NCBI RefSeq assembly: GCF_000744285.1
Contig: NZ_JQLQ01000002.1
Span: 124,001-188,000, forward strand
Length of the DNA stretch: 64,000 bases
Direction: 5' to 3'
Source of the DNA: Carnobacterium pleistocenium FTR1
GTDB taxonomy: Bacteria; Bacillota; Bacilli; Lactobacillales; Carnobacteriaceae
In this document: positions 1-64,000 of the stretch, piece by piece
How the letters are laid out: each line of letters starts with the position of its first letter
How positions within the stretch are numbered: position 1 is the first letter of the stretch
The notes under the pieces: model-generated
What the model saw: the letters and a program-made list of their open reading frames with translations, nothing else
Told to the model about the DNA's origin: nothing
The model's database searches: none
Program-made: the position numbers and the translations under genes

Positions 1-644
1 TCTTTGGCGGGATCGTAGTTGCAAATCGTCCATTAGATATTGTGACAGCTGAAAAATTGAGTAAGATGTTCTTAGAGATCGTTCTTGCACCAAGCTATAC
101 AGAAGAAGCCTTAGCTATTTTATCAAAGAAAAAAAATATTCGGATCATGACCTTGGATTTCTCAACGGCAAAAGTAGGCGGCAAAGAAGTTGTTTCTGTA
201 TTGGGTGGTATATTGGAACAAACACAAGATATCAGTACCGAAGACATACCAGCTAATTGGGAAGTTATGACGGACCGTAAACCAACTGAAGAGGAAATGA
301 ACGCTATGGACTTTGCCTGGAAAATCGTTAAGCACGTAAAGAGCAATGCGATCGTGTTGGCAAATAGCAAACAAACTGTTGGAATCGGGGCCGGTCAAAT
401 GAACCGTGTCGGATCCGTTAAGATTGCAATCGATCAGGCCGAAGCAAGCAATGCTATCGAAGGTGCTGTATTGGCTAGTGATGCGTTCTTTCCTATGAAT
501 GATAGTGTTGAATTCGCAGCGCAACATGGCATCAAAGCAATCATTCAGCCAGGTGGAAGTATCAAAGATAAAGATTCTATTGAAATGGCAAATAAATATG
601 GAATGACCATGATAAAAACAGGTGTGCGTCATTTCAGACATTAA
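1..644 (+). CDS. purH: PurH, IMP cyclohydrolase/AICAR formyltransferase, C-terminal part
   Basis: This is the 3' end of the bifunctional enzyme for the last two steps of IMP synthesis. The open frame runs in from the left edge (first full codon at base 3), so the start lies outside the window. The visible residues [12 protein letters not shown], the [15 protein letters not shown] stretch and the ending TGVRHFRH are hallmarks of the AICAR transformylase domain that forms the C-terminal two thirds of PurH. A strong terminator follows the stop. In most Firmicutes purD follows purH directly; here about 450 bases of repeat-containing DNA lie between them. Identification is secure; only the extent is incomplete. 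Confidence 0.97.
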
Positions 645-669
645 GAAATAAACGAGCATGAGCACAGTT

Positions 670-703
670 GAAATGCGTATTAGTACGCATTTCATTTGTT
701 TTT
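670..703 (+). terminator. Rho-independent terminator of purH
   Basis: A perfect 10-bp stem, GAAATGCGTA with its complement TACGCATTTC around a TTAG loop, is followed by ATTTGTTTTT. It lies 26 bases after the purH stop and suggests that purD has its own promoter. Confidence 0.85.
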
Positions 704-800
704 ACTGGATTTAGTTTCTGGATGCAAATCGGTACTAAACTAAGCCTAAATACAGCAGAAAATGACTAAGGTGTGGTTTGAAACAAGCTTGTTAAGAGTC

Positions 801-990
801 GAGTAGCCGCAACGAGGGTAGTTCGAGTAACTCAAAGTCGATTTTCCATTTGAGTAACTACAACGAGCGGTAGTTCGAGTAACTCAAAGTGATTTTCCGT
901 TTGAGTAGCTGTAACGAGCGGTAGTTCGAGTAACTCAAAGTCGATTTTTCGTTTCAGTAGCCGCAACGAGCGCTAGTTCGAGTAACTTCG
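801..990. repeat. Four tandem copies of a 51-52 bp imperfect hairpin repeat
   Basis: Copies start near 801, 852, 903 and 955. Each has the form GAGTAGC, CAACGAGCGGTAGTTCGAG, TAACTCAAAG, then a T-rich linker ending CGTTT. In the second copy TTTGAGTAACTAC can pair with GTAGTT plus ACTCAAA, leaving a 6-base bulge CGAGTA, so each unit could fold as a hairpin in RNA or single-stranded DNA. The copies differ by a few substitutions and indels. The array fills most of the 454-base gap between purH and purD. Function unknown. Confidence 0.85.
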
Positions 991-1098
991 AAATAGAAAA
1001 TCATTTTGTTTTACTCTATTCTCAGATAGCTTAAAAATCAGACTAGTTATTAGTTTTCAAATACAATTTATTTAATAAAAAATTGGAGGATTTCGCAG

Positions 1099-2370
1099 AT
1101 GAAACTTCTTGTTATCGGTAGTGGTGGTCGTGAGCATGCCATCGCCAAAAAATTTACAGAAAGCTCATTAGTAGAAACTGTTTATTGTGCTAAAGGAAAT
1201 ATTGGCATGGAAAAAGATGGGATCCAATTAGTTAACATCGCAGAAAATGATCATCAAGCATTGATTCATTTTGCAAAATCAGAAGAAATTACTTGGACTT
1301 TTATTGGGCCAGAAATAGCCCTATTTGAAGGGCTGGCAGATGCCTTCGAGCAAGCTGGATTAAAAGTTTTTGGACCAAGCAAAAAAGCAGCAGACTTAGA
1401 GTGTTCAAAACAATTTTCAAAAGATTTGATGAAAAAATATGCGATTCCTACTGCTGCTTATGAAATATTCGAAGACCATGATGCAGCTTTGGCTTATGTG
1501 GAAGAACAAGGCGTACCCATTGTCATCAAAGCAGATGGTTTAGCTGCCGGAAAAGGGGTAGTCGTTGCGATGACTCTGACGGAAGCAACGAATGCTTTAA
1601 GCGAGATGTTAGTAGATGGAAAATACGCAGCAGGCAAACCGAAAGTTGTGATCGAAGAATATCTCGAAGGTGAAGAGTTCTCTTTGTTTGCTCTTGTAAA
1701 TGGCTCGAAATACTATTATACCGGAGTTGCCCAAGATCACAAACGGGCTTATGATGGAGATAAAGGACCGAACACGGGTGGTATGGGAGCCTATTCTCCA
1801 GTACCTCAAGTTTCTGAATCCTTGATCCAAGAAGTGTTGGAAACAGTTATAAAACCAACTGTTAATGCGATGGTTGCTGAAGGACGTCCTTTCAAAGGAG
1901 TCATCTACGCTGGATTGATCATGACCAAAAAAGGGCTGCGGGTCATCGAGTTTAATGCTCGATTTGGGGATCCTGAGACCCAAGTCATTTTGAACCAGCT
2001 GGATTCTGACTTGGCACAAATAATTGATGATATCTTGAATGAAAAAGATCCCGATATCAAACTACACACGGACCGCTACACATTGGGTGTTGTTGTTGCA
2101 GCTGAAGGTTACCCAGGAAAAATGGTAACCGATATCCCCTTGCCGCAACTGAATGTAGAAGGTTCAGGTTGTACTATTTACAATGCAGGCATGAAGAAAA
2201 AGAAAGGCAGTTTCGTTTCTGATGGAGGCCGGATTTTATTTGTTGCAGCACAAGGTTCAACCCTGCAAGAAGCGCAAGACAAGGCTTACCTTTATTTAAC
2301 TGATAATCCAATAGCGCAAACATTTTATCGTTTTGATATTGGAGAAAAAGCCATTCAGTTTACCAAATAA
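1099..2370 (+). CDS. purD: PurD, phosphoribosylamine-glycine ligase (GAR synthetase)
   Basis: This cytoplasmic ATP-grasp enzyme joins glycine to 5-phosphoribosylamine in the second step of purine synthesis. At 423 residues it is the usual length. The N-terminal GSGGREHA loop is at residues 7-14, the ATP-grasp segment KADGLAAGKGV at 144-154, NTGGMGAYSP at 225-234 and the metal/ATP ligand motif IEFNARFGDPETQ at 283-295. GGAGG at 1085-1089 sets the ATG at 1099. It follows purH as the last gene of the usual pur order, but a terminator and a repeat array separate the two, so it may be transcribed alone. No strong terminator is visible after it. Confidence 0.97.
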   Translation: MKLLVIGSGGREHAIAKKFTESSLVETVYCAKGNIGMEKDGIQLVNIAENDHQALIHFAKSEEITWTFIGPEIALFEGLADAFEQAGLKVFGPSKKAADLECSKQFSKDLMKKYAIPTAAYEIFEDHDAALAYVEEQGVPIVIKADGLAAGKGVVVAMTLTEATNALSEMLVDGKYAAGKPKVVIEEYLEGEEFSLFALVNGSKYYYTGVAQDHKRAYDGDKGPNTGGMGAYSPVPQVSESLIQEVLETVIKPTVNAMVAEGRPFKGVIYAGLIMTKKGLRVIEFNARFGDPETQVILNQLDSDLAQIIDDILNEKDPDIKLHTDRYTLGVVVAAEGYPGKMVTDIPLPQLNVEGSGCTIYNAGMKKKKGSFVSDGGRILFVAAQGSTLQEAQDKAYLYLTDNPIAQTFYRFDIGEKAIQFTK

Positions 2371-2561
2371 GGACCTTGAAAAAAGGAGCCAGTTGCTAAA
2401 TGTTTACTACTTTGATTCTTTTTTCTGAATTTTCTATAAGGGTTGTAAGAGTAACAGAGAATAGATTTTAAAACTCATAGATTATTTTTTCTATAAATGA
2501 TAGGATAGAGTGAATAATTTGTGAATGATAAAGTGTATTGTTTATCTTTAAGGAGGAAATG

Positions 2562-4070
2562 ATGAAAAAAAAGTTTTTTTGGTATGTTACATTCGTGTCT
2601 TGTACTGGTATTTTTCTAGCGTCCTACAAAACAGTTGAAAAAAACAAACAATCAAAAATTAAAGAAATTAAAGTTAAATCAAATACGTCAGAACAGACGT
2701 ATGCTGATGTGAATGAGTTGAAAGAAAAATATGATATCATTATTATTGGCGCAAGTGGTGCGGGATTGACTGCAGCTATTGAAGCAAAAGATGCGGGACT
2801 GAATCCGGTTATCTTAGAGAAAATGCCGACTGCTGGAGGAAATACAGTGAAGTCATCAAGTGGGATGAATGCTTCAAACACTAAGTTCCAAAAAGCTGAA
2901 GGCATAAAAGATAGCAATGATGCTTTTTATGAGGAAATTTTAGCGGGCGGTCATGGGACAAATGATAAAGAATTGTTGCGTTATTTTGTGGATCACTCTG
3001 CCGCAGCGATCGATTGGTTAGACAAGAATGGCATCACGTTATCTAATTTAACAATAACTGGTGGTATGAAGCAAAAAAGAACCCATCGTCCAGCTGATGG
3101 TTCGGCAATTGGAAGTTATTTGATCAAAGGCTTATTAAAAGCTGTCCATAAACGAAACATTCCAATACTGGTAAATGCAGCTGTCATAGCTATCAATAAA
3201 AATGAGAATAAAGTTAATGAAGTAACTATTGAAATCAATGGATCAGAACCTAAAACGCTGACAGGTAAAGCAATCATAGTTGCTACTGGGGGATTTGGGG
3301 CAAGTAAAAAGATGATTGAAAAATTTAGACCAGATTTAAAAGGATATATAACGACTAATCAAAAAGGCAGTACTGGCGACGGCATCAACATGATTGAAAA
3401 GCTAGGTGGACAAGCGATTGATATGGATCAAATCCAAATTCATCCAACAGTTCAGCAAGAGGAAGGAATCTTAATAGGCGAAGTCGTTCGTGGCGAAGGA
3501 GCCATTCTAGTCAATCAAGCGGGAAATCGTTTTATTGATGAGTTAAATACGCGGGATAAAGTTTCTGCAGCCATTACTGATTTACCAGAAAAATCAGCTT
3601 ATTTGATTTTTGATCAAGGGGTGCGTGACCGTGCAAAAGCCATCGAATTTTATGATAAAAAAGGGTATGTTAGCAGCGGTGGAGATCTAAGAGAGTTAGC
3701 AGAGAAAATCAATATAGAAGGCAGTCAATTACATAAAACGGTTGTCACGTGGAACGAAAGCATAGCTAATCAAGTAGACCAAGAATTTAATCGTGCCACT
3801 GCAATGGAAAACGACTTAACTAAACCAAGTTATTTTGCCATAAAAATTGCTCCTGGGATTCATTATACAATGGGAGGCATTAAAGCAAATACTCAAGCAG
3901 AGGTTTTGAATAAAGAAAACCAGCCAATTGAAGGGTTATATGCTGCAGGCGAGTTGGTTGGAGGGTTACATGGAAACAATCGTATTGGTGGAAACTCGGT
4001 AGCCGAAATTATTGTCTTTGGTCGCCAAGCTGGCCAGCAAGCAGCTGAATTTGTAAAAAAACACTATTAA
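2562..4070 (+). CDS. Membrane-anchored FAD-dependent fumarate/urocanate-reductase-like flavoprotein
   Basis: This is a 502-residue flavoprotein of the fumarate reductase/succinate dehydrogenase flavoprotein family (flavocytochrome c type). Residues 1-20 are a lysine start plus a hydrophobic stretch, a signal peptide or membrane anchor, so the catalytic part is probably outside the membrane. The Rossmann FAD motif YDIIIIGASGAGLTAA is at 57-72. RGEGAILVNQAGNRFIDE, a TRD motif, GIHYTMGG and NNRIGGNS contain the usual substrate and proton-delivery positions. No FMN-binding domain or flavinylation motif is present, so electrons must come from another protein. AGGAGG at 2551-2556 favours the ATG at 2562 over the in-frame codons at 2538 and 2559. 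The substrate (fumarate, urocanate, acrylate or other) cannot be told from sequence. Confidence 0.85.
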   Translation: MKKKFFWYVTFVSCTGIFLASYKTVEKNKQSKIKEIKVKSNTSEQTYADVNELKEKYDIIIIGASGAGLTAAIEAKDAGLNPVILEKMPTAGGNTVKSSSGMNASNTKFQKAEGIKDSNDAFYEEILAGGHGTNDKELLRYFVDHSAAAIDWLDKNGITLSNLTITGGMKQKRTHRPADGSAIGSYLIKGLLKAVHKRNIPILVNAAVIAINKNENKVNEVTIEINGSEPKTLTGKAIIVATGGFGASKKMIEKFRPDLKGYITTNQKGSTGDGINMIEKLGGQAIDMDQIQIHPTVQQEEGILIGEVVRGEGAILVNQAGNRFIDELNTRDKVSAAITDLPEKSAYLIFDQGVRDRAKAIEFYDKKGYVSSGGDLRELAEKINIEGSQLHKTVVTWNESIANQVDQEFNRATAMENDLTKPSYFAIKIAPGIHYTMGGIKANTQAEVLNKENQPIEGLYAAGELVGGLHGNNRIGGNSVAEIIVFGRQAGQQAAEFVKKHY

Positions 4071-4165
4071 AAATTAAACTCGATAAGGTTTTATTTAGAT
4101 AAGAAAGAAATAACTGCAAAAGTGATAGAAGAATACTTCGTCTTTTTAATTGTGTCTAATCATGT

Positions 4166-4171
4166 TATAAT
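4166..4171 (+). promoter_or_regulatory. Extended -10 promoter element for the zinc-ribbon gene
   Basis: TGTTATAAT gives a TGn-extended -10 box ending at 4171. No good -35 was seen at 17 bp. It predicts a leader of about 80 bases before the ATG at 4258. Confidence 0.45.
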
Positions 4172-4221
4172 GAAGAGCTTAAGGAAACGAAGGCTTTTAA
4201 TTAGAACGGATGCCAAGTAAG

Positions 4222-4248
4222 CCTCCGACTAGCGCTAAAATATGGAGG
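4222..4248 (+). promoter_or_regulatory. Leader hairpin that could mask the ribosome binding site
   Basis: CCTCC at 4222-4226 is complementary to the Shine-Dalgarno GGAGG at 4244-4248, with a 17-base loop. Pairing would hide the start of the following small gene. This may be a translational switch or chance; no known riboswitch or T-box fold was recognised. Confidence 0.35.
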
Positions 4249-4257
4249 TGTAAGAGA

Positions 4258-4467
4258 ATGAAAAAACATTGGACTATTGATACTATTCAAGAATTTGTTT
4301 CAAAAAATTCAGATAGTAAGTTATTAACGACAGAATATCATGGTTTTTCGCAAAAGCTACAATTTGAATGTGCGTGTGGCAATCATTTTGAAAAATCATT
4401 TACGAAATTTAAAAATAAAAATCAACGTAAGTGTGAAGTTTGCCAACCTCTAAAAACGGCACTTTAA
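4258..4467 (+). CDS. Small zinc-ribbon-like protein of unknown function
   Basis: This is a 69-residue protein starting MKKHWTIDTI. The start is set by GGAGG at 4244-4248; the longer reading from 4210 has no ribosome binding site. The second half has CAC (residues 38 and 40) and CEVC, a C-x-C plus C-x-x-C pattern with a conserved-looking GNHF between, resembling the small treble-clef domains attached to phage and intron endonucleases. No nuclease domain is present. It stands alone with its own promoter-like -10 box, a leader hairpin and a strong terminator, so it is probably an independent gene. Nucleic-acid binding is inference only. Confidence 0.65.
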   Translation: MKKHWTIDTIQEFVSKNSDSKLLTTEYHGFSQKLQFECACGNHFEKSFTKFKNKNQRKCEVCQPLKTAL

Positions 4468-4481
4468 ACCTAAAACAAATT

Positions 4482-4526
4482 AAAAAAAGTGTCAATTTCT
4501 CTTAAGAGAAGTTGATACTTTTTTTT
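4482..4526. terminator. Terminator after the zinc-ribbon gene
   Basis: A long stem with A-rich left arm (AAAAAAAGTGTCAA, TTCTC), a TTAA loop and right arm GAGAA, GTTGATACTTTTTTT. Runs of A and T on both sides allow use in both directions. Confidence 0.8.
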
Positions 4527-4676
4527 GGTTATTTAACAAATGATGTCGATGTTCCAAAGGAGATTTTTTTTGAAATGAACGAACGAATTTGCTTGTGTAG
4601 CGTTAGAGTACTGCTCAGAATTCTTGATTCTTAATAGGACTACAGGCAATCATTATTTTTCAGAAATTAAAAGAGC

Positions 4677-5657
4677 TCACCTTAAATTTCTAACTTTATT
4701 TGGGGTAGTCTTAAAATATTCTCGATATTTTTTGTAAAATTGTGTTTTATTAAAATACCCAACATATTCTGCAATTGATTCAATATTTGCATTTGTTGAA
4801 AGAATTAATTGGTGTGCTTCTTTTAAACGTTGCTGAGTGACTAATTCTTTGAAATTTTTACCCGTCTTTTCTTTGATTAAGTTTGATAAATAATTTTTAT
4901 TGTAACCTAATTCAGCTGCTAAACCGGATAAAGTGATGTCTCGATAGTTTCTTTCAATTTTTTGAAGCACTATTAGAGGTAAATCAAAGTTGGTAATACT
5001 ATCATAAATTTTAGAGAGTTGTGAATGATAAACTTGAGATAGTTGTAAAAAGAGAACTTGAGAGTAGGAATTTAATATTTCTTTTGTCAAACGATGTTGA
5101 GAAAAAAACTCAATAATCATTTGTTCAAAGGTTATTTGTATTTCTGGATAATTATTAATATCTAAGATCAAAAAGTTATCTTGATAACCTGATCCTAAAA
5201 TAGCGCTCATTAAAAAATTGTAAGTAAGACCGGAACTTTGGCTATCAATATTTTTAAGCATGTCAATGCTCATATCGCTTGTGTGGAATAAAAAATTGAT
5301 TAACAAATCATTTTCACCTAATGGCTGTAATTCATGTTCACTATTAGTATCTAAAAGAAGTATTTGTTTTTCTTTCAAAATAATTTTTTCTCCATTGACT
5401 ATTTGATTAGATTGGCCAGAAAGCATGTAATTGAACTCTAAAAATTGATGAGAATGTAATGGATAAGAGGCGAATCTACGATGTTTTCTAATAATAATAC
5501 TTTGTGAATCATAAAACAAGTTTTCGCGAATAACTAAAGGTGAAAGCTCATTTATTTCATTTTCTTCTATAAATTCCTCAATGAAAATTCCTGTTTCTTT
5601 CTGTTTGATTTCTAATTTATCTAATGGTAAGAAAAATTTTTCAATGCTATTTTTCAT
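4677..5657 (-). CDS. AraC-family regulator of the rhamnose genes
   Basis: This 326-residue transcription factor lies divergent to rhaB. The N-terminal half is a cupin-like sensor with HSHQFLEFNYMLSG and HELQPLG, as in RhaS/RhaR-type proteins. The C-terminal 100 residues hold two helix-turn-helix units: LSGLAAELGYNKNYLSNLIKEKTG and IESIAEYVGYFNKTQFYKKYREYF. The ATG at 5657 has AGGA 10 bases upstream and is preferred to an in-frame GTG at 5666. By position it most likely activates the rhamnose operon when rhamnose is present. It could also bind a related 6-deoxysugar; the effector is inferred from context alone. Confidence 0.88.
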   Translation of the reverse strand: MKNSIEKFFLPLDKLEIKQKETGIFIEEFIEENEINELSPLVIRENLFYDSQSIIIRKHRRFASYPLHSHQFLEFNYMLSGQSNQIVNGEKIILKEKQILLLDTNSEHELQPLGENDLLINFLFHTSDMSIDMLKNIDSQSSGLTYNFLMSAILGSGYQDNFLILDINNYPEIQITFEQMIIEFFSQHRLTKEILNSYSQVLFLQLSQVYHSQLSKIYDSITNFDLPLIVLQKIERNYRDITLSGLAAELGYNKNYLSNLIKEKTGKNFKELVTQQRLKEAHQLILSTNANIESIAEYVGYFNKTQFYKKYREYFKTTPNKVRNLR

Positions 5658-6116
5658 TAACAACACATCCTGTAAAATTGATAGTTTAAGTATAACTTAT
5701 TGATATTGTTTGTCAATTGTAAGCGTTCTATACTATTAATATACCAAATATATAAAACGAATACGGAATAGAATACGCTTTTTATCAATGGATATAGACT
5801 ATTGAAAAGAATTTCACTGTAATTAGTAAGTTGAGTTTTTTATAGGATAGTATCTGTCAAAATGCTACTTATTGTAATGGAAATTTTTATTTTAATAAGT
5901 TTAATTACAAGTATATTGTTATTTTCTCTTGAAGTATGAACGTTATTATAGATTTCTTACTTTGCTTAATACTGAAGAAACTAAAGATAGCTACTTACTA
6001 GTTTTATTTAGAATAATAATGATAATTATAGTGAAATTTATCACGAATTATACTATTAAAGGCGAAGCATCAAATGATAATATGGTTTAACTAAAAAAAA
6101 TTAGGAGGGTATAGTA
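5658..6116. promoter_or_regulatory. Divergent control region of the rhamnose locus
   Basis: This 459-base AT-rich gap separates the regulator from rhaB. TGTAAGCGTTCTAT at 5718-5731 matches 12 of 14 positions of the CcpA cre consensus. Near rhaB, TATACT at 6049-6054 is a possible -10 box with no good -35, as expected for an activated promoter. An imperfect dyad (ATAATTATAGTG then CACGAATTAT) spans 6022-6050 and could be a regulator site. A GTG start for rhaB follows AGGAGGG at 6103-6109. Confidence 0.55.
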
Positions 6117-7580
6117 GTGGATTACATTGCAGTCGATATAGGTGCTTCTAGTGGTCGCCTGATTCACGCAAATTTTCAATGCTTAGGAGGGTTTGAACTA
6201 GAAGAAATTCATCGTTTTAAAAATGGTTTTCAAGACAAAGAGGGTACTGATTATTGGAATTTTAATAATCTTGTAAATGAGATATTGGATGGTTTAGTAA
6301 AAGTAAAGAAAAAAGGTATTAAAGAATGCTATGTAGGCATTGATACATGGGGTGTTGATTATGGATTAGTAAATGAAAAAAATTATTTATTAGGTGATCC
6401 AATCAGCTACCGTGATAACCGTACTGAAAGTGTTCTACAGGATTTTTCTTTAAAAATGTCGTTAGAAAATTTATATAAAAAAACAGGTATTCAATTACAA
6501 CCTTTCAATACAGCGTTTCAACTTTTCGTAGAAGACAAAGAAAAATTGGGAAAAGCAGATAAATTGTTACTGATACCTGATCTTTTGGGTTACATCTTTA
6601 CAGGCAAAGCAGTGACAGAAAAAACAAATGCTTCAACTATGCAATTGTTAAATTTAAAATCTCATAAATGGGATAAAGATGTGCTAGAAGTTGTAGGAGT
6701 TGAAAAAGATATTTTCCCCCCACTTACAGAACCTGGACAAATATTAGGCGAGATTCAATATGATAAGTTTCCTAAGTATGATTTGCCAAAAGTTACTTTT
6801 ATCACTGTTGCTTCTCATGATACAGCTTCTGCCGTGGTAGGAACACCAGGAGAAGGAGAAGAATGGGCATATATCAGTTCAGGTACATGGTCATTGATGG
6901 GCGTAGAAATTCCTGAAGGAATCTCTACCAAAGAAGCTTTTGATTCCAATTTTACAAATGAGGCAGGTGTTCAAGGAACAATACGCTTTCTTAAAAATAT
7001 TATGGGGATGTGGTTGATTCAAGAAGTAGCACGGATGCAGGACTATAAATATAGTTATGCAGAACTTGCAAGTATGGCTAGTAAAGAGAAAAAATTCCAA
7101 CAGTTTATCAACGTGAATGATGTTCGCTTTTTAAATCCACGAAATATGATTGAAGAACTGCAAGAATATTGTTATGAAACGAATCAAAAAGCTCCTAAAA
7201 CACCTGGAGAGTTAGCTCGTTGTATTTATGATAATTTAGCATTGTGCTATGAAGTGGAATTAGAAAATCTAGAAAAAATCACTGGACGAAATATTTCTAA
7301 ACTACATATAGTCGGCGGCGGTTCAAATAATAAACTATTGAACCAATTGACAGCTGATGTATGTAATATCGAAGTTGAAGCTGGTCCAGTAGAAGCAACG
7401 GCAATTGGTAATTTAATGGTACAAATAATTGCTACTAAAGGATATGGTACTTTAGAACAAGCTCGGGAAGATATTCGGAACTCAGTAGATTTAGAGATTC
7501 ATCAGCCGCAATTTTCTTTAGAAATTGAGGAAGCAATTAAAGGTTATAAAAATTTTATTAATAAAAAACAATTAGTTTAA
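6117..7580 (+). CDS. rhaB: RhaB, rhamnulokinase
   Basis: This FGGY-family sugar kinase phosphorylates L-rhamnulose to L-rhamnulose 1-phosphate. It has 487 residues, the normal length. The N-terminal phosphate loop AVDIGASSGR, the sugar-site segment IDTWGVDYGLV, the ATP-site run HDTASAVVGTP with the catalytic Asp, YISSGTWSLMG and the late VGGGSNNKLLNQLTAD are all present. The start is GTG, fixed by AGGAGGG at 6103-6109. It is the first gene of the operon; the stop is 13 bases before rhaA. Identification rests on sequence and on the isomerase and aldolase neighbours. Confidence 0.96.
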   Translation: MDYIAVDIGASSGRLIHANFQCLGGFELEEIHRFKNGFQDKEGTDYWNFNNLVNEILDGLVKVKKKGIKECYVGIDTWGVDYGLVNEKNYLLGDPISYRDNRTESVLQDFSLKMSLENLYKKTGIQLQPFNTAFQLFVEDKEKLGKADKLLLIPDLLGYIFTGKAVTEKTNASTMQLLNLKSHKWDKDVLEVVGVEKDIFPPLTEPGQILGEIQYDKFPKYDLPKVTFITVASHDTASAVVGTPGEGEEWAYISSGTWSLMGVEIPEGISTKEAFDSNFTNEAGVQGTIRFLKNIMGMWLIQEVARMQDYKYSYAELASMASKEKKFQQFINVNDVRFLNPRNMIEELQEYCYETNQKAPKTPGELARCIYDNLALCYEVELENLEKITGRNISKLHIVGGGSNNKLLNQLTADVCNIEVEAGPVEATAIGNLMVQIIATKGYGTLEQAREDIRNSVDLEIHQPQFSLEIEEAIKGYKNFINKKQLV

Positions 7581-7593
7581 AGGAGAATGAAGG

Positions 7594-8853
7594 ATGACAA
7601 ATAAAGTAAATCAACGTTATGAAGATGCAAAAGTAAGATATGCAGCAATAGGTGTAGATACTGATAAAGCACTAGAAAGATTACAAGAAATCAAAATTTC
7701 AATGCACAGTTGGCAAGGGGATGATGTCACTGGTTTCTTAAACCCCGAGGGAGAACTAACTGGGGGGATTATGGCAACAGGAAATTATCTTGGTGCAGCA
7801 CATACCCCTGTACAATTACGACAAGATTTAGAGATGGCGTATTCACTTATTCCAGGAAAACATAAGTTAAATCTACATGCTATGTATTTAGATACAGACG
7901 AAAAAGTTGATTTAAACGAAATTGAACCAAGACATTTTACAAATTGGGTTGATTGGGCGAAAGAACAAGGTTTAGGACTTGATTTTAATCCAACATTTTT
8001 TTCACATCCCATGATGAAGGATGGCTATACGTTAGCACATCCTGACAAAGAAGTTCGTGACTTTTGGATTGAACACGGTAAGCGCTGCCGGAAAATTGCT
8101 GAATATTTTGGCAAAGAATTAGGTCAAGTAAGTATTGATAACTTCTGGGTACCAGATGGTATGAAAGATAATCCTATTGATCGTTATAGTCCAAGAGAGC
8201 GCTTAATGGATTCGTTAGATGAAATTTTTAGTGAAAAAATAGATGAACGTTACACCCAAGATGCTGTTGAAAGTAAAGTATTTGGTTTAGGTGCAGAAGC
8301 TTACACAGTAGGTTCCCATGAATTTTACATGGGTTACGGGTTAACTCGCGATAAACTAATTTGTTTAGATGCAGGTCACTTCCATCCAACAGAAGTAATT
8401 TCTAATAAGTTAACATCACTTGCTATATTTAGTAAGGGAGTTATGTTGCACGTAAGTCGCCCAGTTCGTTGGGATTCTGATCATGTGGTAATTATGGATG
8501 ATGAATTACAAGAGATTGGTAAAGAATTAGTGCGCAATAACTTATTAGAAAAGACCAATATCGGTCTTGATTTCTTTGATGCTTCAATTAACCGAATTGC
8601 AGCCTGGGTAGTTGGAACTCGTAATACACAAAAGGCTTTACTTAAAGCAATGCTCGAACCTATTCAAGAATTAAAAGAAATGGAATTAGAATTTGATTAT
8701 ACTTCACGCATGGTTTATACAGAGGAATTAAAAGATTTTCCTTATGGAGATGTTTGGAATTATTTCTGCTACAAAAACAATGTCCCAGTTGGAATGGATT
8801 GGTTAAATGAAGTTCAACAATATGAAAATGACGTGTTGAGTAAACGTGGTTAA
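7594..8853 (+). CDS. rhaA: RhaA, L-rhamnose isomerase
   Basis: This cytoplasmic metal-dependent (Mn/Zn) isomerase converts L-rhamnose to L-rhamnulose, the first step of the pathway. It has 419 residues, the standard family length. Recognisable segments are ISMHSWQGDDVTGF, GGIMATGNYLGAAHTP, LGLDFNPTFFSHP and LDAGHFHPTEVISNK, which carry the metal-binding Glu, Asp and His positions. A GGAG about 11 bases upstream supports the ATG. It lies 13 bases after rhaB and 55 bases before rhaD; a small AT dyad (ATATTATA and TATAATAT) in that second gap may be a processing site. Confidence 0.97.
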   Translation: MTNKVNQRYEDAKVRYAAIGVDTDKALERLQEIKISMHSWQGDDVTGFLNPEGELTGGIMATGNYLGAAHTPVQLRQDLEMAYSLIPGKHKLNLHAMYLDTDEKVDLNEIEPRHFTNWVDWAKEQGLGLDFNPTFFSHPMMKDGYTLAHPDKEVRDFWIEHGKRCRKIAEYFGKELGQVSIDNFWVPDGMKDNPIDRYSPRERLMDSLDEIFSEKIDERYTQDAVESKVFGLGAEAYTVGSHEFYMGYGLTRDKLICLDAGHFHPTEVISNKLTSLAIFSKGVMLHVSRPVRWDSDHVVIMDDELQEIGKELVRNNLLEKTNIGLDFFDASINRIAAWVVGTRNTQKALLKAMLEPIQELKEMELEFDYTSRMVYTEELKDFPYGDVWNYFCYKNNVPVGMDWLNEVQQYENDVLSKRG

Positions 8854-8908
8854 TATTATATAGAGAGTTAACTATAATATGTAGAATATAAAAAACGGAG
8901 GTACTACT

Positions 8909-9748
8909 ATGAAAGCAAAAGATATTTTAGAATCAATATTCGTAAAAGAAATGATAGAAGTGACAACAAACTTGTACAACCATGGTTGGGATGAACGAAA
9001 TGGAGGCAATGTTAGCTATTTATTAAAGGAAGAGGAGGTCATTCCTTATATTAATGTAAATAAAGTTATTCGTGAAATTCCAATGCAATTTGACGCAAGT
9101 GAGCTAGCCACAAAATTATTTTTAGTTACTGGATCAGGAAAATATTTTAAAAATGTTGAAAATGCCCCAGCTAAAAATATCGGCTTGATTCGTATTAAAG
9201 AAGATGGTATGTCTCTAGAATTACTTTGGGGGCTTGAAGATGAAGCTGTTCCTACAAGTGAATTACCAAGTCATTTAATGACTCACATATCTCGTCTTTC
9301 TGTTGATCCAAACAATCGAATAGTTATGCATTGCCATGCAAGTCATCTATTAGCAATGACTTATTCACATGACTTAGATGAAAAATCATTTACTCGTACT
9401 TTGTGGAAAATGTGCACTGAATGTTTAGTTGTTTTTCCCGAAGGAGTTTCTATAATTCCTTGGTTAGTACCTGGAACAAATGAAATTGGAGAAGCAACAG
9501 CTGAAAAAATGAAAGAAACACGTCTAGTGGTATGGCCTCACCATGGTATTTACGGTGCTGGTAAAGATATGGATGAAGTTTATGGATTAATTGAAACAGC
9601 TGAGAAAGCAGCAGAAGTGTACACTTATGTTCAATCTCAGGGAGGGATAAAACAGACTATTACAGATGAACAACTGTTAGATTTGGCAGAAGCATTTGGA
9701 GTTGTCCCTAGAAAAGAATTTTTAGAAAGTCCAATAGCTCTACACTAA
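8909..9748 (+). CDS. rhaD: RhaD, rhamnulose-1-phosphate aldolase
   Basis: This class II aldolase cleaves L-rhamnulose 1-phosphate into dihydroxyacetone phosphate and L-lactaldehyde. It has 279 residues. GWDERNGGNVSY and LVTGSGKYF are substrate-binding loops. The zinc ligands are seen in HCHASH and in WPHHGIYGAG. GGAGG lies 7 bases before the ATG. A long hairpin lies just downstream before the permease gene, which may set different expression for enzymes and transporter. Confidence 0.96.
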   Translation: MKAKDILESIFVKEMIEVTTNLYNHGWDERNGGNVSYLLKEEEVIPYINVNKVIREIPMQFDASELATKLFLVTGSGKYFKNVENAPAKNIGLIRIKEDGMSLELLWGLEDEAVPTSELPSHLMTHISRLSVDPNNRIVMHCHASHLLAMTYSHDLDEKSFTRTLWKMCTECLVVFPEGVSIIPWLVPGTNEIGEATAEKMKETRLVVWPHHGIYGAGKDMDEVYGLIETAEKAAEVYTYVQSQGGIKQTITDEQLLDLAEAFGVVPRKEFLESPIALH

Positions 9749-9766
9749 TATAAAATTGGGAAGGAA

Positions 9767-9847
9767 GCCGAATATTGAAGAATAAAATTGAAATTTAATT
9801 CATTTAAAGAATACAATTTCGTTTAATTATTCTTCATATCTATCGGC
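9767..9847 (+). promoter_or_regulatory. Large intercistronic hairpin between rhaD and the permease
   Basis: GCCGAATATTGAAGAATAA on the left can pair with TTATTCTTCA, TATC, TATCGGC on the right, giving roughly 17 bp with one small bulge. It lacks a terminal T run, so it is more likely an RNA processing or stability element than a terminator. Confidence 0.5.
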
Positions 9848-9884
9848 AAAAAATTCAATGAAATAATGGAGAAGAGGTAAAATA

Positions 9885-11612
9885 ATGGAAGAAAAGTATT
9901 TAGAATTAGCACGTTCCGTACCTCAAGAGGACCGTCCAGTATCTAAGAATAAATTATCTGGATTAGGCAATTTCTTTGGTCTTTATGGAGGTGAACATAT
10001 TGCAGCTACTGAGTTTGTGATCGGTGCGACAATGGTTACTTGGGGAGTGTCGACACGAGAAATTATTGTTGGATTATTAATAGGGAACCTGTTAGCTACA
10101 TTAACTTATGCACTCCTTTGTGCTCCTATTGCAGTCGATACACGTAAGACACTTTATTCATATTTACGTGAAGTACTTGGTCCCTATATGCAAAAAATTT
10201 ACAATATTGTTTGGGGATTAGCTTCTATTGCCATGGCCAGTTCCATGTTAAACGTGTCAGCTTCTGCATTAAGAGTAATATTTGGTATCACCCCTCAATT
10301 AGAATGGTATCCGACTAGTTTTAAATTTATTTTGCTGGTACTTCTATTAGGGGTTATCGTAACTATTGTTGCAGCAAATGGTTTTGAAGCGGTAGCTAAA
10401 TTTTCTGCAATATGTGTTCCTTGGATGATTGCAATATTTTTTGCTGGTGCAATGATCAGCCTACCAGTATTGGCAGCCCAAACTGGTTACGGAGAGATTA
10501 ATTCCTTGAAAGATTTTCTAAATATAGCGGATGCTAGTATTTGGACTGGTGCTGCTGTTAATGGTGGTGAAAGGTTGAGTACTATTCACGTAATTGGATT
10601 TGCATGGATGTGTAACCTTGCATATCATGGTGGATTGAATGATATGTCATTACTTAGATTTGCAAAGCGTTCTAGTTATGGATTTGTAACCGGTTACGGA
10701 ATGTATGTTGGCCATTTTTTCGCATGGATAAGTGCTGGAATTATGGGTGCAACCGCTGCTAATGTATTAGGACAATCATTATTAGTTCTTGATTCAGGAG
10801 CAGTTATGAGTGCTATTTTTGGATTAACTGGCTTGCTTGCTGTTGTTGTAGCGGGATGGACCACAGCAAATCCTAATATTTATCGTGCTGCATTGTCATT
10901 TGGAACTTTTTTTCCTAAAGTAAGTATAAAAAAGGTTAGTTATATTGTTGGTATTTTAACTACTTTAATTGCAATGTTTCCTATTGTTGCTAATATCATG
11001 GTAATTGTTAATATTATTGTACTTGTTGTACCAACTATAGGTGCGATTGTTCTTGCTGAGCACTGGATTCTTCCTAAACTAGGTGGGACTCGTTACTGGT
11101 CCAAGTATAAGGGATGGAAAATAAATTACGCTGGGCTTATTGCATGGGGAATCTCTCTAATTTTCGTAATTATTGTCAGTGTAACTGGATTGATCCATTC
11201 TTACCTATTGTTCCTACCAAACTATCTGTTAGCAATGGGTAGCTACATTTTCTTTGCTCTTAGGATGGGTGCTCGAGAAGATTATACAGAGCAAGTGGAA
11301 GAAGATAAGAAACTGGCAGAAGCGATAGATATAATTAATGATGAAGAGAATCCTATTAAAGATAATGAAACACAAATTCTTCCTGGATTAATAAAAGGAA
11401 TAAAGTTAACTTCCTATCTATTTTTAATTGTTTTGGTTGTTCTCTCAGTTTTAACCTTTAGTGGTAATTACTCCGTTGAAAGTATAAAAGCTACATCTAT
11501 ATGGCTTACATTTCTTTACTTTATTTTTGGAGGAGTTCCAACTATTTATAAACTTCGTTTAGAGAAAAATAGAAATAAACTAATAGAAAATCTAGAAAGA
11601 GAAACTGAGTAG
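9885..11612 (+). CDS. NCS1-like permease, candidate rhamnose transporter
   Basis: This is a 575-residue polytopic membrane protein with about 12 to 14 hydrophobic segments and a long hydrophilic stretch near residues 460-500. Segments such as GNFFGLYGGEHIAATEFVIG and LLIGNLLATLTYALLCAPIA resemble the NCS1 (nucleobase:cation symporter-1) fold, not the RhaT family or an ABC system. It sits between rhaD and rhaM in the same orientation and is the only transporter in the operon, so uptake of L-rhamnose or a close 6-deoxysugar is the natural inference. NCS1 members usually carry purines, pyrimidines, hydantoins or vitamins, so a sugar substrate would be notable. GGAG at 9869-9872 with a possible second GAGG supports the ATG. 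Confidence 0.75.
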   Translation: MEEKYLELARSVPQEDRPVSKNKLSGLGNFFGLYGGEHIAATEFVIGATMVTWGVSTREIIVGLLIGNLLATLTYALLCAPIAVDTRKTLYSYLREVLGPYMQKIYNIVWGLASIAMASSMLNVSASALRVIFGITPQLEWYPTSFKFILLVLLLGVIVTIVAANGFEAVAKFSAICVPWMIAIFFAGAMISLPVLAAQTGYGEINSLKDFLNIADASIWTGAAVNGGERLSTIHVIGFAWMCNLAYHGGLNDMSLLRFAKRSSYGFVTGYGMYVGHFFAWISAGIMGATAANVLGQSLLVLDSGAVMSAIFGLTGLLAVVVAGWTTANPNIYRAALSFGTFFPKVSIKKVSYIVGILTTLIAMFPIVANIMVIVNIIVLVVPTIGAIVLAEHWILPKLGGTRYWSKYKGWKINYAGLIAWGISLIFVIIVSVTGLIHSYLLFLPNYLLAMGSYIFFALRMGAREDYTEQVEEDKKLAEAIDIINDEENPIKDNETQILPGLIKGIKLTSYLFLIVLVVLSVLTFSGNYSVESIKATSIWLTFLYFIFGGVPTIYKLRLEKNRNKLIENLERETE

Positions 11613-11660
11613 TATTCAGAAACTGACAAGACAATTTTTTACTTAAGGGAGGAAAATCAC

Positions 11661-11972
11661 ATGGTGAAAATAGGATTCAAAATGAAAATTTATCCAGATA
11701 AACTGGAAGAATATGAAAAAAGACATAATCAACTCTGGCCTGAAATGAGACAAATGTTGAAAGAACATGGTGCAATCAGTTACTCAATATTTGCAGATCC
11801 AGAAACGAACTATTTATTTGGATATCTTGAAATAGATGATGAAACTAAATGGTCCAATACTGCTAATACCGAAATTAATCAAAAATGGTGGGATTATATG
11901 AAAGATGTGATGGAAACAAACCCAGATAATTCACCAGTAACAGTTGATTTGAAACAAGTTTTTGAAATATAG
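11661..11972 (+). CDS. rhaM: RhaM, L-rhamnose mutarotase
   Basis: This 103-residue dimeric alpha-beta barrel protein interconverts the alpha and beta anomers of L-rhamnose, feeding the isomerase. The family signatures YEKRHNQLWPEM (with the catalytic His), HGAISYSIFADPETNYLFGYLE and the ending KWWDYMKDVMETN are present. GGGAGG at 11647-11652 precedes the ATG. It lies within the operon, 48 bases after the permease, and is followed by a small hairpin before fucO. Confidence 0.95.
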   Translation: MVKIGFKMKIYPDKLEEYEKRHNQLWPEMRQMLKEHGAISYSIFADPETNYLFGYLEIDDETKWSNTANTEINQKWWDYMKDVMETNPDNSPVTVDLKQVFEI

Positions 11973-11998
11973 AAAAAGTAATCTTTGCTACTTTTTCT
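11971..11998 (+). promoter_or_regulatory. Hairpin between rhaM and fucO
   Basis: AGAAAAAGTA pairs perfectly with TACTTTTTCT around an 8-base loop, starting at the rhaM stop codon. The T-rich right arm could act as a weak terminator or a 3' end stabiliser, lowering or separating fucO expression. Confidence 0.5.
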
Positions 11999-12038
11999 TA
12001 CTAAATTATGCAAACAAACATACAAAGGGGAGAAAAAA

Positions 12039-13193
12039 ATGTCAGTAAATCGTATGGTATTGAATGAAACATCTTATTTTGGTAAAGGAGCAATTAAAGA
12101 AGTTGCAATTGAAGTGAAAAAACGAGGATTTAAAAAGGCTTTAGTTGTTACTGATAAAGGATTAGTGAAATTTGAAGTAGTAAAAAAGGTAACAACAGTC
12201 TTAGATGAAGCTGGATTAAGCTATGAGATTTATGATGGTGTTGTACCGAATCCAACAATCGCTGACGTACAAGCAGGAGTAAAGGCTTGTAAAGCTGCAA
12301 AGGCTGATTATATTGTAGCAATTGGTGGAGGGTCGCCAATCGATACAGCAAAAGCAATTGGTATTATCATTAAGAATCCCAAATTTGAAGATGTCGTTAG
12401 TTTAGAAGGTGTTGCAGATACTAAAAATCCTGCACTTCCAATTATGGCAATACCTACAACTTCTGGAACAGCTGCAGAAGTAACAATTAACTATGTAATC
12501 ACGGATGAATCCAACCATCGGAAATTTGTTTGTGTTGATCCTCATGATATTCCTATAGTTGCTTTTGTGGACAGTGATATGATGATGGGGATGCCAAAGG
12601 GTTTATGTGCTTCTACTGGTATGGATGCGTTAACTCATGCTATTGAAGGCTATATTACTAAAGGTGCTTGGGAAATGACCGATATGTTGCACATTAAAGC
12701 AATTAAAATTATAGGTCATTCATTACGTGATTCAGTTTCTGGCAAACAAAAAGCTCGTGAAGAAATGGCATTAGGACAATATGTTGCTGGTATGGGGTTT
12801 TCTAATGTCGGCCTAGGATTAGTACACGGTATGGCTCATCCATTGAGTGCTTGGTACAATATTCCTCACGGTGTTGCTTGTGCAACACTATTACCACTTA
12901 TCATGGATTATAATAAAGATTTTACTGACAAAAAATATCTTGATATTGCAGTAAATATGAATGTTGAAGGAGTAGAAACTATGTCACTATCTGAAGTTCG
13001 TGACGCTGCTGTTCAAGCGGTAAAACAACTAGGTATTGATGTTGGTATTCCACAAAATATATCAGAATTAGGTGTCAAAATAGAAGATATCCCACAAATT
13101 GCTGAAGATGCATTTCGTGATGTCTGTACACCGGGAAATCCACGCGATGCTTCTGTAGAAGAAATTAGCGAACTTTATAAATCAATGCTGTAA
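12039..13193 (+). CDS. fucO: FucO-type lactaldehyde reductase / iron-containing alcohol dehydrogenase
   Basis: This 384-residue group III alcohol dehydrogenase reduces L-lactaldehyde from the aldolase to L-1,2-propanediol with NADH, so that rhamnose can be used without oxygen. IGGGSPIDTAKAIG is the nucleotide site. HGMAHPLSAWYNIPHG holds His ligands of the Fe(II) site, together with TGMDALTHAIEGY. The ATG at 12039 has GGGGAG upstream; the longer frame from 11985 starts inside the rhaM 3' hairpin and is rejected. It ends the rhamnose operon before a strong terminator. Confidence 0.92.
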   Translation: MSVNRMVLNETSYFGKGAIKEVAIEVKKRGFKKALVVTDKGLVKFEVVKKVTTVLDEAGLSYEIYDGVVPNPTIADVQAGVKACKAAKADYIVAIGGGSPIDTAKAIGIIIKNPKFEDVVSLEGVADTKNPALPIMAIPTTSGTAAEVTINYVITDESNHRKFVCVDPHDIPIVAFVDSDMMMGMPKGLCASTGMDALTHAIEGYITKGAWEMTDMLHIKAIKIIGHSLRDSVSGKQKAREEMALGQYVAGMGFSNVGLGLVHGMAHPLSAWYNIPHGVACATLLPLIMDYNKDFTDKKYLDIAVNMNVEGVETMSLSEVRDAAVQAVKQLGIDVGIPQNISELGVKIEDIPQIAEDAFRDVCTPGNPRDASVEEISELYKSML

Positions 13194-13203
13194 TTTATTT
13201 TTT

Positions 13204-13239
13204 AAGAAGCGTGAGTATTTAGCTCATGCTTCTTTTTTT
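13204..13239 (+). terminator. Terminator of the rhamnose operon
   Basis: A 12-bp stem, AAGAAGCGTGAG with CTCATGCTTCTT (one G-T pair), 7-base loop, then a T run. Confidence 0.9.
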
Positions 13240-13329
13240 CGCTTTAAAACTAATTAAAATGCGGTATCTAAATTTCTGGAATTTCGTTATCTAGAGGCAA
13301 TACGATTGAATATGTTGATTTTTTGTACA

Positions 13330-13363
13330 AAAAGAGGTGTGAACGAATTTCTTCACCCACACC
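13330..13363 (-). terminator. Weak terminator of the AEC permease gene
   Basis: Read on the minus strand, GGTGTGGGTGAA can pair in part with TTCACACC, followed by TCTTTTT. It lies just after the permease stop. Confidence 0.5.
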
Positions 13364-13368
13364 AAAAA

Positions 13369-14283
13369 TCAGATACCCATAAAAACTAAAGCTATTGTCA
13401 TTAAAACTAATGAAATAATGATACTGGTAGAAGACAAAAAGCCAGAAAGAGAAGTTTTGTTTCCATAAATGACCATATTGATAGTAGAAACCGTACCAAT
13501 GGGTGCAAGTGCTACTAAAACCAAAGATAATCGAACAATTTTTGGTAAGGGTAACAAAAAATAAAAGACCAGTGCAAGTGAAATACCCAAAGCGTAACGA
13601 GTGAAAAGAAGTTTAGCTACTTTTGCTAAATCTACTCGGGAGATTTTGAATTCTAAGTAAAGACCAATCATAAACATTGATAGAAAAGCATTCCCGCTAG
13701 CAAAAATCGCAACTACAGAAAGAACATTTTCTGGAATTGTAATATTTACAATTGCCAAAATAATCATAGCAATATAAGCAGAAAAAGAAGGAGAACGAAA
13801 TAGCTGGAAAATAACTTCCCATATTCCACGTGTTCCACGATTTTGCCCAGTCATTTTATCCGCTAGTAGTGGAGTTCCGCCAAAAAGCATTAATGCATTT
13901 CCTGTGTCAAAGCTTCCGATAAAGGGAATAGCTTGAGGGAAAAAACCTTGTACAAAAGGAATAGTGAAATTTCCAATATTGTAGCCTCCTTGACTGAATA
14001 TCATAAGGGCTTGATCAGCTGAATTTTTTTTTCGCCAGATGAATCCGCCAAAAGTAATCAGAAAAAAATTTGCCAATAAGCCTAGCGACATCAGCAGTAT
14101 TAAAGTAGAGTTGATTTCAACTGTATTAAATCCAATAATGATGGTGGCCGGCAAAGTTAAATTAAGAATGATTTTTGAAACGGTTTGTCCATCTTTTGCT
14201 TCTAAAAGACCGCCAACTTTAAATAAATAACCTACTAGAATGACTAATAAAAAGCTGATAGCCTGTGCAAATACAATGCCCAT
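13369..14283 (-). CDS. AEC-family (auxin efflux carrier/malate permease) transporter
   Basis: This is a membrane protein of about 304 residues with ten likely transmembrane helices in two halves, typical of the AEC family. GYLFKVGGLLEAKDGQTVSKI and NLTLPATIIIGF at the start, and PIGTVSTINMVIYG near the end, fit bacterial members that move malate, other carboxylates or amino acids. The ATG at 14283 has GGAG 11 bases upstream; the GTG at 14295 overlaps that site and is less likely. No operon partner is present. The substrate cannot be predicted. Confidence 0.85.
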   Translation of the reverse strand: MGIVFAQAISFLLVILVGYLFKVGGLLEAKDGQTVSKIILNLTLPATIIIGFNTVEINSTLILLMSLGLLANFFLITFGGFIWRKKNSADQALMIFSQGGYNIGNFTIPFVQGFFPQAIPFIGSFDTGNALMLFGGTPLLADKMTGQNRGTRGIWEVIFQLFRSPSFSAYIAMIILAIVNITIPENVLSVVAIFASGNAFLSMFMIGLYLEFKISRVDLAKVAKLLFTRYALGISLALVFYFLLPLPKIVRLSLVLVALAPIGTVSTINMVIYGNKTSLSGFLSSTSIIISLVLMTIALVFMGI

Positions 14284-14505
14284 TAAAAAGTTCACTCCTT
14301 TTTTAGATTCAGTCTTAATGAGGGACTTTCCGCCTTACTTTTCTTAGTGTACATAATTTTTCGTTTAATTGCTTGGTTTTTAATTTGAGCCCTTCATAAA
14401 ATGAATTTCTTTGGGTTCTCCATATTTTCTACACAGTGATGGGTTATCTTAATAGTATAGATTGATAGGCAGTTCTAGAAAAATCAAGGAAGGATGTAAA
14501 TAAAA

Positions 14506-15297
14506 ATGAATAAAAAAATAATTGGAGTGGGGTTACTTTCTTTTGTTTCACTAACGATGCTTTCTGCTTATACAAATGATCAAAAGGAAACAGAATCAGA
14601 TATATCAAATCGCGCGAACCAGATGGGGCAGCATAGCAGTGAATATACTGCTAACAATAGCAGAGGTCATGCTCATCATAACGGTTCAGTCGGCAACTAC
14701 AATAAGGTAGATGTTTCTGATGTTGTACCCGCAAATATAAAAGCAGCAATAGACCCAACATTTAGTATTGGGGAAGATGTCATCATTACTGAAGGCCATA
14801 TGACCGGAATGATGGGAGCTCAAGCAGAAATAGTGGGAGCATTTGATTCTTACGCGTATTCCATAAGCTATTCCCCTACGAATGGTGGAGAAGAAGTCTA
14901 TGATCATAAATGGGTCGTGCAGGAAGAAATTGCAGACTCAGGAGCTGAACCAATGGATGTTGGCACTGAAGTTATTTTGAAAGCCAATCACATGTCTGGC
15001 ATGGAAGGCGCAAACGCAACAATTGAATCAGTAGAAGATACAACCGTTTATATAGTTGATTATCAACCAACAGATGGCGGCAAATTAGTTCGGAACCATA
15101 AGTGGCTGATCGATAGCGAATTATCACCTGCTGATACGGAGGAAAATAATTTGAATTTTGGACAAATGAAATCATATATGGGTGAAATGCATCCTAACCT
15201 AAATAACCAAGAATTAAATGAAATGTACAAGGGAATGCATGGAACGAGTGGTTCATCTCTAAGTAATAATTTTAGAGGAATGGACAATATGTATTGA
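14506..15297 (+). CDS. Exported protein with two DUF1541 (YdhK-like) repeats
   Basis: This is a 263-residue secreted or surface protein. Residues 1-21 form a signal peptide ending LTMLSA. Two homologous DUF1541 repeats follow, near 82-145 (EDVIITEGHMTGMMGAQAEI to DHKWVVQEE) and 152-212 (EVILKANHMSGMEGANATI to NHKWLIDSE). The tail carries MGEMHPNLNNQELNEMYKGM, a Met/His-rich motif shared by small Gram-positive envelope proteins. Relatives are lipoproteins whose Cys follows this signal; here the position is Tyr22 (TAT), one base from TGT, so lipid anchoring is probably lost. GGAAGG upstream supports the start. His and Met content suggests copper or another metal, as inference. Confidence 0.85.
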   Translation: MNKKIIGVGLLSFVSLTMLSAYTNDQKETESDISNRANQMGQHSSEYTANNSRGHAHHNGSVGNYNKVDVSDVVPANIKAAIDPTFSIGEDVIITEGHMTGMMGAQAEIVGAFDSYAYSISYSPTNGGEEVYDHKWVVQEEIADSGAEPMDVGTEVILKANHMSGMEGANATIESVEDTTVYIVDYQPTDGGKLVRNHKWLIDSELSPADTEENNLNFGQMKSYMGEMHPNLNNQELNEMYKGMHGTSGSSLSNNFRGMDNMY

Positions 15298-15376
15298 AAA
15301 TTCTGAGTAGGCCAATTTCTATAGCCATTGTAAAAATGGATGTGAATGAATAGTATAGAAAGGAGAATTTAGGCTG

Positions 15377-15640
15377 ATGAATGGAGGATATAGAGGTTAC
15401 TTTTGGAATGATGGCTATGACGGCATGCAGCGAGGATTTAATTCGTTTAATAATAGCGCAGGTCTCCTAATGTTGTTGCTGGTAGTTGCGCTAATTGTCT
15501 TTGTAGTCTAACTCATTTTTAAAAATAAGAAACAACAAATTAGCGGTAATAAAGCTGAAGAAATTGTAAAAAGGCGGTATGCTCGTGGTGAAATAACACA
15601 TGAAGAATTTCAATCCATATTAAAGACATTGAGATTGTAA
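15377..15640 (+). pseudogene. SHOCT-domain small membrane protein with an in-frame stop
   Basis: The frame encodes MNGGYRGYFWNDGYDG, then a membrane helix GLLMLLLVVALIVFVV, a TAA stop at 15509-15511, then LIFKNKKQQ and a SHOCT-type tail AEEIVKRRYARGEITHEEF to 15640. Everything before and after the stop is in one frame, and both halves look like one 87-residue protein. A single-codon change has broken it, unless readthrough occurs. It follows the DUF1541 gene by 80 bases, and the two types often occur together near metal-resistance genes. Confidence 0.8.
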
Positions 15641-16069
15641 TAAGGTTGAGTAACCGCAATAAAAGTCATACGCCCCATGGTTATGTGGCTTTATCGATCA
15701 TTAATTGATGATCCAAATTAGTTTGATTGGAAAAAGAGGCAATTTATAAAATTGCTGAAAATAACATGAATAAATCAAATAAGACAGCTAGTACGTTGAA
15801 AAAGTACTAACTGTCTTATTTGAGTGCAAATCGTTATTCTGAATAGGTGACTACTCTTCTGAATAATAAATAGTCAAAAGATAATATGGAAATAGTATCT
15901 TTGATACGACAACAAGCAGTGCTTATATGTTTAAAGTTCCAACTAGTAGGTATTAAAATACATAATTCCATAAATGGGTATTCTAGAAGTAGCCATCATT
16001 CCCATAAATTTCATATAACGTTTATTGAGTTCTATCTTATGTTTAGCTGCAGCATCCAACCAAAAATGA
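15641..16069. other. Gene-free stretch with a large dyad and a decayed minus-strand fragment
   Basis: A 19-bp dyad sits at 15776-15822 (see the repeat entry). On the minus strand between 15926 and 16064 the reading WLDAAAKHKIELNKRY, MKFMGMMATSRIP, IYGIMYFNTY looks protein-like but has no start; it may be a gene remnant. A 66-codon plus-strand frame at 15886 has no ribosome binding site and is not called. Confidence 0.4.
15776..15822. repeat. Dispersed 19-bp dyad element, copy A
   Basis: CAAATAAGACAGCTAGTAC, a 9-base loop, then its complement with one mismatch. The same arms recur at 57121-57168. It lies downstream of the SHOCT pseudogene and may work as a terminator or be a small mobile repeat. 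Confidence 0.75.
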
Positions 16070-16456
16070 TTAGATGGAAGACGTGATAGATTTTTTTAAA
16101 ATCGTTTCAACACTTTCAGCAATTATACTTAATTCTGATTCGTCAAATAGGCCAATAAGTTTTTCAGGGCTTGTCATTCCCATGTAAGTCTTATTACCTG
16201 CTGTTCTCACTACCATCTTACACGGCAATACATATCCTACATGAACGTTTCTTTCTAATACTTCTTTCGCCTGCTTTGGATTACATACCTCCAGGACAAC
16301 AAAGTCATCCTTTAACTCTAGTCCCTTTTCAGCAAGCTTATCCTTGAAATTTAATTTCCATAATATTCCAAAATTGTTTTCTTTTAAATTTTCTTCTAAT
16401 GCTTGAATAGCTTCTTCTAAACTTTTATCTGTTCTCTTCTCATAAACAATATCCAT
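16070..16456 (-). CDS. DUF302-family protein
   Basis: This is a 128-residue soluble protein of the DUF302 family, whose members are small proteins of unknown function often found near copper or sulfur genes. The body matches the family pattern: SLEEAIQALEENLKENNFGI, then LEVCNPKQAKEVLERN, then LPCKMVVRTAGNKTYMGMTSP. A perfect AGGAGG precedes the ATG. Cys residues in EVCNP and LPCK could bind metal or a thiol, as inference. A GTCAAA/TTTGAC palindrome lies 47 bases upstream of the start. Confidence 0.85.
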   Translation of the reverse strand: MDIVYEKRTDKSLEEAIQALEENLKENNFGILWKLNFKDKLAEKGLELKDDFVVLEVCNPKQAKEVLERNVHVGYVLPCKMVVRTAGNKTYMGMTSPEKLIGLFDESELSIIAESVETILKKSITSSI

Positions 16457-16502
16457 TTCCTTACCTCCTGAAAGTTGTATTAAAATATAAACTAACCACT
16501 AA

Positions 16503-16521
16503 GTCAAAGATATATTTTGAC
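16503..16521. promoter_or_regulatory. Palindrome upstream of the DUF302 gene
   Basis: GTCAAA and TTTGAC flank a 7-base spacer. Position fits an operator or promoter for the minus-strand gene. The rest of 16457-16763 shows nothing else. Confidence 0.35.
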
Positions 16522-16763
16522 CCATATAATTAAATATGATATCTGTTTTACAGCGCTCTCTTTTATAGATGATTTAACAATATCAGTTTAAATTTTATTG
16601 TAAAGTCAAACGATTCTCAATACAGTCATATTTTTATAAAACAAGCTATAAGTCCAGATGGTATCATAGCAGTATTGTGATAGATGATCAAAACTGATTC
16701 TAAGTGCTCAGTAAAGTTAAATTTATTTTTTCAATCCCAGTTTCAATCAATAATTTTTGTTGT

Positions 16764-16976
16764 TTAAGAATTATATCCAAGTAAAAAGGTCCAAAATAAT
16801 AAGTACAGTGAAACTAATACAAGAGCAGTTCCTATAAGTAGACTAATCAAAGCTGAAGCTTTACTTTTCTTGCGGATTCTTATCCCGCTAGCTATAAGCA
16901 TCATTCCTCCAATCAAAAAAATACCTTCAAATAACAATACGGGCCATTTTAATTCTATCGATCTTTGAATGAACAT
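16764..16976 (-). CDS. Small two-helix membrane protein
   Basis: This 70-residue protein has two hydrophobic helices, WPVLLFEGIFLIGGMMLIASG and ALISLLIGTALVLVSLYLL, joined by a basic loop IRIRKKSKA. An AAGGATG element precedes the ATG. It stands alone. I do not recognise a family; a small membrane protein of unknown role. Confidence 0.6.
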   Translation of the reverse strand: MFIQRSIELKWPVLLFEGIFLIGGMMLIASGIRIRKKSKASALISLLIGTALVLVSLYLLFWTFLLGYNS

Positions 16977-17143
16977 TATAAGTCACATCCTTTTCTAATA
17001 GTATAACTAAAAAGCAGTTGTATTGGAACAAATCGCTAACTTGAACCGGAAAATAAGGCAAGCAGTTTATTTAGCGACTATAAGATGTTAGGATGAGAAT
17101 ACAGCTGTAAATAAAAACATCAGTAATTAAAAGAGGTGAAAAG

Positions 17144-17446
17144 ATGCAAGGTTTAGTTTTTTTGGTAAGTGTCCTATTTCTGATAGGAGTAATGATTTCT
17201 TCGATAGTAAATAAACAAAACGAGCAGCTAAAACAAGATATTGCTCATATGAAACAAACGGTGGACAATATTGCTAAGCAAATGGGTGTACCTGATTCGA
17301 TAAATGATGAATTAAAAGAGTTTCTTTTAGAGCTTATTTCAGAAGGGGAAACAATCAAAGCAATTAAAGAGTACAGAATGGCTACTGGAGCAGGTCTAGT
17401 TGAGGGTAAGCAGTATATTGATCAGTTAAGCGAACAAACAGAATAG
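17144..17446 (+). CDS. Membrane-anchored protein with ribosomal L7/L12-like C-terminal domain
   Basis: This is a 100-residue protein with an N-terminal transmembrane helix (GLVFLVSVLFLIGVMISSIV), a short coiled-coil-like segment with QLKQDIAHMKQTVDNIAKQM, and a C-terminal ISEGETIKAIKEYRMATGAG, LVEGKQYIDQL that matches the factor-binding helix pair of ribosomal protein L7/L12. AGAGGTG lies 5 bases upstream of the ATG. Such bL12-like domains outside the ribosome are known in Gram-positive bacteria but have no clear role. It faces the cytoplasm if the helix is a simple N-out anchor. Confidence 0.75.
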   Translation: MQGLVFLVSVLFLIGVMISSIVNKQNEQLKQDIAHMKQTVDNIAKQMGVPDSINDELKEFLLELISEGETIKAIKEYRMATGAGLVEGKQYIDQLSEQTE

Positions 17447-17507
17447 CAAAAGGAATAGTCAAAATTTTTGTATGCTATTTTAAATCCAACAAGCAACAAT
17501 ACGATTT

Positions 17508-17801
17508 TTAAAATAAATAGGCTTGATGGGCCGCACCAAATTTGCTGTTACCTGTTTCTCGGTAAATTCCCCCAAATATTATCATCGTCAGAAATCTTAC
17601 TGCCTATTTGACAACGTAGTCTTGCAAAATTTCCAACATCTTGTTCGATAACCTCTGAGTTAATTTCAATTGCTTCAACGACCTTGATAAATCATCTGCT
17701 AAATTGGATAGCCATAAAAAATAGGCTTTTTTGTTGAAGAATACGGATGCTAATTTTACTGCCTTTTCTATCTGATTCAGATGGATTATTTTTCTCTCCA
17801 A
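17508..17801 (-). pseudogene. Decayed small gene, unknown family
   Basis: A minus-strand frame from a TTG at 17801 reads MERKIIHLNQIEKAVKL and so on to VVK, meets a TAG at 17604-17606, then continues in the same frame with AVRFLTMIIFGGIYRETGNS, KFGAAHQAYLF to a stop near 17508. The second part looks as coding as the first. There is no good ribosome binding site. A degraded gene is the best reading; function unknown. The flanking parts of 17447-18011 hold nothing else. Confidence 0.4.
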
Positions 17802-18011
17802 ACACTGTCAAAAAAGGGTGTGATTACTAGACTAGCAATAGATATTTCATAAGTAAGAGATCTTAATTATAGTGTTGGCATGTAACCGTTCTAATACTTA
17901 GGGTATATGTTTAATCAGTTGTCCTACATAAGTTAAGTGAAAAGCCGTTAATTGTTTGTGTATAGAGGATATGGTAATATTAAAAAAAAGAAATAAAGGA
18001 GACAAGGATAA

Positions 18012-19361
18012 ATGAATTCAGATCCCAATAGTCAGTCGATAGTAGCACAAATTATGGTCATCGTTGTGTTGACAGCTATCAACGCCTTTTTTGCAGCATC
18101 AGAAATTGCATTTGTATCCTTAGACCAAAATAAAGTAAAAGAGAAAGCGGCAACTGGTGATAAAAAATCGTTAAACATCCTAAAGTTATTAGCTCACTCA
18201 GATAATTTCTTAGCTACTATTCAAGTAGCAATCACTTTAGCAGGATTTTTCGCTAGTGCCTCAGCTGCTACTAGCTTTGCAACTCGTTTAGAACCAATTC
18301 TTAGCAACGTTCCGGGAGGACAACAGATTGCTACAATATTAGTAACGCTTGTTTTATCGTATTTCACACTAGTGTTTGGTGAACTTTACCCGAAACAAGT
18401 TGCTTTGCAGCGATCAGAAGCGGTAGCTGGTTTCACAGCTGGAACAATTCTTATTGTACAAAAAGTGACGAGACCCTTTGTGGCACTCTTATCCTTTTCG
18501 ACTAGCTTTCTTAAAAAGATTACACCAATTGATTTCACGCAAATTGAAGAAAAAATGACTCGTGATGAATTTCGTGCTTATTTAGTCAGTAGCCAAAAGG
18601 AAGGCGCAATTGATTTAAATGAGTTTTCGATGCTACGAGGTGTCCTATCAATGGATACAAAAATGGCTAGGGAGATTATGGTTCCTCGTACGGATGTTTT
18701 TATGATTGACTATGAAGACGGAAATGAACTAAATATTCCTTTATTATTAAATTGTAACCATTCGCGTGTGCCAGTATATGAGGCTGAAAAAGATACTATT
18801 ATTGGTATTTTACACATAAAAAGTTTGTTAAAAGCTTCTAGAGAAATAGGTTTAGATGAGGTTGATTTGAAAACAATTTTAAATGAAGCACTTTATGTAC
18901 CTGAAACCATTTTTATGGATGATTTATTGTATCATTTGAAACTAACGCACAATCAAATGGCTGTTTTGTGTGATGAGTATGGTGGTATTGTAGGCATCGT
19001 TACCTTAGAAGATTTACTTGAAGAAATCGTTGGAGATATAGATGATGAATACGATGAAACTTATAATTTGATTGAAAAGTTATCCGATAATCGCTATTTA
19101 GTAGACGGAGCCACTCAATTATCAAAATTTAACGAATACTTTAAAACAACGATTCAGTCAAATAATGTCGATTCAATCGCTGGCTATTTCATTACACAAC
19201 ATGGGAACATTCCACGTCCTAGTGAGCAAGCTACAATTAAGTATGGTGAGTATCGTTTGACTGCAAATAAAGTTGAAGGTACCCGTTTGTTAAACTTGTA
19301 CGTAGATCGGCTAATAGACCAAGAACAATCATTCGGAAATAAGGAAATTGAAGAAGAATAA
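18012..19361 (+). CDS. CorC/HlyC-family (DUF21-CBS) membrane transporter-like protein
   Basis: This 449-residue protein has an N-terminal DUF21 membrane domain (about residues 10-190, beginning with IVVLTAINAFFAASEIAFV), a pair of CBS domains (about 210-330, including MVPRTDVFMIDYEDG and LCDEYGGIVGIVTLEDLLEE) and a C-terminal CorC/HlyC domain (about 350-435). Family members such as Bacillus YhdP and MpfA act in Mg2+ efflux or homeostasis. GGAG at 17999-18002 supports the ATG. It is a single gene with its own terminator. The metal is inferred from family. Confidence 0.9.
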   Translation: MNSDPNSQSIVAQIMVIVVLTAINAFFAASEIAFVSLDQNKVKEKAATGDKKSLNILKLLAHSDNFLATIQVAITLAGFFASASAATSFATRLEPILSNVPGGQQIATILVTLVLSYFTLVFGELYPKQVALQRSEAVAGFTAGTILIVQKVTRPFVALLSFSTSFLKKITPIDFTQIEEKMTRDEFRAYLVSSQKEGAIDLNEFSMLRGVLSMDTKMAREIMVPRTDVFMIDYEDGNELNIPLLLNCNHSRVPVYEAEKDTIIGILHIKSLLKASREIGLDEVDLKTILNEALYVPETIFMDDLLYHLKLTHNQMAVLCDEYGGIVGIVTLEDLLEEIVGDIDDEYDETYNLIEKLSDNRYLVDGATQLSKFNEYFKTTIQSNNVDSIAGYFITQHGNIPRPSEQATIKYGEYRLTANKVEGTRLLNLYVDRLIDQEQSFGNKEIEEE

Positions 19362-19801
19362 TTTAGTGTTCCCCATAATCCAGCAGTTCTATTTCGTTAA
19401 TTTCAATTAAATAGGGAAAGTCTTCAATGCACAGATGTGATTATTGAAGACTTTTTTTAGATTGGTTATGCTATAAATCATTTGAACGGATACTGTTCCT
19501 ATATTCTGAATTTTTGCATAGTTCTCTCCTCTATAGTCCTTTTTATTAAGCAACCAGCCGGCAATTCGAGAGGGTTTTGGCAGCAAAATAAGATTGAGTC
19601 TATTTGACGATAGATGGGGTATGTGTTAACCTTGGGGTAAATATGGCGGGGGTGGTTTTAAATGTCAGATGATGACGAGGGTGATTTGTACAGATTTTTT
19701 TATATCTCATGTCTTCAAAAAGAGTAGCTAAGTGCGTCGTCAAAAGATGAGGTGCTATTTTCGCGTACACTTAAATGAAGATAATGGAGGAATATAAAAG
19801 A
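19362..19801. other. Intergenic region before the P-type ATPase
   Basis: After the CorC terminator it holds one tiny frame at 19662-19727 (MSDDDEGDLYRFFYISC and so on) behind GGGGGTGG. I see no homology and no magnesium, M-box or manganese (yybP-ykoY) riboswitch. Confidence 0.4.
19418..19458 (+). terminator. Terminator of the CorC-family gene
   Basis: AAAGTCTTCAAT pairs perfectly with ATTGAAGACTTT across a 13-base loop, followed by further Ts. Confidence 0.85.
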
Positions 19802-22510
19802 ATGGAGTCAAAAATGAAAAATCATCAAAAAACGGTTGCTAGTTTATCCAAAAACTATGCACAAGAAGATTTTGAATCAGGATTAAGCCAAATAGAAGCA
19901 AATAAGCGTTTAGAATCAGATGGTCCCAATCAATTAGTTACTGAAACAACCCCTAAATGGAAACTTTTTGCGCGACAATTCAATAACATGATCATCTACA
20001 TTTTGATTTTTGCTGCTTTGTTAACGGTAGTAATGGGACATACGTCGGATGCGGTTATTATTGGATTGGTGGTCATCATCAATGCCTTGATTGGGTATTA
20101 TCAAGAAGTGAATGCCTCAGATGCCTTAGAAAAAATAAAAAGTATGTTATCAACTCAAGCAACCGTCTATCGTGAAGGTCAAAGGTTAGACATTCCTGCA
20201 GAAGAATTAGTGACAGGCGATGTTGTTTTTCTAGAAGCTGGGGACAGCGTGCCAGCGGATTTACGAATCATAGATATAGATAGCTTGCGCATTCAAGAAT
20301 CTGCCCTCACAGGAGAAGCAGACTCAGTTGAGAAAACAATCGAAACGCTAATAGCTACCGATGTTGCATTAGCTGAGCAAACGAACATCGCTTTTGCTTC
20401 AACGTCTGTGACAAACGGGAGTGGGCTAGGTGTCGTAGTTGCGACGGCTGAAGAAACTGAAATCGGAAAAATCTCATTGGAAGTTAAAGGGGTAAAGGAA
20501 AGAAAGACTCCATTGATGCAAGAAATCGACGGTCTAGGAAAAGGGGTATCTTACGTCGTGATGGGTGCGGCAATCGTCCTCTTCATCATCGGGATACTCT
20601 TAGAAACCCATTCCTTGTCTATCCTTTCTTTAGCAGTAGTGACAATGATCGTAGGCTCTATACCGGAAGGCCTTCCAGCAACAACCTCTGTCATTTTAGC
20701 TATGGGAGTGAGTGACATGGCGAAAAAGAAACACACCATTGTTAAATCACTACCCGCAGTTGAAACTTTGGGATCGGTCGATATTATTGCGACAGATAAA
20801 ACTGGGACGTTAACGAAAAATGAAATGACAGTTAAAGATATTTATATTGATAACCACCATTATGAAGTAACGGGTGATGGTTACAATCCTAAAGGAGAAA
20901 TTACAGAATTTGAAAATCCTGTTGAATTAAATCAACAGTTAGCGCTCTTTTTAGATGCGGGCTACGAAGCCAATGATACAACGCTCATAAACGAAGACGA
21001 TACGTGGTCATTGAATGGGGAACCAACAGATGGTTCATTCTTGACGTTGTATCATAAGATACATGACTATGGCTATAAAAATAAGTATGATGAGCTAGAC
21101 ATGATCCCTTTTGACTCTGATTACCGGTACATGGCGAAATTGGTTCTGGATACCGAGACTAAACAAAAAATTCTCTTTATTAAAGGATCACCTGATAAGC
21201 TATTTCCAATGGCAACTACGCAAGATCCAAAATTTGATCAAGTAAAGTGGGATTCAAAAGTCGAAGAACTTTCTCTTCAAGGGAAACGAGTGGTAGCAGT
21301 TGGCTATCAATTGATTCCGGATGAAGTGAATGAGATTTCTCATGATTTATTGTTTTCGGGGATAACTTTCTTAGGTTTGGCTGGTATTATTGACCCACCA
21401 CGTGAAGAAGTTATTGGCTCTTTAAAAGATATGCGAAAAGCAGGCGTTGACGTTAAAATGATTACTGGAGACCACCCGCTTACTGCCAAAACAATTGGTG
21501 AAAAGTTAGGATTGGCCGATAAAATCAATGTCATTACAGGTCCAGAGTGGGACAAGATGTCAGAAGATGAACAGCAAATAGCTGCTTTAAACTATCAAGT
21601 CTTTGCCAGAACCACTCCTAAAAATAAGTTAGAGATTATTTCGGCGCTTCAAGCAAGTAAAAAAGTAACGGCCATGACAGGAGACGGTGTGAACGATGCA
21701 CCAGCCTTGAAAAAAGCCGATATTGGGGTTGCCATGGGAATCAAGGGGACTGACGTAGCTAAAGATTCAGCTGATATGATTCTAGCGGATGATAACTTTG
21801 CAACGATGTCTGTTGCCATTAAAGAAGGGCGTCGTATTTACGATAATATCAAAAAGAGTATACTCTTTTTGTTGCCAACCTCGTTTGCCGAAGGGTTGAT
21901 CATTGCGATTACGATTTTGATGCAACGCGACATGCCGTTGCAAGCAACTCAATTGCTTTGGATCAACATGGTATCTGCCATCACGATTCAATTTGCGTTT
22001 ATTTTTGAACCGGCTGAAGATGGTATTATGGAGAGGCCACCTAGAAAAACGGGCAGAGGCCTTATGAACAAACAAGATGTTTTCCAAATGACTTATGTTT
22101 CCATTTTAATGGCGGTTGTCAGCATTGTTTCTTATGAATGGTTGATGTATATGGGAGCTAATCAAGTGACCGCAAGTACAATGATGGTTAACATTATCGT
22201 GTTCAGTAAAATTTTCTATCTCTTTAATATCCGAACTTCAAAACTGGCTTTTTCTCGTTCATTTTTCACGAATCCTAAAGCATTCTTGATTATCGGAATC
22301 ATGATAGCCTTACAATTGATTTTGACCTATGTACCCTTTATGCAAGGAGCATTCCATACTGGCCCAATGACGGGACTTGAATGGTTGATATCAGTTGTAT
22401 GTGGACTTGTTGTGTTGATTGTAGTTGAAATCGATAAATTTATTCGACTACGCATTCAAATAAGCCGCAACCAAAAAGTAAGCGTACAAACAGAAATCAA
22501 AGTAAGCTAA
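19802..22510 (+). CDS. P2-type cation-transporting P-type ATPase
   Basis: This is an ATP-driven cation pump of about 902 residues. It has the N-terminal cation-ATPase domain (to about 70), actuator loop with LTGEAD, M4 motif IPEGLP, phosphorylation site DKTGTLT (Asp332), the KGSPD and TGDHPLTA nucleotide-domain motifs, GDGVNDAPALKKADIG and a C-terminal six-helix region. The M6 segment NMVSAITIQFAFIFEPAEDG and the RPPR that follows differ from classical Ca2+ pumps (NLVTDGLPA), so Ca2+, Mn2+, Na+ or other specificity is open. GGAGG at 19786-19790 favours the ATG at 19802; 19814 is also possible and 19775 lies ahead of the site. A terminator follows. Confidence 0.92.
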   Translation: MESKMKNHQKTVASLSKNYAQEDFESGLSQIEANKRLESDGPNQLVTETTPKWKLFARQFNNMIIYILIFAALLTVVMGHTSDAVIIGLVVIINALIGYYQEVNASDALEKIKSMLSTQATVYREGQRLDIPAEELVTGDVVFLEAGDSVPADLRIIDIDSLRIQESALTGEADSVEKTIETLIATDVALAEQTNIAFASTSVTNGSGLGVVVATAEETEIGKISLEVKGVKERKTPLMQEIDGLGKGVSYVVMGAAIVLFIIGILLETHSLSILSLAVVTMIVGSIPEGLPATTSVILAMGVSDMAKKKHTIVKSLPAVETLGSVDIIATDKTGTLTKNEMTVKDIYIDNHHYEVTGDGYNPKGEITEFENPVELNQQLALFLDAGYEANDTTLINEDDTWSLNGEPTDGSFLTLYHKIHDYGYKNKYDELDMIPFDSDYRYMAKLVLDTETKQKILFIKGSPDKLFPMATTQDPKFDQVKWDSKVEELSLQGKRVVAVGYQLIPDEVNEISHDLLFSGITFLGLAGIIDPPREEVIGSLKDMRKAGVDVKMITGDHPLTAKTIGEKLGLADKINVITGPEWDKMSEDEQQIAALNYQVFARTTPKNKLEIISALQASKKVTAMTGDGVNDAPALKKADIGVAMGIKGTDVAKDSADMILADDNFATMSVAIKEGRRIYDNIKKSILFLLPTSFAEGLIIAITILMQRDMPLQATQLLWINMVSAITIQFAFIFEPAEDGIMERPPRKTGRGLMNKQDVFQMTYVSILMAVVSIVSYEWLMYMGANQVTASTMMVNIIVFSKIFYLFNIRTSKLAFSRSFFTNPKAFLIIGIMIALQLILTYVPFMQGAFHTGPMTGLEWLISVVCGLVVLIVVEIDKFIRLRIQISRNQKVSVQTEIKVS

Positions 22511-22555
22511 TCGTTTTGAATAAAATATATAATCCCTCTATGGGATTTTATAGAC

Positions 22556-22594
22556 AAAAAATAAACCACTAATTTAATTTAGTGGTTTATTTTT
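22556..22594. terminator. Terminator of the P-type ATPase gene
   Basis: AAAAATAAACCACTAA and TTAGTGGTTTATTTTT form a long AT-rich stem with a short loop, working in either direction. Confidence 0.85.
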
Positions 22595-22692
22595 GTTGTC
22601 TTACTTAGGGTTTGTTTTAAAAGGGACTGCTAATTTGATTTTTAGTATAGGAGAAACAAAAAATTACAAAAGAAATAGAAAGTAAGAATTAG

Positions 22693-22902
22693 TTGAAAGA
22701 TTCTGAAATAGCACTTAGAAAGATGAAGGAAGACTATATTGTAAACTTAAAAGTACTTTTTAAAAATCAAGGTTGGTATAGAAGTACGCAGCTGTTTCAA
22801 GGCTATTTGATAGACCAAAAACAAAATGATAGAATGGTAATAATAGCTGATACGATTAGATTATCGCAAATTATTTTTCAATATTTGTGGAATGGGAAAT
22901 GA
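22693..22902 (+). CDS. Small hypothetical protein
   Basis: A 69-codon frame from a TTG reads MKDSEIALRKMKEDYIVNLK, VLFKNQGWYRSTQLFQGY and so on. It looks helical and charged with no membrane segment. The Shine-Dalgarno site is poor and no family is recognised. It might be a truncated gene. It lies 63 bases before the isochorismatase-like gene. Confidence 0.4.
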   Translation: MKDSEIALRKMKEDYIVNLKVLFKNQGWYRSTQLFQGYLIDQKQNDRMVIIADTIRLSQIIFQYLWNGK

Positions 22903-22965
22903 GAAAAATAAGTTATATAACAAACGGGCAAGATTGTTGGGAATTTAAAATACAGGAGTGATCAT

Positions 22966-23526
22966 ATGGTTGGTATGAAAAAGGCATTAATTATAGTTGA
23001 TGTACAAAAGGCTTTTGAGAACAAAAAGTGGGGTGAACGTAATAATCTCAACGCGGAAGAAAATATTAGTCGCATTCTAACATTATGGAGGCAGAAGGGC
23101 TGGTTGGTGATACATATACAACACACTTCCGACAATCCTAGCTCAGTATTTTATCCGAAGAATGAAGGCTTTGCCATTAAAGAAATAGTGAAACCTATTG
23201 GTGCAGAAATAGTCATTGAAAAGAGAGTAAACAGTTGCTTTATTGGTACAAATTTAGAAGACTTTTTAAAAGTAAATGAAATATCACAAGTTGTTATTAC
23301 TGGTTTGACTACACCACATTGTGTATCAACGACTACAAGAATGAGTGGTAATTTAGGTTTTGAAACATATCTGATTTCTGATGCAACGGCTGCGTTCGGC
23401 TTGAATGATCAAAATAATATATATTACGATGCTGAAACTATACACAATGTATCTCTAGCTACAATAAATGATGAATTTGCTACAGTACTTACTACAGATC
23501 ATTTGATTAATGATTTTCTAGTCTAA
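22966..23526 (+). CDS. Isochorismatase-like cysteine hydrolase
   Basis: This 186-residue protein has the isochorismatase-family catalytic triad: Asp in ALIIVDVQKAF, Lys in IEKRVNSCFIGT, and nucleophile Cys in TGLTTPHCVSTTTRM. Family members hydrolyse nicotinamide, N-carbamoyl amines, ureidoacrylate or isochorismate. The sequence does not single out one, and no biosynthetic partners lie beside it. AGGAG lies 7 bases before the ATG at 22966. A terminator follows 40 bases after the stop. Confidence 0.88.
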   Translation: MVGMKKALIIVDVQKAFENKKWGERNNLNAEENISRILTLWRQKGWLVIHIQHTSDNPSSVFYPKNEGFAIKEIVKPIGAEIVIEKRVNSCFIGTNLEDFLKVNEISQVVITGLTTPHCVSTTTRMSGNLGFETYLISDATAAFGLNDQNNIYYDAETIHNVSLATINDEFATVLTTDHLINDFLV

Positions 23527-23565
23527 CTCTGTTAATGGACGCGATTGTTGAATAAGAAAAAAGAT

Positions 23566-23593
23566 ACGAGAGATTATTCTCGTGGTTTTTTTT
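23566..23593 (+). terminator. Terminator of the isochorismatase-like gene
   Basis: ACGAGA and TCTCGT form a short stem followed by GG and eight Ts. Confidence 0.75.
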
Positions 23594-23664
23594 CGTTAAA
23601 ATTTTAAAGGCTGTAGCGATAAATTTTTGTGTCTTGCTGAGGTTGCAGAAGGCCGTTTCGGTGT

Positions 23665-23769
23665 TTACCCCTTTTTGAAGAGGGGCAAGGTCTTAATCTT
23701 TTGTGTTTGGTCTTGAGAATTAATTTGCAACCGTTGCGGAAAAGCGCAAAGCTGGTTACTAATATTCAT
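23665..23769 (-). CDS. Short minus-strand ORF with strong ribosome binding site, possibly broken
   Basis: A 34-codon frame, MNISNQLCAFPQRLQINSQD and a tail ending LPLFKKG, starts behind AAAGGAG. After its TAA the same frame continues TPKRPSATSARHKNLSLQ, PLKF to about 23606. The whole looks like one small protein of 50-60 residues interrupted by a stop. No function is recognised. The rest of 23594-24125 shows no gene. Confidence 0.35.
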   Translation of the reverse strand: MNISNQLCAFPQRLQINSQDQTQKIKTLPLFKKG

Positions 23770-24140
23770 TCTAATTCTCCTTTCGACACCATTAGATTAA
23801 AGGGAAGGGCTTCTTCATTCTACCAAAAGTGTTAGACATACAGGCAAACAGATACATGAATCTATGTAATTTTGTGTATTGAAATTTTTAGTTAATTGTC
23901 AATTAAGGTACACTAAAATTAATTATATAGAGGAGGAAACTCTAATTTAACAGCATTCTAGGTACACTATTCTAAGCAATTCCATGTATTTATATAATTT
24001 AAGGCCCTATTCATAATAGATAAACACTATCATATTTGTACATACTCTACACCACATATTAAAAAAACGTTTGATATGTATAAGATGGTATTATAAAGTA
24101 AAATGTAAATAGTCTTTTATATTTTATGGAGGTGATAACA

Positions 24141-24467
24141 TTGTTAGTTAAATGGGTTATTGGTTTGTTAGTTAGCTTAATTATATTTTTTATTATCGGA
24201 TGGTTTACAGGAACTGAGGAATATGGAGGTGTAAATACTAAAGATGATGAACGCTCTCGATTCATTAAACAAAAAGCTATTATAAGTAGTTGGGTGTTCT
24301 TATTATTGTTATTATCTGTGAATTTTGTTTATGATTTCTTTAATATAAATCAGCAGGGCATAAAGCAGATGGAATATCCAGAATTACTCTATTTGTTTGT
24401 TTTGGTTTTTAGCTATTTCGTTTATTACTGGATTTACAAAAGACGGTTGAGTGGTAATGGAAAATAA
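24141..24467 (+). CDS. Small membrane protein paired with an XRE regulator
   Basis: This is a membrane protein of about 108 residues with three or four helices: VKWVIGLLVSLIIFFIIGWF, then a charged loop with KDDERSRFIKQKA, then WVFLLLLLSVNFVYDFF and LLYLFVLVFSYFVYYWIY. GGAGGTG at 24128-24134 points to the TTG at 24141; the ATG at 24126 lies on the binding site itself and is not usable. The 3' end overlaps the next gene by 11 bases. Such membrane protein/XRE pairs are common in Firmicutes; the membrane protein may be the target or partner of the regulator. Confidence 0.75.
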   Translation: MLVKWVIGLLVSLIIFFIIGWFTGTEEYGGVNTKDDERSRFIKQKAIISSWVFLLLLLSVNFVYDFFNINQQGIKQMEYPELLYLFVLVFSYFVYYWIYKRRLSGNGK

Positions 24468-24645
24468 AATTTTAGAATTACGAAAAAATAAAGGACTCAC
24501 TCAAGATGCATTAGCCCAAAAATGCAAAGTAACACGACAAACAATCAATGCCATTGAAAATAATAAATATGACCCTACTTTACAACTTGCGTTTAAAATG
24601 GCGTTCATTCTTGGCGAAACGGTTGATAATTTGTTTAAAAAGTAG
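24457..24645 (+). CDS. XRE-family helix-turn-helix regulator (YozG-like)
   Basis: This 62-residue DNA-binding protein is nearly all one Cro/C1 helix-turn-helix: KILELRKNKGLTQDALAQKC, KVTRQTINAIENNKYDPTL, ending with the usual DNLFKK. It overlaps the membrane-protein gene and is probably translationally coupled to it. The ATG at 24457 is preferred over the GTG at 24451. It likely represses its own operon. Confidence 0.88.
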   Translation: MENKILELRKNKGLTQDALAQKCKVTRQTINAIENNKYDPTLQLAFKMAFILGETVDNLFKK

Positions 24646-24651
24646 ACTAGC

Positions 24652-24884
24652 TATCAAGTTGCAAACATTCTTTTAAGAATTTATAGAAGAAAAAAGTTAA
24701 CTCAACCTGAACTAACTGCTCTAAGCGAAAAAAATCTTATATTTCTCGAGTCGAAGAAGGAACACAAAATATTAGTGTGCAAACATTAAGTGATAGTGTG
24801 AAATCTGTAGGTAGAATGTTAAAAATGGAGGGTGGCTTAGTGGGACTCGTCCATACTAAATTAAAGGGGGAGTTCCATGAATAA
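24652..24884 (+). pseudogene. Frameshifted XRE regulator remnant
   Basis: One frame reads YQVANILLRIYRRKKLTQPE, LTALS. A frame shift near 24728 then gives SYISRVEEGTQNISVQTLSD, SVKSVGRMLKMEGG. Joined, these form a typical XRE helix-turn-helix domain (LTQ-EL-A-SGVS-YISRVEEG), with the bases between the two halves damaged. No start codon is evident. The end overlaps the next gene start at 24877. Confidence 0.75.
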
Positions 24885-25158
24885 GAAATATATATTAAAA
24901 GGATTATTTTTAGTTATATTAATTCCTTTAACAATTTATTATTTTTTTACAACGCCTGGATCAGAAGTAAGTATTAGCTCAATTTTTATTCTTGTTCTTA
25001 CAACGATTTCGATATACGAAGAAATTACCTTATCTGTTAATCAGTCAGTTAGTAGGAATATATATCAGTTGGCTATAGACCGTATTCTGATTTTGCTTTT
25101 CATTGCGATTTCAATAGACATGGTAGTATCGTTTTTCACTAATGGAATTTCTTTATAA
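24877..25158 (+). CDS. Small membrane protein, unknown
   Basis: This 93-residue protein has about three hydrophobic segments: YILKGLFLVILIPLTIYYFF, SISSIFILVLTTISIY and ILILLFIAISIDMVVSFF. GGGGGAG lies 6 bases before the ATG. It follows the decayed XRE gene and may once have been its partner, echoing the intact pair upstream. No family recognised. Confidence 0.6.
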   Translation: MNKKYILKGLFLVILIPLTIYYFFTTPGSEVSISSIFILVLTTISIYEEITLSVNQSVSRNIYQLAIDRILILLFIAISIDMVVSFFTNGISL

Positions 25159-25236
25159 AACAGTAAAGGGGCATACTTATTGGTGTGAAAAATCGCTTCA
25201 AAATTCCAAGAATTTATTATTCTCATTTGGAAAAGC

Positions 25237-25279
25237 AAAAAAACTTTGATCAAAATATTATTTTTGACCAAAGTTTTTA
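25237..25279. terminator. Terminator between convergent genes
   Basis: AAAAACTTTG, one mismatch, TCAAAA, a short loop, then the matching TTTTTGA, CCAAAGTTTTT. It serves the membrane gene and may also stop the HAD gene on the other strand. Confidence 0.75.
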
Positions 25280-25364
25280 CTTTTTAAGATAATTATGCAA
25301 ATGGATATTTAAATTGACCTTAAAACTTGATTTATTTGTATTGCATGATGAATAGTGTGAAAAA

Positions 25365-26033
25365 TTAGTTGAAATCGACAATTTCTTGGGCTAGATCAAC
25401 TAAATTTCTGTTTGCTAGATCTGGTTTCAAGTAGTAAGGATTGTATTGATCTTCTTTGCGTTTGATATAGGCTGTATGAAGTCCAGCTTTTTTAGCACCG
25501 AACAAATCCCAATCGTGCGTAGCAACCATGACTGTTTCATTGGCATTAATTTTTTCTTCATTTAATACATAATGATAAATGTCTTTAAAAGGTTTATATT
25601 TTTCTACTGAATCAACCGAATAATAAGAATCAAATAAATCAATAAGGCCAGAATTTTTCAGCTGTTCTTCAACCATATTATAAGAAGAATTAGTTACTGA
25701 AATAACTTTGATGTTACGGTCTTTCAATAATTTAAGTGCTTCAGGCACATCATCGTATGCAGGAAGTTTTCTAAATGATCCCAGAATATCTGTTTTGATT
25801 TCATCAGTCAATTCTTTACCACTCTCTAAAAAGACACTTTCTAACGCGGCTTCTGAAAGTTTTCCAAAATCAGTGTATTCACCCATACCACCTATAACAG
25901 TAGATGAATGAAGCAGTTTAGCAAACCAATAATTGAGAACATACTTATCTTCAAAATATTTAGCAAAATTTTCTTTTAGTACACTTAAATCTAACAATGT
26001 TTCGTTCATATCAAATAATACAGTCTTTATCAT
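25365..26033 (-). CDS. HAD-superfamily hydrolase, type II haloacid dehalogenase-like
   Basis: This 222-residue protein has the HAD motifs: nucleophile in TVLFDMNETLLDL (Asp8), motif II Ser/Thr in ISVTNSS, motif III Lys in VEKYKPFKDIY, and motif IV acidic residues in VATHDWDLFGAKKAG. The D-M-N-E-T form and the HDWD motif place it in the 2-haloacid dehalogenase (type II) branch, which acts on haloacids or small phosphoesters. Substrate is unknown. The start at 26033 follows AAGGAG. It stands alone, with the OsmC gene upstream on the same strand. Confidence 0.88.
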   Translation of the reverse strand: MIKTVLFDMNETLLDLSVLKENFAKYFEDKYVLNYWFAKLLHSSTVIGGMGEYTDFGKLSEAALESVFLESGKELTDEIKTDILGSFRKLPAYDDVPEALKLLKDRNIKVISVTNSSYNMVEEQLKNSGLIDLFDSYYSVDSVEKYKPFKDIYHYVLNEEKINANETVMVATHDWDLFGAKKAGLHTAYIKRKEDQYNPYYLKPDLANRNLVDLAQEIVDFN

Positions 26034-26155
26034 TTTTTCAGCTCCTTATAGTTTGTTATCGCATTTTTAAAGGTTGTGCAGTTAGCAAAGGAACGTTTCG
26101 TATACTTATTTCAATGATTATTTTATACGAATAGCGTATGTACTTTACTTTTGTT

Positions 26156-26593
26156 TTATTCTTTTGTCCAAATTGGCGTCATTTCAACATCGGCAGCTTT
26201 TAATGTGGTATAGATTGGACATCTTGAATCAACGATCTGTTGTAATTCAATGATACGTTCTTCAGATTCACTTGTTTTCACACGAGCATTTATAGTAACT
26301 GATTGAAAGTAGGGACGAACATTTTTGTTACCCATCATGCCTTCTGGATTCATTTCTGCTCTTATATCGAATGCTATGCCTTGAAGATCAAAATCTATTT
26401 CTTTTGCTACCATATTAGCTATTGCATTTTCGCATCCTGCTAGTGAAGCTATAAATGCCCCTAGTGGATTTGCTCCCTCATCTTTTCCGCCCATTTGTAG
26501 CGGTTCATCAATGATTATCTCATGCCCTTTAGAATTAATTATTGTTTGCATCCCTTTTGAAGTTGCGGTAATTCGTTCAATTTTTTTAGCCAT
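26156..26593 (-). CDS. OsmC/Ohr-family protein
   Basis: This 145-residue protein belongs to the OsmC/Ohr fold, which reduces organic hydroperoxides with two Cys residues. SLAGCENAIANMVAKE carries the first Cys and VDSRCPIYTTLKAADVE the second, as in the YhfA/OsmC branch. Similar in layout to the OsmC at 41190-41630 but clearly diverged. It is divergent from the CGNR regulator gene with 118 bases between, suggesting control by that protein. Confidence 0.9.
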   Translation of the reverse strand: MAKKIERITATSKGMQTIINSKGHEIIIDEPLQMGGKDEGANPLGAFIASLAGCENAIANMVAKEIDFDLQGIAFDIRAEMNPEGMMGNKNVRPYFQSVTINARVKTSESEERIIELQQIVDSRCPIYTTLKAADVEMTPIWTKE

Positions 26594-26677
26594 TTGATTT
26601 GCTCCTATTTCTTTATTTAACCGTTAAAAACAGCTCAAGTGGTTATGTGTTAACCTTACAGTATGGTATTATTAAAG

Positions 26678-26698
26678 TCAAACAATCAATTAGTTTGA
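26678..26698. promoter_or_regulatory. Palindrome between osmC and the CGNR gene
   Basis: TCAAAC and GTTTGA flank a 9-base AT spacer, just upstream of the ribosome binding site of the CGNR gene. A possible operator. Confidence 0.35.
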
Positions 26699-26711
26699 AG
26701 GAGAAGGTTAA

Positions 26712-27272
26712 ATGATTAAAAATTTAGAAACGAGATATGCTTATTTATCCGACTATTTATTCATTAATTTACTTAACACGATCAACGGGAGAAATAATGT
26801 TTTCACAGATTTTCTTGAAGAAGAAGGTTTAATGGATGCGTGGCTTTCATTGATGAATGAAAAAGGTTTATTGCATTCTGATCAAATAGAAAAAATAAAT
26901 GAATCTCCCATTAATATAAAAAGAATTCAATTATTTCGTGAACAGTGTAGATCTTTCTTTTTAGAGCCTGAAAAAAAAGCAACATTCTTAGAAAATTTAG
27001 CATCTAATACAAAGAAAGCACCTCTTTTTTTCGACAAAAAATTCAGCCCTACACCAAGTATAGGTGGGACTGATGGACTGATTTCACTTATTGCTTACGA
27101 TATTCTTACGGCCCATCATAATGGGCTGTTTCCTAAAATTAAAAAATGTAAATCTGACACCTGCTATGCATTATTCGTTGATACAAGTGGCAGACGAAAA
27201 TGGTGTTCAATGGAAGTTTGTGGCAATAGAACAAAGGTACGTAAACATTATGCTAAAAAAAGCAATAAATAG
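26712..27272 (+). CDS. CGNR zinc-finger (ABATE domain) putative regulator
   Basis: This 186-residue protein has an N-terminal ABATE-like helical domain containing LLNTINGRNNVFTDFL and a C-terminal CGNR zinc finger: KKCKSDTCYALFVDTSGRRK, WCSMEVCGNRTKVRKHY. Cys residues in KCKSDTC and CSMEVC would bind zinc. Family members are putative stress-gene regulators. GAAGGAGAAGG supports the ATG. It is divergent from osmC, so control of that peroxide-related gene is a fair guess. Confidence 0.9.
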   Translation: MIKNLETRYAYLSDYLFINLLNTINGRNNVFTDFLEEEGLMDAWLSLMNEKGLLHSDQIEKINESPINIKRIQLFREQCRSFFLEPEKKATFLENLASNTKKAPLFFDKKFSPTPSIGGTDGLISLIAYDILTAHHNGLFPKIKKCKSDTCYALFVDTSGRRKWCSMEVCGNRTKVRKHYAKKSNK

Positions 27273-27305
27273 ACGCAAAAATATAGCTTCTATATTTTTG
27301 CGTCT
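27271..27305. terminator. Hairpin terminator after the CGNR gene
   Basis: AGACGCAAAAATATA pairs perfectly with TATATTTTTGCGTCT across a 5-base loop and begins within the stop codon. The T run is inside the arm, so it may act for both strands. Confidence 0.7.
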
Positions 27306-27339
27306 ATCGTAATAAGTTAAATAGAATGTCAAAATTGAC

Positions 27340-27699
27340 TTAGTTTGATTCTAGAAACGCATGAAAAGTTTCTCCCCAATCACAAATGGACGTTACAACG
27401 GGCTCTAAACTTTGTCCAACAGTAGTCAATTTGTAATCTACTTTCGGAGGAACGACGGGGTAAACCGTGCGGTGAATAATTTGATCTTCCTCTAATTCTC
27501 TTAGTTGTCGAATCAGCATTCTTTGATTGATGTTTGGGAATAGTCTCTGTAATTCGCTCAGACGTAAGGGCGCTTCATGCAATAACGCCCAAACAATAGC
27601 AATTTTCCAACGTCCGCCAATAACCGAAAGAGCTAAATCTTTATCCGTATAAAATTCTTTGCCTTTATGAATAAGCAACTCATTCAAATCCCTTCTCAA
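27340..27699 (-). CDS. HxlR-family transcriptional regulator
   Basis: This is a winged-helix protein of up to 119 residues. The domain runs from DLALSVIGGRWKIAIVWALL through LRLSELQRLFPNINQRMLIR, QLRELEEDQIIHRTVYP to the ending WGETFHAFL. Bacillus HxlR activates formaldehyde-fixing genes, and this gene is divergent from a formaldehyde operon, so it is the probable regulator. The N-terminal sensor Cys of redox- or aldehyde-sensing members is absent; the only Cys is in ICDWGE near the end. The start is uncertain: 27699 is a TTG too close to its AAGGA, and TTG codons a few residues in are possible. Confidence 0.88.
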   Translation of the reverse strand: MRRDLNELLIHKGKEFYTDKDLALSVIGGRWKIAIVWALLHEAPLRLSELQRLFPNINQRMLIRQLRELEEDQIIHRTVYPVVPPKVDYKLTTVGQSLEPVVTSICDWGETFHAFLESN

Positions 27700-27717
27700 T
27701 CCTTACTTGAAATTAAT

Positions 27718-27744
27718 AGTGACTAAAATGTCAGTATTAACTTT
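27718..27744 (+). promoter_or_regulatory. Operator/promoter module 1 of the formaldehyde locus
   Basis: GTGACTAAAATGTCAGT then TTAACTTT. TTAACT at 27737-27742 works as a -35 with TACAAT at 27760-27765, 17 bases apart. A nearly identical copy lies 92 bases downstream. Confidence 0.65.
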
Positions 27745-27809
27745 TGGTTTATTATACAATACAATCGTTTTATTGGAAAGAGTGGAGTTATTTTACGTAT
27801 AAAGGTTAC

Positions 27810-29013
<1,204 letters not shown>

Positions 29014-29070
29014 GAAACAGAATTTTTGAATCAGGTGATTTTCATCAGCTTATAATAAGGAGGAAACGAG

Positions 29071-29928
29071 ATGTCAAACGTAGAACTTCTAGAAGAACAC
29101 CGTGTTTTTGACGGGGTGCAATACAAGTATCGCCATAGTTCTGAACTATTGGACTGTCCGATGACGTTCAGCTTGTTTTTACCCAACAAAGAGAAATTTC
29201 CTGAGCCGTCTTTACTTTGGTGGTTGTCAGGGTTAACGTGTAACGATGATAATTTTACTCATAAAGCAGGGGCGCAAAGAGCAGCAGCGCGTTTGGGAAT
29301 AGCTATGGTCATGCCGGACACTAGTCCACGTGGGAAAGAGATAGCTGATTCAACTGATTATGATCTAGGGCAAGGAGCAGGCTTTTATTTGAATGCTACT
29401 AAAGAACCATGGGCTGCTCATTATAAAATGTATGACTACATTATAGAAGAGTTGACGGCAGTAGTACGAAATGAATTCGATTTGACTGGACCTGAGTTTA
29501 TTTCGGGTCATTCTATGGGAGGCCACGGTGCGTTGGTCTTAGGGTTACGCAATCCAGAACGGTTCCAATCGATCACAGCATTTGCGCCAATTGTTAATCC
29601 GACCCAAGTACCATGGGGGATAAAAGCTTTTGAAAACTATATTGGCGATGACAAAAAGTTGTGGGCTGAATGGGATGCAGTGGAATTGATGAAACACTAT
29701 TCTGGCAAAGAAATACCTATCCTGATCGATCAAGGCGATGCAGATCCTTTCTATAAAAAAGAATTAGAGCCGTTTAAGTTAGTTGAAGTTGCGCAAGAAA
29801 AAAATTATCCTTTGACTGTTCGGATGCAAAGTGGACATGATCACAGTTATTATACGATTTCAACATTTATAGAAGAACACCTTGAGTTTCATGTCAATGC
29901 ATTGCAAAATAATACATCCAAGGAGTGA
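29071..29928 (+). CDS. fghA: S-formylglutathione hydrolase
   Basis: This 285-residue alpha/beta hydrolase of the esterase D family splits S-formylglutathione into glutathione and formate. The nucleophile is Ser148 in [10 protein letters not shown]. The oxyanion part [11 protein letters not shown], the catalytic Asp in QGDADPF and His in GHDHSYYTI complete the triad. AGGAGG precedes the ATG. The stop TGA overlaps the ribosome binding site of gfa, so the two are coupled. The genes give the full glutathione route from formaldehyde to formate. Confidence 0.95.
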
Positions 29929-29933
29929 AACAA

Positions 29934-30515
29934 ATGACAATTATTAAATTACACCCAAGATTAGATAGCGGTATACAAGATTATCCAGAAGTAGCAGGAT
30001 TTGCTGGAGGGACATTAACATGTCTTTGTGAGTCAGATAAAGTAGCGGTTAAAATCGGTTCACAAACATTACACAACCATGCATGTGGCTGTTCGCAATG
30101 TTGGAAACCAGAAAATGCTAGATTTTCTATAGTAGCTGTAGCGTCTCGTGAGACAGTTGAAGTGATCAGCCATGAAGAAAAGTTAGCAATAGTTGATGAA
30201 ACAGCGGCAATCCAACGCCATTATTGTAAAGATTGTGGCGCACATATGTATGGTCGCATAGAAAATAAGGATCATGCATTTTACGGTTTAGACTTTGTCC
30301 ACACAGAATTATCAGAAGAAAAAGGCTGGTCTGAACCAAAATTCGCAGCCTTCGTTTCATCTGTCATCGAAACAGGTACACCAACTTCTAAAATGGCGGA
30401 TATCCGTAACGATTTAACTAACTTGGGACTGCCGACTTATGATACTTTGTCTCCTGAATTGATGGATTTAATTGCGGCTAAAGCTGCAGAACTAAAGGGA
30501 ACGCTACAAGTATAA
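29934..30515 (+). CDS. gfa: Gfa, S-(hydroxymethyl)glutathione synthase (glutathione-dependent formaldehyde-activating enzyme)
   Basis: This 193-residue zinc protein has been described as speeding formation of S-(hydroxymethyl)glutathione from formaldehyde and glutathione. The zinc ligands occur as TCLC (residues 30 and 32), HACGCSQC (51, 53 and 56) and [17 protein letters not shown] at 29920-29925 sets the ATG at 29934; the GTG at 29925 lies on that site. It ends the operon. The terminator at 30618 follows. The presence of this trio implies the host has glutathione, made or imported. Confidence 0.93.
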
Positions 30516-30617
30516 GAGTCTTTTTTAAGAAAATAAGTAAGAAATAAGGGAACGATTTATTTTATTAACTCTTCAACTATTTCGAAAAGTCATAGAAATT
30601 AAATAGTTCTCTTTAGC

Positions 30618-30680
30618 AGCTAATTGATAAGTACAAGTCCGGTTTAATACTGGATTTATACCTAACAGTTAGCTTTTTTT
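30618..30680 (+). terminator. Terminator after the formaldehyde operon
   Basis: An outer AGCTAA/TTAGCT stem and an inner AAGTCCGGT/ACTGGATTT stem, then seven Ts. Confidence 0.75.
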
Positions 30681-30729
30681 ATCGATAAAATTTTTATTTT
30701 CACAAAATGTATTCAGCGATATAGACAGG

Positions 30730-30784
30730 TATTGACCGATATAGTCAATAAAAGTTATAATTGAATTGACCAGAGTAGTCAATT
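30730..30784. promoter_or_regulatory. Two palindromic TetR operators on the tetR promoter
   Basis: TATTGAC, 7 bases, GTCAATA at 30730-30750 and AATTGAC, 7 bases, GTCAATT at 30764-30784. The first contains the -35 TTGACC (30732-30737); the -10 TATAAT is at 30756-30761 between the two. Their shared form TTGAC-N7-GTCAA and position indicate autorepression of the TetR gene. Confidence 0.85.
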
Positions 30785-30811
30785 TTGAAATAGAAAATAG
30801 GGGATAACAAA

Positions 30812-31432
30812 ATGGAAGAATTCTTAATGAAGGTAGATCCAGAAAAAAAGGAACGCATCATTAACAGTGCGATGAAAGAATTTAGTATTAATACTTTTCA
30901 AAAAGCTTCAACGAATACCATAGTAGAAGATGCAGGTATATCTAAAGGACTATTGTTTCATTATTTTGGCAATAAAGAAAAATTGTATAATTATTTAGAA
31001 TATTATGCGTTCAAAGTCATTATGGAAAGCATCGTTGATGAAATGGATTGGGAACAAAAAGATATATTCTTACGATTAAAGGAAATCGCCATGATCAAGT
31101 TTAAAGTATTTCAAAAGTATCCCTATTTAGCGGACTTTTCTCTTATAGTAGTCAAAGATAAAACGGCTGACGAGATCATGCATATAAACCCTGATTTTAA
31201 ACCAGACCTTTATAGTGACATTTATACTACTAATATTGACTATTCTCTTTTCAAGGAAGAGCTAGATGTGAAAAAAGCAATCGATATCGTCAGATGGACG
31301 TTAGAAAAATATGGCGAGGAATTTAGACTTAAAATAAAAAATGGCCAGATGGAATTTGATTATCTGTTTATTGAAAAAGAGTTTTTAAGTTATATAGATA
31401 TACTTAAGTCCGGTTTTTACAAATCAAACTAA
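30812..31432 (+). CDS. TetR-family transcriptional regulator
   Basis: This 206-residue regulator has an N-terminal helix-turn-helix (RIINSAMKEFSINTFQKAST, then ISKGLLFHYFGNKEKLYNYL) and a helical ligand-binding C-terminal part. It begins the ABC transporter cluster and probably represses it; two TTGAC-N7-GTCAA palindromes sit on its promoter. The ATG at 30812 follows GGGGATAA. Many TetR/ABC sets of this type respond to drugs, peptides or membrane stress; the inducer is unknown. Confidence 0.92.
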   Translation: MEEFLMKVDPEKKERIINSAMKEFSINTFQKASTNTIVEDAGISKGLLFHYFGNKEKLYNYLEYYAFKVIMESIVDEMDWEQKDIFLRLKEIAMIKFKVFQKYPYLADFSLIVVKDKTADEIMHINPDFKPDLYSDIYTTNIDYSLFKEELDVKKAIDIVRWTLEKYGEEFRLKIKNGQMEFDYLFIEKEFLSYIDILKSGFYKSN

Positions 31433-31456
31433 TTTTTTAATGAAAGGGATGTTTTA

Positions 31457-31852
31457 ATGATCAGTGTTAAGAATTTATCTTACTCTTATAATAATGACGA
31501 CAAATATCAAGTGAAGGATGTCAGTTTTGAAGTTGAAAGAGGCGAGGTGTTTGGTTTTTTAGGTCCTTCAGGTGCAGGTAAATCAACGACACAAAATATT
31601 CTTACGGGACTTTTGGAGCTGCAAAAAGGTGAAGTGTCTGTTGCGGGCTATGACGTAAAAGAACCTTCAAAAGAGCGGTTTAATAAAATAGGCATGAGTT
31701 TTGAACAATCAAATGTGTACAGTAAATTAACAGCTAAAGAGAATTTAGCGTTTTATGGAAAGTTGTTTGATGGTCCCACAATTGATCCAATGACGCTTTT
31801 AAAGCTTGTGGGGTTAGAAGGAAAAGAAAATATTAAGGCGAACGAAATCTAA
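31457..31852 (+). pseudogene. Truncated ABC transporter ATPase
   Basis: The 131-codon frame has the front half of an ABC ATPase: Walker A GPSGAGKSTTQN and Q-loop region GMSFEQSNVYSKLTAKENLA. It stops at residue 131 after KENIKANEI, before the signature, Walker B and switch His. Homologues run to about 230-300 residues. Its permease is also missing. Downstream lies transposase-like debris, so a deletion or insertion removed the rest. It cannot hydrolyse ATP as a normal subunit. Confidence 0.88.
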
Positions 31853-31936
31853 AAGTTGATCCTAGTAGCTTGAAGTGGTTTATTGTTTCTTTTATGGTGT
31901 ATACTTTATTTAGTAACAAACAACATAAAGGGTGTG

Positions 31937-32017
31937 ATGCCAGTGAAACCAAATAGTAATAGCTATTCAGTCTTCCGGCTGTGGTGTCATCTTGTGTTAA
32001 ATAGAGCAATACAATAG
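31937..32017 (+). pseudogene. Possible remnant of an IS200/IS605-type TnpA start
   Basis: The 26-codon frame MPVKPNSNSYSVFRLWCHLV (tail LNRAIQ) resembles the first 20 residues of TnpA proteins of this family (pattern N-SVF---YHLVL), then stops. A gap of about 280 bases (31853-32136) around it has no other coding signal. It sits just where the ABC ATPase is cut. Confidence 0.4.
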
Positions 32018-32136
32018 TGCACTGTGTACTACTTAGAAATAAAACACCTGCTCAGTATAAGAAGGAGTTCTTTTTCATAAATGAGGCGGGTAGTTCGTTT
32101 CTGAGAAATAAAACAATCTTTGAAAAGAGGTTTACT

Positions 32137-33048
32137 ATGGATACACCGGTATTAACGGTTTCAAAACTAACCAAACGAATCAAGAAAACGCTAATTATAA
32201 AAGATGTCAGTTTTGATATTCAACAGGGAGAAATAGTAGGTTTCTTAGGACCTAATGGATCTGGAAAAACGACAACTTTAAGAATGATCGTAGGCTTATC
32301 AAAGCCCACTTCCGGAGAAATAAAAATCTGTGGGTATTCCATAAAAAAAGACTTTGTAAAAGCTATGTCTAATGTAGGTTGTATTATAGAAGGTCCTGAT
32401 CTTTATGATTATATGAGTGGGTATAGGAATCTTGAATTATTAGGTAGCATGTCAAAAGGGGTCACTAAAACAGATATTGATGAAGCTGTAGAATTAGTCG
32501 GTATGGGAAATCGGATCCATGATAAAGTTGAGGTTTATTCAATGGGGATGAAACAAAGAATCGGTTTAGCTCAGGCACTGATCCATAAACCGAAATTATT
32601 GATTTTAGATGAGCCTACAAACGGACTTGATCCCCAAGGCATACATGAGTTTAGAGAAATCGTAAAAAAATTAGCTAAAGAAAAAGGCATCTCAGTACTG
32701 ATTTCTTCGCATCTAATTAGTGAAGTTCAATTGATGTGTGATCGAGTCAGTATTATAGATGACGGAAGTATTATTAGAAATGCAGCAATCGATGAAGTTT
32801 TAGCTACTGGTGAAGTTGTTTGGACAGTGGATGATCCCAAAAAGGCTCAAGCCGTCCTTAAAAATAAGTTTGCTATCGATTCAACTATTGATGCCAAAAA
32901 TGTAACAGCATTAGCTAATGTAGAAAGACTTTCAGAAATAAATAAAGCTTTATTCAATTCGGGGATAGAAATTAACTATGTTGAAAATAAAAAGAGAACA
33001 TTGGAAGATTTATTTTTAACCCTTACAGAAAAACATAAAATCGGATAA
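32137..33048 (+). CDS. ABC transporter ATP-binding protein (BcrA type)
   Basis: This 303-residue ATPase has Walker A GPNGSGKTTT, signature YSMGMKQRIGLAQAL, Walker B LLILDEPTNGLDP and switch region ISSHLISE. The 70-residue C-terminal extension is usual in the BcrA/NatA group that exports bacitracin-like peptides or other hydrophobic compounds. The ATG at 32137 has AGAGG 7 bases upstream; the open frame extends upstream to 32017 but without a start signal. It pairs with the permease 12 bases downstream. Confidence 0.92.
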   Translation: MDTPVLTVSKLTKRIKKTLIIKDVSFDIQQGEIVGFLGPNGSGKTTTLRMIVGLSKPTSGEIKICGYSIKKDFVKAMSNVGCIIEGPDLYDYMSGYRNLELLGSMSKGVTKTDIDEAVELVGMGNRIHDKVEVYSMGMKQRIGLAQALIHKPKLLILDEPTNGLDPQGIHEFREIVKKLAKEKGISVLISSHLISEVQLMCDRVSIIDDGSIIRNAAIDEVLATGEVVWTVDDPKKAQAVLKNKFAIDSTIDAKNVTALANVERLSEINKALFNSGIEINYVENKKRTLEDLFLTLTEKHKIG

Positions 33049-33060
33049 AGGTGTGATAGC

Positions 33061-34062
33061 ATGATTTCGTTAACACAAAATGAAATAATAAAAATTTTAT
33101 TAAAGAAAAAAATGCTCCTGATCGTTATGTTACTTTTAATTTTTGTGAGTTTGCTTTCATATGGACAAAAATATTCTTATGATAATAATATTCGAAAATT
33201 TGAAGCGGAATCTGGTGGTGAAGCATACGACTGGAAATCTCTTACTTCTCAAAGACTCGATGATCTTGAAGAAAGGAGTAATAATGAATTCATACCAGAA
33301 GAAGTCAGAGCCTCTATTGATAGAGAGATTCAACAATTGAATTATTTTATCGAGAACGATATCAATCCTATAACGCCCACAGCGTCTAAATTTAATGTTC
33401 AATTTGTCGAACAAGGTATCACGCTATTTATACCGCTGCTTATTGTGATTTTAGCTGCGGATTTAGTTTCAAATGAATTCTCTAAAAAAACGATTAAAAT
33501 TTTACTCACGAGAGCAGTACCCAGATGGAAAATATTATTGAGTAAGTATATGGCACTTATAATTATGACTACGATTTTAGTGTTTATCATCGCTGTCTTA
33601 TCTACTTTAGTATCCTATTTGTTTTTTCAACAATGGGGATTTAGCGAACCTATAGTGACCGGGTTTAGTTTGGTAGAGGGTGAATTGAATTCAAATTCGA
33701 CGATATTGATCTCCAGGTTTCAATACACTTTATTGATATATTCGCTGTTGTGGTTCGTGTCTATCGTAATAGCTTCGATCACCCTAATGATTTCAGTGCT
33801 GGTTGATAATAGTTCGTCAGCAATTGGAATATTGATGGCCTCTCTGATTGGTGGTCAATTTTTACAGTTTTTCTTATCTGAATGGAAATTAGTCAAATAT
33901 TTTTTTGTGACAAATTTAGATCTTACTCGCTATTTAACTGGATCCTATCAGCCGATTGAAGGAATGAGTTTGAACTTTTCGATTCTTACATTAAGTGCTT
34001 GGGCTATATTATCATTGATAATAAGTTTTACAGTCTTTAATCGCAAAGATGTCTTAGTTTAA
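33061..34062 (+). CDS. ABC-2 type permease
   Basis: This 333-residue membrane protein has a start helix (MLLIVMLLLIFVSLLSYG), an extracytoplasmic charged loop near residues 30-110, then five helices including LFIPLLIVILAADLVSNEFS and the typical KKTIKILLTRAVPRWKILLSK loop of ABC-2 permeases. It forms a heteromer with the ATPase before it. GGTG upstream and the 12-base gap suggest coupling. Substrate unknown; peptide antibiotic or lipid export is the usual role for this class. Confidence 0.9.
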   Translation: MISLTQNEIIKILLKKKMLLIVMLLLIFVSLLSYGQKYSYDNNIRKFEAESGGEAYDWKSLTSQRLDDLEERSNNEFIPEEVRASIDREIQQLNYFIENDINPITPTASKFNVQFVEQGITLFIPLLIVILAADLVSNEFSKKTIKILLTRAVPRWKILLSKYMALIIMTTILVFIIAVLSTLVSYLFFQQWGFSEPIVTGFSLVEGELNSNSTILISRFQYTLLIYSLLWFVSIVIASITLMISVLVDNSSSAIGILMASLIGGQFLQFFLSEWKLVKYFFVTNLDLTRYLTGSYQPIEGMSLNFSILTLSAWAILSLIISFTVFNRKDVLV

Positions 34063-34085
34063 ATCGACTATTAAGGAGCATAACT

Positions 34086-34874
34086 ATGTATAAAAAAGTA
34101 ATATGGCCATTATTATTGGTTAGTTCAATAGCTTTATCGATTGTATTTATAGCAGGTTTTGTTGCTGCTATAGTTGTCAGTAAGAGCGAAGAGAGCGTTT
34201 CTACAGAACAAGAGTTGGAAAGTTCAACTAGTATACCAGCAGAAGGAGAGAGCATTCCAGAAGATGTTTCTGAGATACTCATTCTTGGTGACTCGATAGG
34301 ATTTGGAGTAGGGGATGAAGAAAATTTAGGTATCGGAAAAAGATACCTCGATTTGATTGATGAAGAAGATGGGAATAAAAAAACCATCACGAATATTTCA
34401 GTACCAAGCTACGAAAGTAATGAGCTCGTAAATCTGGTTAAAAGTGCAGAAAATAAAGCCACTATTTCAAAGGCAAATTTGATCATTATTTCAATTGGAG
34501 GAAATGATTTAAATCGTTTAGAATATGAAGACAGTGTCTCTTTAACGTTGGCATTTGAAGAAGCACTCAAAAATTACAAAGAAAATTTAGCGCTTATCAT
34601 AAGGGAGATCAGAGTCGTCAATCCAGATGCACAATTAGCATTGATCGGTTTATACAATCCATACAGCCAAGAGGAACCAGAAAAAACTAGATTACTTTTA
34701 GAATGGAACTATGAAACGCGTCTAATCGTCGATTCAGATGTTAAATTTGCCTATGTACCGACGTATGAATTGTTTAAATACCATTTAACCGACTATCTCT
34801 CTCCAGATGAATTTCATCCAAATGGTTCAGGGTATCAAGTAATAGCAGAAGAACTGAATCGGATATTAAAATAG
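34086..34874 (+). CDS. Membrane-anchored SGNH/GDSL hydrolase
   Basis: This 262-residue protein has an N-terminal transmembrane anchor (WPLLLVSSIALSIVFIAGFV) and an extracellular SGNH hydrolase domain. Block I is ILILGDSIGFG (nucleophile Ser70), block III is IISIGGNDLNR, and block V is DEFHPNGSGY with the catalytic Asp and His. Such enzymes act on lipids or acyl groups of surface polymers. AAGGAGC lies 6 bases before the ATG. It follows the ABC permease by 23 bases, so it may belong to that unit, perhaps remodelling the envelope in the same stress. Confidence 0.9.
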   Translation: MYKKVIWPLLLVSSIALSIVFIAGFVAAIVVSKSEESVSTEQELESSTSIPAEGESIPEDVSEILILGDSIGFGVGDEENLGIGKRYLDLIDEEDGNKKTITNISVPSYESNELVNLVKSAENKATISKANLIIISIGGNDLNRLEYEDSVSLTLAFEEALKNYKENLALIIREIRVVNPDAQLALIGLYNPYSQEEPEKTRLLLEWNYETRLIVDSDVKFAYVPTYELFKYHLTDYLSPDEFHPNGSGYQVIAEELNRILK

Positions 34875-34912
34875 AACCACGGCAATGATTCATTAGTTAT
34901 CTAAAATTAGGG

Positions 34913-34918
34913 TATAAT
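34913..34918 (+). promoter_or_regulatory. -10 box upstream of a membrane-protein gene
   Basis: TATAAT 22 bases before the ATG at 34941, showing that the reading from 34917 is not the real start. Confidence 0.45.
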
Positions 34919-34940
34919 GTATTCATTAAGGGGTGGATTT

Positions 34941-35747
34941 ATGTTTACATTGGGAAGAAATATGGATTTTAGTTATAAAACAAATCAGATGATAGCACTA
35001 TCATCAGTAGCTGTAGCAGCTATAGGATGGATGTTGACCAGAAATGTTTTATCAGGTATTTATATCGGTTTTGGAGTGTTTTTAACGTGGGCACTTGTTA
35101 GAGAACTTGATCCAAAACATGAGTATGCAGCATTTCTAGCTGCTATATTTTCACTTCTAAATGTGCTTTATTATGAAACTGTTCAGCTATTAGTGGTTGG
35201 TTGGATACTTTTACTTATGAGGATCGTAAATGGCATTACAGGAAAAAAACTAACTACATTTGATATATTTTCAGTACTAGGACTTACAATATATCTATCT
35301 TTAACTAACGGAAACAGTATCTACTTAATGCTATTTATTTTAGCTATGATCTTTAGCATAAAAGCTGGAGCAAAAACGAGAGAAGCATTGATAGCTAGTG
35401 CGATCAGTATAGGCGTTATTGCAGTAGATTATTTTTTTATAAATGATTTATCATTCAATAGGATAGATTATTCAAATACTGTAACCCTATTTCTAATCAT
35501 TGTAATAGGTCTTTCTCTTATAGTGTTTTTGTTTTTATCAAAAGATGAAACCGAAGATGATAGAGGCAACAAAGTAAATAGATCTAAACAATTAGCAAGT
35601 CAAATTTTGTATAGTGCGATTGTTCTGTTGCTGTTTTTCTTTGGGGGAGCCAGTCTTAACAATTTAATTATCTACTTATCAGCTCTATCAGGTGTAACCA
35701 GTTACTTTATTGGATCTAAAATTCTAAATAGAATTCGTTCTAATTAA
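34941..35747 (+). CDS. Polytopic membrane protein, unknown
   Basis: This protein of about 268 residues has eight or so membrane helices and short loops. A basic stretch with KDETEDDRGNKVNRSKQ lies near residue 215. ATG at 34941 follows AAGGGGTGG. I do not recognise a domain family. It has its own -10 box and is followed by another independent membrane gene, so a role with the ABC cluster is uncertain. Confidence 0.7.
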   Translation: MFTLGRNMDFSYKTNQMIALSSVAVAAIGWMLTRNVLSGIYIGFGVFLTWALVRELDPKHEYAAFLAAIFSLLNVLYYETVQLLVVGWILLLMRIVNGITGKKLTTFDIFSVLGLTIYLSLTNGNSIYLMLFILAMIFSIKAGAKTREALIASAISIGVIAVDYFFINDLSFNRIDYSNTVTLFLIIVIGLSLIVFLFLSKDETEDDRGNKVNRSKQLASQILYSAIVLLLFFFGGASLNNLIIYLSALSGVTSYFIGSKILNRIRSN

Positions 35748-35903
35748 CAGGATAATAAATTCGAGCTTGAATTTAAAGATTTGTCTCGATTACTTACTAT
35801 AGATTAGTGTATAATGAAACTATTATCCCTTATGGATGGGACTAGCTAAATGTTTTGTTTTTCGGGTAGGATACAATGGGGAAAAATTTGAAAGAGGTGG
35901 ATT

Positions 35904-36779
35904 ATGGATAAGAAAAGAATTTTAATTTATACGCTATTACTTTTAGCAACATTAGCAATAGCAACACAAGGATTCACTAATATAGGCTTGGACGGACTGA
36001 TTGTTCCATTAATTTTTACTTTTGTTTATTTTACAATTATCTTCATTATCGCAACAGTGATCAAAAACAATTCAATCGTCGATATTGGTTGGGGACTCGG
36101 TTTTGTTGTGGGGAGCTGGCTGACGTTGTTTGTCACTGAGGATCCCACCGTCTTATCTTATGCTATTGTTGGATTTATTAGTGTTTGGGGCCTTAGGTTA
36201 TCATTCCGTTTATTAAAGAGAAATTATGGCAAACCCGAAGATTTCAGATACGCACAGTGGCGTAAAGAGTGGGGTGATCAAGTAGTCGTCATCGCCTTTT
36301 TTAGAGTATTCATGATTCAAGGCATTATTAACTTTATTGTTGGATCTGCAAGCTATGTGGTAATCAAATACAACGAATTTAGTTTTGATTCAGCTCACCG
36401 CTATTTCGTTTATGCGGCATTGTTCATTTCACTAGTAGGATTATTCTTTGAAGTAGTTGGTGATGAACAACTACGACGACACATCAATAAAAAAACACAT
36501 TCCCTTCTACAATCAGGATTGTGGTCAATCACACGTCATCCAAACTATTTTGGCGAAATCATAATTTGGATTGGATTATATGCTAGTGGTATTACATTGT
36601 TCTTTACTAATTCTATCAACCCGTTTTATTATCTGTTATTAGTTATCTCACCTATTTTAATGAGTACCGTATTAATCAAAGTATCAACTCCATTGCTAGA
36701 GAAAAATATGGAGAAATACGATGGATGGGAAGAATACACTAAAAGAGTTCCAATGCTTTTTCCTTTCACTAAAAAATAA
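35904..36779 (+). CDS. DUF1295-family membrane protein (steroid reductase/isoprenylcysteine methyltransferase-like fold)
   Basis: This 291-residue membrane protein has seven or so helices and the DUF1295 signatures NSIVDIGWGLGFVVGSW, WGLRLSFRLLKRN with YAQWRKEWG, and the conserved end segment SGLWSITRHPNYFGEIIIW, which in the wider superfamily binds the cofactor. The reaction is unknown; relatives reduce or methylate lipid-like compounds. GAGGTGG lies 5 bases before the ATG. A strong hairpin terminator follows 47 bases after the stop. Confidence 0.88.
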   Translation: MDKKRILIYTLLLLATLAIATQGFTNIGLDGLIVPLIFTFVYFTIIFIIATVIKNNSIVDIGWGLGFVVGSWLTLFVTEDPTVLSYAIVGFISVWGLRLSFRLLKRNYGKPEDFRYAQWRKEWGDQVVVIAFFRVFMIQGIINFIVGSASYVVIKYNEFSFDSAHRYFVYAALFISLVGLFFEVVGDEQLRRHINKKTHSLLQSGLWSITRHPNYFGEIIIWIGLYASGITLFFTNSINPFYYLLLVISPILMSTVLIKVSTPLLEKNMEKYDGWEEYTKRVPMLFPFTKK

Positions 36780-36825
36780 GGTAGCATAGGTAATGGTTAG
36801 GGCACTTTACTAAATAAATTCTACG

Positions 36826-36873
36826 AAGCTGTGTATGAGGAAGGAGCTCGTTATCCCTTATATGCAGCTTTTT
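36826..36873 (+). terminator. Terminator of the DUF1295 gene
   Basis: AAGCTGTGTATGAGG pairs with CCCTTATATGCAGCTT over about 15 bp with G-T pairs, followed by TTT. Confidence 0.7.
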
Positions 36874-37036
36874 AGAGTACTTAATTTTTTGATCTGGTTA
36901 GAAAGTAGTCGTAAATAGGCTGGGAATTGATGAGTCTATCTCATTATGAGAGAGGTATTGATTGGCATACGATCAAATCAAACCTATTTATTTTTTGAAA
37001 ATAGATAAATCAATCAGTCAGTTTTAATGACAGGCT

Positions 37037-37063
37037 TATACAAATTAGTGTACAATTTGTATA
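37037..37063. promoter_or_regulatory. Perfect palindrome upstream of the FakA-FakB fusion gene
   Basis: TATACAAATT and AATTTGTATA flank a 7-base spacer. It is 200 bases upstream of the next gene, in a gap (36874-37262) that otherwise shows no gene. It could be an operator. Confidence 0.45.
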
Positions 37064-37262
37064 GGTATGTATACTAAACTAATTGAACCATTTTGTTATA
37101 TTCATCAGATATTTAGACCCAGCCAAATGTCTTAATAGGACTATTTAGTTGCGTATTCTATAAGAAATCTAATTTCAGTTAGGGCAATAGGATAACAAAA
37201 TAGTAACGTATATCAAAGTATAATTAACTGATTTGACTGTAAGAAAAAGATAGGGGACAATA

Positions 37263-39032
37263 ATGGATACAATAACACAGGATGAACTATACAATAGCTT
37301 AATCAACGGCGCAAAAGAGGTTATGAATAACCGATTATTTTTAAATGATATTAATGTATTCCCAGTGGCTGATGGAGATACAGGAAGCAATCTCTTCTCT
37401 ACTATGAAAAGTATTGTTCACCATTCAGAATTAAAAGAAAATACTAAGACTACCTTAGAGTCTATCGCAGATTCAGCTATTATTGGAGCGAGAGGAAATT
37501 CTGGTTTGATTTTTGCTCAATATCTTCAAGGATTTAGCGAAGGAATAACGGCAGAAACAGTTATTACAAAAGAGGATTTTGTTTCAGCAAGTAAAAATGG
37601 AATGGAATATGCTTATCAAGCAGTTGGGAACCCTGTTGAAGGAACGATATTAACCACGATGACCGTATTTTATAATGAGTTGAGTAAAGAACTAAGTAAC
37701 CATGACACCTTTGATACATTGCTTGAGAAAGCATTAAAAAAGGTGGAGGATGCAGTTGAAAATACGACTGATCAATTAAAAGTTCTAAAGCAATCGCTTG
37801 TCGTTGATTCAGGAGCGAAAGGATTTGCGTACTTTATTAAAGGCTTTTTAGATGGTATTCAGGGGCGTTTAATTTCAAAGGAAATCACAGAAGTAGAAGA
37901 GATTATTCCAGCAATCGAACAGCATGATTATACTGTTGTTGACTATCGCTATTGTACTGAAGCTTTAATCGAACAGGAGTCAGATGTTGCAGATTTAAAA
38001 AATCTTATATCTGATATTGGGGATTCGATTGTTCAAGTTAAAGGAAAAAGAAAAACGAGATTGCATATCCACACCAATGATCCCGCTGAATTATTTGACC
38101 GTCTCTCTAATCATGGGAAAATCATTGAACAGAAAGTCGATGATATGGTCCAGCAGCATGACCGGATCCACAATCGAAAATACAAGACTGTTATTATGAC
38201 AGACTCGATTGCAGATTTACCAAAAGAATTGATTGATGACGCACAAGTCCATGTGATCCATATATCGCTGTTGGTCGGAGAGGAATCATATATCGATAAA
38301 CTAACGGTGACAAATGAAAAACTCTTTGAGCTAGCTAAAGCAAAAAATATTCACCCAACGTCATCACAACCAACAATTAAGAGTATCGAAAATGCTTACC
38401 ACTACTTATTGTCTTATTATGAAAATATTGTAGTTTTTTCTGTAGCACAAGCGTTAAGTGGAACCTATAATGTTTTTTCAAAAGCTGCTGAAAAGTTCAA
38501 TGAGAACAAGCAAGTGATTCATATCATAGATACGAAACAAAATTCCGTTGCAGAAGGGTTAATTGTTTGGCAAGCCATTGAGAACTTAAAAGCTGATAAA
38601 TCTGTTGATGAGATTGTATCAGCTGCAACATATTCTATTGGTCAATCTAAAATCCTGGTTAAAATCAATACACTGGATAACATGATTGCTTCGGGAAGAC
38701 TAAGCGTACGTGCAGGTGGTATTGCTAAAAAAGTAGGCTTGAAACCGATCATCACTTTGGATGAAAAAGGTGAGGGTAAGATTTTTAAAGTTACTTTCGC
38801 CTCTAATAGAGCACTTAAAAAAATTCTGAAACACATGAAACATATTAATGAAACACAAGGAATCAAACACTACGCTGTCACATATGTAGATGATCCTCAG
38901 TTAGGAAAAGATTTTGCTGATGCACTAAATAACACATTAAATAAAGAACCAGAATATATTACGAAGAGTTCCGGTGTGATCGCATTAGGCGCGGGTGTTG
39001 GTGCTGTTGCAGTCGCATATATTACTAAATAG
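37263..39032 (+). CDS. DAK2-DegV fusion protein (FakA-like plus FakB-like)
   Basis: This 589-residue protein fuses two parts of the fatty-acid kinase system. The N-terminal DAK2/DhaL domain (residues 1-200) has NVFPVADGDTGSNLFSTMKS and ARGNSGLIFAQYLQG, which bind Mg-ATP. Residues 210-300 resemble the FakA middle part (YRYCTEALIE and RLHIHTNDPAELF). Residues 307-589 are a DegV domain with VIMTDSIADLP, HPTSSQPT, AQALSGTYN and RLSVRAGG, the fatty-acid binding family FakB. In most Firmicutes these are separate proteins that meet to phosphorylate fatty acids. GGGGAC lies 6 bases before the ATG. It is 11 bases from the DUF2177 gene. Confidence 0.9.
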   Translation: MDTITQDELYNSLINGAKEVMNNRLFLNDINVFPVADGDTGSNLFSTMKSIVHHSELKENTKTTLESIADSAIIGARGNSGLIFAQYLQGFSEGITAETVITKEDFVSASKNGMEYAYQAVGNPVEGTILTTMTVFYNELSKELSNHDTFDTLLEKALKKVEDAVENTTDQLKVLKQSLVVDSGAKGFAYFIKGFLDGIQGRLISKEITEVEEIIPAIEQHDYTVVDYRYCTEALIEQESDVADLKNLISDIGDSIVQVKGKRKTRLHIHTNDPAELFDRLSNHGKIIEQKVDDMVQQHDRIHNRKYKTVIMTDSIADLPKELIDDAQVHVIHISLLVGEESYIDKLTVTNEKLFELAKAKNIHPTSSQPTIKSIENAYHYLLSYYENIVVFSVAQALSGTYNVFSKAAEKFNENKQVIHIIDTKQNSVAEGLIVWQAIENLKADKSVDEIVSAATYSIGQSKILVKINTLDNMIASGRLSVRAGGIAKKVGLKPIITLDEKGEGKIFKVTFASNRALKKILKHMKHINETQGIKHYAVTYVDDPQLGKDFADALNNTLNKEPEYITKSSGVIALGAGVGAVAVAYITK

Positions 39033-39043
39033 GAGGTTATCAA

Positions 39044-39442
39044 ATGATGGAATATTTTATTATCTACATGATCACACTTGCCGTGTTTTTCTTAATTGAC
39101 ATAGTTTGGCTAGCTCTAATTGCTAATAAGCTATACAGAAATCAAATTGGTTTTATTATGAAAGATAAACCTAATTGGGTAGTAGCCATCTTATTTTATT
39201 TGATTTTTGTTCTTGGATTGGTATTCTTTGTTATTGATCCTGCTTTATTATCAGAAAGCATGCTTGAAGCATTGTTGAGAGGAATGTTCTTTGGTTTTAT
39301 TACTTACGCAACCTACGATTTAACCAATCTAGCAACGCTGGATAAATGGCCATTAAAAATTACTATTATTGATTTGATTTGGGGCACATCTTTAGGTGGA
39401 CTTGTATCGGTTATTAGTTATTATTTTTCTGCTATGCTTTAA
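39044..39442 (+). CDS. DUF2177-family membrane protein
   Basis: This 132-residue protein has four helices and matches DUF2177: IDIVWLALIANKLYRNQIG, then LLRGMFFGFITYATYDLTNLATLDKWPLKIT, and DLIWGTSLGGLVS near the end. AGGAGG lies 7 bases before the ATG. It follows the FakA-FakB fusion by 11 bases, so the two are one transcript. Function unknown; a membrane lipid link is suggested only by the neighbour. Confidence 0.88.
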   Translation: MMEYFIIYMITLAVFFLIDIVWLALIANKLYRNQIGFIMKDKPNWVVAILFYLIFVLGLVFFVIDPALLSESMLEALLRGMFFGFITYATYDLTNLATLDKWPLKITIIDLIWGTSLGGLVSVISYYFSAML

Positions 39443-39458
39443 TAAAAAATGCAATCAA

Positions 39459-39490
39459 AAAAGCACGTATCTTTTTAGATACGTGCTTTT
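39459..39490. terminator. Bidirectional terminator
   Basis: AAAAGCACGTATCT, TTTT loop, AGATACGTGCTTTT: a perfect 14-bp stem between convergent genes. Confidence 0.92.
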
Positions 39491-39505
39491 AATATGGAGT
39501 TTATG

Positions 39506-40174
39506 TTAGAACCCTTTTTTTTGGCCTTCAAAAGGAGGTTTTTTTCCGTTTGAAAACTCTTCAACGCTTGGGCCTGATAATTTTCTCAGACCTTTAATTC
39601 CTAATACATAAGTGGAAATAAGGAGAACTATATTCATCGGCCAACCCAAAATAGAATTGATATAGAAATAAAGCGAGAATTTGCCCATTAAAAATAGTGG
39701 AACTTGTATGATCAGTCGGAGCATAAAGTAAACAGCCCACATGATCGTGACGTTTCGATAGGCTGGACGAATATCGTCTCGCAAGTACCATTCGATTGGC
39801 CATCCTCTGGTTAAATGACTCAGCAAAGCGGCCATTGGACGGTGAATGACAAGAGACACAACACATGAAATGACAATCAGACCTGTTGTAATTAAGCCAG
39901 GAAGATAATAATTGATTGCATCTCCAGATAATAAACTAAATCCAATAGAAAGCAGGACACCTCCTACGCCAACTAAAACGTATTTTTTTGTATGTCTTTT
40001 GATAATTCTATAGAGGATGAGGAGGAGAAGATAAAGAAGAGTTACCCCGCTAGCAAGCTCAAGGGACAGGAACTGATTAGCTAGGAAAAATATTAAAGGG
40101 GGGAAGAGAGCATCGATTGTTTTCTTCTCAAATACAAGTGAAAGTTGTTCTACCCATTCTCTAAGTTTCTCCAT
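39506..40174 (-). CDS. DUF3159-like membrane protein
   Basis: This protein of about 222 residues has six helices. The start MEKLREWVEQLSLVFEKKTI and the central LTRGWPIEWYLRDDIRPAYR, NVTIMWAVYFMLRLIIQVP fit the DUF3159 family, whose role is unknown. AAAGGAG 8 bases upstream of 40174 fixes the start; the frame to 40198 lies within that signal. It overlaps the upstream small membrane gene by 14 bases, indicating coupling. Confidence 0.78.
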   Translation of the reverse strand: MEKLREWVEQLSLVFEKKTIDALFPPLIFFLANQFLSLELASGVTLLYLLLLILYRIIKRHTKKYVLVGVGGVLLSIGFSLLSGDAINYYLPGLITTGLIVISCVVSLVIHRPMAALLSHLTRGWPIEWYLRDDIRPAYRNVTIMWAVYFMLRLIIQVPLFLMGKFSLYFYINSILGWPMNIVLLISTYVLGIKGLRKLSGPSVEEFSNGKKPPFEGQKKGF

Positions 40175-40508
40175 CACTAACACTCCTTTGTACGCCATGC
40201 AAAGCTACGGACCAGTCTCCTTTTGATTCGTATAATGCTTTTAAAACATAAATGCTGCCTATTAAAAAACCAAAAATCATCATTGTGACAACCCAGATGA
40301 TGGTTTTCCACATAGTTTTTTCCCGGTAGACGATCCATATTGAAAATAGGGTGAATCCTACGTATAGATCGATCATAGACATGACCCCCCATGGATTTTC
40401 GAGTAACGCTCTACCGTCAACCAAAAAATCTCCATTTACGAATGCATTAACCAATCCGGCGGTCATTGCCAGCAAGCAAATCCACGCAACGATTTTTGCA
40501 GCTTTCAT
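40161..40508 (-). CDS. DUF1475-like membrane protein
   Basis: This 115-residue protein has three or four helices with the DUF1475-type core LENPWGVMSMIDLYVGFTLF, SIWIVYREKTMWKTIIWV. AGGAGG precedes the ATG at 40508. It is the first gene of a two-gene minus-strand unit with the DUF3159-like protein. No function is known for this family. Confidence 0.78.
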   Translation of the reverse strand: MKAAKIVAWICLLAMTAGLVNAFVNGDFLVDGRALLENPWGVMSMIDLYVGFTLFSIWIVYREKTMWKTIIWVVTMMIFGFLIGSIYVLKALYESKGDWSVALHGVQRSVSDGET

Positions 40509-41189
40509 TTTGTTTTCCTCCTTTAAAAAAAGTACTTTATAACTCTATTGATTTTCTACCAAATAAAGGCTGTTTTTTAACCAATAATAGTGCTTTGATT
40601 TTACCATACTCAGCGCAGTAAAAACGGGAAATAGAATTTGTTAGTACTAAATATAGGGTGTCTTGATGAAATGAATAAGGAATCATCAAGTTTATAAATA
40701 GTCCTATAAACTAAGAAAGAGTATTTCCAAAATTATTTGGGAGCACTCTTTTTTAAATAAGAACATTCTAAATCGTAGCTGCTACTAATTGAATTGTGTT
40801 TTTGAAGCATAAAGAATGATTTAATAAGTGCAAAAATAAAAGCTAATAAACTCTAGATCCATCTCCTCCTACAACAGTATTAACAACAATAGTTAGATTT
40901 GCAGATAAATCTTCTTCGGTATCAGGTTTGCTTAGACGTGCTATGAAAGATAGGATGTGCTTTTAAAAAATCAGTTTTATCTTTTTGATAAAAAATTGGT
41001 GAAAAAGAACCTTGTCAAAGAAAGTTCTTCAATATACGTTTGTCTCTAGTTGTATGTAGTTAAAGAAATTATATAAAATAGTTGTTTTTTCAGTTAATAG
41101 CCAATTTCATAAAAAATACCCCGAAAATTAGATTTTTTCTAACTTCTAGGGTGTAGTACAAGATGAGAGGAATTTGTCTATTTCATAGG
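40509..41189. other. Intergenic region with two hairpins
   Basis: A stem with AGAGT, TTTCCAAA and TTTGGGAG, ACTCTTTTTT at 40717-40755 looks like a plus-strand terminator for no visible gene. GTGAAAAAGAACCTT at 40999-41013, part of a small hairpin, recurs at 46893-46907. No coding region supported. Confidence 0.5.
41111..41155 (-). terminator. Terminator of the second osmC gene
   Basis: On the minus strand ACCCTAGAAGTTAGA pairs with TCTAATTTTCGGGGT (14 of 15 with G-T pairs), then a run of Ts. Confidence 0.8.
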
Positions 41190-41630
41190 TTATATTTTAT
41201 GGATTTCTGTTTTAGTAGTAGGCGCATTTTTAATAGTATCAGCTACTGGACAAGTACGATCGATAAAAGCTACAAAATCTGAAATTTCTTCATCAGTATT
41301 ATCAGCTTCAATATAAAATTTAGATACTATTGCAGAAAAGCCTATCTTAGCTGCTTTGTTTTTCCCCATAAAACCATCAGGATCTAATGTTCCTTCTAAT
41401 TCTACACGGATATCTTTTAACTTTATATCATGTGCTTTAGCGAAAGATCGAGCTACAATAACTTTACATGCCCCAAGTGAAGATAATAAAGCTTCAACCG
41501 GATTCATCCCTTCATTTGATCCACCTAAATTTTCTGGTTCATCTAAAATAAATTCAAAATTCCTTGATGTGCATGAAACTTTCATTCCACCAATCGACTT
41601 AGCTACTGCACGAAATGTTTCGTTTGCCAT
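41190..41630 (-). CDS. OsmC/Ohr-family protein (second copy)
   Basis: This 146-residue OsmC-fold protein has first Cys in SSLGACKVIVARSFAKAHD and second Cys in DRTCPVADTIKNAP, the two-Cys active site for organic peroxide reduction. It shares the branch of the protein at 26156-26593 (GGSNEGMNPVEALLSSL against GGKDEGANPLGAFIASL) but is not a recent duplicate. AGGAGG precedes the ATG. It is monocistronic with its own terminator. Confidence 0.9.
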   Translation of the reverse strand: MANETFRAVAKSIGGMKVSCTSRNFEFILDEPENLGGSNEGMNPVEALLSSLGACKVIVARSFAKAHDIKLKDIRVELEGTLDPDGFMGKNKAAKIGFSAIVSKFYIEADNTDEEISDFVAFIDRTCPVADTIKNAPTTKTEIHKI

Positions 41631-41926
41631 AAAATAACCTCCTATTAATTTAATAGCTTTATTGTATCATGAAAGCGTTATTTTTTCCCTGTTCATTAAC
41701 TGGAAAAACAAGAACAATTGGAATAGATAACAGGTTGAATAAAATTTCCAACTAATATCAACTTAAAATCCGAGGATGAATTATTATCAGATTGGGTTAC
41801 TGTAATATTGGTACGTGTAAAATAGTTCTCGAGACAATATTATCTTTTTACTAGCAAAAATAAAGAAGGCGTTCTATCATAAATGTATACTTGAGCAGCA
41901 AATACATAAATGGAAGAGGCCTTCTT

Positions 41927-42422
41927 ATGGATAACGTTATATCAAAATCATACGAAATAATAAAGGAATCAAACGATTTAATCGCTACAGAAGAATCCAT
42001 TCAGCAATATATGTATGAAGTATTTACGGAATTATTAGGAGATATATTTATACATATAAATCAAACGATTAAGGAACAAAAGCAACACGAAGGATGGAAA
42101 GTAAAGCGAGAAGATTGGAAAACAGTCCAGTTTATTTTTTGGCCTGTCCGATACCGTCGTACTTTAATGACAGATCAAGACAGTCAAAATCATTATCCAC
42201 TAGATAAGTGGTTGGGGATTTAAAAATACCAACGTTATAGTCCACTCGTAGAAGTCAAAATAGCAGAGTTAGCAAGTAAGTGTACCTAACGGGATACCAA
42301 TCGATGAAACAATGAAAGAATGGACAGCAGTAACGATAATCCATCAAACAGTAGGCAGCCTCCTTAAACAAGTGGGAGAAGCACTCACACTCAATACAAT
42401 AGTTTTTGAAAAAAACGACTAA
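41927..42422 (+). pseudogene. ISLre2-family transposase remnant
   Basis: The frame starting MDNVISKSYEIIKESNDLIA, with the core WKVKREDWKTVQFIFWPVRY, RRTLMTDQDSQNHYPLDKWL matches the N-terminal region of ISLre2 (UPF0236) transposases. It stops at a TAA (42221-42223) where the family has Arg, continues KYQRYSPLVEVKIAELASKC, meets another stop, then shifts frame to EWTAVTIIHQTVGSLLKQVG. The rest of the roughly 450-residue protein is gone. It is a dead fragment, with no clear terminal repeats visible. Confidence 0.85.
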
Positions 42423-42677
42423 TTTCAAGGGATTAATGCGCCTAAAAACCTTAATTGTCTGAAAAAATAATGAGCGATTTGGAAATTTGAAGTAAAACCA
42501 ACAAACTAATGACCTGAACAAAGCAAAAAACACACCGATTTTTATTTTTCCAAAAAGTGTGAATCATTCAGTAATAAACTTAAGATTCTCTACCTGAATG
42601 ATTTATTTAGTACAATTTTTTTCGCTATACTCCTCGTTGGATGGGGTGCTTAAATTAATTAATATTATTGAAAGTCG

Positions 42678-42696
42678 CTTAATTTGACAAATCAGA
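42678..42696 (+). repeat. 19-bp dispersed motif, copy 1
   Basis: CTTAATTTGACAAATCAGA. An inverted copy is at 46303-46321 and a direct copy at 47098-47116. It may be the end of a small insertion element. Confidence 0.7.
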
Positions 42697-42759
42697 ATTA
42701 TTAAAAAAATTAAAAAATAAAAGGCTGAAAAAATATAATAGCCACTAAGGAGGGTATGT

Positions 42760-42825
42760 ATGAAAAAAGAAACTGGAACTTTAATTGCAGTTTCTTGGTT
42801 CTTGAAATATGAAATTATGAAATAA
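42760..42825 (+). CDS. Very short ORF with strong ribosome binding site
   Basis: A 21-codon frame, MKKETGTLIAVSWFLKYEIM with a final K, starts 5 bases after AGGAGGG. It may be the intact start of a broken gene or a small peptide. No homologue recognised. A second ATG at 42756 in another frame gives 18 codons. The flanking parts of 42423-43310 have only debris. Confidence 0.3.
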   Translation: MKKETGTLIAVSWFLKYEIMK

Positions 42826-42895
42826 TCAAACGGAAAATAAAATAAAAAAACAAAAATAGTACAATAGAGTATTTATAAGGACATGCAGCATCAAA

Positions 42896-43030
42896 ATGAG
42901 AACGAAGAAGCAAATTTGAGTAATACTGATATTAGCATTACTAACATGTGTCTTAAGAAGTGCTAAAGGATTTTCAAATGGTGTAGAGTATATATATTTT
43001 AGTTTGTTCTGCCACACAATCATGTGCTAA
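42896..43030 (+). pseudogene. Small membrane-protein ORF with in-frame TGA
   Basis: MRTKKQI, TGA, then VILILALLTCVLRSAKGFSN, GVEYIYFSLFCHTIMC to a TAA at 43030. The part after the TGA has a clear hydrophobic helix, and TGG Trp at the stop would give a 44-residue membrane protein. The ribosome binding site is weak. Confidence 0.35.
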
Positions 43031-43310
43031 AGACCGATATAAAAAAAGAACCCTTTTTTAGTAAGGTCATGGATACATGTTCATATATTATTTTTTAAAG
43101 GATGAATTATAGTATTAAATGCAACACCTTTTCCCTAAACGCTTCGTAAGGTGTTTTCCAATCTAGTCATTTGCTTTCTTAATTCTTATCAAAAATAAAA
43201 TTAATTTGAATGAATTCTTTTTAGAAAGTTGATTCTTTGATTTTTCGGTTTAAAAAAGTTAAACTCTAAGTATAATTTCACAAACGCAAACAAAGGAAGG
43301 AAGGTATATT

Positions 43311-43517
43311 ATGAATAAAAAGAAAATCGTTACTGGAATGATAACCTTATCCTCTTTAGCTCTGCTAGCAGCTTGCTCACCTCAAGATAATGAAAATCAA
43401 GAGTCCATTGATACAAGTGGACAATCCAGTATTCCAGCCGCTGAAAATAGTTCCGATTCTCAAATGATGAATGAACCAGGAGATATGGATAATAATATGG
43501 ACGACAATGGGTATTAA
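43311..43517 (+). CDS. Short lipoprotein, probably a truncated relative of the DUF1541 proteins
   Basis: The 68-residue product has a lipoprotein signal with lipobox LLAAC (Cys22) and a low-complexity Ser/Asn/Asp/Met tail. GGAAGGAAGG and TATAAT at 43271-43276 support expression. After the stop, another frame around 43577-43709 reads TLETSHVGGVTVAINSVEET, TDFMLKYRQTVDGEW, PKTEDELS, which resembles the DUF1541 repeat of the protein at 14506-15297. So the gene probably once had that domain and was shortened by indels. The present product would be a tiny lipoprotein without it. Confidence 0.6.
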   Translation: MNKKKIVTGMITLSSLALLAACSPQDNENQESIDTSGQSSIPAAENSSDSQMMNEPGDMDNNMDDNGY

Positions 43518-43763
43518 AAGAAGAAATACCAGAGGCGTGCAATCAAGAAGAATATTTTAAGTGAATGAACAGAAATAACTTTAGAGACAAGCCACGTTGG
43601 AGGTGTGACTGTCGCCATAAATTCTGTTGAAGAGACAACAGATTTCATGCTGAAATATCGACAAACAGTTGATGGGGAATGGCCAAAAACAGAAGATGAA
43701 TTATCATAAGAATAAAGGATAGATAAAGATTATTCGTACAATTATTTAAGACTATTCTAGTAC

Positions 43764-43804
43764 TAAAGGCTCGGCCTAATAGTTCTATTAGGTAGAGCCT
43801 TTTT
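43764..43804 (+). terminator. Terminator after the broken lipoprotein gene
   Basis: AAAGGCTC, CCTAATA and TATTAGG, GAGCCTTTTT form a two-part stem with an internal GG/TA bulge and TTC loop. Confidence 0.8.
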
Positions 43805-44465
43805 ATATGCGAGACAAAATAAATGTAGTACCTCATCGAAATAGTGAAAATGGATCAAAAATCATGAAATACATAAATAGGAAAAGGTAAGAAATTATTA
43901 GACGTATATGTGTTAATTAAAAGCTCTATTTTAGTGCTTGTTTAAAAAATAAAAGAGTGTCTAAAAACGTAATTTCTAATTCAAATCATTTAACCATAAC
44001 AGATTGGGGTTCTTTTTGTACACCCAAAGGGTGTTGAAAAATTCAACTTAAACTAGCGCTAAAACAGTTTTTTCAGAGCATTTCAGAAAAAGTATGAATT
44101 ATCTAGGATTGATAGTTTTCTAAGCTGCCTTTTTAAATTTTCTCCAAGCTTCATTCTTAATTTAGCCTTCCTTTGGAAATTGAATTTTTTTATTTATGCT
44201 ATATATTTCTGGAAATTGACTTATAGATAGATAGTAACTTACTGTTTGTCACATATCGAACCCTCTTCTAATAAGTTTCTAAATTAAGTTAGACAATACT
44301 TGCTCATTAGGGTAACTTGAAAATACTTCCAGTGGCGTGAATTGCTCGTTTTGTGTCATTTATGGCAATTAAAATGAAACGATCAATACTATATAATTAA
44401 ACCATGGCTCAGATAGTTAAATCGTTTTGATTGCTTCGTGAGCAAATAACTATGGAGGTGCAAGA
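43805..44465. other. Decayed intergenic DNA, possible transposase tail on minus strand
   Basis: Minus-strand bases 44120-44160 read IKNEAWRKFKKAA then stop, like the end of a transposase, with no body. No intact gene. GGAGGTG at 44453-44459 belongs to the next gene. Confidence 0.35.
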
Positions 44466-45284
44466 TTGAATAAAAAAGTAGCATTAGTAACGGGCGCTAG
44501 TAGTGGTATCGGTTATGCAGCAGCAATTGATTTATACAATGCGGGTTTTACTGTTTATGGAGCCGCTAGAAGAATGGACAAGCTTAAGAGTCTTGAGGAT
44601 AATGGAATACACATTATAGAATTAGACGTCACGAATGAAGAGTCGATGGTTAAAAGTATAGAAACGATAATTAATAATGAAGGAAGTTTGGATATTCTTG
44701 TTAATAATGCAGGCTATGGGTCATACGGTGCATTAGAAGATGTTCCAATGGAAGAAGCTCGACGACAAGTAGAAGTAAATGTGTTTGGTCTTGCACGAAT
44801 GAGTCAGTTAGCCTTGCCACATATGAGGAAAAATAAATTTGGTAGAATTATTAATATTTCATCCATTGGAGGTAAGATTTACACTCCTTTTGGCGGATGG
44901 TATCATGCCACTAAATTTGCTGTAGAAGGTTTAAGCGACAGTATGAGATTAGAAACTGCACAGTTTGGCATAGATGTTGTAGTTATTGAACCCGGTGGTG
45001 TTAAAACTGATTGGGGTATTATTTCAGCCGATAATCTGATAAAAACATCCAAAAATAGTGTATACGAAACGAGCGCAAAAGAAACGGCAGATAAAATGCG
45101 CAAAAATTATAGCGGCACACAACTATCTGATCCTAGAGTGGTATCAGAAGCAATTGTCAAGGTAGCAACAGTTAAAAAGCCAAAAACTAGATATCTTGTT
45201 GGTATGGGTGCTAAGCCAGCTATTTTCATTCGAAAACTGGTGTCAGATAAAGCTTTTGATAAAATTATTAAATCACAAATGTAA
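44466..45284 (+). CDS. Short-chain dehydrogenase/reductase (SDR)
   Basis: This 272-residue classical SDR has the NAD(P) site TGASSGIGYAAA (residues 8-19), NNAGYGS, the catalytic Ser in NISSIGGKIY, Tyr and Lys in GWYHATKFAVEG, and PGGVKTDWG after it. Arg in GAARRMDKL suggests NADPH preference. The start is TTG, fixed by GGAGGTG 6 bases upstream. It is followed 20 bases later by an AraC regulator on the same strand, so they are an operon. Substrate unknown. Confidence 0.92.
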   Translation: MNKKVALVTGASSGIGYAAAIDLYNAGFTVYGAARRMDKLKSLEDNGIHIIELDVTNEESMVKSIETIINNEGSLDILVNNAGYGSYGALEDVPMEEARRQVEVNVFGLARMSQLALPHMRKNKFGRIINISSIGGKIYTPFGGWYHATKFAVEGLSDSMRLETAQFGIDVVVIEPGGVKTDWGIISADNLIKTSKNSVYETSAKETADKMRKNYSGTQLSDPRVVSEAIVKVATVKKPKTRYLVGMGAKPAIFIRKLVSDKAFDKIIKSQM

Positions 45285-45304
45285 CTATAAGAGTAGGTGA
45301 AGTA

Positions 45305-46288
45305 ATGGGGAGTTTTTTTTTGGTAGATCAATCTTATAAAAATTTTCTGGATAGTATCGGTGTCAATGGTGAGCGTGTTTTTAAAAAAGCGGGTATTCCA
45401 TACGAAAATATTGATGATGAAGGTATCAGTATTAATAAAGAACAATATGTTTCATTTATGAATAGCATGGAAACAGTAACGACTAACGAACATATTTTGA
45501 AGCTTAGTAATGTTGAAGAACTAGTTTTATTTGTCCCGCCTTTATTTGCAGCGATGTGTGCCAGAAACGGTATGAAATGCATTGAACGATTAGCGACATA
45601 TAAGCAACTGATGGGTCCTTTTGCACTAACTGTAGTCAAGCATAGCCGTACACTTGAGTTAGCGTTCGTGTTTGATGATTACCATACACCCATTCCCAGA
45701 TTTACGGTGCTAAGCGAACAAGTTCTTATAGTAGCGATTCTTAGAAAAGCTACAGGGATGAATATTGTACCTAAAAAAGTATCTTCGCTATATGAGTACG
45801 GTGATGAATTTGAACAATATTTTGGAGTCAAACCACATATTGGTAAAAAGAATGAGCTTTCGTTTGATCTAGCTGATATGCAAGAACCGTTCCTTACCGC
45901 GAATAATACAATGTGGCAATATTTGGAACCAGAGTTGAAGAAACGAATAGATGAGCTAGAATCAGATGATTCGTATGCTGCTAAAGTTAGAAATAAATTA
46001 ATAGAATTAATTCCAGGTGGTGCCTATACAGTAGACGATGTCGCAACAGATTTAGGAGTAAGCTCAAGGACGCTTCAACGTAGACTTGCTGTAGAAAAGA
46101 CTACATTCATCAAACAATTAAATCATACCAGAGAATTGGTAGCACGAAATTATTTGAAAAATGAGTCTATGTCAACCGATGAAGTTGCCTTTTTGGTTGG
46201 TTACTCAGATGGCAATGTTTTTAACAGGGCCTTTAGAAGTTGGACAGGTCAAACGGTTAGTCAGTTTAAAAAGAATATTAATAAATAA
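45305..46288 (+). CDS. AraC-family regulator with arabinose-binding-like N-terminal domain (OruR/VirS type)
   Basis: This 327-residue regulator has an N-terminal half typical of the OruR/ArgR-like AraC group (KKAGIPYENIDDEGISINKE, then FAAMCARNGMKCIERLATYK) and a C-terminal pair of helix-turn-helices (VDDVATDLGVSSRTLQRRLA and DEVAFLVGYSDGNVFNRAFR, SWTGQTVSQFKK). GTAGGTG lies near the ATG. It follows the SDR gene, so it likely regulates that gene. A 19-bp motif copy begins 15 bases after its stop. Confidence 0.92.
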   Translation: MGSFFLVDQSYKNFLDSIGVNGERVFKKAGIPYENIDDEGISINKEQYVSFMNSMETVTTNEHILKLSNVEELVLFVPPLFAAMCARNGMKCIERLATYKQLMGPFALTVVKHSRTLELAFVFDDYHTPIPRFTVLSEQVLIVAILRKATGMNIVPKKVSSLYEYGDEFEQYFGVKPHIGKKNELSFDLADMQEPFLTANNTMWQYLEPELKKRIDELESDDSYAAKVRNKLIELIPGGAYTVDDVATDLGVSSRTLQRRLAVEKTTFIKQLNHTRELVARNYLKNESMSTDEVAFLVGYSDGNVFNRAFRSWTGQTVSQFKKNINK

Positions 46289-46302
46289 ACTAACTTTGTT
46301 GC

Positions 46303-46321
46303 TCTGATTTGTCAAATTAAG
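46303..46321 (-). repeat. 19-bp dispersed motif, copy 2 (inverted)
   Basis: TCTGATTTGTCAAATTAAG, the exact complement of copies 1 and 3. Confidence 0.7.
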
Positions 46322-46511
46322 AAATTTAATTTGTTGCCAACATGTTAAATGGCACTTTAGCTCAGTGTAATAAACTGAAAAATAAAAAAATAAGACTCTA
46401 CATTATTTTCAGAAAAGAACAAGGGGAATTTGAAGTGATCCAAGTCATTGTTACTGGAAAAAGAGATAAAGAAACCATCTATAATATCGCTGGAAATCGT
46501 ATAAACTAATG

Positions 46512-46559
46512 AAATAAGAGTTCTAACACTTTAATGAAAAGTGTTAGAACTCTTATTTT
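46512..46559. terminator. Strong hairpin terminator
   Basis: AAATAAGAGTTCTAACACTT and its perfect complement around a short loop, ending CTTATTTTG. Confidence 0.85.
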
Positions 46560-46612
46560 GCGATACATGATTCTATACAATTTCATATATGTATAAGTAA
46601 ATAAAATATGAT

Positions 46613-46831
46613 TCAGTTTTTATTCTTATTTGTTATTCCTTTTATTTTTATAAAGTAAGTTAGAAAAAATATTACCAAACCAATCATAAGTAACATAAAT
46701 TCAGCTCCTAAGATACTCGTTTTAACATATTGGTAGATTGATAAAATTAGTAACGAAGCTATGTAAAACATATTAGACCATTTTGCAGATATTTCTCCTA
46801 TCGATTTATCCATTTTACTTTCTGGTTTCAT
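46613..46831 (-). CDS. Small membrane protein, unknown
   Basis: This 72-residue protein starts MKPESKMDKSIGEISAKWSN, followed by two helices (MFYIASLLILSIYQYV and FMLLMIGLVIFFLTYFI) and a basic tail. AAAAGGTG lies 9 bases before the ATG at 46831, favoured over the GTG at 46843. It looks like the small membrane partners of XRE regulators but no regulator is beside it. It is bounded by terminator hairpins on both sides. Confidence 0.55.
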   Translation of the reverse strand: MKPESKMDKSIGEISAKWSNMFYIASLLILSIYQYVKTSILGAEFMLLMIGLVIFFLTYFIKIKGITNKNKN

Positions 46832-47427
46832 ATTTGATGTCACCTTTTTTAATTTTAGTATATCAAAGATAAACGGACTTTATTAATTTAAAGTGAAAAA
46901 GAACCTTATAAGACTAAGGTTCTAGATAAACGAATGTATGTAATTTTATGTGTTAAAAATAATATTTTGTGAAATAAAATTCTTTCGTTTTGTTAAGAAA
47001 TAATCCATTTAAAAATTATGAACCATTTAGGATCTACTTATTAAATTAAGCAAAAAAAACTGTATGACCTAGTATAAAAGGCAGATATTTTGTCTAGCTT
47101 AATTTGACAAATCAGAAAATTAAAAAGTCTTGTATATAGACCCTTGATTTAATAAGGATATACACGACTTTAAAAAAATTCATGTATTATATAGAAACCT
47201 ACTTCATTAATAAGGTAGTAAAAAAAGAATCTGCCGTTTCACAGTCATCTCTTTAATCGTAAAAGAAATCTTGATTTATAATGGACTCTAGACACTTATT
47301 GTTATGAAATTGCATGATAGTTATTAAAACTATAGTGTAGCTACTATTAATTAGATAAGCATACTGATATACTATTCTGATTAACTAAAAATTGTAACTT
47401 GAAATTCTTAGGAGGGTAAGTGTAAGT
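46832..47427. other. Intergenic region with hairpins and motif copy 3
   Basis: AGAACCTTA/TAAGGTTCT (46900-46923) shares 15 bases with a hairpin at 40999. AAAGTC, TGTATA and TATACA, GACTTT (about 47126-47171) form another hairpin. No gene seen. Confidence 0.5.
47098..47116 (+). repeat. 19-bp dispersed motif, copy 3
   Basis: CTTAATTTGACAAATCAGA, same as 42678-42696, inverted relative to 46303-46321. With copy 2 it flanks 0.8 kb including the small membrane gene. Confidence 0.7.
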
Positions 47428-48591
47428 ATGAAAAGATTTTTTAAATGGGTAGAAAATCGAAGTGAAGAAAAAGAAATTAGGAACACTTTTGGTACTTTAG
47501 CGGGTAAGGTAGGCTTGCTTTCTAACTTCCTGTTATTTGCAATGAAATTGCTGATTGGTTTATTTTCAGGCAGTGTTTCAATTATAGCTGATGCAATGAA
47601 TAATTTATCAGATTCAGCTTCTTCAGTTTTAACACTGATTGGATTCCGGATAGCTGCTAAGCCAGCAGATAAAAAACATCCTTATGGTCATCAGCGATCA
47701 GAATACATTACAGGTATGATTATTTCTTTCATTATCTTGTTTGTGGGTGGACAATTTCTCATAACGTCAATTAAACGTATTTTACAACCAGAAAGCTTGC
47801 AAACATCTTCTGTAATGTTCGTAGTTTTGATTTTATCTATAGGTATCAAAGTCGCTCAAGGTTACTTTTATCAAGAAACAGCTCGACATATCAAATCTAA
47901 AACATTGTTGGCTAGTGCAAAAGACAGCTTTAACGATGTTTATACAACACTTACCGTATTAGTATCCGCTGGAATCGAACATTTTACCGGCTGGCAAATC
48001 GATGGTTATACAGGGGTGATAATTGCTATCTTTATTCTTTTCAGCGGTGCTCAAATGATTAGCGGATTCATTAATGTTTTATTAGGAGACCGTCCAAATG
48101 AAGAAGAACTCAAATTAATAACGGATCATTTAGACAATCAGCCATTAATCATTGGCTACCATGACTTACTGATTCATAATTATGGCCCTGAGAAAAAATT
48201 TGCAACTGTTCATATTGAAATTGACGATAGGTGGAAGCTAAATCGATCCCATAAAGTACTCACTGGGATTGAAAAAGAATTTAAAAATGAGTTAAAAATT
48301 AATTTAGTTTGTCACTTGGATCCTATTGCCGTTCGTAGTGAAGAACAACACAAAATATATAAACTCGTTAAGGAACTATTGACTTCCTACCAACTAAACT
48401 TACAATTACATGATTTTAGACTTGAAAATAAAAAAAATTTACCTTTACTCCAATTCGACGTTGTCGTTCCAGAAAATATCGAAATGACAAATGAACAGCT
48501 TTTAATCGTAATTGAAAAAGATATTAACCAACAAATAGGTTCATATGAAATTGAGCTCGTTTTTGATAGGACCTATTTATTGAAAAAATAA
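47428..48591 (+). CDS. Cation diffusion facilitator (CDF) exporter, probable Mn2+ type
   Basis: This 387-residue transporter has six helices (about residues 25-225) and a long cytoplasmic C-terminal domain. The metal site residues fall in ADAMNNLSDSASS (helix 2, N-x3-D) and SAKDSFNDVYTT (helix 5, D-x3-D). Zinc CDFs usually have His and Asp there; Asn/Asp is typical of the Mn-exporting MntE of streptococci, though MntE has His at the helix-5 site. HPYGHQR follows helix 2 as usual. AGGAGGG about 11 bases upstream supports the ATG. Probably exports Mn2+ or Fe2+; no metalloregulator lies beside it. Confidence 0.88.
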   Translation: MKRFFKWVENRSEEKEIRNTFGTLAGKVGLLSNFLLFAMKLLIGLFSGSVSIIADAMNNLSDSASSVLTLIGFRIAAKPADKKHPYGHQRSEYITGMIISFIILFVGGQFLITSIKRILQPESLQTSSVMFVVLILSIGIKVAQGYFYQETARHIKSKTLLASAKDSFNDVYTTLTVLVSAGIEHFTGWQIDGYTGVIIAIFILFSGAQMISGFINVLLGDRPNEEELKLITDHLDNQPLIIGYHDLLIHNYGPEKKFATVHIEIDDRWKLNRSHKVLTGIEKEFKNELKINLVCHLDPIAVRSEEQHKIYKLVKELLTSYQLNLQLHDFRLENKKNLPLLQFDVVVPENIEMTNEQLLIVIEKDINQQIGSYEIELVFDRTYLLKK

Positions 48592-49080
48592 ATAGATTAA
48601 TAGCATTTTCAAAGAATTTATTTGGACACAACTTTTTCAAAGTACTTTTTTATACTTCAAGTGGTTAAATTATTAGTTGTTTGGCCCGTTATCCTAACAG
48701 TTACCTCTTCTTTCATAGACTGCCTCAAATGATGGTCAGACAATATCTTATAGGTGTAAATAGACGCCTTGATCTAAATGGTTAGAAGGCATCTTTATTT
48801 AGTGCTGTAGGCATGGAGTGCAATTGATGTGGATTGTGGACTTGATGAAGTAAATGCTACTTCAAGTATTAACATATTCTTATTTGAATTAGTACACCAA
48901 AACAAATTTCATAAAGGGCGTTTTTTTAGCATATATTATCTATCTTTTATGTATTAGGCATAACTATTCCAGAACATGACCAGCAAATAACCATTAAGAT
49001 ACTTGTACTTATTTGTTTTTTAAGTTAGTCTGGCACTAAGGTGTTTAAACATAACGAATATTAATAAAGGAGATAAAAAT
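48592..49080. other. Intergenic region
   Basis: A weak hairpin AGACGCCTT/AAGGCATCT with one mismatch at 48762-48794 followed by TTTATTT could terminate a transcript. No gene recognised. AAAGGAG before 49081 belongs to the tautomerase gene. Confidence 0.45.
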
Positions 49081-49470
49081 ATGCCACTAATAAAAATCGA
49101 TTTATTTGATTTTAAAGAAGCAGCTGAATTAAAATCATTATTAGACAATTTACATGAAGCTGTTGTTGAAGCTTTTGAGGTTCCAGCTGGGGATCGGTAT
49201 CAAATTGTCAATCAACATAAAGAAAATGAAATGATTTTAGGGGATACTGGTTTAGGATTTACAAGAACAAAAAATGCGATAGCAATTACTGTTGTCAGCC
49301 GTAAGAGAACAAAAGAAAGCAAGTTGAGATTTTATCAACTTGTAACTGCTAAACTTAAAGAAAGAAATGAAATCGATCCTAAGGATGTTCTTATCTCTAT
49401 TGTAGAAAATAATGATGAAGATTGGTCATTTGGATACGGAAAAGCTCAGTTTATTACTGGAGAACTGTAA
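49081..49470 (+). CDS. Tautomerase-superfamily protein
   Basis: This 129-residue protein starts MPLIKIDLFD, giving the N-terminal catalytic Pro after Met removal. It is the length of the MSAD/cis-CaaD-like branch rather than the 62-residue 4-oxalocrotonate tautomerase. FEVPAGDRYQIVNQH and TKESKLRFYQLVTAKLKERN are typical. The substrate is unknown. AAAGGAG lies 7 bases before the ATG. It is followed by a very strong terminator. Confidence 0.9.
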   Translation: MPLIKIDLFDFKEAAELKSLLDNLHEAVVEAFEVPAGDRYQIVNQHKENEMILGDTGLGFTRTKNAIAITVVSRKRTKESKLRFYQLVTAKLKERNEIDPKDVLISIVENNDEDWSFGYGKAQFITGEL

Positions 49471-49884
49471 TAATATCTAACCATCTTGAATAGATGCATA
49501 AAAAAAGATGTGACTAAGTATGTCTAACCATTTTTACTCCTTAGCTATGAATCCAGACAGGGTTGATGATTCATAGCTAAGGAGTTTTTTTTGATGAGAG
49601 AATCATTTTTGAGAATTTTAATTTCAAGCGGTTTATCTATTCAGGTATTTAGTTCATCAAAAAAAAGCCCCCCAAAAGGATAACTTTTTTATTTAAGATA
49701 GGTCATATATCAGCTATACTAACCTTTAAAACCGGCTTCTTTGCTCTTGATTTTATTAAGTAAGTATAATGAGTTTTATTATTATTTTTCAGAAGTAATG
49801 GATCTAAGTTAGGTATTAAGTAATCTTACTAAGAAACGGACAGATTTTTAGCACAATTAATTTTAATTATTTAGGAGCGATAAA
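49471..49884. other. Intergenic region before the photolyase gene
   Basis: Apart from the terminator it holds only AT-rich sequence with no reading frame or conserved motif recognised. Confidence 0.5.
49536..49592 (+). terminator. Strong terminator of the tautomerase gene
   Basis: ACTCCTTAGCTATGAATC pairs perfectly over 18 bp with GATTCATAGCTAAGGAGT, then a run of eight Ts. Confidence 0.93.
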
Positions 49885-51309
49885 GTGGTAGCAGTCATGT
49901 GGTTTAGAAGAGATTTGAGAGTGGAAGATAATACTGCACTCAAACAAGCATTAGAAGAAAGTGATTCATTGATTTTATTATTCCAGGTTAATCCCGAACA
50001 ATTTTTAAAGGAAACCTCTAAAAATGAGGCAGCTTTTTTTAAAAGTGTCGAGACGTTTAGAAAAACACTAGAGAATCGTGGTGTGACACTTCATCTGGCA
50101 TTTGGAGATTTAACAGACTGTTTCACGAGACTAAAGAAAAAATTTCCAGAGTGGACAGATTTATATGTAAACAGGGACGAAAATGGTTATGGATTGAAAC
50201 GAGACATACTTGCAGATAGTATTTTATATGACCTTGGTATTAGGACACATGCTTTTCATGATCATTATCTCCATTCAGCCCATGAAGTAAAAACAAATAC
50301 CCAGACTTCTTATAAGGTATTTACACCTTACTTTAATAAATGGAAAGAGCTTCCCAAACCAAGTATGGTTAAAGTTGAGTTTGATGAAAAGAAAATAATT
50401 GCTAGTACTTTATTTAAAGAAGACGCGAAAAGGTTCGAATCGTTTATAGAAAAACACCCTCTTATGCCAGCTGTTCAAACTGGGAGTGTTGCTGCGAAAG
50501 AATTCTTAGATGCATTCGTTGGAAATAATATACAAAAATACGATGTAGCAAGAGATTATCCATCTCAAGATGCAACAAGTCATTTGTCTCACTTTTTAAG
50601 AAATGGTGAAATTTCAATACGAACCGTTTATGATCGGGTTAGTCAGGCTGAAGGTTTTCAAGGCAGAGAAACATTTATAAAAGAACTTGCATGGAGAGAC
50701 TTTTATAATATGATTTATACCTCTTTTCCTAATCAGAAAAATGAAGCAATCAATCCTGATTTTGGTCAAATCTTATGGGACAATAATGAAGAAGCCTTTG
50801 ATTGCTGGAAAGAAGGTAAAACAGGTTTCCCAATTGTTGATGCAGCTATGAGACAATTAAAAGAAACCGGTTGGATGCATAATCGCTTACGTATGATAAC
50901 AGCTTCTTTTTTAACGAAAGACTTATTAATCGATTGGAGATTGGGAGAACGTTATTTTCAAGAACAACTTATTGATTATGACAGTGCTAATAATATTGGT
51001 GGCTGGCAGTGGGCATCCTCAACTGGTGCTGATAGCGTACCTTATTTTAGAATATTCAACCCTACTACACAGTCAGAACGCTTTGATAAAGAGGGATTGT
51101 ATATCAAACAAGCCATTCCTGAATTAAGTAAAATTAATAATGAGAAAATCCACGATCCTTCAAAGCTATCAGATGATGAACAAGATAGTTTTGGGGTGAT
51201 TATGGGTAAAGATTACCCATGGCCGATTGTTTCGCATAAAAATAGACGGAAAATGGCAATTGAATTATATGAACAAAGTAAAGAAATCTATCGATCAAGC
51301 ATCAAATAA
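49885..51309 (+). CDS. phr: Deoxyribodipyrimidine photolyase (class I CPD)
   Basis: This 474-residue light-driven DNA repair enzyme has an N-terminal antenna domain (MWFRRDLRVEDNTAL) and C-terminal FAD domain. FAD and DNA contacts are in LAWRDFYNMIYTSFP, PIVDAAMRQLKETGWMHNRL, RMITASFLTKDLLIDWRLGE and GGWQWASSTGADSVPYFRIF. The start is GTG, set by AGGAG 7 bases upstream. It is a single gene with its own terminator. Its presence fits a strain exposed to light, such as surfaces or food. Confidence 0.95.
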   Translation: MVAVMWFRRDLRVEDNTALKQALEESDSLILLFQVNPEQFLKETSKNEAAFFKSVETFRKTLENRGVTLHLAFGDLTDCFTRLKKKFPEWTDLYVNRDENGYGLKRDILADSILYDLGIRTHAFHDHYLHSAHEVKTNTQTSYKVFTPYFNKWKELPKPSMVKVEFDEKKIIASTLFKEDAKRFESFIEKHPLMPAVQTGSVAAKEFLDAFVGNNIQKYDVARDYPSQDATSHLSHFLRNGEISIRTVYDRVSQAEGFQGRETFIKELAWRDFYNMIYTSFPNQKNEAINPDFGQILWDNNEEAFDCWKEGKTGFPIVDAAMRQLKETGWMHNRLRMITASFLTKDLLIDWRLGERYFQEQLIDYDSANNIGGWQWASSTGADSVPYFRIFNPTTQSERFDKEGLYIKQAIPELSKINNEKIHDPSKLSDDEQDSFGVIMGKDYPWPIVSHKNRRKMAIELYEQSKEIYRSSIK

Positions 51310-51346
51310 GTAACAATCAATGCTTCTTTCATAAGGTCGAAAAGAA

Positions 51347-51396
51347 ACAACTTCTGAAAAAAACAGATTTATGTCTGTATTGATTAGAAGTTTTTT
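51347..51396 (+). terminator. Terminator of the photolyase gene
   Basis: AACTTCT and AGAAGTT enclose an inner ACAGA/TCTGT stem, followed by a T run. Confidence 0.8.
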
Positions 51397-51618
51397 GACT
51401 TGTTCTTAAAAAAGTAGGTTTAATTTTACAACATAAATTTAACACAGATAGCTAGTAACAAATAATGTTAAAAGATAGTAGAATATGAAATTTTCTTTCA
51501 TTTATAATGCGTTTTGTTTTGGACAATGCCTTTTGTGTTATATGATGTTTACAAAGATATCCGTAACATAGGTAGAGAAAAAAATAAGGAAATAAAAATT
51601 GAAAGGAGCACGAATAAA

Positions 51619-52170
51619 ATGAAAGTATCAAAATTAATCAATATGAGTAAAGATCATGCACAAGATGCGTTTGATACGGCTAAGGATTATCTTCCATCAC
51701 CACATGATCTAGCTAAATCAAAGAAAGAGACAAATAAGAAGTTTGCTATGGGTGTCGCGAAAGCAATGCCAGAAAACGTAAAACGAATGGAACTAGCTAA
51801 ACTAATTATTTTACCCGTAGCAGGTGTTTTAGCTGGATTATTGCTTGCACCTAAATCTGGGAAAGAATTACGGACGGACATAAAGGACAAATTCACAGAT
51901 GTAAAAGAGACTAGTATGGAAAAAGGGCAAGAGTTGAAAGAAAAAGGTACAGAAAAGGTTCAAGACTTGAAAGAGAGCCACAATAAATCAGGTATAGAAC
52001 ATAAGACTCCTCGTTCCGACGAATCAGAATCTATACATGGAAATGTTCATGGTACACCAGCGGAACCAACCGGAAATCAAACGATCCCGGCTGATAAATT
52101 GGATGAAACGTTAGATGATTTAGGCTATGGTTCTGAAAAAGAATTGCTAGAAGAAGAAAAAAATAATTAA
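51619..52170 (+). CDS. YtxH-domain envelope stress protein
   Basis: This 183-residue protein has a basic N-terminal part, a membrane segment LIILPVAGVLAGLLLAPKSG of the YtxH type (the GLLLAPKSGKELR motif), then a charged repeat-like stretch with ETSMEKGQELKEKGTEKVQD and an acidic tail. YtxH proteins are general-stress proteins of unknown mechanism. AAAGGAG at 51602-51608 sets the ATG at 51619; the frame upstream to 51514 lacks a start signal. Confidence 0.88.
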   Translation: MKVSKLINMSKDHAQDAFDTAKDYLPSPHDLAKSKKETNKKFAMGVAKAMPENVKRMELAKLIILPVAGVLAGLLLAPKSGKELRTDIKDKFTDVKETSMEKGQELKEKGTEKVQDLKESHNKSGIEHKTPRSDESESIHGNVHGTPAEPTGNQTIPADKLDETLDDLGYGSEKELLEEEKNN

Positions 52171-52184
52171 ATTAACTAAAGTAA

Positions 52185-52221
52185 ACACCCCTTTCTGTCA
52201 TGTAATGATGACAAAAAGGGG
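52185..52221. terminator. Bidirectional terminator
   Basis: CACCCCTTTCTGTCAT pairs with ATGATGACAAAAAGGGGTG with minor mismatch, then CTTTTTTT. It lies between convergent genes. Confidence 0.85.
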
Positions 52222-52253
52222 TGCTTTTTTTCGAGAATCGCTATAAAAGTTTA

Positions 52254-53165
52254 TTAATTTACTTTGACTACGAGTTTTCCTCTTGTATGGCCGGCTTCAA
52301 TCTGCTCATGTGCTTTTCGAAGATCTTCTTCTGTGAAGGCATAGGTTTGAGTAACTATTGGCTTAATAGCTCCATAAGCTAATAGTTCGGTTAATTCTTT
52401 CAAACGTTCGCCAGTAGGAGACATACTGAAATGTGTGCCAGTGATACCTAAAGAATTAGCTTTTTTTTGGTCTGGTTCTTGAACTAAAGAAATCAAGCGA
52501 CCGCCTTTTTTAAGTACAGAAAAACTCTTTTCTTGCGTTTCTCCTCCAATTAAATCGAGAACTAAGTCGAAATCAGTTAGTACTTGTTCAAAATCTTCAT
52601 TTTTATAATCAATAAAACGATCTACACCTAAAGCAATCAAAAATTCTCTGTTTTTTTCACTTGCAGTTGCGGCTACATAGGCATTGAAGTGTTTGGCAAT
52701 CTGAATCGCTAATGAACCCACTCCACCTGCGCCTGCATGGATCAATACTTTGTCTCCAGCTTGCAAATGTCCTTGCTCCACTAAAGATTCCCAGGCAGTT
52801 TGGCCGATTAGAGGAATAGAAGCAGCTTCTTCAAACGAAAGATTGTCAGGAATTTTTACTGTTACTTCAGCTCGAGCTTTTGTAAATTCAGCATAAGTTC
52901 TAGCAGCATTTGCAAAAACACGGTCACCAATTTTTAAATCGGTTACATTTGCGCCGACCTCACTAATGATTCCTGCAACATCCCCGCCAAGAACAAGAGG
53001 TAAGTTGCCACCCATTTTCCCGCTACGTCTTTTCCAATCTATAGCATTAATGGAAAAGGCACGGACTTCAATCAATACTTGATGCTCTTTGATCGAAGGT
53101 TTAGGCATATCCACCTCTTTTAATTGCTCGGCTGAACCAAATTCTTCAATTACAATTGCTTTCAT
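52254..53165 (-). CDS. NAD(P)H-dependent quinone oxidoreductase-like protein (MDR family)
   Basis: This 303-residue zinc-free medium-chain reductase has the N-terminal GroES-like fold (FSINAIDWKRRSGKMGG and LGGDVAGIISEVG) and the nucleotide site HAGAGGVGSLAIQIAK. No Zn ligand cluster is present. Members reduce quinones, alkenals or similar electrophiles with NADPH. The ending GHTRGKLVVKV is typical. GAGAGGAG lies upstream of the ATG. It stands alone on the minus strand. Confidence 0.9.
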   Translation of the reverse strand: MKAIVIEEFGSAEQLKEVDMPKPSIKEHQVLIEVRAFSINAIDWKRRSGKMGGNLPLVLGGDVAGIISEVGANVTDLKIGDRVFANAARTYAEFTKARAEVTVKIPDNLSFEEAASIPLIGQTAWESLVEQGHLQAGDKVLIHAGAGGVGSLAIQIAKHFNAYVAATASEKNREFLIALGVDRFIDYKNEDFEQVLTDFDLVLDLIGGETQEKSFSVLKKGGRLISLVQEPDQKKANSLGITGTHFSMSPTGERLKELTELLAYGAIKPIVTQTYAFTEEDLRKAHEQIEAGHTRGKLVVKVN

Positions 53166-53318
53166 ATAAAAACTCCTCTCTGGCTATGGATAAGTTACTG
53201 TAACTGTAGCACTACAAAAGATTGTCCGCAACTAATCAAACCGTTACTGTTTAAACAAAATAAAACACTTAAAGATCTCGTCAATCGGAATCTTTAAGTG
53301 TTTTGAGTTATTTATTAA

Positions 53319-54800
53319 TTAATACATTCCTTGACGACCTTCATTTAAATTCAAATAAATATTTTTGGTTTGTGTATAAGCGTTGAGAATCATTTTATGC
53401 GTCTCACGGCCAATACCTGAATTTTTGTAACCACCAAATGGTGCTCCAGCTTCAAAATTAGCATAGGTATTTACCCATACACGTCCAGTACGAATTCCGC
53501 GAGCTACTTTAAAGGCCGTATTTAAGTTAGACGTCCAAACGCCACCTGCTAATCCATATTCATTATCATTGGCCATGGCAATAACATCATCGGCATCTTT
53601 AAATTTAATGACTGCGCCGACTGGTCCAAAGATTTCTTCTTGTGCTACTCGCATATCATTCGTTACTTCAAGTAGCGTAGGTTTGTAGAATGCTCCATGT
53701 GACAAATCACCCTCATCATAGCGGCTTCCTCCAGTAATCACTTTGGCGCCTTCTTCTTTCCCGATAGCGACATAATCTTCAATGGTTTGGATTTGTTTTT
53801 CGTTCACCTGAGCACCCATCATTGTCTGTTCTTCCCAAGGCATGCCTACTTTTACTTTAGCAAATTCCTCTTTCAACCGTTCCATGAATTCATCATAGAC
53901 GGACTCTTGAACAAAAATACGAGAACCAGCAGAGCAGACCTGCCCTTGGTTGAAAAGAATGCCTAATTGCACGCCTTCAAGTGCTTGATCCATATCCATA
54001 TCATCAAAGAAGATGTTAGCTGATTTGCCGCCTAATTCCAAAGTAGCAGGGATAAGATTTTCTGCTGCTGAGATACCGATTTGACGTCCTACCTCAGTTG
54101 AACCGGTAAAGGCCAGTTTATCTAAGCCTTTGTGGTGTTGCAAATATTCTCCAGTTCCAGAACCGCTTCCGGTAATGATGTTTATCACTCCTGGTGGTAA
54201 GACCTCTTTAAAGATTTTCCCGAGCTCTAACACACTTAGAGAAGTAGTAGAGGAGGGTTTAAAGACAGATGTATCTCCTGCTGCAATCACTGGGGCTAGT
54301 TTCCAAGCCGCCATTAGGAAAGGAAAGTTCCAAGGAACAATTTGACCGACAACTCCAAGTGGTTCACGGATAATAAGCGACATAGTATTATCGTTGATCA
54401 TTTTGACAGTATCTTCTTCACTACGGATAACCCCAGCAAAATAACGGAAATGATCAATGGCTAGAGGAATATCTGCCCCAGCGGTTTCCCGAATCGGTTT
54501 TCCATTATCCAAGGTTTCTATCATAGCAAAACGATCAGCATCTGCCTCAATACGATCGGCAATTTCAAGGAGCAATGCGGAACGTTCTTTAACCGAAGTG
54601 TGAGACCACGTTTTAAATGCTTCCTGAGCTGCTGTAACTGCAGCGTCAACATCCTCGTTAGTGGCATTTACAATATCTGCCAGCGCTTTTCCATTAGATG
54701 GATTATAGGCAGTGATTTTTTTGTCTCCCGTACCAGAAGTCCATTCTCCATTAATCAAAAGTTGATAGTGTGAATCTAACTGTACATCTGTTAGTGTCAT
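53319..54800 (-). CDS. NAD(P)-dependent aldehyde dehydrogenase
   Basis: This 493-residue enzyme has the ALDH NAD site PWNFPFLMAAWKLAP, GSTEVGR, catalytic Glu255 in LELGGKSANI, and nucleophile Cys289 in FNQGQVCSAGSR. The length and PF-GGYKNSGIGRE near the end match acetaldehyde/betaine-type dehydrogenases (AldA/AcoD). Start at 54800 has AAGGAAG 6 bases upstream; the frame to 54824 does not. A cre-like site lies 56 bases upstream, so glucose repression is likely. Substrate unproven: acetaldehyde or another small aldehyde. Confidence 0.92.
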   Translation of the reverse strand: MTLTDVQLDSHYQLLINGEWTSGTGDKKITAYNPSNGKALADIVNATNEDVDAAVTAAQEAFKTWSHTSVKERSALLLEIADRIEADADRFAMIETLDNGKPIRETAGADIPLAIDHFRYFAGVIRSEEDTVKMINDNTMSLIIREPLGVVGQIVPWNFPFLMAAWKLAPVIAAGDTSVFKPSSTTSLSVLELGKIFKEVLPPGVINIITGSGSGTGEYLQHHKGLDKLAFTGSTEVGRQIGISAAENLIPATLELGGKSANIFFDDMDMDQALEGVQLGILFNQGQVCSAGSRIFVQESVYDEFMERLKEEFAKVKVGMPWEEQTMMGAQVNEKQIQTIEDYVAIGKEEGAKVITGGSRYDEGDLSHGAFYKPTLLEVTNDMRVAQEEIFGPVGAVIKFKDADDVIAMANDNEYGLAGGVWTSNLNTAFKVARGIRTGRVWVNTYANFEAGAPFGGYKNSGIGRETHKMILNAYTQTKNIYLNLNEGRQGMY

Positions 54801-54855
54801 TGCGGTCTTCCTTCCATGAAGCATATTTTTAAGTAGAATCTTTTATCAGTATAAC

Positions 54856-54869
54856 ATAAAGCGCTTACT
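54856..54869 (-). promoter_or_regulatory. Candidate CcpA cre site upstream of the aldehyde dehydrogenase
   Basis: On the minus strand AGTAAGCGCTTTAT keeps the GTAAGCGCTT core; 11 of 14 consensus positions match. Confidence 0.55.
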
Positions 54870-55008
54870 TTATAGAGTTTTTAATTTTTGAGTTCAATAA
54901 AGATACTAGTCCTCTCTAATGAAATTAGAAAAGACTAGTAGAAAACTCTTTATTTTGAACTTGTTCTACTAATCTATCATTTCTTCAATTTATTTTTTTG
55001 GATACATC

Positions 55009-55506
55009 TTAGGTAGAAAGGGGATAACGGAAAACATAATCATCCATAACATAACCGTCTCCGATATCAACTAATTGTTCCTTTAGTAAAATAAAGCCGA
55101 ATTTTTTATAAGCAGCGATACTAGCGTGATTATTTTTATTGACGGTTAAAACAATAGCGCGTTTTTTATCTTTTTGAGCGATAGCTTTTAATTGATTGAT
55201 AAGAAAATATCCAGTACCTTTGCCGCGTTCATCTTCTTTTAAATATAACTTACTGAGAAAGAGTTCATCATGCATTAATTCATACCCAATATACCCAGTA
55301 AGTAGCTGATTTGATTCGATTAAATTGTATATTTTCCCTTGCTTCAAGTCATTTAAAATAGCTTCTTCAGACTGTAAGTTGGTGAGCATATAATGAACTT
55401 GTTGGGCTCCGATAATAGAAGTATAATGCTCAGTCCATATTTCTTTTGCTAATTGGACGACTAGTTGAACATCTTCTAATGTTGTAACGGGTTTAAGTTT
55501 GATCAT
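55009..55506 (-). CDS. GNAT-family N-acetyltransferase
   Basis: This 165-residue GCN5-related acetyltransferase has acetyl-CoA motif A LYLKEDERGKGTGYFLINQL and a motif B region NKNNHASIAAYKKFGF. It resembles the diamine/ribosomal-type PaiA branch. The acceptor is unknown. GGAGGG precedes the ATG at 55506. Single gene. Confidence 0.88.
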   Translation of the reverse strand: MIKLKPVTTLEDVQLVVQLAKEIWTEHYTSIIGAQQVHYMLTNLQSEEAILNDLKQGKIYNLIESNQLLTGYIGYELMHDELFLSKLYLKEDERGKGTGYFLINQLKAIAQKDKKRAIVLTVNKNNHASIAAYKKFGFILLKEQLVDIGDGYVMDDYVFRYPLST

Positions 55507-55836
55507 AGCTATTCCCTCCTGGATACATTAAAAAGGACTACAAATTAGATCTGTATCCTTTAGCAATGTTGTTTAAACTTATTTTATGATGATTGTAAAA
55601 CTAAGCTAAGTGACTAGAAAAGCCATTCATAATACACTCAAAAATGTATTGCCAACCAAAGAAGAAAAGAATGATTATGAATAACCTGGACTCATCTTAA
55701 CACCGAAGAGTTAATAATAGAATCTTATATACACTAAATAATTTTTATTTCGATAAGCTATCGTATCTGGAAAATTGCAATCTTTCCTGTGATTGTATTA
55801 CGATGTATGTAAGAAAACAAGGAAGGGTTGAGTCTA
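55507..55836. other. Intergenic region
   Basis: A 330-base AT-rich gap between divergent genes. No repeat, hairpin or reading frame recognised apart from the GGAAGGG (55821-55827) for the antitoxin gene. Confidence 0.5.
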
Positions 55837-56058
55837 ATGACTGTTTTAGCGCTAAGAATTGATGCTCAAGAAGAACAATTAATTAAAGAATATGCAAAAG
55901 CTAATAATATCTCAGGTTCAGCTTTATTTAGAAATGCTGTTCTTGAAAAAATCGAAGATGAAATTGATTTGGGCTTATACAATCAAGCTATGACTAAGCA
56001 CAAAGAAGATACTCAAAGTATTTCTTTTGAAAATATGCTACAAGATCTAGCTGATTGA
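55837..56058 (+). CDS. RHH-type antitoxin (RelB/DUF6290-like)
   Basis: This 73-residue protein has a ribbon-helix-helix DNA-binding start (TVLALRIDAQEEQLIKEYAK, ANNISGSALFRNAV) and a C-terminal toxin-binding tail ending SFENMLQDLAD. It belongs to the antitoxins usually coupled to a RelE/ParE toxin. GGAAGGG lies 9 bases before the ATG at 55837; the TTG at 55828 touches it. The toxin gene that should follow directly is reduced to a fragment, so this is an orphan antitoxin. Confidence 0.85.
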   Translation: MTVLALRIDAQEEQLIKEYAKANNISGSALFRNAVLEKIEDEIDLGLYNQAMTKHKEDTQSISFENMLQDLAD

Positions 56059-56136
56059 ATGAACTCAAACTGGCAAATAGCACAAAAAATTAGGAATTAT
56101 CGCTTAATAGTTGATAATAATGACGATCATAGTTAA
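56059..56136 (+). pseudogene. Fossil RelE-type toxin fragment
   Basis: The 25-codon frame starts with ATG immediately after the antitoxin TGA: MNSNWQIAQKIRNYRLIVDN, NDDHS. The RIGNYR-LIVD--DD pattern is the conserved late segment of RelE/ParE toxins (here KIRNYRLIVDNNDDH), which normally lies near residue 60-75. The first two thirds and the end are missing, as after an internal deletion. Confidence 0.55.
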
Positions 56137-56198
56137 TCTGAAAAGAGATGCTGTTGTTTTCTGATAGGAAAAAATTGATAAGATGAGGGAGTTTTTTG

Positions 56199-57032
56199 AT
56201 GATTTATGCAGATTATCATGTCCATAGTGATTACAGTGATGATTCCTGGTATTTAATGGAAGATGTCGTAAAAGATGCTATTCAGTTGGGACTAGAAGAA
56301 ATTTGTTTTACAGATCATGTTGATTATGGAGTTAAACCTGATTGGAAATCAGATGAAAAATTTCAAGTGGGGATGAATAAAGAAGTAAAAAATGTTCACT
56401 ACGATTTTTATTTTTCAGAGTTAAACAAACTTTCTAAGAAATATGAAGAAAAGATAAAAGTGAAAAAAGGTCTAGAATTTGGTATGCAAGTTCACACCAT
56501 TCCTCAATTTGAAAAACTCTTTCAGTCTCATGATTTTGACTTTATTTTATTGTCTGTGCATCAAATTGAGAATAAAGAATTTTGGACAGGCGAATTTCAA
56601 AAAGGACACACTCAGCTAGAAAGTTATGATAGATATTATGATGAGATGTATCACTTAATTACTGCGTATAAAGATTATAGCGTCTTGGCACATATGGATT
56701 TAGTGAGACGTTACTTAGATAAAGAAGTAGACAGGTTTGAGTATAATAAAGATAAAATAGAGAGGATACTAAAAAAAGTTATAGAAGACAATAAAGGAAT
56801 AGAAGTAAACACATCCTCTGTTCGTTATGAAATTAATGGTTTAACGCCTTCTATAGAAATTTTAAAATTGTATCATGAACTGGGAGGTACTATTATTACG
56901 ATTGGTAGTGATAGTCATAAGCCCAAACATTTAGGCTTCCACATCGAAGAATCAAAAAAACTGTTAAAAGGTATTGGGTATACACATTTTTGCACTTTTG
57001 ATAAAATGAAACCTATTTTCCACGAATTGTAA
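56199..57032 (+). CDS. PHP-domain histidinol-phosphatase-like protein
   Basis: This protein of about 277 residues has the PHP metal motifs: DYHVHSDYSDDS, CFTDHVDYG, a KKGLEFGMQ segment, SVHQIENKEFWTG and a final GSDSHKPKHLG. It belongs to the HisJ/HisK-type histidinol-phosphatase family, which removes phosphate from histidinol phosphate with several metal ions. No other his gene is in the window, so histidine synthesis is uncertain and another phosphoester may be the substrate. GAGGGAG lies 7 bases before the ATG at 56199. Confidence 0.88.
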   Translation: MIYADYHVHSDYSDDSWYLMEDVVKDAIQLGLEEICFTDHVDYGVKPDWKSDEKFQVGMNKEVKNVHYDFYFSELNKLSKKYEEKIKVKKGLEFGMQVHTIPQFEKLFQSHDFDFILLSVHQIENKEFWTGEFQKGHTQLESYDRYYDEMYHLITAYKDYSVLAHMDLVRRYLDKEVDRFEYNKDKIERILKKVIEDNKGIEVNTSSVRYEINGLTPSIEILKLYHELGGTIITIGSDSHKPKHLGFHIEESKKLLKGIGYTHFCTFDKMKPIFHEL

Positions 57033-57120
57033 AACCAGAAAGCTAATCTCTTATCAGTCTAACAAATATTCCTTACACACACCACATTACCTGAAATTTA
57101 GTTAAATCATTTGTCATAAT

Positions 57121-57168
57121 CAAATAAGACAGCTAGTACTTGCTAATAGAGTACTAGCTGTCTTATTT
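57121..57168. repeat. Dispersed 19-bp dyad element, copy B
   Basis: CAAATAAGACAGCTAGTAC, an 11-base loop, then a complementary arm matching 18 of 19. The same arms are at 15776-15822. It lies 88 bases after the PHP gene, and again may be a terminator. The rest of 57033-57329 shows nothing. Confidence 0.75.
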
Positions 57169-57329
57169 AGTTAATGCCATATTCATTTCAATGTTTAGCA
57201 CTAACGAATGAAAAACAAAATACACTGCCGTAAGCTGAAAGATGTAATTCGACAATGGTGGTGCACATTCGTTTTTATGGAATTATTTCTAGCCAATTTA
57301 ACCTCTAGTTAAAAAAAATTTTTGAAATA

Positions 57330-58037
57330 CTATTTTGAAGTACTTCCTTGAAGGAAAAATTGTGAATGTTCATAATTGTAAATGGTTTTAGAAAAATCAA
57401 AAGGTTCGCCAGTATTCAAATAAAATAATTCTTCTACGAATAAGGCTGGTGATTTATTAGGAAGTTGCAATTGAGCGGCTAATTCGGTATTGATTTTTCC
57501 AACTTTTAAATACTTATCAGAAAAACCAATATTAATATTTAACGCAGTTTGCAAGTATTCAAAAATAGAATCATTTGCGATCTCTTTATTCAGATAAGGG
57601 ACAATTTCTTTTTTGTAAAATGATTCTTCAACACATAACGTTTGCCCGTTAACGTAGCGGATTCTTTTTACTCGATATACTTCATCGGTAGATAAGCAGT
57701 TTAAATTATTCATGATCTCTTCATTTGGATAAATGATTTCTAAGTTTAAAACAGTGGAAGTCAAATGGAATTCTTCTAAGTCACGTGTGAAACCTTGATT
57801 TTCCATAAAACTAATGTAGCCTTTTCTTTTTCTTTGTCTAACAAAAATCCCACTTCCTTGAACTTGAAAAATAATACCCCGATTTTCTAAAATAGCTAAA
57901 GATTTTATAATAGTACTCTTACTTACTTGATAATGAGTAATTAATTCTCCCAAACTAGGTAATCGACTTCCTTGTTCTAAATTTTCAAGATGGATTTTTT
58001 CTTCGATTTTTAAAGCTATTTCTTGGTATTTAAGCAT
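57330..58037 (-). CDS. GntR-family regulator with UTRA domain
   Basis: This 235-residue regulator has a GntR winged-helix N-terminus (LEQGSRLPSLGELITHYQVS, KSTIIKSLAILENRG) and a UTRA effector domain (about 85-230, with TVLNLEIIYP and CVEESFYKKE). UTRA regulators of this type sense phosphorylated sugars. It is divergent from the beta-glucoside operon and a palindrome in that operon's promoter is a probable operator. Start at 58037 has GGAG 6 bases upstream, favoured over 58049. Confidence 0.92.
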   Translation of the reverse strand: MLKYQEIALKIEEKIHLENLEQGSRLPSLGELITHYQVSKSTIIKSLAILENRGIIFQVQGSGIFVRQRKRKGYISFMENQGFTRDLEEFHLTSTVLNLEIIYPNEEIMNNLNCLSTDEVYRVKRIRYVNGQTLCVEESFYKKEIVPYLNKEIANDSIFEYLQTALNINIGFSDKYLKVGKINTELAAQLQLPNKSPALFVEELFYLNTGEPFDFSKTIYNYEHSQFFLQGSTSK

Positions 58038-58118
58038 AGTTATCTCCACATCTTTTCATAGTTATATTTCTAGTATAACTTATAATATGTATCTGTGCAC
58101 ATTTTTTTTGTTCGTGTG

Positions 58119-58147
58119 TTGACAAATTGTACATATACAATTACAAT
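58119..58147 (+). promoter_or_regulatory. Promoter and operator of the beta-glucoside operon
   Basis: TTGACA (58119-58124) and TACAAT (58142-58147) are 17 bases apart. The spacer holds a perfect palindrome AATTGTA, CATA, TACAATT at 58125-58142, the likely GntR site, whose occupancy would block RNA polymerase. Confidence 0.8.
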
Positions 58148-58194
58148 GTTAGGGTACAAGGTCGCAATCGAAGACATAACTAAGGAGTGGGAAT

Positions 58195-60066
58195 ATGACA
58201 AGCAAAGTAAGAGATTATGAAAAACTCTCAAAAGAAATATTGAAAGCGGTTAACGGGAAAGAGAATATTGCTGGGGTAACTAGATGTGCTACACGGTTGC
58301 GCCTTGTATTAAAGCAAACTCCACAAGATGCTAAAGCTACTATTTCAGAAATGCCCGGTGTAATTACAGTAGTAGAAAATAGTGGTCAATTTCAAATAGT
58401 TATTGGTACACACGTTGGGGATGTATATGATGAGTTTGCTGAACTTGTCGGTATAGACGAAGCCGAAGTTGTCGAAGCTCCCAAAACAAGTATTCTAAAT
58501 CGAATTATTGCAACTATGTCAGCCGTATTCGCACCCTTTATTTATATCTTAGCCGCTGCAGGTATTCTACAAGGTATGCTCATATTAGTAAATTTAGCTT
58601 TTCCAAGTTTTGCTGCTACAGGAACTGCGCAAGTTTTTAGTTTTATTTCTTGGGCACCATTTACCTTTTTACCAATTTTTATAGCGATTACTGCATCAAA
58701 GCATTTTAAATCAAATATGTATATAGCAGTAGCTTGTTGTGCCGCATTGGTATCACCTACATGGGCAGAATTAGCATCTCAAATTGCTAGTGGGACACCA
58801 ATTTCATTTTTAACCATTCCTTTATCTCAAACAATTTACACGTCTTCTGTTTTACCGCCACTTCTTCTAGTTTGGTTTTTATCTTATTTCGAACGATTTA
58901 TTGAAAAAAGAATACCAGAAGTCATTAAGCCATTATTGGTTCCATTATTAAGTTTAGTCATTATGGTTCCGTTAACAATTATTTTAATTGGACCTGCTTC
59001 ATCTCTAGCAGCACAAACTATTGCAAATGGTTATAATTTCCTTGCTGAGTATGCTCCTCCGTTGGCTGGTTTAATCATTGGTGGATTTTGGCAAGTGTTA
59101 GTTATTTTCGGAGTCCACTGGGGAATTACTCCCGTAGTTTTAGAAAACTTTAATATCTACGGCCGAGATTCTTTTCAAGCTTTTCAAACAATTGCTGTAA
59201 TTTCACAAGTTGGTGCTGTATTAGGTGTATTTTTGAAAACGAAAAATAAAGAATTAAAAGGAATTTCCTTATCTGCATTTGTTACAGGGATTTTTGGAAT
59301 TACTGAACCAGCTATTTATGGTGTTACTCTACGTTTCAAAAAACCGTTTATATACGGATGTATTTCTGGAGCAGTTGGAGGAGTTGTAGCAAGTTTCTTT
59401 AACCCTTATTACTATGCTTACGCAGGTTTGCCTGGATTACTAACCATTGTTAATGGAATTAGTTCTGAAAATCCAAGTTCATTTATTGGAATCGTTATTG
59501 GTTCTTTGATCGGTATTATTGGACCAATCATTTTGATTCAAATTTTTGGATTTGGTGAAAAGAGTAAAAGTGATGAATTAAAAGAAAGTAATCCAGTTTC
59601 TAAACTATTAAACTCTGAAGTTTTTAGCCCACTTAAAGGAAAAATTATGCCATTATCTGAAGTTTCAGATGAAGTATTTGCTTCTGGAGCAATGGGAAAA
59701 GGCGTAGCCATTGAACCAACAGATAATAAAGTCTATGCTCCTTTTGACGGTACTGTTGAAGTATTGGTAGATTCAAAACATGCTATTGGTTTGAGATCCG
59801 ATGATGGAATAGAGTTGTTGATCCATGTTGGTTTAGATACGGTGAAAATGAACGGTCAAAACTTTGATTATGCAGTAAAATCAAATCAAAAGGTGAAAAA
59901 GGGTGATCTATTGCTCACATTTGACATGGATGCTATTAGAGATGAAGGATTTTCATTAGTTACTATGGTCGTCATTACCAACTCTAATGAGTATGAGAAT
60001 ATTTCAATAGCAACAAATCCAGACTCAATTAGTAATGAACCAATTCTAGCATTGTATAATGCTTAA
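58195..60066 (+). CDS. PTS beta-glucoside-specific EIIBCA permease
   Basis: This 623-residue protein takes up and phosphorylates beta-glucosides. The EIIB domain is at 1-90 with phosphorylated Cys31 in VTRCATRLR. EIIC runs about 100-450 (PFIYILAAAGILQGMLIL, HWGITPVVLENFNIYGRDSF, ITEPAIYGV). EIIA is about 480-620 with active His544 in LLIHVGLDTV. This B-C-A order matches BglF/BglP. GGAG 6 bases before the ATG. It is followed 26 bases later by the glucosidase gene. The exact glucoside (salicin, cellobiose, arbutin) is not determined. Confidence 0.94.
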   Translation: MTSKVRDYEKLSKEILKAVNGKENIAGVTRCATRLRLVLKQTPQDAKATISEMPGVITVVENSGQFQIVIGTHVGDVYDEFAELVGIDEAEVVEAPKTSILNRIIATMSAVFAPFIYILAAAGILQGMLILVNLAFPSFAATGTAQVFSFISWAPFTFLPIFIAITASKHFKSNMYIAVACCAALVSPTWAELASQIASGTPISFLTIPLSQTIYTSSVLPPLLLVWFLSYFERFIEKRIPEVIKPLLVPLLSLVIMVPLTIILIGPASSLAAQTIANGYNFLAEYAPPLAGLIIGGFWQVLVIFGVHWGITPVVLENFNIYGRDSFQAFQTIAVISQVGAVLGVFLKTKNKELKGISLSAFVTGIFGITEPAIYGVTLRFKKPFIYGCISGAVGGVVASFFNPYYYAYAGLPGLLTIVNGISSENPSSFIGIVIGSLIGIIGPIILIQIFGFGEKSKSDELKESNPVSKLLNSEVFSPLKGKIMPLSEVSDEVFASGAMGKGVAIEPTDNKVYAPFDGTVEVLVDSKHAIGLRSDDGIELLIHVGLDTVKMNGQNFDYAVKSNQKVKKGDLLLTFDMDAIRDEGFSLVTMVVITNSNEYENISIATNPDSISNEPILALYNA

Positions 60067-60089
60067 AATAGAAACTTAGGAGGAAATAA

Positions 60090-61553
<1,464 letters not shown>

Positions 61554-61570
61554 AACTGATCATTTAAAGT

Positions 61571-61605
61571 GCCCCACATACTAGAAAAGTATGTGGGCCT
61601 TTTTG
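61571..61605 (+). terminator. Terminator of the beta-glucoside operon
   Basis: GCCCCACATACT and AGTATGTGGGCC, 5-base loop, then CTTTTTG. Confidence 0.88.
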
Positions 61606-61638
61606 TATTAATGATTTTAAAAAAAATAGGGTAAATCT

Positions 61639-61681
61639 AATAAAAGCAGCTTCCTGTAATAAACAGGAAGCTGCTTTTATT
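61639..61681. terminator. Perfect bidirectional hairpin
   Basis: AATAAAAGCAGCTTCCTGT and its perfect complement around AATAA, 19 bp. It lies between the convergent bgl operon and glpK-like gene and is probably the terminator of the latter. Confidence 0.85.
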
Positions 61682-61818
61682 GTTTCATAATTTATTTTTA
61701 ATGTCCTTAACACAGTGTCCATTTTATTTAATACTGAGCATCTTTTGTCTATTTTTCAACATTCATAAATGCATTTATTAATAGCGCCTTATATTTTATT
61801 CTAATTCTTACACAATGA

Positions 61819-63324
61819 TTAGTTATGTAGCAATTTAGCATAATAACGAATCGCTTCGATAGCGCTATGCCAAGCATGCAGCTTATCTTGCCGCTCATTA
61901 ATAGTCATATGGGGTTCAAATTGTTCATCCGCAGACACTAAAGCGGTTAGCTCATCTTGATTGCGCCAATAATCAACCGCTAATCCAGCGAGGTATGCAG
62001 CCCCTAGTCCGGTTGTCTCTAAACGTTCAATACGTTTAACAGTTTTCCCAAGAATATCTGCTTGAAATTGGATTAACAGATTATTTTGTGCGGCTCCGCC
62101 ATCGACATGAAGAATATCTACGTCGATACCAGTATCTAATTCCATTAATTCGATGATGTCACTGACTTGATAAGCAAGGGACTCTAAAGTTGCTCGAACA
62201 ACTTCCCGATGGCTTGTAGATTCATCAATTCCTAGAATAGCTCCTCTTACGCTTGAATCCCAATAGGGCGAACCAATTCCTCGAAAGGCAGGTACAACAT
62301 AAACGCCCGAATTCGTCGCTGCTTCAAGGGCCAATAACTCTGAATCATCCATCGATTCAAATAAGTTTAAGCCGTCTTTTAACCATTCAATTGCACTACC
62401 TGAAATAAGAGCCGAACCTTCAAGAGCGTAGGTTATTTTGTTATCAAATGAGTATCCGATTGTAGTGAGTAATTTGTGTTCAGATAGTTTTGGTTCAGAA
62501 CCGGTATTCATCACGATAAAGGTTCCTTGACCATAAGTGCTTTTTACTTGTCCAGATCGAAAAGCTAATTGACCAAATAACGCGGCCTGTTGGTTTCCGG
62601 CAACGCCAGCAATTGGAATGTTTGCTCCATCAAACAAATCTAAATCGGTTGTTCCATAAAGATGAGAGCTTGGGTAAACTTTAGGTAGCATGCTCTCAGG
62701 GATGTTAAATAGATTAAGTAACTGTTGATCCCATTCCAGCGTATGGATATTGAACAACATTGTTCGTGAAGCATTTGTATGATCGGTGCAGTGCAACTTG
62801 CCATTGGTCAGATTCCAAATGAGCCAACTATCAACTGTACCAAAGGCTAACTCTCCGCGATCTGCTCTTTCTTGTGCACCAGGATGGTGATCTAGGATCC
62901 AACGAATTTTACTAGCAGAAAAATAAGGACTCAAAACTAAACCGGTCTTTTCGTGGATAGAGGCTTCGACGTTTTCTTGTTTAAGCTGATTAACAATAGC
63001 TAATGATTGATTGGAACTCCAGACAATTGCATTGTAGATAGGCTGACCAGTTTTACGATCCCACACAATAGTTGTTTCGCGTTGATTTGTAATGCCCAGT
63101 GCTTTGATCTGATTGAATGAGACCCCGGAATGTTTGATAACTTTAAGAAAGACATCACGGACGGACTGCCAAATAGCGTTTGGATCTTGTTCGACCCAGC
63201 CGGACTGTGGGATCTTCTGTTCAAAAGTTTGAGCTGCTGTGCTTATGTAATTTCCTTGACGATCAATAATAATTGCGCGTGTTGTGGTTGTCCCTTGGTC
63301 AATTGCTAAAATATATTCTGCCAT
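61819..63324 (-). CDS. Divergent glycerol kinase paralogue with altered active site
   Basis: This 501-residue protein has the full FGGY fold and GlpK features: LAIDQGTTTTRAIIID, LGITNQRETTIVWD (Arg82, Glu83), SPYFSASKIRWILD, and FRGIGSPYWDSSVRGAILG. Yet the catalytic base motif is AGVAGNQQAALFG: Asn244 replaces the Asp seen in known glycerol kinases. TYGQGTF replaces TYGTGCF, and VWSSNQSL replaces the usual WQ-RRT. The His loop phosphorylated by the PTS in enterococcal GlpK is also absent. It may act on another polyol, bind a ligand, or be inactive. It is directly downstream of a DhaS-like regulator, with a cre site upstream. Confidence 0.88.
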   Translation of the reverse strand: MAEYILAIDQGTTTTRAIIIDRQGNYISTAAQTFEQKIPQSGWVEQDPNAIWQSVRDVFLKVIKHSGVSFNQIKALGITNQRETTIVWDRKTGQPIYNAIVWSSNQSLAIVNQLKQENVEASIHEKTGLVLSPYFSASKIRWILDHHPGAQERADRGELAFGTVDSWLIWNLTNGKLHCTDHTNASRTMLFNIHTLEWDQQLLNLFNIPESMLPKVYPSSHLYGTTDLDLFDGANIPIAGVAGNQQAALFGQLAFRSGQVKSTYGQGTFIVMNTGSEPKLSEHKLLTTIGYSFDNKITYALEGSALISGSAIEWLKDGLNLFESMDDSELLALEAATNSGVYVVPAFRGIGSPYWDSSVRGAILGIDESTSHREVVRATLESLAYQVSDIIELMELDTGIDVDILHVDGGAAQNNLLIQFQADILGKTVKRIERLETTGLGAAYLAGLAVDYWRNQDELTALVSADEQFEPHMTINERQDKLHAWHSAIEAIRYYAKLLHN

Positions 63325-63395
63325 AAGTAATTATCCCCTTAAATGGATTGCATAGTAAACAGTCATTTTCATGCTGTTGAAAATTGTCGTTAACC

Positions 63396-63409
63396 AAAAA
63401 TCGTTTACA
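63396..63409 (-). promoter_or_regulatory. Candidate CcpA cre site before the glpK-like gene
   Basis: On the minus strand TGTAAACGATTTTT matches 12 of 14 cre positions, between the regulator stop and the kinase start. Confidence 0.55.
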
Positions 63410-63410
63410 A

Positions 63411-63953
63411 CTAAAATTTGTAGTGGATCACTTGAATAAGCAACTCATGATAGCTTTTACTATCCGGCTCACAGTCTTCAAGTACCCAACGATAGAGCAT
63501 CTCAGATAAGCCGTAAGCGTAAAAATCAGTCGTCGCTTCCATGAAAGTTTGGTTATTTTCAGTAGTAACGTGCGATTGAAAATAATCATCCGAGAGGTTT
63601 TGGATACCGTGTTTGATATAATACCTAAAATAATCTTTAAAGGAATCCAGTTTGATATTTGAGAATATCTTTTTGTAATATTTTTGATTCTCTTCAAGGT
63701 ATTCCAATAATAGGAACAAGACTTCTTCCCATTTTTCCCAATTCATAATCAATTGAATCAATTCAGAAACTTCATGAGAAAAAATCCAAGTGATTAGATC
63801 GTATTTGTCATCAAAATGGTCATAAAAAGTCTGTCGACGATAATCAGTTTGATCCATGATATCCGTTATCGATATCTTATCAACAACTTTTTCACTGGAC
63901 AGACGTTTGAGAGAATAAGAAATAATCTCTTTCGTTGTATTTTGTTGGTTCAT
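63411..63953 (-). CDS. DhaS-like TetR-family activator
   Basis: This 180-residue protein has a TetR-type helix-turn-helix (KISITDIMDQTDYRRQTFYD, HFDDKYDLITWIF) matching DhaS, the activator of dihydroxyacetone kinase genes in lactococci. In that system DhaS works with DhaQ, a dihydroxyacetone binding protein. The ATG at 63953 has AAGGGG upstream, better than the 63995 GTG-type start. It lies 86 bases upstream of the glpK-like gene on the same strand. Upstream genes are outside the window. Binding to DhaQ is inferred from family only. Confidence 0.88.
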   Translation of the reverse strand: MNQQNTTKEIISYSLKRLSSEKVVDKISITDIMDQTDYRRQTFYDHFDDKYDLITWIFSHEVSELIQLIMNWEKWEEVLFLLLEYLEENQKYYKKIFSNIKLDSFKDYFRYYIKHGIQNLSDDYFQSHVTTENNQTFMEATTDFYAYGLSEMLYRWVLEDCEPDSKSYHELLIQVIHYKF

Positions 63954-64000
63954 TTTTTGTGACCCCTTCGACAACCTATTAACTACTACATTCATTTACT

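Follow-up and report, generated by a model that had tools for sequence, protein, structure and literature searches.

A GlpK paralogue with altered catalytic residues accompanies DhaS in Lactobacillales: a possible glycerol sensor in the position of DhaQ

Introduction

The activator DhaS and its partner DhaQ are an unusual pair in that an inactive kinase paralogue serves to read out a TetR-type activator. DhaQ (TIGR02362; Lactococcus lactis) is an inactive paralogue of DhaK that binds dihydroxyacetone covalently and serves as the coactivator of DhaS. DhaS itself (PDB 2iu5, 4mk6) is matched by TIGR02366, the profile for the transcriptional activator of dihydroxyacetone kinase. On the DNA, the Lactococcus protein reportedly protects GGACACAT-N6-ATTTGTCC.

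Glycerol kinase (GlpK) acts as an oligomer. Its signature residues include Arg83, Glu84, Tyr135, Asp245 and Phe270 (PMC3245297); residue numbers of the E. coli protein are counted here without Met. A glycerol kinase is also listed in the 17-gene operon converting glycerol to 1,3-propanediol in Trichococcus ES5 and T. pasteurii, which is absent from eight Trichococcus species not using glycerol (PMC6950789).

Here, we focus on a GlpK paralogue of Carnobacterium, designated GlpK*, whose gene lies directly downstream of dhaS on the same strand in a 64-kb window, that is, the whole stretch of DNA analysed (Table 1).

Table 1. Positions of the genes, altered codons and inverted repeat in the window
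Feature	Position	Strand	Basis or remark
GlpK* gene, glycerol kinase paralogue, predicted pseudokinase, 501 aa	61819..63324	minus	ORF, profile match, predicted GlpK fold
Asn244 codon AAC, equivalent to E. coli Asp245 (catalytic base)	62593..62595	minus	plus-strand bases GTT
Gln266 codon CAA, equivalent to E. coli Thr267; phosphate-binding GTG changed to GQG	62527..62529	minus	loop reads YGQGTF
Glu313 codon GAA, equivalent to E. coli Gln314	62386..62388	minus	Glu/Asp in 17/17, Gln in 27/28 canonical GlpKs
Ser103-Ser104-Asn105, changed WQ-R segment (E. coli Gln104 and Arg106)	63010..63018	minus	alignment
DhaS-type TetR-family activator gene, 180 aa	63411..63953	minus	TIGR02366 match; start by orthologue alignment
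Inverted repeat AAAAGCAGCTTCCTGT..ACAGGAAGCTGCTTTT, likely terminator ending the dhaS-glpK* unit	61641..61680	no strand	inferred from sequence, unscored

Results

Altered and conserved residues of GlpK*

The GlpK* open reading frame is uninterrupted, begins with ATG and encodes a full-length paralogue of GlpK. Both FGGY domains were matched in Pfam, and the protein reaches 669.3 bits against the glycerol-kinase equivalog TIGR01311 of NCBIfam, above its cut-off of 590.35. There was no match to TIGR02362 (DhaQ), and the fold is not that of DhaK. An AlphaFold model, obtained with a shallow alignment (pLDDT 84.7), adopts the two-domain FGGY fold of GlpK; its top Foldseek matches are all GlpK, with a TM of 0.93, and the closest solved proteins are the Enterococcus casseliflavus GlpK structures. 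In fold, in length and with 56% identity, GlpK* resembles the enzymes of E. casseliflavus (3h3n, 3d7e) and E. coli (1glf). Judged from its sequence, it is a member of GlpK by score and fold that fails the catalytic-residue tests at Asp245 and Thr267.

A preliminary description had read Asn at the position of the catalytic Asp, a GQG in place of the GTG nucleotide loop and an altered WQ-R segment. All three readings hold, and they extend to the whole subfamily described below: Asn245 and Gln267 occur in 17/17 members, as opposed to Asp and Thr in 28/28 canonical GlpKs, and WQSRQS has become WSSNQS in the Carnobacterium protein, with Ser or Asn at position 104 and Asn or Ser at 106 in every member. 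A further fixed change was missed, namely Glu or Asp instead of Gln at position 314, which we take to be a nucleotide contact. The loop carrying the PTS-phosphorylated His, on the other hand, is not missing as had been claimed. Its length is unchanged, and the substitution affects the His alone, which is Leu, Ile or Arg in 17/17 members and is retained by 23/28 canonical GlpKs. R369E is one of several other fixed differences.

Unlike these positions, the glycerol contacts Arg83, Glu84, Trp103, Tyr135, Gln246 and Phe270 are unchanged in all 17, and the N-terminal phosphate loop (Asp10, Thr13, Arg17) is likewise shared with GlpK. With catalytic residues changed and glycerol contacts kept, the phosphotransfer site has been altered and the glycerol site retained. 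Asn is isosteric with Asp and, by inference, can still form a hydrogen bond with glycerol.

Distribution and selection

With a protein search threshold of E <= 1e-205, GlpK* was found in 17 of 395 Lactobacillales genomes, from 9 genera and three family groups. There is a clear gap between its members, at 70-94% identity (C. jeotgali MS3 being the 94% relative of the Carnobacterium studied here), and ordinary GlpKs at 57% or less. In a tree, the GlpK* proteins form a single clade with a support of 100 on a long stem. When 399 Bacilli genomes were scanned with a DNA pattern that would pick up every GlpK having Asn at 245, the only matches were the gene in the window and a chance one outside GlpK, and a protein search of 348 sampled Bacillota genomes did not find the group. 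From these two samples, GlpK* is apparently confined to Lactobacillales, a Listeria plasmid excepted. A sequencing or assembly error at the Asn codon was considered and rejected, since the same change recurs in every one of the 17 genomes.

The proteins are encoded by intact frames, and dN/dS between orthologues is mostly 0.05-0.12, indicating purifying selection; one near-identical pair gives 0.34, a value resting on very few changes. The view that the unusual residues do not reflect simple decay is thus borne out. A canonical GlpK is also present in 9/9 of the GlpK* genomes checked, and the Carnobacterium genome encodes another two GlpKs that have Asp at position 245 and Thr at 267.

The DhaS neighbour and the dha operon

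Rather than with glp genes, GlpK* is linked to dhaS. In all 17 genomes it follows a TIGR02366 match on the same strand at a distance of 40-112 nt, so that the AGxAGNQQ form, suggested earlier as a possible conserved subfamily next to dhaS, is indeed one. In the window, the gap is 86 nt if the dhaS start is set by orthologue alignment; the protein then likely begins with MNQQNTTKE, and the open frame reaches back to 63995. This DhaS scores 129.5 bits against a cut-off of 129, a margin of only 0.5 bits, and the GlpK*-linked orthologues range from 110 to 145 bits, some of them below the cut-off. They belong to the DhaS family and have the same operator architecture, but they form a clade of their own (support 100), again on a long stem; the stem lengths are 1.62 for the DhaS partners and 1.36 for GlpK*. 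Two single clades on long stems are what would be expected after one partner switch.

At nearly all intact loci, gldA-dhaK-dhaL-dhaM is divergent from dhaS-glpK*, and a gene for an iron alcohol dehydrogenase sometimes comes after it. One locus (G352) extends to a second dhaK-dhaL, dehydratase subunits, a reactivating factor, a cobalamin adenosyltransferase-like gene and a glycerol facilitator; these late genes were named from their sequences and a published list, and dehydratase and reactivase at L039 were tested by Pfam. The order at G352 matches that of the Trichococcus operon: glycerol kinase, dihydroxyacetone activator, GldA and DhaKLM, continuing with propanediol dehydrogenase, DhaKL and dehydratase (PMC6950789). 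In the accessible part of that source, however, the kinase is listed as an ordinary glycerol kinase, and neither DhaQ nor the active site is mentioned (PMC6950789).

Several loci depart from this arrangement. On the Jeotgalibaca plasmid pMA1X17-3 (L110) and in G139 (L115), insertions part dhaS-glpK* from gldA-dhaKLM; the operator described below remains beside gldA at L115, and no match to it is left at L110. A remnant (L128, G281:C1:1938000-1949000) has a DhaS with an internal TAG, GlpK* in three fragments and a broken GldA, with the operator still recognisable; here the dhaS-glpK*-gldA module is decaying as a unit. Downstream of GlpK* in the window, a convergent cassette of a GntR/UTRA regulator, a PTS permease and a 6-phospho-beta-glucosidase occupies 57330-61553. 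As it is absent from the other GlpK* loci, it looks like a chance neighbourhood.

DhaQ and GlpK* at DhaS loci

To call DhaQ, we relied on a residue signature, because the TIGR02362 cut-off is passed by a true DhaK of the Carnobacterium genome (at L116) and so over-calls DhaQ. Four positions separate the two proteins without overlap: DhaQ reads PFSR (38 sequences) and DhaK reads SYAG (55, plus three second DhaKs). His56, Asp109 and His218 are kept in both according to the alignment; in DhaQ, the ligand-binding His and Asp residues are retained in 38/38 sequences, with divergence elsewhere. This pattern of a kept ligand site with changes elsewhere is common to DhaQ and GlpK*, although for the latter the loss of activity is only inferred. 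The second DhaK proteins at L041, L111 and L175 were considered as DhaQ and rejected, as they carry the SYAG of DhaK.

When 73 DhaS genes were read with their surroundings, 37 were accompanied by a second DhaK-like protein, DhaQ, and 19 by GlpK* (the 17 genomes, the Listeria plasmid and the broken remnant, hence 18 intact). Among the other DhaS loci that include dhaKLM, DhaQ is the neighbour in almost every case. No PFSR protein stood beside any GlpK*-linked DhaS in the loci read. G118 does have one, but it accompanies another DhaS roughly 11 kb off; both G011 and G118 carry the two systems apart from each other, and each system has a DhaS to itself. In the Carnobacterium genome no DhaQ was found, only two copies of DhaK, both SYAG and each followed by DhaL and DhaM. 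DhaQ resembles GlpK* in its position beside DhaS, with the operator before dhaKLM, and in being a kinase derivative with its ligand-binding residues kept; it is found where GlpK* is absent. It differs in its DhaK-type fold, which is unrelated to GlpK*, and in its ligand, dihydroxyacetone, whereas the pocket of GlpK* fits glycerol.

In other genomes, three GlpK genes near dha loci keep D245 and T267, and two of these loci have DhaQ. The Carnobacterium genome has another dhaKLM with a canonical GlpK close by at L116 (G000:C2:2524258 and 2528515), without DhaS or operator. DhaS, dhaKLM and the operator occur with neither DhaQ nor GlpK* at L120 and L121 (G309, G357). These two loci, together with the non-dha loci mentioned below, show that not every member of the DhaS family comes with a recognisable protein coactivator.

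Operator and promoter

The loci read were searched for the pattern GGACA-N12-TGTC[CT] and its complement. This gave 64 sites, compared with 1.2 expected in shuffled sequence, usually one per locus and before the dha operon; the operator is present in 16/18 intact GlpK* loci and 34/37 DhaQ loci. The GlpK*-linked DhaS loci mostly have the variant GGACA-N12-TGTCT. The pattern does not occur within the window. In the Carnobacterium genome the operator GGACAAAGAGAATCTTTTGTCT is located at G000:C2:188036-188057, 36 bases beyond the right window end, and is followed by TTGAAA, 17 bases and TAAGAT. These boxes, read from the sequence, are a possible promoter for gldA, and TGATAGCGCTTCCC between them may be cre-like, also an inference. 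An operator adjoining the -35 box fits an activator.

DhaS-family regulators without dhaKLM also have a GGACA-N12-TGTCC/T operator (L123, L129, L133, L134, L135, L170). It precedes a 213-aa NAD(P)-binding-like protein at L123 and a 590-aa protein at L134 and L135. The operator is therefore wider than the dha regulon.

Discussion

What does a glycerol kinase without its catalytic base do beside DhaS? A specialised or regulatory role had been suggested from the neighbouring regulator, and the gene linkage supports it, although there is no biochemistry and regulation itself is an inference. With the catalytic residue lost, the glycerol pocket kept and the position of DhaQ occupied, GlpK* is probably a glycerol sensor and not an enzyme. 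Our favoured reading, held with some reserve, is that of a glycerol-binding pseudokinase that acts in DhaQ's place as a ligand-sensing coactivator of DhaS. Glycerol would enter the conserved pocket (Arg83, Glu84, Trp103, Tyr135, Asn245, Gln246, Phe270) and, with the catalytic Asp being Asn and the phosphate-binding Thr being Gln, would stay unphosphorylated. The glycerol-bound protein would then bind or re-shape DhaS on the operator GGACAAAG-N6-TTTTGTCT beside the -35 box, and DhaS would activate gldA-dhaKLM, plus propanediol dehydrogenase and glycerol dehydratase where present. As an outcome, the glycerol dehydrogenase/Dha-kinase route, i.e., glycerol fermentation, would be switched on. The fixed catalytic change, the retained contacts, the purifying selection, the pairing with DhaS, the lack of an adjacent DhaQ and the conserved operator are observations; the absence of kinase activity, glycerol as the ligand, physical contact with DhaS and activation are inferred, without activity, binding or expression data. 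A bolder inference, which we regard as evenly balanced, is that a second, unrelated kinase fold was recruited to the same activator: an FGGY pseudokinase would have replaced the DhaK-derived DhaQ, and operons for glycerol fermentation would now be induced by glycerol instead of dihydroxyacetone.

Several weak points should be kept in mind. The single clade amounts to just one independent event; the DhaS relatives at L120, L121 and the non-dha loci have the operator without a recognisable coactivator; the DhaS of the window clears its profile cut-off only narrowly; co-location could mean mere co-regulation of an enzyme; and some kinases may stay partly active after a D-to-N change. It may be, then, that GlpK* still serves the dha operon as a kinase of glycerol, dihydroxyacetone or another polyol, with a modified phosphotransfer site and under the control of DhaS. 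The whole GlpK fold and length, the equivalog score, the strong purifying selection and the retained N-terminal phosphate loop would all suit such an enzyme. We nevertheless think it unlikely: D245N, T267Q and Q314E/D are all fixed, and activity is stated to have dropped strongly when the corresponding residues were mutated in glycerol and xylulose kinases of E. coli (PMC4880283). Moreover, GldA and DhaKLM are supplied by the operon in any case and a canonical GlpK by the genomes, and the missing DhaQ would be left unexplained.

The coexistence of canonical GlpK in the genomes checked, the oligomeric nature of the enzyme and fixed differences such as R369E would also allow GlpK* to be a dominant-negative or regulatory subunit, forming mixed oligomers with canonical GlpK and lowering glycerol-3-phosphate while the dehydrogenase/Dha-kinase route is on. 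This seems less likely still, as the linkage in 17/17 is to dhaS and not to glpK, the absence of DhaQ at these loci is again unaccounted for, and the interface region carries fixed changes that, by inference, would tend to disrupt mixed oligomers. As for a decaying paralogue that has lost catalysis and has no function, only the remnant in G281, broken in DhaS, GlpK* and GldA together, points that way; a gene with an unbroken frame in 17 genomes from 9 genera and on a Listeria plasmid, under purifying selection in all but one near-identical pair and with identical residue changes fixed everywhere, contradicts it so strongly that we give it hardly any credence. A coactivator role is thus the reading we retain: GlpK* most probably works like DhaQ without being one, as a kinase-derived DhaS coactivator on a different kinase fold. 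We found no paper on a catalytically inactive glycerol kinase as a regulator.

GlpK* is also carried by Listeria monocytogenes, on plasmid pCFSAN100569_02 (CP068981.1, L175). On this mobilizable plasmid, which comes from food, IS elements flank the complete GlpK*-DhaS-gldA-dhaKLM cassette, an arrangement that suggests transfer from Carnobacteriaceae-like hosts. On both this and the Jeotgalibaca plasmid, GlpK* is annotated as glycerol kinase GlpK. If our reading is true, the glycerol kinase annotations in such operons, those of the two plasmids included, are probably wrong, and GlpK* is a candidate natural glycerol biosensor. It would also follow that DhaS can work with sensors that differ in fold, and that metabolite sensors have arisen more than once from kinases whose activity was lost and whose pocket was kept.
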